Shown: piece by piece, positions 1 through 21,643 of the stretch
How positions within the stretch are numbered: position 1 is the first letter of the stretch
How the letters are laid out: each line of letters begins with the position of its first letter
Source of the DNA: a virus
Reading direction: 5' to 3' (one strand)
IMG/VR virus record: IMGVR_UViG_3300031687_000123
Span: 1-21,643 of that record
Length of the DNA stretch: 21,643 nucleotides
Notes under the pieces: model-generated
What the model was told of the DNA's origin: nothing
What the model saw: only the letters and a program-made list of their open reading frames with translations
Databases searched by the model: none
Program-made: the position numbers and the translations under genes

Positions 1-36
1 GACAACGTGACTTTGAACTTTAATAAGGAAGACTAA
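1..36 (+). CDS. Possible 3' end of an upstream late gene
   Basis: The first bases probably hold the end of a gene that lies mostly outside the window. Two readings are possible. One frame ends at TAA 21-23 (last residues QRDFEL), just before the AAGGAAG ribosome-binding site of the next gene, which matches the spacing of other junctions here. Another frame stays open from base 1 to TAA 34-36 and would overlap the next ATG as TAATG. The sequence is too short to choose or to name a product; by position a capsid or head protein is possible. Confidence 0.3.
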   Translation, partial: DNVTLNFNKED

Positions 37-1643
37 TGTTAGGTTTTAGTGCTTTTTCAGAAACAACCTTTGCCCAAGCTGATGGTAGTGGTGCGGGTTT
101 TGCAGATGTTTCTACTACACTAGTACAGACAGGTGTAGGATCTATTTCTGTTGTTGCAGAAGCTTCTTTTGTACCCTCCTCACTTCAAGTACAAACAGTT
201 GCATCCACCCTTTCTGCAGATGCAAATAGCCAATTTAATTTAGCATCAATAGTCGCTTCTATAAGTACACCTTCTTTAGTTACTTCAGCCAAAGCAAATA
301 AAGCCACACCTTCAGTATCCTCTGCACTTTCTGTCTCTGTTCCAACACTAAATGCTAAAGCAAATAACACTGTAGTTTCTATATTAGGTTCTTTTGCTAA
401 TCCAAATATTGACATTGATGCAGAAGCAAGTATAACTACAGGTAGTGTTACAGCATCTGTAGAAAAAGGGATAATTTCTTCATTTGGTAAAGCAAATGTT
501 ACTCCTAGTTCTCTTCTTTTATCTGCAGCTTATGACTCAAATACTTTTGTTGAATATTTAATAACTGTCGCTACTGACTACTATGGAGCAAATAAATATT
601 ATGTAGACTCTGTTCTTCAGCAACAACTTTATTTGCAAGAAGGACAAACTTATAGATTTGATCAGTCTAACTCTTCCAATTCAGGTCATAATTTAAAGTT
701 TTCTACAACAGCAAACGGCACTCATGCAAGTGGAAGTGAATACACAACTGGTGTTGTTTATGTAGGAACTCCCGGAAGTGCAGGTGCATACACTGAAATA
801 ACTGTAGCTACTGGCGCACCAAGACTATATTATTATTGTATTAATCACTCAGGCATGGGTGGAACAGCTTATACACCATCAGCAGGAACTATTAGTCTTA
901 CTATAACTGTAGCAAACACAGGCTCAGGAAACAAGTACTACATAGATGGTACTTATGCTTATCCAACAATAAGTTTAACAGAAGGTTCAACATATAGGTT
1001 TGATCAATCACCGCCTACAAATGCAGGGCATCCGTTAAGACTTTCGACTACTTCTGGTGGTACTCATTTAGGTGGAAGTGAATACACAACTGGTGTTACG
1101 AAAGTTGGAACTCCAGGACAAGTTGGTGCGTATACTGAAATTGTAGTTGCTAATAACGCACCAACCTTATATTATTACTGTTTCTATCACTCAGGAATGG
1201 GTGGTCAACTAAATACCCCAGCAATTACTACGCTTGTTACAGAAACAGGATTAATAGCTTCTGTTAAAGGTTCTGCACCTGTAATTGGCTTAGTTGGCGT
1301 AATAAACAATGAAGAACTAGAAGCAAAAGGTGGAGCAAGTTTAACTCCAACAAGTTTACTTTTATCTAGTGGTTTAAATAATTTTGCAGATGAGGATGCA
1401 GAAGCTTCAGTTATACTCGCCAGTTTAAGAGGTTCATTTATAACTGAACTAAGTAATCCTACTGCAGTACAGTTCCCTTACCAAAACTTTGCAAATGACT
1501 ACAGCAGACAAAGAACCTTATTTTTAGTAACTGCTGACACAAATAACACAGTACACGTACCTGCAGACCCTCATAATAGAACTGTATTCATACAGTCTAC
1601 AGCTTCTGATGCAGGTAATAGGACTATAAAAATAGCCGCATAA
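36..1643 (+). CDS. Virion repeat protein with two cupredoxin-like domains
   Basis: A 535-residue probable structural protein at the start of the tail module. Residues about 35-165 are Ala/Ser/Val-rich degenerate repeats of roughly 20-25 residues, marked by AEAS/AKAN and TPSSLLLS-like motifs. Residues 176-403 are two tandem domains of exactly 114 residues each. Each has a His in a GH(N/P)L(K/R) context (His218, His332) and a Y-Y-Y-C-x2-H-x2-M motif (Cys268/His271/Met274; Cys382/His385/Met388). This is the ligand set of type 1 copper cupredoxins, with the C-x2-H-x2-M spacing of amicyanin. After the pair the first repeat type returns (TPTSLLLSSG), so the cupredoxin pair looks inserted into the repeat array. 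The start is supported by AAGGAAG at 25-31. The fold and virion role are inferred; whether metal is bound is unknown. It could be a fibre, a decoration protein or a vertex protein. Confidence 0.7.
   Translation: MLGFSAFSETTFAQADGSGAGFADVSTTLVQTGVGSISVVAEASFVPSSLQVQTVASTLSADANSQFNLASIVASISTPSLVTSAKANKATPSVSSALSVSVPTLNAKANNTVVSILGSFANPNIDIDAEASITTGSVTASVEKGIISSFGKANVTPSSLLLSAAYDSNTFVEYLITVATDYYGANKYYVDSVLQQQLYLQEGQTYRFDQSNSSNSGHNLKFSTTANGTHASGSEYTTGVVYVGTPGSAGAYTEITVATGAPRLYYYCINHSGMGGTAYTPSAGTISLTITVANTGSGNKYYIDGTYAYPTISLTEGSTYRFDQSPPTNAGHPLRLSTTSGGTHLGGSEYTTGVTKVGTPGQVGAYTEIVVANNAPTLYYYCFYHSGMGGQLNTPAITTLVTETGLIASVKGSAPVIGLVGVINNEELEAKGGASLTPTSLLLSSGLNNFADEDAEASVILASLRGSFITELSNPTAVQFPYQNFANDYSRQRTLFLVTADTNNTVHVPADPHNRTVFIQSTASDAGNRTIKIAA
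561..1244 (+). repeat. Two in-frame tandem 342-base repeats
   Basis: Two tandem units, 561-902 and 903-1244, encode the two cupredoxin-like domains of the 535-residue protein. The offset is exactly 342 bases (114 codons) for every landmark residue. A 25-base stretch is identical in both copies (731-755 and 1073-1097), although the rest has diverged. This suggests an old domain duplication, with the identical stretch either conserved or kept alike by gene conversion. Confidence 0.85.
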
Positions 1644-1653
1644 GGATTTACTA

Positions 1654-1971
1654 ATGTCATATAAATGGCCTGATAAAGACAAAGATGAAATATTAGATTA
1701 CAACATAGATTGGTCACGCTTCCTTAATAGTGATACTATCTCTGGGGTATCTTATTTTATTGATAATGCGGCGGGTGTTAAAACAGCAGTTTCAGCCGCT
1801 AGTGTTGTTAACGGCCTTCAGATGGTGCAGAAAACTAATACTAACACAGTTTCTACTATACGTCTTTCTTTAGGAACTAACAACATTAGGTATAAAGTTA
1901 CCTGTCAAATTACTACGGCGCAAGGGCTTCAGTACGAACGTTCTGTGTTTGTTCGGGTAAAGGAGAAGTAG
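1654..1971 (+). CDS. Small tail protein, candidate fibre-tail adaptor
   Basis: A 105-residue protein. The N-terminal KWPDKDKDEILDYNIDW segment followed by a predicted beta-rich body resembles small phage proteins found beside adaptor and tubular tail genes, often annotated as fibre-tail adaptor or Ig-like structural proteins. No signal peptide or membrane segment is visible. The ATG follows the upstream stop by ten bases, and that stop itself begins the ribosome-binding sequence TAAGGA. Its position directly before the head-tail adaptor supports a tail-assembly role. The exact function is an inference from family resemblance and position. Confidence 0.55.
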   Translation: MSYKWPDKDKDEILDYNIDWSRFLNSDTISGVSYFIDNAAGVKTAVSAASVVNGLQMVQKTNTNTVSTIRLSLGTNNIRYKVTCQITTAQGLQYERSVFVRVKEK

Positions 1972-1972
1972 A

Positions 1973-2662
1973 GTGTCTTATAATTTTTTAGGCTTAGTTA
2001 ACGATGTTAATAGAAGGTTAAATGAAGTAGAGCTTACATCTTCTACTTTTGTTTCCTCTAAAGGCTTCTACAGTTTTGCAAAAGATGCAGTAAACTCTGC
2101 AGTTAGGCATATAAACCAAGAAGAGTTTGAGTGGCCTTTCAATCACGTTGAAGAAACAGAAGTGTTACTTCCGGGGGAGGTTCGCTACAGTGTTCCATAT
2201 GATGCTAAAACTGTAAATATGAATAGCTTTCGCATTAAAAGAGATGACACTTTAAATGTACAAACTACTAAATTAAAAACATTAGATTATGAACAATACC
2301 TTGACAAGTTTGCTGATAATGAGTATAACTCTAGTACAAACCTAAGAACTGTACCTCGTTTTGTTGTTAGGACACCCAGTAGAGAAATTATATTTGTACC
2401 TGCTCCTGATAAAGCATATGAAGTAGTATATGAATACTACACTACAAGTTATGATTTAGTATTGCACGATGATGTGCCATCACTCCCAGAACCATATAGG
2501 CACGTTGTTGTAGCAGGTGCCATGTACTATGTTTATCAATTTAGAGGTGACATGCAAGCTTCTCAATTGGCTATGCAGTCTTTTGAGCAAGGCATTAAGC
2601 AATTACGAAGCATACACATTAACCGCACTGAATATTTGCGAGATACAAGAGTACACTTTTAA
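1973..2662 (+). CDS. Head-tail adaptor / tail tubular protein A-like
   Basis: A 229-residue protein. The start (FLGLVNDVNRRLNEV, then a KDAVNSAVRHINQ helix and EFEWPFNH) is typical of a phage adaptor family placed between portal and tail, comparable in size and position to T7 gp11 and to the adaptor of phage SU10. It is expected to form a ring under the portal and to receive the nozzle. The start codon is GTG at 1973, supported by AAGGAG at 1960-1965 inside the end of the preceding gene. Its stop overlaps the next start as TAATG (2660-2664), suggesting coupled translation with the nozzle gene. The family placement is from memory of motifs, not from a search. Confidence 0.7.
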   Translation: MSYNFLGLVNDVNRRLNEVELTSSTFVSSKGFYSFAKDAVNSAVRHINQEEFEWPFNHVEETEVLLPGEVRYSVPYDAKTVNMNSFRIKRDDTLNVQTTKLKTLDYEQYLDKFADNEYNSSTNLRTVPRFVVRTPSREIIFVPAPDKAYEVVYEYYTTSYDLVLHDDVPSLPEPYRHVVVAGAMYYVYQFRGDMQASQLAMQSFEQGIKQLRSIHINRTEYLRDTRVHF

Positions 2663-4215
2663 TGGCTACAGCTTGGCAAACATTTCCTATAGAGTTTAAA
2701 GGTGGATTAATATCCAATCTAAGTCCTCTTCAGCAGGGGGCTAATGCTGTTGGCTCTGCTACTATATTACAAAACTTTGAATCAAACAAAGAAGGTGGCT
2801 ACTCAAAGATAAGAGGCTATAACAAGTACAGCACTACATTAGTTCCCGGATCTGGCCCTGTATTAGGTGTTAAAGCTATAAGCGCAAACAGAGTTGTTGC
2901 TGGAAGAAAAAATGGCTCTAACTTAACGCAGTGGTACTACAGCACAGGTTCTGGGTGGACTAGTATGGCTACAGGCGCACAGGCGAACGCAGGAAAAGCT
3001 CGGTCTGTTACATTTAATCTTGATGGCACAGACAAAGTAGTATTTGTCGATGGCACTAATTATCCAGGGATATATTCTACTTCAGGTAACTCTTTTACTT
3101 ATATGTCCTCATCTAATAGTACAGATGTTGAAGGTGCAAAATTTGTAGCCATATTTAAAGACACAGCTTTTTATGCTAAAGGTAACAATGTATATTTTAC
3201 TGCGCCCTCTACAATAAACGATTTTCAAGCAGGCAATGGTGCAGGCAGTATAAATGTTGGAAATCTTATAACAGGGCTTGCAGTATTCAGAGAACAACTT
3301 ATTATTTTCACAGATAATACAGTTAAAAAACTTACAGGCAGTACTGCTACGGGTGCAGATGCATTTTCTCTATCCTCCATTACAGATCGCATAGGCTGTG
3401 TAAATGGAGATACCATACAGGAAGTCGGGGGCGATATTATGTATCTAGCTCCAGATGGACTTAGATTACTTTCTGCTACTGACAGGATTGGTGACTTCGG
3501 ACTAGATGTAGCCTCAGACCCTATAGCTAAAGATGCTAATATCTTTCTATCTAGCACCCCTATATTTAGTAGCATTGTATTAAGAGAAAAAGGTCAGTAT
3601 CGTGTATTTGCATACATAGGATCAGAAAACTCTTCAGATGCTAAAGGTTTAATTGCTACTAAGAAAATAGCTCAGGGTGCGGCTGGACTAGAGTGGTCTT
3701 CTACCAAAGGGATCAAAGCTTTTGTAGCAGATAGTGTGTACAGCTTAACTAACGAAGTTATTGTGTTTGGCAATGATGATGGCTATATTTATAGAATGGA
3801 TAATGCACCTAGTTTAGATGGTGCAAATATAGAAGCCATATATGAATCACCTTACATGTCCATTCAAGACCCCTTAGTTCGCAAAACCTTTTATAAGATG
3901 GCCCTTTTTCTAGACCCTAAAGGAAGTATGAACCTATCCTTAAATATTAAGTATGACTTCGGTTCTACGGATGGAAGTACACCTCAGCCTGAAACAGAGC
4001 AAATATCTAGCACAGGCTCTGCTGTTTCTTTATTTGGTGCCTCTACTTCCAAGTTTAACACAGCAAGGTTTGGCGGTGAACTAGACAAGCTATACACTAC
4101 GACTTTAATAGGTTCAGGTAAAACTGTAGCCATTCGCATAGAAGACAACTCAACCAATCCGACTTTTACACTCGACACAGCTTTGTTAGAGTATAAAGCA
4201 AATGATAGACAGTAA
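2662..4215 (+). CDS. Tail nozzle / tail tubular protein B-like
   Basis: A 517-residue protein. It opens with a segment around GGLISNLSPLQQGANAVGSA that leads into QNFES...GGYSKIRGY, a start common in nozzle or tubular protein B analogues of marine short-tailed phages. The body has many short hydrophobic strands separated by Gly/Asn turns (for example NRVVAGRK, DKVVFVDGTNYP, REQLIIFTDNTVKKLTG, GDIMYLAPDGLRLL), which suggests a beta-propeller-like platform as in known nozzle proteins. It follows the adaptor with a one-base overlap and precedes the fibre, the usual order. It should form the distal end of the short tail. No enzymatic motif is seen. Confidence 0.7.
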   Translation: MATAWQTFPIEFKGGLISNLSPLQQGANAVGSATILQNFESNKEGGYSKIRGYNKYSTTLVPGSGPVLGVKAISANRVVAGRKNGSNLTQWYYSTGSGWTSMATGAQANAGKARSVTFNLDGTDKVVFVDGTNYPGIYSTSGNSFTYMSSSNSTDVEGAKFVAIFKDTAFYAKGNNVYFTAPSTINDFQAGNGAGSINVGNLITGLAVFREQLIIFTDNTVKKLTGSTATGADAFSLSSITDRIGCVNGDTIQEVGGDIMYLAPDGLRLLSATDRIGDFGLDVASDPIAKDANIFLSSTPIFSSIVLREKGQYRVFAYIGSENSSDAKGLIATKKIAQGAAGLEWSSTKGIKAFVADSVYSLTNEVIVFGNDDGYIYRMDNAPSLDGANIEAIYESPYMSIQDPLVRKTFYKMALFLDPKGSMNLSLNIKYDFGSTDGSTPQPETEQISSTGSAVSLFGASTSKFNTARFGGELDKLYTTTLIGSGKTVAIRIEDNSTNPTFTLDTALLEYKANDRQ

Positions 4216-4225
4216 GGACTAGACA

Positions 4226-6070
4226 ATGGCAGGTTATACACGCACGGATACAGCAAATAATATTGCTAATGGTAACGTTATTAATGCAAATGACATAGAT
4301 GCAGAGTACAACGCTGTTGAAGCGGCCTTTAATGCTTCTTCTGGTCACAAGCACGATGGTACGGCTGCAGAAGGTGCCCCTATTACTAGAGTTGGCCCAG
4401 CAGCAGACCTCATTGTAAGCGGCTCCTCTGTTTTACCTAAGACAGGAAATACCCTAGACTTAGGCTCTAATGGTGTTCAGTTTAAAGACGCTTACTTTGA
4501 TGGGGTTTTGTATGCTGATTCTTCTAGACATGGTGTTAATGGTCTTACTAGTATTGCTGATAATGTTTATGCGGTATCCTCTGGTGGCTTTACTCTTGAT
4601 GTTGATGGGGATATTACTCTTGATCCAACTGGTCTTGACGTTATATTAGCTACTACAGGAACTCCTTATGGTGCTTTAACTAACACCAATAATAACCTTA
4701 CAATTAAGTCTGGAACAACTACAGCTATAACTCTTACAGGAGCTAATGCGGCACTAGCAGGTACGCTAGGCGTGGCAGGCAATTCCACTATAGGTGGAAC
4801 GCTAGGTGTGACAGGGGCTATTACAGGTGCTTTAACTGGTAACGCTTCTACTGCATCTGCTTTATCTGCTACTCGTACAATTACTCTTGGAGGAGATTTA
4901 AACGGAACTATAAACTTCAATGGCTCTCAGGATGTATCAGTTACTGTAGGCGTGAACGATGATAGTCACAACCACACTCAAGCTAATGTAGACGGATTAG
5001 TATCGGCTCTTTCATCTATAAACAGTACAAATAGTAGCCAACAAAGTTCTATATCTAGCATAAACAGTACTCTTGGTGGTAAAGTAGCTAATACACGCAA
5101 CATATCTGCAGGAGCAGGACTTGCAGGTGGAGGAAATTTAGCTGCAGATAGAACTATTTCTCATGCCGATACGTCTAGCCAAGGTTCTGTAGATAACAGC
5201 GGTCAATCTTTTATACAAGATATTACTTTAGATACTTATGGGCATATTACATCTATATCGTCAGCTACTGCATCAGGTGGTAGTAGTGGTCTTGCAGGGG
5301 ATGGTACTGAAGCGGCTTCATTCACTACTCTAGAAGGTAATTTTATTCGGCGGGTAAACAACGCCGCACCTTCAATAAAAGCTGATGCTTTAAGTAATAC
5401 TCAAGCTGAAACACCTTTTATGTTAGGTTCGTTTGGTAGTGGCTATTTCGTGCCAAAATCTACTGGCAGCAATGGAACAGGAATAACCTATAACAACGGC
5501 ACTGGTAATTTAAAAATATTAAGTGGTAGTTTAAATGTTGCGGTGAATCAAACAGGTGGCATTTTAAGAAACGGAAATGACCATCAGATTTTCTTTATGG
5601 ATGATGCACAAAGTAATGGCGGCGCAGGAAACAAAGAAATTAGATTTAAGGTTTCAGGTAATAACTTTATAAGTATGAATATTGAAGCACAAAGAGTGTA
5701 CTTCAGAGTGCCAATAAAAGTAGACCAAGTAAGTAGTACAGCCATTGGTGTAGATACAACAGGAATTGTTAGGGGTGTAAGCTTTAGTTCTACTTCAGAC
5801 TATAGACTTAAAGAAAACGTGGACTACACTTGGGATGCTACAACTCGTTTAAAGCAACTTAAACCAGCACGTTATAACTGGATTTCAGATGAAACTAATA
5901 CTTTAGTAGATGGTTTTATTGCACATGAAGTAGGTACTGTACTACCTGATGCTGTTCATGGAGCTAAAGATGGCGAGGAGATGCAGTCATTAGATTACTC
6001 TAAGATAATCCCTCTATTAGTTAAAACTGTACAAGAGTTAGAAGCTCGTATTGTAGCCTTAGAAGCATAA
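4226..6070 (+). CDS. Tail fibre with C-terminal S74 chaperone
   Basis: A 614-residue trimeric-fibre-type protein. The N-terminus (GYTRTDTANNIANG, then an AEYNAVEAAFNAS helix) is a common virion-attachment start in marine phages. The middle is Gly/Thr/Asn/Ser-rich, with TLGVTGAITG-like units, a Ser/Ile coiled segment (residues about 255-280) and one H-x-H motif (His248, His250) like those binding metal in long fibres. Residues from about 523 are an intramolecular chaperone of peptidase family S74: Ser524-Asp-x-Arg-Leu-Lys529-Glu-Asn carries the Ser/Lys dyad with the family's five-residue spacing, followed by PARYNW, GFIAHEV and a C-terminal coiled coil (LVKTVQELEARIVALEA). Self-cleavage is expected just before Ser524 after trimer folding. 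The protein probably recognises the host surface. AAGGA precedes the start. Confidence 0.85.
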   Translation: MAGYTRTDTANNIANGNVINANDIDAEYNAVEAAFNASSGHKHDGTAAEGAPITRVGPAADLIVSGSSVLPKTGNTLDLGSNGVQFKDAYFDGVLYADSSRHGVNGLTSIADNVYAVSSGGFTLDVDGDITLDPTGLDVILATTGTPYGALTNTNNNLTIKSGTTTAITLTGANAALAGTLGVAGNSTIGGTLGVTGAITGALTGNASTASALSATRTITLGGDLNGTINFNGSQDVSVTVGVNDDSHNHTQANVDGLVSALSSINSTNSSQQSSISSINSTLGGKVANTRNISAGAGLAGGGNLAADRTISHADTSSQGSVDNSGQSFIQDITLDTYGHITSISSATASGGSSGLAGDGTEAASFTTLEGNFIRRVNNAAPSIKADALSNTQAETPFMLGSFGSGYFVPKSTGSNGTGITYNNGTGNLKILSGSLNVAVNQTGGILRNGNDHQIFFMDDAQSNGGAGNKEIRFKVSGNNFISMNIEAQRVYFRVPIKVDQVSSTAIGVDTTGIVRGVSFSSTSDYRLKENVDYTWDATTRLKQLKPARYNWISDETNTLVDGFIAHEVGTVLPDAVHGAKDGEEMQSLDYSKIIPLLVKTVQELEARIVALEA

Positions 6071-6071
6071 G

Positions 6072-6326
6072 ATGAATACTATAAACTTAACACCTGAAGA
6101 ACTTGAGGCTATGCTAGATCGCGCAGCTATGAAAGGTGCTAACCAAGCTATACGAGAGTTAGGTCTTAATGATGACTCAGCTACAACAGACATACGAGAG
6201 ATAAGGAGCTTACTAGATACGTGGAGATCTACTAGGCATAGCATATGGAATACGTTTATTAAAATAACCACTATAGCAGTATTTACCTTCATCGGGGCTG
6301 CAATCTGGATGAAATTAGGTAACTAG
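6072..6326 (+). CDS. Small C-tail-anchored membrane protein, DUF6127-like
   Basis: An 84-residue protein with a charged soluble N-terminal part (LTPEELEAMLDRAAMKGANQ, then an acidic DIREIRSLLDTWR helix) and one hydrophobic segment at about residues 58-80. This layout matches small phage proteins often annotated DUF6127, in which a helix precedes a C-terminal membrane anchor. A holin or spanin-like lysis role, or a membrane-docking role during ejection, are both possible; the sequence does not decide. It begins one base after the fibre stop (TAAGATG), so it is probably translated by reinitiation. Confidence 0.6.
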   Translation: MNTINLTPEELEAMLDRAAMKGANQAIRELGLNDDSATTDIREIRSLLDTWRSTRHSIWNTFIKITTIAVFTFIGAAIWMKLGN

Positions 6327-6340
6327 TAAGGACTTTACAA

Positions 6341-8434
6341 ATGGCTAAAAACTTCGGTGGATTTACACCAGAACAGATGGGCAAGATCATACCTGAAATG
6401 CAAGGGATGCAAACGGATGAGCAAAGCTTATTCTTGCAATCAAATCCTGGTGCGGCCTCCCGTGTGGGTAAAATGTCTATGCTGGCTCAGAAGAGAGTTA
6501 CTATGTCTAAAGGCGGCTACATGGGCAGGGGCTATGTAGACGGCGGTGACGTAGCAGTAGATCCTAATATTACTGCAAATCAAACAAATTTAAATGCAGC
6601 GCAGCAACAGTTGTCAAATAACCAACTTGCTTTAAAAGTAGCTACAGATAACCTAGCTAAAGACCCATCAAATGTTACGTATCAAAATGCAATACCCACA
6701 GCACAATCTGCAGTAGCCAGTGCTGAAGCAGGAGTAGCTAGTGCAACCTCTATGCTTGCTACTATAGGTATAGACTCAGCTACTGAAGCAAAAACAAAAG
6801 TAGCTAGTGATCCCGGCAGTATGGTTTCAAAATCTGATACTTCTACAGTTACAGACCTTGAGAAGAAAGATGGTAAGATTGATGCAACTACTGCAAAAGC
6901 AGACGCAGGTAGTGCAACACAGTCTACTTTAGTTAACGCTACTATTCAAGATGACATGGCTGTTCCTGATGTAGCAGCCACTACAAAATATACACCGCTC
7001 AAAGCAGAGGCTTCTGTAACAGAAGTCATGTCCAGATTAACTGCGGTTACAGGCAAACCTAGTGCAGAAGCTTTGGTAGAAGCCTCAACTATGAAGCCAG
7101 AAGACTTAGCTCAACTAGGTCTTACTATGGATCAAATAGCTGAAGCACAGAGAGTAGAGGCTCCACAAGAGCGCAAGGTGCAAGAAGGCGAGATGGTTGA
7201 AGGCTCTACTGTCGATATGGATAGAGTAAAGACTGAGACAAACTTTGAAGCTGTTACTGGTTCGCCATCTACAGATGCAACTACAGCAGGCCAACTTACT
7301 GGTTTGATGAAGGACTTTGAGACAGGTAAACCTCCTGTTTGGGCTGCAGGCGCTATGCGTGAAGCTGCAGCAATAATGGCGGCTAGAGGATTAAGCTCCT
7401 CCTCTATGGCGGGGCAAGCTTTAATACAAGCCGCTATGGAATCTGCAGTACCTATAGCCAGAGCAGATGCTGATACATTTGCTAAGTTTGAATCTGATAA
7501 CCTGAACCGTAGACAAGAGGCCGCACTATTTGCTGCAGAGCAGAGGGCTGAGTTTCTGGGTATTGAGTTCGATCAAGAGTTTCAAACTCGTGTTACTAAC
7601 GCCACAACTATTAGTCGAATTGCAGATACTAACTTCAGTGCAGAAATTACTATAGCATTAGAGAATGCACAATTGGCACAGACTGTTGATATAGCCAACC
7701 TAGACGCTCGTAATGCTAAAGTGCTATCTGATGCTGCTGCCATGACCACCTTAGATATGACTAACTTAGACAACGTTAACAGAGCAAAAGTCTCCAATTC
7801 TAGGGCTTTCTTAGAAATGGATATGTCTAACTTAGATAGGCAACAACAGGTTGAGACAATAAAAGCACAAGAAAATGTTAATGCTATTCTAAACGATAAT
7901 ACTGCAGCCAATGCGGCTTTGCAGTTTAATGCTACATCAGAAAATCAAAAGAACCAGTTTGTAGCAACCTTGACACAAGCTGTAGGGCAGTTTAATATTA
8001 GTCAAAAGAATGCAATGAATGAGTTCAATGCAGGTGAAGCTAATGCTCTGGCTAACTTTAATACTTCACAGGATAATTTAAGAGATCAGTTTAATGCGGC
8101 TAACCATTTAGTTATTGCACAGGCTAACGCCAACTGGATCCAAAACATAACCACCACAGAGAATGCTGCAGACAATCAAGCAAACAGAGATGCAGCACTA
8201 GCTGAGAATAATCTCACCGTAACAAACTACAATAACATATTACAAAGAGAACGTGACTTGATGGCATGGGCTTGGACTTCTGCTGAAAATGCGATGGAGC
8301 GCGATATGAAAATAATGGTTGCTAAATTAGATGCTAATGCTAACGCTGACTCCTCTCCTTCTGTACTTGCCACTGCAGGTGGAGACTTCCTTGCAAGGCT
8401 TGCAATTAACTACGCTGACTCATTTAAGTTCTAA
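6341..8434 (+). CDS. Hendecad-repeat virion protein
   Basis: A 697-residue probable virion protein. The N-terminus (FTPEQMGKIIPEMQGM, then a Gly/Tyr-rich GGYMGRGYVDGGD) resembles starts of internal or tail-associated proteins of marine phages. An Ala-rich region follows to about residue 300, then a MAARGLSSSSMAGQALIQ-like segment near 340-360, also typical of such proteins. Residues about 440-590 form a long repeat. NLD motifs place Leu at 454, 476 and 498 (22 apart). After a small phase shift Phe falls at 529, 540, 551, 562, 573 and 584, exactly 11 apart and mostly as FN. An 11-residue period predicts a hendecad coiled coil, so a long helical rod or bundle. The upstream TAAGGAC supports the start. 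The role (ejection, tail or scaffold) is not determined. Confidence 0.65.
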   Translation: MAKNFGGFTPEQMGKIIPEMQGMQTDEQSLFLQSNPGAASRVGKMSMLAQKRVTMSKGGYMGRGYVDGGDVAVDPNITANQTNLNAAQQQLSNNQLALKVATDNLAKDPSNVTYQNAIPTAQSAVASAEAGVASATSMLATIGIDSATEAKTKVASDPGSMVSKSDTSTVTDLEKKDGKIDATTAKADAGSATQSTLVNATIQDDMAVPDVAATTKYTPLKAEASVTEVMSRLTAVTGKPSAEALVEASTMKPEDLAQLGLTMDQIAEAQRVEAPQERKVQEGEMVEGSTVDMDRVKTETNFEAVTGSPSTDATTAGQLTGLMKDFETGKPPVWAAGAMREAAAIMAARGLSSSSMAGQALIQAAMESAVPIARADADTFAKFESDNLNRRQEAALFAAEQRAEFLGIEFDQEFQTRVTNATTISRIADTNFSAEITIALENAQLAQTVDIANLDARNAKVLSDAAAMTTLDMTNLDNVNRAKVSNSRAFLEMDMSNLDRQQQVETIKAQENVNAILNDNTAANAALQFNATSENQKNQFVATLTQAVGQFNISQKNAMNEFNAGEANALANFNTSQDNLRDQFNAANHLVIAQANANWIQNITTTENAADNQANRDAALAENNLTVTNYNNILQRERDLMAWAWTSAENAMERDMKIMVAKLDANANADSSPSVLATAGGDFLARLAINYADSFKF

Positions 8435-8450
8435 AGTAGAGAGTAATATA

Positions 8451-10613
8451 ATGCCAGAAAATAGAACAGAAGCTTTCAATTCAAAATACTCCTTTAACAG
8501 GGTTATTAGGCCTAAAGTACGCCCTAAATCTATAATAGAACGCCCTGACAACAGCGAGAGCAATCGAGAGAACTCTTTTAGTTCTTCAGAGCCTAGCTGG
8601 AGTAAGACTAGTGTTTCAAGGTTAGAAAAAGAATTTATTGCGGATAAAAAGATTAACCGTCCTGTGAAAGTAGACACTAGCGGAAGTTCTATTTATAAAA
8701 CACACAGTATGCAGGTTCCTGTAAGTAACACGCCTGCAGGTTCTCCCCATGAAGTTTCTTTTGGTGAAACCTTATCCGACATAGCGGCAAGAAACAAGGT
8801 ATCTGTACAGCAGATAGTAGACAATAATAAGATTAAAAACGCTAATAAAATATATGCAGGGCAGAAGATTTATATACCTAGAGGTGTTTTTGAGTTAGAT
8901 GGGCCTGAAGCAGATGGTATAAATGCCCCTCCTGAACAATCTGTGTTTGATAAACTTAAACGCTTCTTTGGGGGAGGTAATAATATAGCAGGTGTAGGAG
9001 CAAAAAGAGCGGCGCAAGGGCCAGATCCTTCAGGTTTAATGACACCTACAATGATGGCAAAATATAAAATAGCTGTAGCAAGAGACACTAAGATAGTACT
9101 CACTAATAATTCTCAAATCAAAGATGCTCAATCTATACTTACGGATATGGGCTACAACCCAAATGGCATTGATGGTGAGATTGGCCCCGGAACTAGGAGG
9201 GCTGTTCGCAAACTACAGGCTCAACACGGCTTGGAGATAACAGGTGTTTTGACACCAAAGGTATTAAGCTTATTAAAAAGTAGTACTGTACAGGAGTACC
9301 CAGATAAACCTAACTTTAAAGCTGTTCCTATATCGTTTGATGCCAAAGACATGTCAATTTATACTGAAGTTGTTGCAGGAATAGAAAGTGGAGGTGAAGC
9401 GGCACCTTACACAGCTATGGGCGGCGCTGGTGATTCCTATGTTGGAAAGTACCAATTAGGAAAAATGGCACTAATTGATTTAAATTTCGGTTATACCCCA
9501 GACAAAATTAAAGAACTATTAGCTAATCCTAAGAAACAAGAAGAGCTATTTAAAGAATACACAAACAAAAACCACACAGAGTTAACTCGTATCTCAAAAG
9601 AATATAGAGAGATGAGTAAACAAGAACAATTGGGTGTACTAGGTTATGCTCACAATCAAGGTGCTACTGCAGCAGCAGAGTTTCTATTTACTGGAGTGGT
9701 AGGAAGTGACGCATTTGACACAGAAGGTACGAAGTATACTAGAGCTATAGTTGAAGCACTTGGTGGAGATTTTGAAGAACCTGTTTCAGCAGCTTCAACA
9801 GATCTTCCAGAATTACAAGAGTGGTCACAGGTTAGTGATGCACTAAAGGATAGAAACTCTTCTTATGTTCCTTCACACATGAAACAGTTTGTAGATGATA
9901 TATTAGGAAACAATGTAAGTGATATAAAAACAGAAAAGTTTTTTAAGACTACAGAATTAAATGCCATGAGGTCTGTAATAGGAAATAATATTACAAGAAC
10001 AGGAAGTGATGATATATTAAAAATTCTCCTAGAGGGAGGCGATACAAGTAGTATTAAACTTACACCAGATCAACTTGAACTTAAATTAAAAAATTTAGGT
10101 TATTTAAAGCTTTCCACTGAAGAAGACAGGCAACCAACCTCTGCTGAAACACAACAAGCAATAAAAAGCTTTCAGAAAAAGCAGAATTTAACTTCAGATG
10201 GAGCAGTAGGCCCCATAACAACTGATGCCCTTTTACGCATGGGCGTTGGTGAGTATAAAGATTATAAAACAGGAACAGACGATGTTAGATATGACACCAA
10301 AAACACAGATGCATTGTCACTTCTTTCTCCAGAAGGTGCTGTTAAAAAAACTATAGGGCAGTTTAACTGGAGAATAGATAAAAATGGTGTTATGTCAATA
10401 CCAGGAGATCAATACAACTTTAATGACGGATCAGATTTAAAACAAAAGTATCCTACTAAAGCAGATAAAACAAAACACTTAGCATTCAAAGCTGCACAAG
10501 TAGCTGCAGGAAGACTAAGTGTATATGGTTTTATTAGAACAGCAGCAGCTTTTGCAGGAAGTGATTCAGGTAAAGGTGATATGTTTGTTATTGATTTAGG
10601 AAAGGCTCCGTAA
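8451..10613 (+). CDS. Modular peptidoglycan hydrolase (LysM, two PG-binding domains, lysozyme-like)
   Basis: A 720-residue cell-wall enzyme when started at ATG 8451; the frame is open further upstream but that part overlaps the previous gene. Domains in order: a charged linker (1-99); a LysM domain (about 100-145, FGETLSDIAARNKVS to YAGQKIYIPRG); a peptidoglycan-binding domain (about 224-277, with GIDGEIGPGTRRAVRKLQ); a lysozyme/lytic transglycosylase-like domain (about 300-455) with likely catalytic Glu312 in AGIESGG and a GKYQLG motif; a second peptidoglycan-binding domain (about 541-597, with SDGAVGPITTDALL); and a C-terminal region of unknown fold. No signal peptide is seen. It could be a virion-associated lysin acting at entry or the endolysin acting at exit; its place among virion genes and its size favour a virion role, while the downstream holin-like gene favours lysis. 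The stop overlaps the next start as TAATG. Confidence 0.75.
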   Translation: MPENRTEAFNSKYSFNRVIRPKVRPKSIIERPDNSESNRENSFSSSEPSWSKTSVSRLEKEFIADKKINRPVKVDTSGSSIYKTHSMQVPVSNTPAGSPHEVSFGETLSDIAARNKVSVQQIVDNNKIKNANKIYAGQKIYIPRGVFELDGPEADGINAPPEQSVFDKLKRFFGGGNNIAGVGAKRAAQGPDPSGLMTPTMMAKYKIAVARDTKIVLTNNSQIKDAQSILTDMGYNPNGIDGEIGPGTRRAVRKLQAQHGLEITGVLTPKVLSLLKSSTVQEYPDKPNFKAVPISFDAKDMSIYTEVVAGIESGGEAAPYTAMGGAGDSYVGKYQLGKMALIDLNFGYTPDKIKELLANPKKQEELFKEYTNKNHTELTRISKEYREMSKQEQLGVLGYAHNQGATAAAEFLFTGVVGSDAFDTEGTKYTRAIVEALGGDFEEPVSAASTDLPELQEWSQVSDALKDRNSSYVPSHMKQFVDDILGNNVSDIKTEKFFKTTELNAMRSVIGNNITRTGSDDILKILLEGGDTSSIKLTPDQLELKLKNLGYLKLSTEEDRQPTSAETQQAIKSFQKKQNLTSDGAVGPITTDALLRMGVGEYKDYKTGTDDVRYDTKNTDALSLLSPEGAVKKTIGQFNWRIDKNGVMSIPGDQYNFNDGSDLKQKYPTKADKTKHLAFKAAQVAAGRLSVYGFIRTAAAFAGSDSGKGDMFVIDLGKAP

Positions 10614-11056
10614 TGTTTGGACTTCCTTTAGAACTTATAACCATGCTTTTCTCTACTATCTTAGGTGGAGTAATGTCTATCTGGGGGCAGAACACTAAGA
10701 ATAAGAATGCACAACAGAACATGATGCTCCAGACTGCATCGTTTAACGCTAAACAAGTTAACACCGCTAGAGATGCAGGTAAGACAGATAAACACTTTGC
10801 TTGGACAAGGCGAATTATTGCTCTGTCTGCTGTAGGATCTATTATAGTACTTCCCAAGCTAGTAGCCGTATGGTATCCTGAAGTCAATGTAATTGTAGGT
10901 TACACAGAAATACAAGGTGGTTTTATGAACTTCCTGTTTGGCCCTGAAGAAGCAATCCAATGGAAAGCTGCAAGAGGTTTCGTTATAACACCATTAGATA
11001 CACACATAGTCTCAGCCATTGTAGGGTTATACTTTGGCGCAGGTTTTACTAAGTAG
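10613..11056 (+). CDS. Three-helix holin-like membrane protein
   Basis: A 147-residue protein with hydrophobic segments at about residues 3-24, 66-87 and 128-145, separated by a polar Asn/Gln/Lys-rich loop (25-60) and a second loop containing FGPEEAIQWK. The layout resembles the three-transmembrane holins of the gene-transfer-agent release type. Its start overlaps the lysin stop by one base (TAATG, 10611-10615), so the two are probably made together, consistent with holin plus lysin. The holin call is an inference from topology and neighbour; a structural membrane protein used in DNA ejection is an alternative. Confidence 0.55.
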   Translation: MFGLPLELITMLFSTILGGVMSIWGQNTKNKNAQQNMMLQTASFNAKQVNTARDAGKTDKHFAWTRRIIALSAVGSIIVLPKLVAVWYPEVNVIVGYTEIQGGFMNFLFGPEEAIQWKAARGFVITPLDTHIVSAIVGLYFGAGFTK

Positions 11057-11065
11057 GATAGAAAT

Positions 11066-11626
11066 ATGTTTCAAGCACCCATCCCCGGCCAATCGTTGAC
11101 CACAGAACCCAAGAATACGCCTTGGGAAAACCCCTCTGAAATGTCTAAAGTAGAAGATGTTATAAAGTACTATATTACAAAGATGAGTAATCCAGAAGTA
11201 ATGGATGACATTCTTGCTATTCTGCAGGCGGGGGCTTCAATTAAATCACTTGTTGAAGGTACTTATACACAAGGTGTTATGAGAGGCATGCATACATTAG
11301 ACGCAGGGATGCTTGCTGCCCCTACACTCGTTCTGTTTATGCAAGCTGTAGCAAAGGAAGTAGGGCTAGAGGTTTCCCTTGATAATACAGATCCTGTTCG
11401 TAGGGCAGAGAGAAAAGAAAAAGAAAGATTTATGGCTTTGGTAACTAGCTACATGGCTGAAAATCCAGAGCAGGACGAAGGTACAGAGTTACTTCAGAGC
11501 ATGTCTGACTCACTTAGTGAAGATATACCTGAGAGTGAAGATATGCCAGAGGAACCTGATGTTTCACTGGAAGAAGAGACTTCTGAAGAAGCCCCATCTA
11601 TGGGCTTAATGGCGAGAGGAACTTAA
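11066..11626 (+). CDS. Unknown late protein with acidic tail
   Basis: A 186-residue protein that I cannot name. It begins FQAPIPGQSLTTEPKN and a Pro/Trp segment, followed by a helical core (residues about 25-130) with LQAGASIKSLVEGTYTQGVM and a hydrophobic AAPTLVLFMQAVAKEVGLEV stretch, then a strongly acidic tail from about 140 onward that is rich in Glu, Asp and Ser. Acidic tails of this kind occur in phage assembly chaperones and internal virion proteins. It sits between the holin-like gene and two further late proteins with gaps of 9 bases and 1 base, so it is part of the same late operon. Confidence 0.5.
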   Translation: MFQAPIPGQSLTTEPKNTPWENPSEMSKVEDVIKYYITKMSNPEVMDDILAILQAGASIKSLVEGTYTQGVMRGMHTLDAGMLAAPTLVLFMQAVAKEVGLEVSLDNTDPVRRAERKEKERFMALVTSYMAENPEQDEGTELLQSMSDSLSEDIPESEDMPEEPDVSLEEETSEEAPSMGLMARGT

Positions 11627-11627
11627 C

Positions 11628-12983
11628 ATGAGTTTTTTAGAAGATTTAGCGGGATCATTTCTAAACCGTGTAAATAAAGAGATGGATGTTAGGTCAGATA
11701 AAGCTGATGAAAGAGTTGAAGAGCAAGAAGATCTAGCTCGACAAAACTTAGCTGACGTAAAAATCCGTGGAAGAAGGGCTACTGAGGCTACAAAGCTTGC
11801 CTATAAGGCGAAGACTTTAGGTGCTAATGATGACCAAATAGCCGCCGCTATGAGTAGTGGCATGGCTGGGATTGCTGATTTTGTCAACCTGTTAGAGACT
11901 GCTCGTAGTGATATGAGTGGCGGTGAACTAGGCCAAGATGATATAAGCGCGTTAATTGATCTTCAGGGCATACCCGATATGGAGTATGGAACGTATGAAG
12001 AGATGGCGAACACAGTGTATGGGGCTAACAAAACAGAACCTACAGAAATGGCAGAGATTCCTGGTTGGGCTAAAATTCTAGGTCTTTCAGCAGATGAAGA
12101 AGCTAAACGGGAATTGGCAAGTACACCATTTGCAAGCGGCTACACTGTCCAACAGATTAATGATATGGCAGCAGAACCAGATTACCAAGGTCTTCCGGGT
12201 TTAGAGTCAACTACCATGACATACAAAAAGCTCCCAAGAATGGGCAGTGAAAAAGGTATGGAATGGAGCATTAAGCTAGGCGATGATATTACTAGTATGC
12301 GTGACGAAGATGCTTACAAGAAACTATTTAAAACCGCCAAAAATGAAATACAGCTACTAATGGAGCAAGATCCTCCTGTAGATCCAGAAGAAATTGCCGC
12401 CAAGAAAGCTGAACTAAAAGCTCGTACTGGTAAGTATATTAGAGACAGGATTGATGTAGCGGTGAGAGCTACTGCAGATGTGTACAAAACTACCTTCTTT
12501 AAAAACGGATCTGTAATAAGCCTTTTTGATAACTTAATACAAGAGGGTGTATATTCTGAGGCAGACATAGCAGAAATGACTAGGGGATTAATTGAGCCAG
12601 AGGCAGAAAACCCAGATTTAAATGACCCTAGAATTGTTACAAAAACGGAAGAGACAGGTGCGGTGCCAGAAGAAAAAGCGCCTGTTATAGCAACTCCACC
12701 AGAAGGTATTCCGGGAGTCTTAGTCCACGGCAAGAAGTATAAAGGAAAGTATGAATCAAAAGGCAAATCAAAAGATGGCGTAGCAATAATGGAGCCTATT
12801 TTGGTAGACCCAAGACCGCCTGAAGATGAAGTAGTAGAAGAAAGAAGAATAGCCTCTGGTAGAATAGTAAAAGTATTCCCTTATCAAGAGTGGAATAAAA
12901 AATATGGGGATACACACGATCCACTTACAGGGTATCCCTTACCCATACCTGGCCTAGAGAAATATTTTGGAGTTGAGGAATAA
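11628..12983 (+). CDS. Unknown late protein, probably virion-associated
   Basis: A 451-residue hydrophilic protein that I do not recognise by family. The N-terminal third is helical and charged (FLEDLAGSFLNRVNKEMDVR, then DERVEEQEDLARQNLADV), suggesting a coiled coil. The middle has alternating charged helices, and residues about 345-420 are Pro/Glu/Lys-rich and probably disordered. The C-terminus (VFPYQEWNKKYGDTHDPLTG) is a short aromatic-rich motif that could be a docking segment. No membrane segment or catalytic motif is visible. It lies immediately before the 1161-residue protein, the place where short-tailed phages commonly keep internal core or ejection proteins, so that role is suggested by context only. 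Confidence 0.5.
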   Translation: MSFLEDLAGSFLNRVNKEMDVRSDKADERVEEQEDLARQNLADVKIRGRRATEATKLAYKAKTLGANDDQIAAAMSSGMAGIADFVNLLETARSDMSGGELGQDDISALIDLQGIPDMEYGTYEEMANTVYGANKTEPTEMAEIPGWAKILGLSADEEAKRELASTPFASGYTVQQINDMAAEPDYQGLPGLESTTMTYKKLPRMGSEKGMEWSIKLGDDITSMRDEDAYKKLFKTAKNEIQLLMEQDPPVDPEEIAAKKAELKARTGKYIRDRIDVAVRATADVYKTTFFKNGSVISLFDNLIQEGVYSEADIAEMTRGLIEPEAENPDLNDPRIVTKTEETGAVPEEKAPVIATPPEGIPGVLVHGKKYKGKYESKGKSKDGVAIMEPILVDPRPPEDEVVEERRIASGRIVKVFPYQEWNKKYGDTHDPLTGYPLPIPGLEKYFGVEE

Positions 12984-12987
12984 TATA

Positions 12988-15900
12988 ATGGGTATTTTTG
13001 AAGATCAATTTGACAACGAAATGGGATCAGTTGATCCTGAAACCTCAGAAACAGGACAACCTTTTAATATTGATAAGAGTGTTACTTTAAAGAAAGACGA
13101 TCTTCTAAAGTATCAGCACCTCACGCCTATCAAGCAGTATATGATAGAAAGGAAAGGTGTAGACTACAAAGACAAACCTGATGAGCAGGTAGTAGATGAT
13201 TTTGTAGAACACATGCGCTTCTTTAATACCAATGTAGTATCTACTGCAGGGGAAGCTCGTTTTGTTTCTAAAGCTACTTCTAAACAAAAGGCTATAGCGA
13301 ATAAAGCTTACCAAACATATGAACAATTAGGCAACGTCTTTGTAAATGACGGCTTCTTTGGGGCTGTTAAAGGTGTAGGGCAGTACATAGAAGCGGCTGC
13401 CAAAGACCCCACAAACTATATAGGCATTGCTACAGGTGGTGCGGCTAGATTGGCAGCAGCAGGAACTCAGATTGGTGGCAAGCAAGTTGTTAAAGCCGCT
13501 GTTAGGGCTGCAGGGCGAAACTCTATACGCGATGGACTTACTAAAGCTGCGGCTAAAAAGAAGGCTAATGAAGTGGCTGTAGAAGCGGCGTCTAGGTTTG
13601 TAGCTGCAGGAGCCTCTAAGAAATCTGCAGGTAAAGTATTTGAAAAAGTGGCTAAGGAGGGTAATTATCTTTTTAGGAAAGCTGCTTTTGAAACTGCAAG
13701 GAAAGAGGCTCAAGAAAAACTTTTTAAGTCAGCTACCAAGAAAGGACTTGTGGCGGCTACAATATCTGATTCCGCATTTGCTGTATTTCAGGATGTAGAG
13801 TATCAAAATGTTTTGCTTGATGTAGGCGCACAGGAAGAATACTCCGCTATGCAAACTGGTTTTGCTACTGTTTTTGGCGCTGTAGGAGGTGGTGCCGCTT
13901 TAGCCGCTACTAAGTTTAAAGGTAAGTCAGGTTTAGTCGCAATATCACCAGACGGAAAAGTAACAAAAGATATTTTAGAAAAATACAAAGTTCCTGTGTC
14001 TAAGGCAGATGCTAATAAAATATCTAAGCAGTTGGCTAAGGATGTAGATGATTGGGCTGTTAAAGTGCAACAAGGAACAGAACTCTCTGCGGCTGCAATG
14101 CCTGTAGACTTAGTTAAAAGTATATTCTTAGGCGCTGATGGCAAAGGAGGTTTAGCTAAAGCTTATAAAGACATAGGCATGCCAATGACTGACGAAAAGC
14201 ATATTACAGATTACGCTACAAATATTGCAATGCTATTAGACCCTAAAGAATTAAAAAGAATTAATAAAATAATAGAACCTCTGGCAGGGTTTACTCTTGG
14301 AGAAATGGCAGACAACAGAACAATAGCCTCTGTTTTAGCAAGAACAATGTCTGACAGTGGTAAAAATCTTAATGTTGCTGGTCAATTTAAGAAGATGATA
14401 AATATGGGTTTAATGAGTACAGATTCAAAAGTAAATGCTTTGGTTGAATCTGGCAATACTCTAATTGAGGGCGAAGCTAAAAAGCTTAATTCCAATAAAC
14501 TTGCATATGCTCAGTCTGTGTGGAAAAGACTTCTAGTTTCTTCTCCTCAAACAACTGCACTGAACGTTGTAGGCTTTGGTCAATTTGCGATAGGCTCCAC
14601 TTTTGCTGACATATTGAATGGCGGTAGGTACATGGGGTTAGGATTAGCGCAAGGAGGTATGACCACTGAAGCAGGAACAGAGAGCCTTAGAAAAGGAAAG
14701 GCTTTGCTTGCGCTACAGTATCAAAAGATGAAAAACTTTGCAGATCCGTATACTACTTCAGAAGCTTACATGTCAATTTTAGAATCGGAACCAGAGATTT
14801 CTAAGAAGTTAATGCAGACTATCACAGGTGGTATTGAGGCTACATCAGAAAAATATAAAATAGATCCTAACAGTAAAGTTTACAAGTCTTTAGAAGCTTT
14901 CACTACGGCTGCAAACCAGCTTACGGGTGTTCGTATACAAGATAACTGGACAAAATCTCAGATGTATATGTCTGAATTAGATAAAGCAATTAGGCTTACT
15001 GACAATGAGGCTCTAAGAGGCGTGTACAAAGACGGAACTACTCTTAAACAACTCTTACAAGATGGCAATACTAATTTAATATCTGAAGATATGGCTAACT
15101 ATGCATTAGGTAATACCTTAGAATCTGTATTCTCTAAAAATTATACAGTAGCAAAGCCTGGCAGTGGCATAGCAGGTGAATCCTTATCAGGTCTGGCACA
15201 GTTAGTTGAGAAATTTTCTAACACACCTATACTGGGAACCATTCTACCTTTCGGAAGATTTTTTAATAACGTAGTTGCGTCCTCTTACAAGTGGAGTCCT
15301 TTAGCTTATGGCGGTATAGGCATGAGTATGGCATCTAAGATTGCAAAGAGATCTAAGGGAGAGGGAGTTGATTTAGCTGCAGGGGAAGCTTTCTCTCGCG
15401 CTACTGTAGGAACAACCGCTTTATGGAGCTTGGCAGAGGCAGATAAAGGGCGAAGAGAAAAAGGGTTAGCTTATTATGAAGTAGAAGGGGATGGCGGCAC
15501 TATCATAGACGTTAAAAATACTTTCCCGTTATCTATGTACTTGGCTATAGGAAGAGTAATGAGGTTGCGTATGGATGATGAGCCTATACCTCCTGAACTA
15601 CAGTTAGACGCATTGGCGCAACTTGCTGTAGGTCAACTTGCAAAGGATGCTCAGTTTGGAAATGATCTTCTAAACATTATGGATGTAATTTCTAATGCAG
15701 GAGTAGATGGAGCAAGAGGGCCAGACTACAAAGCTATAGGAAAGATAACAGGTAATGTTTTAGCAGGCGTAACTAGGCCGTTAGATGCTATCAACAGAAC
15801 TGTTGGTTTCGTACTTGAGAATGATGTGGCTAAAGATGTACGCCAAGCTCAAAGCGGTGGCGCTGTGTTTACGCAGTCCTCAACTAAATATATGGATAAT

Positions 15901-16473
15901 ATAATAGAAGCTTTCATTGGTAAGTCAGAAACATTAACAGGAAAAGAGTTGCGGGTGGCTACCAGAGAAGGAGATGTATATGATGCAAACCCTTTTGCAA
16001 GGCTGTTTGGTGTCAATGTTAAGCAAGGACGTACTGCTACAGAAAAAGCTTACTCAATGGCAGAGATGCATGCATGGAAAGCTAGTGAGCGAACCAAGAT
16101 GCCTGCGTATGACAGGATGCTCAATGAGGTACTAGCACCTACTCTAGAAAGAAATACACAGAGACTTATAAGCTCTAATAAATTTAAGAAAGCAGGTCTT
16201 ACTGAGCGAAGGTCTATGTTAAAAAGTATGCTTAAAGAAGTAAAGAAAGCTGCTCGTACAGATGCAGGAGATGGATCTCTTGGTGCTAATAATCAGAGAC
16301 TTCGACTTGCTAACTTAGCTAGTAAGAAGGGCACAAAAGAGATACGGCGTGAAGCTCTAGGGTTTATGAAAAGACGATATAGCATAGACTCGCCCTTAGA
16401 GGAATTTAGTTTTACAGAGTTGGATGTATTCATAGACTTTGTGGATGCATTAGAAGATAATTATCAGCTATAA
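12988..16473 (+). CDS. Very large probable internal virion (DNA ejection) protein
   Basis: An 1161-residue protein, the longest in the window and the last of the plus-strand module. I chose ATG 12988, preceded by GAGGAA at a suitable distance; a TTG 21 bases upstream extends the frame but overlaps the previous stop. Residues about 120-260 are Ala/Lys-rich amphipathic helices. Hydrophobic Gly/Ala-rich stretches occur near residues 291-310 (FGAVGGGAALAATKF) and 524-545 (ALNVVGFGQFAIGSTFADIL), which could insert in a membrane. The C-terminal 150 residues are highly basic and helical. Size, composition and position at the end of the virion genes match T7 gp16-like ejection proteins and other large multi-domain phage proteins. 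I see no lytic transglycosylase or protease motif I can defend, so the function is an inference. Confidence 0.6.
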   Translation: MGIFEDQFDNEMGSVDPETSETGQPFNIDKSVTLKKDDLLKYQHLTPIKQYMIERKGVDYKDKPDEQVVDDFVEHMRFFNTNVVSTAGEARFVSKATSKQKAIANKAYQTYEQLGNVFVNDGFFGAVKGVGQYIEAAAKDPTNYIGIATGGAARLAAAGTQIGGKQVVKAAVRAAGRNSIRDGLTKAAAKKKANEVAVEAASRFVAAGASKKSAGKVFEKVAKEGNYLFRKAAFETARKEAQEKLFKSATKKGLVAATISDSAFAVFQDVEYQNVLLDVGAQEEYSAMQTGFATVFGAVGGGAALAATKFKGKSGLVAISPDGKVTKDILEKYKVPVSKADANKISKQLAKDVDDWAVKVQQGTELSAAAMPVDLVKSIFLGADGKGGLAKAYKDIGMPMTDEKHITDYATNIAMLLDPKELKRINKIIEPLAGFTLGEMADNRTIASVLARTMSDSGKNLNVAGQFKKMINMGLMSTDSKVNALVESGNTLIEGEAKKLNSNKLAYAQSVWKRLLVSSPQTTALNVVGFGQFAIGSTFADILNGGRYMGLGLAQGGMTTEAGTESLRKGKALLALQYQKMKNFADPYTTSEAYMSILESEPEISKKLMQTITGGIEATSEKYKIDPNSKVYKSLEAFTTAANQLTGVRIQDNWTKSQMYMSELDKAIRLTDNEALRGVYKDGTTLKQLLQDGNTNLISEDMANYALGNTLESVFSKNYTVAKPGSGIAGESLSGLAQLVEKFSNTPILGTILPFGRFFNNVVASSYKWSPLAYGGIGMSMASKIAKRSKGEGVDLAAGEAFSRATVGTTALWSLAEADKGRREKGLAYYEVEGDGGTIIDVKNTFPLSMYLAIGRVMRLRMDDEPIPPELQLDALAQLAVGQLAKDAQFGNDLLNIMDVISNAGVDGARGPDYKAIGKITGNVLAGVTRPLDAINRTVGFVLENDVAKDVRQAQSGGAVFTQSSTKYMDNIIEAFIGKSETLTGKELRVATREGDVYDANPFARLFGVNVKQGRTATEKAYSMAEMHAWKASERTKMPAYDRMLNEVLAPTLERNTQRLISSNKFKKAGLTERRSMLKSMLKEVKKAARTDAGDGSLGANNQRLRLANLASKKGTKEIRREALGFMKRRYSIDSPLEEFSFTELDVFIDFVDALEDNYQL

Positions 16474-16479
16474 AAGTAA

Positions 16480-16502
16480 AAGAGGGGCTATTTGCCCCCC
16501 TT
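16480..16502 (-). terminator. Hairpin terminator of the minus-strand operon
   Basis: Read on the minus strand, 16502-16494 pairs with 16488-16480 as a stem of up to 9 pairs (one G-U) closing a 5-base AAATA loop. It is followed by a T-rich tail (TTACTTTTA, 16479-16471). On the plus strand the same arms have an A-C mismatch and a poorer tail, so it should stop leftward transcription better than rightward. It overlaps the stop codon of the 53-residue gene. Confidence 0.65.
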
Positions 16503-16649
16503 CCTTTCTGTGATTATTTCTTGGTAGAGAACGTACAGCTTTTTAAAAGCTAGTACTGCTTCTTCGTAGTTCTGACAAAAAGGCTTCAAGATAAGAATAG
16601 CCTCGTCTGGAACTTCTAGGTGGTCTAAGTGAGCTACATTTATAGCCAT
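16488..16649 (-). CDS. Unrecognised 53-residue protein
   Basis: A short open frame: ATG at 16649, stop TAG at 16490-16488. The product begins MAINVAHLDHLEVPDE, continues with ILILKPFCQNYEEA and a helical LAFKKLYVLYQEI segment, and ends in a basic ERKGGK. A strong ribosome-binding site (AAAAAAGGAG) lies about eight bases upstream, and a sigma70-like promoter lies about 30 bases further. No family is recognised. It is the last gene of the minus-strand module and its stop codon falls inside the terminator stem. The clean start signals argue that it is real despite its size. Confidence 0.65.
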   Translation of the reverse strand: MAINVAHLDHLEVPDEAILILKPFCQNYEEAVLAFKKLYVLYQEIITERKGGK

Positions 16650-16680
16650 AATACTTTCTCCTTTTTTGTATTATAAATAC

Positions 16681-16709
16681 CATATAGGTGAGCAGTATTA
16701 ATACGTCAA
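16681..16709 (-). promoter_or_regulatory. Sigma70-like promoter for the 53-residue gene
   Basis: On the minus strand, TTGACG (16709-16704) is followed after exactly 17 bases by TATATG (16686-16681). A second TATAAT lies at 16675-16670 but has no good -35 box. The site points at the 53-residue gene, so that gene may have its own transcript in addition to operon read-through. Confidence 0.5.
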
Positions 16710-16733
16710 GGGTTTACAAGAAAAAAGTATATT

Positions 16734-16946
16734 TTATTTAGAGGGGGCGCTTTTGCGCCTCTTTCTTTTTTCTAACTTCCAGAGAATATAGAATAGAACT
16801 ATAAGCGCAGGTTGCAAAAGTATAAATATAATAATGTTGGCTAGATAATAACCATGTCCAAACTCTCCTGGATTTCCTCCTATTACTTGCAGTATATAAA
16901 CGCAGACATTAAAAATGTTAGATATAAGTATCTCAAATTCGGTCAT
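16734..16946 (-). CDS. Two-helix membrane protein with basic tail
   Basis: A 70-residue protein when started at ATG 16946, which is preceded by AAAGGAATACCC; an ATG eight codons earlier has no ribosome-binding site and overlaps the upstream gene. It has two hydrophobic segments, about residues 5-24 (EILISNIFNVCVYILQVIGG) and 35-57 (LANIIIFILLQPALIVLFYI), linked by a short GNPGEFGHGYY turn, and a strongly basic C-terminus (KLEKRKRRKSAPSK). This hairpin with a cationic cytoplasmic tail is the topology of class II holins, but similar proteins of unknown function occur in marine phages. The plus-strand terminator hairpin lies inside its 3' end. Confidence 0.65.
   Translation of the reverse strand: MTEFEILISNIFNVCVYILQVIGGNPGEFGHGYYLANIIIFILLQPALIVLFYILWKLEKRKRRKSAPSK
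16741..16771 (+). terminator. Intrinsic terminator for the plus-strand late transcript
   Basis: On the plus strand 16741-16750 pairs with 16755-16764 (10 pairs, of which 3 are G-U or end pairs) around a TTTT loop with a GCGC core, followed by a run of six T at 16066+700, that is 16766-16771. The minus-strand reading has no T tract after the stem. It lies about 270 bases beyond the last plus-strand stop codon, inside the end of an opposing gene. Confidence 0.7.
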
Positions 16947-16956
16947 GGGTATTCCT

Positions 16957-17160
16957 TTATTTATGTCCAAACCTATCCACAGAGTGTTTAGTCCATAGTA
17001 GTGCAGACTGTAAGTGTATTAGGCTCTGATCTCTTTCGTGACAAGTCCAGCACTTATCATTAATAAATCTTTCTAGATCTCTGAACTTAGACTCGGCTTC
17101 TTTATTAAATTTATCTGATTTGATTTGCATATGAACTTTAGCTTCATTTTCAATCTTCAT
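16957..17160 (-). CDS. Acb2/Tad1 hairpin-like protein, possible anti-defence nucleotide sponge
   Basis: A 67-residue helical protein. Residues about 18-37 (FNKEAESKFRDLERFINDKC) form a first helix; a short turn with Cys37 and Cys40 follows; residues about 42-62 form a second helix (ERDQSLIHLQSALLWTKHSV). The pattern of a charged helix, a turn, then S-R-E-x-(S/A)-L-A-L-T-x-L-E-(E/Q)-A-x-x-W-A is what I remember of the small phage family that includes Acb2 and the related hairpin of Tad1. Those proteins bind cyclic nucleotide or cyclic ADP-ribose signals and thereby blunt CBASS or Thoeris defences. Here the key positions appear as E-R-D-Q-S-L-x-x-L-Q-x-A-x-x-W. It is shorter than Acb2 (about 90 residues), lacking an N-terminal part. 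GAGG upstream supports ATG 17160. Family placement is moderately sure; binding activity is untested inference. Confidence 0.5.
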   Translation of the reverse strand: MKIENEAKVHMQIKSDKFNKEAESKFRDLERFINDKCWTCHERDQSLIHLQSALLWTKHSVDRFGHK

Positions 17161-17172
17161 TTTTTTACCTCA

Positions 17173-17742
17173 TTAGAAGTTGAAGTTAGCTTGTCGTGGT
17201 GCTTCCTGTATTTCTTTTTTAAGAGTGCGGCGTTGTTCATCTAAGTTGTCCAGTATTGTTATAGCTTGTTGGGCTGTTATTTTAAACCACTCTCCTAGTC
17301 GTTGTCTTCCACCATAAGTCTCTGCGGTCTTGTGTGCCTCACGTTCTGCTTTGTGACGGTCTTCAAAGTAAACAGAATGAACTAACTTATAGTCTCGCAT
17401 AGGAGAACTTGTCTGGTATCCATTCAGTCGATCTTCTGCATCAATAGCTTTGCCAATCTTTACCCACTCAGGCCATGCGTCATTCACAATTGCATAGACA
17501 TGCCCTGACTTCTCATTGTCGTACATCGCCTTGGCAAAGATACCAATATCCTTTGGGTTCATCTTGTTAAAAACGAGGAGGCCGATATTACCACCTTGTT
17601 GTAAGTAACCGCTAAGTGTTCTGTACTTACGCTTGTAATACACAAGCCCTTCTTCGTTTAGGTGATGATTAACGCCCATCTTGCGCCACGTAAACCCATC
17701 CCAACGTTTTCCATCTCCACGAATTGCACCATTCTCTGCCAT
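17173..17742 (-). CDS. GIY-YIG superfamily protein (T5orf172/MUG113 type)
   Basis: A 189-residue protein. Residues about 80-160 carry the T5orf172/MUG113 variant of the GIY-YIG nuclease fold: HVYAI (81-85), VKIGKA (94-99), Arg105 in DRLNGYQTSSP, Glu134 with His137 in the following helix, and GEWFKI (150-155). The N-terminal 75 residues hold Trp-, Lys- and Tyr-rich sequence (GKRWDGFTWRKMG, VYYKRKYR) that may bind DNA. The C-terminal 25 residues are a charged helix. Proteins with this domain include putative phage nucleases and free-standing homing endonucleases; here it lies just after the reductase gene and a tiny peptide gene, a place where homing endonucleases often sit. Activity and target are not known from sequence. 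The start ATG 17742 has only a weak AGAGAG upstream. Confidence 0.7.
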   Translation of the reverse strand: MAENGAIRGDGKRWDGFTWRKMGVNHHLNEEGLVYYKRKYRTLSGYLQQGGNIGLLVFNKMNPKDIGIFAKAMYDNEKSGHVYAIVNDAWPEWVKIGKAIDAEDRLNGYQTSSPMRDYKLVHSVYFEDRHKAEREAHKTAETYGGRQRLGEWFKITAQQAITILDNLDEQRRTLKKEIQEAPRQANFNF

Positions 17743-17811
17743 GCTACGTATCTCTCTATCGTTGTTTCCTTGTATGGCAGTTTATACACTTACCAAGGTG
17801 TTGTGGCTATT

Positions 17812-17925
17812 TTAGAATAGGCCAGAAACAGCAGTTACCACATTGGTAGAAATATCTACAATGGCAACCATTACCCCTAATCCTAATCCTACATAAACTG
17901 CGCCGCCTATCATTGCTGTAATCAT
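17812..17925 (-). CDS. 37-residue hydrophobic peptide
   Basis: A short open frame: ATG at 17925, stop TAA at 17814-17812. The product (MITAMIGGAVYVGLGLGVMV, then AIVDISTNVVTAV and a final SGLF) is one continuous hydrophobic, Gly/Val-rich stretch, so a single membrane helix with almost no soluble part. AAAGGA about 10 bases upstream supports translation, and it begins 13 bases after the reductase stop. No family is recognised. A small pore-forming or membrane-signalling peptide is possible. An imperfect inverted repeat (17841-17863) lies in its coding sequence. Confidence 0.55.
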   Translation of the reverse strand: MITAMIGGAVYVGLGLGVMVAIVDISTNVVTAVSGLF

Positions 17926-17938
17926 GTCATATATTCCT

Positions 17939-19867
17939 TTAAGTTAAGTCTACGATTTCACAGGAATCTCCAGAGCATGCTAGTGTCTGGCTCCCTGCAG
18001 TATTGTCTTCCTTTTCGTACTCAGCAAAACTATCCCAGTCAATACTATCAGGCATAATTTCTAACAGCATTTGGTAATCTTTTTTGCTGCAATCCTGATA
18101 GGGTGCTTGTTGATAGGTATGCTCGTTGAATGGTAAGAAAGAAACCCCACTCATTTCGTCAAAATGCTCGTACACAAAAGCTCCTACAGAAAGCCATTCG
18201 TCTGGGCGTACATTGCAAGTTATGCTTGGTTTGTGTTCACACCAATGTCGTTGATACATTAGCCACATCTTCAGTTGATCTAGCGCAGAAACATCTTGAG
18301 TGCATATTGCGCCTGCAGGAGCCATCTGTGGAAAGCTAAACACTACAGTAGTATCAGGCTTCATCACACAAGGCTGGTTTGGTATTTTCTGATCCTTCAT
18401 AAATTGAGTTAAAGGATCTTTAATGTCACCCCTAACAGTACGAATGTAATAGGGGGAATGACGAGGGTGAATGCCACTGCTAGATGATACCAATTGAGAT
18501 ACCGTTCCTGATGGTTTAACTGTAGTGATAGCAGTAGAAACAGGGATGCCAAGGCGCTCAGACCACTCAGCGTTAGTGAGGACAGCAATAGAACGTAGAT
18601 GCTCAAGTGTTTTCTCCAATCCTGCGTTTTTGTTTGTAAGTAAAGCGTTGTCCATTATCCCTGTGAGTGACACACCCAACAGGCGTTCTTCTTCTGTATT
18701 TCGCACCCACATCTTTCGCAGATAGGGGAACTTAGTGTAGGTAGATTGGATTGTACCCAATATTGTAGCGAAGCGAACTTTTCTTTCAAGATCTGCGATA
18801 CCATCTGTTGCACGTACTACTACCTCCGTTAGATTACACACTTGGCCTGATCGTAAAATTATCTCGCTACAAGGGTTGCAGCCGAACTCATAGGTTGAAT
18901 CACGCCGCCCATTCTTAGCCGCTTGCTTCTGTGAAGCTTCTCTGTTGAAGATACCACGCTCACCAGAACCTGACTCAACTAAAGACATCCACTCACGCAT
19001 GAAAGATACACTATCAGGCTTTTCAGTGTAGCAAACAGAGTTGTTAGCTAACGCCCTTTGAGGCTCATTGGCCCACCACTTGCCAGACTTAGCATGGCGC
19101 ATCTTATCATCTTCTAAATTACTCAGTGATATCATAGCACTACGGCGAACACCGCCTACGACTACTACTTCACCAATCTTACACATAATGTCATGGCACT
19201 CAATAGAAGTTAACTGCCTGCCTTGTGCATTTTTAAAAGATGCAATGGTGAAGTTAAAGAGGTCTATTAGTGGCGCTGGGCCTGATGCCCTACCTCCAAA
19301 TGTTTTAAGCCTAGCACCTGCAGGGCGAACTCTACTGGTATCCCAAGTAGGGATTTCACCGCTGTACAATAGTGCAATAAGTTGACGTAGTGACTTAGAC
19401 CAACCTTCTTTGCTATCCTTGACTACAATATTAGTTTCGCTTTCAAATAGCGTAGGTACTTCGGGAAGCTTCTCTGTGTATTGGCGCTCCACACTGAAGC
19501 CAACGCCTGTTCCACACATAAGTATGTGCATTGCCTCATCAAATGCCACGATATTATCTACAGCTAAATAAGAGCAGTTGTACATTGAAATATTATCGCG
19601 CTCTGCCGCTTTTCCTGCAACCATCAATGAGCGCATACTAGGCATAACTTCTAAACCTAAGATAGCCTGCTCAATATCCTTAATGTAGGAATCGTTGCCA
19701 GCTAAGGGGCGTACTACATTATCCATATAACGTGATACTGTTTCAGCCCAAGTTTCCCTGCGCCCTTCTTTGTCTAGCCAACGCGCATAGCGTGACTTGT
19801 GTATAAAGGTTTGGTAATCTGTAGGCAGATGGTTATCACCTGCTTTAATTGTTTTTTTCTTATTCAT
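17939..19867 (-). CDS. nrdJ: Class II (B12-dependent) ribonucleotide reductase
   Basis: A 642-residue adenosylcobalamin-dependent enzyme that reduces ribonucleotides to deoxyribonucleotides in the cytoplasm without oxygen or a second subunit. It resembles the monomeric Lactobacillus leichmannii type. Cys98 in YNCSY and Cys344 in QVCNL match the redox pair (Cys119/Cys419 there). Cys333 and Glu335 in NPCSE match thiyl Cys408 and Glu410, with the same 11-residue gap to the second redox Cys. C-terminal Cys631-x4-Cys636 matches the Cys731/Cys736 shuttle. KPSGTVSQLVSSSSGIHPRHSPYYIR is the nucleotide-binding region. It is about 100 residues shorter than the lactobacillar enzyme; 54 of these are lost between Cys98 and Cys333, the side where the allosteric insertion lies. 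No ATP cone is seen. The start overlaps the MazG stop as ATGA. All catalytic residues appear present. Confidence 0.93.
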   Translation of the reverse strand: MNKKKTIKAGDNHLPTDYQTFIHKSRYARWLDKEGRRETWAETVSRYMDNVVRPLAGNDSYIKDIEQAILGLEVMPSMRSLMVAGKAAERDNISMYNCSYLAVDNIVAFDEAMHILMCGTGVGFSVERQYTEKLPEVPTLFESETNIVVKDSKEGWSKSLRQLIALLYSGEIPTWDTSRVRPAGARLKTFGGRASGPAPLIDLFNFTIASFKNAQGRQLTSIECHDIMCKIGEVVVVGGVRRSAMISLSNLEDDKMRHAKSGKWWANEPQRALANNSVCYTEKPDSVSFMREWMSLVESGSGERGIFNREASQKQAAKNGRRDSTYEFGCNPCSEIILRSGQVCNLTEVVVRATDGIADLERKVRFATILGTIQSTYTKFPYLRKMWVRNTEEERLLGVSLTGIMDNALLTNKNAGLEKTLEHLRSIAVLTNAEWSERLGIPVSTAITTVKPSGTVSQLVSSSSGIHPRHSPYYIRTVRGDIKDPLTQFMKDQKIPNQPCVMKPDTTVVFSFPQMAPAGAICTQDVSALDQLKMWLMYQRHWCEHKPSITCNVRPDEWLSVGAFVYEHFDEMSGVSFLPFNEHTYQQAPYQDCSKKDYQMLLEIMPDSIDWDSFAEYEKEDNTAGSQTLACSGDSCEIVDLT

Positions 19868-20244
19868 CGGTCATCTCCTGATCCCTGCAATACGCCACGT
19901 AATTGTCTATCATTTAATTTCTTTATATTCATTTCTGCTACTGTTTGTAAAGAACCTCCATAAAAGTTTGCAAGAGCAGCAACATAAAATAAAACATCTC
20001 CTAGTTCTTTTAAGCTACCTTCCTTGTCAAACAAAGAGTAATCCCTAAGTGACTTCTTTAGTTTTTCTGCCAGTTCCCCTGCCTCTCCTACAAGGCCAAG
20101 AGTGTTCTCTATTTGACGGGTGCGCCCTTTTGTAAGGATCTTACCTTCTACCCACTGTGAATAAGCGGCCAGGTCATTCTTAGGTGTGCCATCTTTATTG
20201 AACACATCAAAGTAAGCTTTATCTGATAGCTCTTGTTCATTCAT
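19864..20244 (-). CDS. mazG: MazG-like nucleoside triphosphate pyrophosphohydrolase
   Basis: A 126-residue all-alpha NTP pyrophosphohydrolase. GLVGEAGELAEKLKK supplies Glu54-x2-Glu57 and LKELGDVLFY supplies Glu80-x2-Asp83, the ExxE...ExxD magnesium site of the MazG superfamily. Single-domain length fits phage MazG rather than the two-domain bacterial enzyme. The family hydrolyses (d)NTPs to monophosphates; in phages it is discussed as cleaning damaged or host-type nucleotides or altering ppGpp signalling. AAGGAG lies upstream of its ATG, and it is coupled by ATGA overlaps to both the 59-residue gene before it and nrdJ after it, linking it to nucleotide supply. Confidence 0.88.
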   Translation of the reverse strand: MNEQELSDKAYFDVFNKDGTPKNDLAAYSQWVEGKILTKGRTRQIENTLGLVGEAGELAEKLKKSLRDYSLFDKEGSLKELGDVLFYVAALANFYGGSLQTVAEMNIKKLNDRQLRGVLQGSGDDR

Positions 20245-20420
20245 GTATTTCTCTCCTTCACTATTAAGTTAGTCACTGACACATCGTCTATATCATAAAC
20301 TGTGTCAACTAGCATATCATGTATATCTTCTGAGTGAGATTGTTCATGTGATCCTAGTATGTTATTTTCTTCATACACTTCTAAATTACAGGATATGCTA
20401 AAGCTTTTCTTTTTGCTCAT
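20241..20420 (-). CDS. Unrecognised 59-residue acidic protein
   Basis: A short open frame: ATG at 20420, stop TGA at 20243-20241. The product starts with a basic MSKKKSFSISCNLEVYEENN, has a His/Ser/Asp-rich middle (SHEQSHSEDIHDMLVDTVYD) and an acidic IDDVSV segment before NLIVKERNT. It is not recognised as a family. It shares 4-base ATGA overlaps with DUF3310 upstream and mazG downstream, and GGAG lies eight bases before its start, which strongly supports its being a real gene. The N-terminus and predicted strand-helix-strand pattern suggest a small soluble protein. Confidence 0.7.
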   Translation of the reverse strand: MSKKKSFSISCNLEVYEENNILGSHEQSHSEDIHDMLVDTVYDIDDVSVTNLIVKERNT

Positions 20421-20707
20421 CGATGCTTCTCCGCTAAAACTTGGTTCATCTTATTTAAATACCATTCTGCTTTCTGCATATCTTCTGCAGGCTTTTGCTT
20501 AAAGCGATACCTGTGCTGGTACTTGATCATATTGCCGTGGCAGTAAGCTATAAACCCTTCGACACCTAAAACCTGTTTAATGTAGTCTATACACTCTATA
20601 CCACCCATATTGTAGTGGGCTGGTTTATTAACAGGGTCAAACTCAGCCTTTAGGTGCTGTACATTTTCTTTCTTCTTTTTTCGGGTAAACGTAACCAAGT
20701 TTTTCAT
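20417..20707 (-). CDS. DUF3310 protein, related to part of T7 gp1.7
   Basis: A 96-residue protein. Residues about 26-88 carry the DUF3310 signature: VNKPAHYNMGGIECID, then FIAYCHGNMIKYQHRYRFK and a PAEDMQKAEWYLNKM helix. The domain is widespread in phages and occurs in T7 gp1.7, a nucleoside monophosphate kinase; the isolated domain has no settled function. The first 25 residues are Lys-rich. Its location between endonuclease I and MazG/RNR fits nucleotide metabolism. GAGG before the ATG and 4-base overlaps on both sides support the boundaries. Confidence 0.85.
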   Translation of the reverse strand: MKNLVTFTRKKKKENVQHLKAEFDPVNKPAHYNMGGIECIDYIKQVLGVEGFIAYCHGNMIKYQHRYRFKQKPAEDMQKAEWYLNKMNQVLAEKHR

Positions 20708-21048
20708 GCGTTGCCTCTTGTTTTAGTAAAGGGGTTAAGTCTAATAAGGTTAGAACCTTCTTCTGTTTCGTAGGCGTTTTTAACTTCTTCTGAAAAAGCT
20801 TCTTCCATTAGCTCATCCCTGTAGTCCATTACTTCATCTAATATGTCAGGATTATGATAGCCGTAGTCTAAAAAAGCAGACATAAGAGTTATCACATTTA
20901 GCAATTCCATTTTTACTTCTGTGTCTATATCACCTTTTCCTGACATGATTATGTTGGTAGTTATCTCACCAGACCACTTGTCTTCGTCCTCAAGATGTAA
21001 AGGCCTACTGATTAATCCTACTTCATCGTCTTTTAAGGTGTAACTCAT
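20704..21048 (-). CDS. Unrecognised 114-residue acidic protein
   Basis: A 114-residue, strongly acidic soluble protein of no family I recognise. The N-terminal half is strand-like (YTLKDDEVGLISRPLHLEDE, then GEITTNIIMSG). The middle is a helix rich in Leu/Met (VKMELLNVITLMSAFLDYGY), followed by an acidic helix (DILDEVMDYRDELMEEAFSE) and a C-terminal segment ending RLNPFTKTRGNA. It is joined by ATGA overlaps to endonuclease I upstream and DUF3310 downstream. Many marine phages have small acidic proteins of this kind among replication genes; a partner-binding role is only a guess. Confidence 0.65.
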   Translation of the reverse strand: MSYTLKDDEVGLISRPLHLEDEDKWSGEITTNIIMSGKGDIDTEVKMELLNVITLMSAFLDYGYHNPDILDEVMDYRDELMEEAFSEEVKNAYETEEGSNLIRLNPFTKTRGNA

Positions 21049-21500
21049 TCGTCTTTCCTTTCTGTTTTAAGTACTACTCTTTCTTTCTTCAGTCGAGTAC
21101 CTTTTTCTTTTAGCCAAGCTTCAGGTATTATTCTGTGTGCCCAAAGGAAACCGTTTTTATCACACCATTCAGAGTAGCGAGATTTAGCACCCTTATATAA
21201 CTTAGCGTTAGAGTTGGAAAATACAAACCTTATATTAAGTTCTGGATGCTGTTGCTTAATTGCAACATGCTTTCGTCTATCATCAGAATCAAACAATCCT
21301 TTAGTCTCAACTATTATACCATTGTCTAACTCAAAGTCAGGAGTGTAGGTTCTGTATCTAAGATCCTCCCATTCAATTTTAATCTGTTCATACTTTACTG
21401 ATCTTTGTCGAGTAGACAGATAAGAAGCAGTCTCTTTCTCTAGGCCGCTTCTATATTTACTGTATACATGACCTCTTTTAATCCTTTTACTTTTTGGCAT
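21045..21500 (-). CDS. T7-type endonuclease I (Holliday junction resolvase)
   Basis: A 151-residue homologue of T7 gp3, which resolves branched DNA and helps break down host DNA for reuse. Catalytic residues are in place: Asp55 in YTPDFEL, Glu65 and Lys67 in VETKG, with the same numbering as in T7, and Glu21 in RSGLEKE matching T7 Glu20. Other shared segments are DDRRKHVAIKQQHPEL, IRFVFSN, KLYKGAKSRYSEWC and the IPEAWLKEKG end. The length is close to T7's 149 residues. Its first 14 bases overlap the end of the upstream gene, and its stop overlaps the next start as ATGA. In the operon it supplies nucleotides and processed concatemers. Confidence 0.95.
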   Translation of the reverse strand: MPKSKRIKRGHVYSKYRSGLEKETASYLSTRQRSVKYEQIKIEWEDLRYRTYTPDFELDNGIIVETKGLFDSDDRRKHVAIKQQHPELNIRFVFSNSNAKLYKGAKSRYSEWCDKNGFLWAHRIIPEAWLKEKGTRLKKERVVLKTERKDE

Positions 21501-21643
21501 TCTTTTTTTCTGCCTTTAGATCTGCCTCATATGTATCAGGTTCTGGTGCAGGTGTGGCTAATTTAGCTATATCGCCTGCCAAAGACTGCACTTTGTTTAC
21601 GAGCATTTTTTGCAAATACTCATACCTATTAGCTTCAATTTGG
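21487..21643 (-). CDS. Unknown protein, C-terminal 51 residues only
   Basis: An open frame enters from the right edge and ends at TAA 21489-21487, overlapping the endonuclease start by 14 bases. The visible part has a helical segment (NRYEYLQKMLVNKVQSLAGD), a Pro/Ala linker (LATPAPEPDTYE) and a Lys-rich end (LKAEKKNAKK). It is too short to name. The gene order of T7-type phages would place a single-stranded DNA-binding protein here, but the basic tail is unlike the acidic tail of that family. Confidence 0.65.
   Translation of the reverse strand, partial: QIEANRYEYLQKMLVNKVQSLAGDIAKLATPAPEPDTYEADLKAEKKNAKK

Follow-up and report, generated by a model that had tools for sequence, protein, structure and literature searches.

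A divergent Acb2/Tad1-type hairpin protein in the operon-terminal slot of a marine phage

We found that a 67-residue protein encoded in a viral contig of 21,643 nucleotides (positions 1 to 21,643 of IMG/VR record IMGVR_UViG_3300031687_000123, the whole of which was analysed and is here called the window) is an Acb2/Tad1-hairpin homologue that can be filed neither as Acb2 nor as Tad1. With moderate confidence, we regard it as a divergent member of the Acb2/Tad1 superfamily, composed of a leader belonging to its genomic slot and a hairpin, and most likely acting as an oligomeric sponge of a host nucleotide immune signal.

The gene and its homology to the Acb2/Tad1 hairpin domain

16957..17160, minus strand: gene of the 67-residue hairpin protein, an ATG-started open frame with a GAGG site, purifying selection and homologues
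17168..17171, minus strand: Shine-Dalgarno-like GAGG site, read directly from the sequence
16966..17100, minus strand: Acb2/Tad1-type helical hairpin, residues 21-65, from hhalign, PF24729 and PHROG 1454 matches and predicted helices

The open frame, which begins 12 nt past the stop of the preceding gene, is a genuine gene on which purifying selection acts: compared with relatives whose proteins are 84% and 75% identical to it (NG86), its dN of 0.09 and 0.13 is low against a dS of 0.52 and 0.94, respectively. Homologues were recovered by tblastn and pattern scans from more than 30 viral contigs and three roseophage isolates. IMG/VR contigs L001-L005 carry the gene, L001 as a fragment 100% identical to the window protein; roseophage CRP-207 gp38 is a relative with 36% identity, and through CRP-207 we reached relatives in CRP-2, CRP-603 and 23 further contigs. 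CRP-207, CRP-2 and CRP-603 are HMO-2011-type roseophages, one of the most abundant marine phage groups known (PMC9038755), and gene order and relatives suggest that the window belongs to the same group. The bacterial genomes scanned gave no relatives and hence no prophage copies, and the genes of the clade are annotated only as hypothetical proteins.

The individual tests on the window protein are each weak, and the case for homology is one made by its family. Alone, the protein has no significant match in Pfam, NCBIfam or the PDB and only a chance-level match in PHROGs. PF24729 ("Acb2/Tad1, hairpin domain") was matched by 13 of 17 clade members, all below its cut-off (CRP-207 gp38 and the L002 protein included), and no other Pfam family recurs among the 17. 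The best clade score was 17.2 bits as compared with a cut-off of 27 bits. This value is set by curation and is not in itself a biological feature, but by Pfam's rule the window protein, itself unmatched, cannot be filed as PF24729. PHROG 1454, the PHROG of the compact actinophage hairpins (5.8e-29), was matched by 16 of the 17 (best 6.3e-07). The positive control, T4 Acb2 (Vs.4), matched PF24729 at 7.1e-20 and is also picked up by PHROG 1454.

When the clade was aligned with PF24729-type proteins by hhalign, probabilities of 91.5-95.7% were obtained across residues 21-65, with scores of 40.5-49.8 as against a best shuffled score of 16.2; reversed and 200 column-shuffled profiles gave probabilities of at most 1.2%. 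A search of 7,385 ORFs with the clade profile ranked its own 44 members at the top and 59 PF24729-type ORFs next, a run first broken by the MazG of CRP-345, which was matched in residues 1-16 (the leader) only. The reverse profile, made from PF24729-type proteins with zero clade members included, recovered every clade ORF above all unrelated ORFs of the same set; the window ORF ranked 115th of 7,385 with 19.1 bits (E 4.4e-4), the first ORF lacking the motif scored 7.4 bits, and the single interloper just under the clade was an ORF of contig L132 that has an S-R-E-R-S-L...W motif of its own and lies beside a hairpin gene. Among 177,635 PDB sequences, the clade-only profile gave six matches up to E 10, all of them Tad1 (E 0.16-0.90) and none an Acb2 chain, and a profile enlarged with canonical members gave "Acb2 homolog 43" (9ptq, 2.1e-09), six Tad1 sequences and Vs.4. 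By these comparisons of sequence families, homology of residues 21-65 to the Acb2/Tad1 hairpin domain is established. The preliminary description of this DNA had placed the protein in the Acb2/Tad1 family by its E-R-D-Q-S-L-x-x-L-Q-x-A-x-x-W core; the core is present, its resemblance exceeds chance in the reverse profile, and the placement is upheld by the reciprocal profiles, hhalign and both family libraries, with the proviso that a profile match was obtained through the clade and not for the window protein alone.

The leader and its operon-terminal slot

17107..17160, minus strand: N-terminal leader, residues 1-18, common to the slot MazGs of sister phages by N-terminus pattern, matrix and DNA similarity
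17173..17742, minus strand: T5orf172/MUG113 (GIY-YIG-like) domain protein, just upstream (PF13455 9.1e-11, PF10544 3.7e-10)
17939..19867, minus strand: class II (B12-dependent) ribonucleotide reductase, RNR (PHROG 367 3.7e-179)
19864..20244, minus strand: MazG pyrophosphohydrolase of a different lineage, leaderless (PF03819 2.6e-09)
20417-20707: DUF3310 protein, "nucleotide kinase" in PHROGs (PF11753 7.1e-22)
16734..16946, minus strand: putative membrane protein of ~70 residues, downstream and co-directional (hydrophobic stretch; homologous ORF in L013)
12967..16473, plus strand: convergent large structural-region gene bounding the slot (1168-residue ORF)

The hairpin gene is the last or nearly the last of its operon and usually overlaps the preceding gene by 4 bp; in most relatives a convergent large structural-region gene lies 23-48 bp away, an arrangement seen in 27 clade loci, and the hairpin gene of the window and that of L013 are each succeeded by two further small ORFs in the same direction. 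In relatives (L013, L014, L006 and L009 compared), endonuclease VII or PhoH stands in place of the upstream gene, such swapping between phages being what is expected of mobile nuclease genes. The window RNR gene has 71-72% DNA identity to those of CRP-345 and ICBM2, and with class II RNR, MazG, DUF3310 and endonuclease I all nearby, the nucleotide-metabolism setting described earlier was correctly recognised. Elsewhere in the window, positions 4226-6070 appear by eye to encode a tail-fibre-like protein whose C-terminus resembles an S74 peptidase (DYRLKENV motif).

In HMO-2011, CRP-1 and CRP-345, the operon slot of the hairpin gene is occupied by a MazG, and these three MazGs start with MNKLEQEASNWMKERY, MNKLKEEAEQFLKEKY and MKLEEEAKKYMENKY. 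Hairpin proteins open with M-x-[LI]-E-x-E-A-x-x-[FH], and the leader as a whole reads M-x-[LI]-E-x-E-A-x-x-[FH]-...-[KR]-x-x-x-F; MazGs from other slots, among them the window's own, do not start with it. The pattern occurred in 35 of 8,201 distinct Met N-termini, every one a slot hairpin or a slot-lineage MazG, and a matrix drawn from the hairpin leaders alone placed the three isolate MazGs directly under the hairpins among 5,329 N-termini. Hairpin and slot MazG leaders are also alike in DNA (CTAGAG-AAGAGGC). Among the 70 MazG loci with enough sequence, the leader was present in 16/16 with a convergent neighbour as against 1/54 of the others; the strict pattern had missed slot MazGs starting MNKLQDEA and the relaxed pattern was chosen after this was seen, so the Fisher p for this contrast is descriptive only, and because the slot MazGs are one lineage by descent the link of leader to slot is effectively one association. 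The leader of ~16 residues common to slot MazGs and hairpins was noted for L138:1495-1878, L137:~1495-1875, L008:2597-2956 (minus strand) and window 17107-17160, and for CRP-1 the GenBank annotation seems to place the MazG start too far downstream.

The simplest reading of these N-termini is an exchange of bodies that left the 5' segment in place. Such an exchange would account for the start of Acb2 homology at residue 21 and for the missing pocket lid described below; the leader common to hairpin and MazG would then be a tangible example of a gene in which the 5' end is conserved and the body replaced. One could go further and envision the fixed leader as a functional module, serving for instance for docking to a common partner or for assembly, and carrying an exchangeable body that is either a MazG nucleotide hydrolase or an Acb2/Tad1 hairpin, with hydrolysis and sequestration of a nucleotide signal set in one place, but we consider this extension quite unlikely.

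Predicted fold and proposed function

The AlphaFold2 monomer model has helices at residues 2-36 and 41-64 (mean pLDDT 93), in agreement with the two-helix pattern read from the letters, and a canonical compact family member modelled as a control has helices at 2-7, 16-39 and 44-66. Acb2 itself is arranged as one short and two long helices (PMC12043709). In its predicted form the fold is Acb2-like in part: the hairpin is kept, and the model has neither the short N-terminal helix nor the loop that contribute to the cyclic-dinucleotide pocket, so that the canonical N-terminal pocket element is predicted to have been lost. The longer N-terminus that the preliminary description found lacking is indeed absent relative to T4 Acb2 (88 residues), but compactness is the family norm, with about 80 compact PF24729-type proteins spanning 62-81 residues. 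The two-cysteine feature of the turn was not confirmed: among the nearest homologues C37 is retained but position 40 is Ser in all except L001, and CRP-type proteins have neither cysteine. A metal site at C37/C40 was ruled out by this lack of conservation of C40. The "compact signal sponge" first proposed is supported only in part: the hairpin homology stands, but the size is ordinary, C40 is variable and the N-terminal pocket element is predicted to be absent.

T4 Acb2 binds cyclic dinucleotides through Y8, H11, K23, R79 and F82 (PMC10097602). For Y8, H11 and F82 the window protein offers no clear equivalent (they align with H10, I and D62, the N-terminal alignment being uncertain), K23 is gapped, and R79 corresponds to H59, which is R in CRP-type members. 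T68, at which the substitution T68M weakens T4 Acb2 binding (PMC12657230), corresponds to I48; L002 has T at this position and L004 has M. Position 10 is aromatic or His in all 17 clade members (14 F, 3 H), and this residue may conceivably take the place of Y8. The Arg beside the conserved Glu in canonical hairpins, PaP2 Acb2 and Tad1 is replaced in the clade by H, Q, G, E, D, F or T. As the stacking residues and, by prediction, the pocket lid are missing, a ligand would probably be bound otherwise than in T4 Acb2. Residues E6, A7, F18, E42, L50, W56, G65 and K67 are kept in 17/17 clade members; G65 and K67 sit at the hairpin's open end, the part where Acb2 and Tad1 bind their ligands together with terminal elements (PMC12043709). 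The T4 Acb2 hexamer is made by L29, A66, A73 and A77 (PMC10097602), the last three of which correspond to S46, A53 and T57, all small residues, as is usual across the family (in relatives A or S, V or A, and A or S, respectively); L29 could not be aligned.

Fold searches with the model gave Foldseek E-values all above 1 and VIA-align Z-scores all below 8, values that are typical of helical hairpins. Residues 21-67 of the model align weakly with residues 65-118 of CmTad1 in the homologous register (Z 5.3, rmsd 3.0). A match to T4 Vs.4 (Z 7.2) aligns 12..76 at 3% identity and out of the homologous register, and was not used. Because the canonical control gave equally weak statistics, the fold search decides nothing in either direction.

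In the mechanism that we envision, a leader helix (~1-18) derived from the operon-terminal slot of HMO-2011-type phages would be joined to an Acb2/Tad1-type hairpin (21-65) in a protein probably made early in infection; the hairpins would assemble into an oligomer by way of the second helix, at its face of small residues, and this assembly would sequester a host nucleotide immune signal rather than degrade it, thereby acting against host defence. The sponge role, which is plausible, draws on the family (Acb2 and Tad1), on the small residues at the aligned interface positions and on an RyR-hairpin fusion that we found unannotated in the roseophage Sulfitobacter phage phiCB2047-B (L011:2575-3141; PF02026 3.3e-10, PF24729 5.4e-08). 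Among phage RyR proteins, which bind cADPR signals or degrade them, is one of a Ruegeria phage (PMC13232231), and RyR-like matches lie within 1.5 kb of the hairpin in 4 of 80 canonical loci. By extension, CBASS or Thoeris pressure on the host may be conjectured. If it does function as a sponge, the Acb2/Tad1 family would reach into abundant ocean phages in a form whose pocket is assembled from other parts, and the protein would offer a direct probe of the nucleotide-signalling defences used by marine Roseobacter.

Alternatively, and possibly though on the unlikely side, the protein may be a former sponge whose oligomeric hairpin has become a scaffold or regulator of the phage's enzymes of nucleotide metabolism (RNR, MazG) and whose leader serves as a docking helix. 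RNR lies nearby in 37 of 43 clade loci and PhoH in 33, hairpins adjoin ThyX, RNR-II or MazG in Gordonia phage Remus and Mycobacterium phage Pharaoh, and both the loss of the known Acb2 pocket residues and the leader common to hairpins and slot MazGs would fit such a role. However, a nucleotide-metabolism neighbour was found in only 8 of 80 canonical hairpin loci, which indicates no general link between the family and nucleotide metabolism, and the clade loci come from one phage group, so their linkage may reflect shared descent only. Across other phages we noted hairpin genes beside ThyX, RNR or MazG (some actinophages) or beside portal and capsid genes, all annotated as hypothetical (L051 1375-1620, L053 1426-1635, L052 1378-1620 and L056 1480-1776). 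In L132, a second ORF (~1676-1865, frame +2) with an S-R-E-R-S-L...A-E-L-W motif directly follows a canonical hairpin gene, possibly as a tandem pair.

A variant of the sponge proposal, in which the activity is anti-Thoeris rather than anti-CBASS and the ligand is of the cyclic ADP-ribose type as for Tad1, would explain why the PDB matches of the clade-only profile are Tad1 sequences with no Acb2 chain among them, and is consistent with the register of the CmTad1 alignment and with the RyR fusion; we judge it unlikely, as those Tad1 matches are individually insignificant and the N-terminal beta-sheet domain of Tad1 (PMC12043709) is absent. That the protein is an unrelated two-helix coiled coil with an Acb2-like motif by chance is very improbable: its lack of significant matches when taken alone and its Foldseek values are what a generic hairpin would give, but reciprocal profiles, shuffles and two independent family libraries contradict it, and the equal weakness of the canonical control marks the structural result as a limit of the method. 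Least credible of all is a degenerate MazG, suggested by the leader and slot common to MazG in sister phages and by MazG-like DR2231 among the weak fold matches, because PF03819 matches none of the 17 clade members, whose sole recurrent Pfam match is PF24729, and the CRP-345 MazG resembles the clade in its leader residues alone.

Comparison with known hairpins and slot proteins

The nearest known systems are the compact actinophage PF24729/PHROG 1454 hairpins, with "Acb2 homolog 43" as a solved relative, which are like the window protein in size and have in common with it a core of conserved Glu, Leu, Ala/Val and Trp. They differ in that a short helix, an FxFH loop and two helices take the place of its predicted continuous first helix (2-36), and in their GREK...T motif, of which GR and T are not retained. 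With T4 Acb2 and Pseudomonas phage Acb2, the window protein shares the second-helix motif around L, A and W, and it has small residues at the positions aligned with A66, A73 and A77 of the hexamer interface; it is 21 residues shorter than T4 Acb2 and, by prediction, lacks the N-terminal lid. The C-terminal hairpin of Tad1 is in the same register, but Tad1 carries an N-terminal antiparallel beta-sheet domain (PMC12043709), whereas the model of the 67-residue protein is all helical. Finally, the operon-terminal MazG of HMO-2011, CRP-1 and CRP-345 has the same genomic slot and the same type of first ~16 residues as the window protein, followed by an unlike body, that of a MazG pyrophosphohydrolase.
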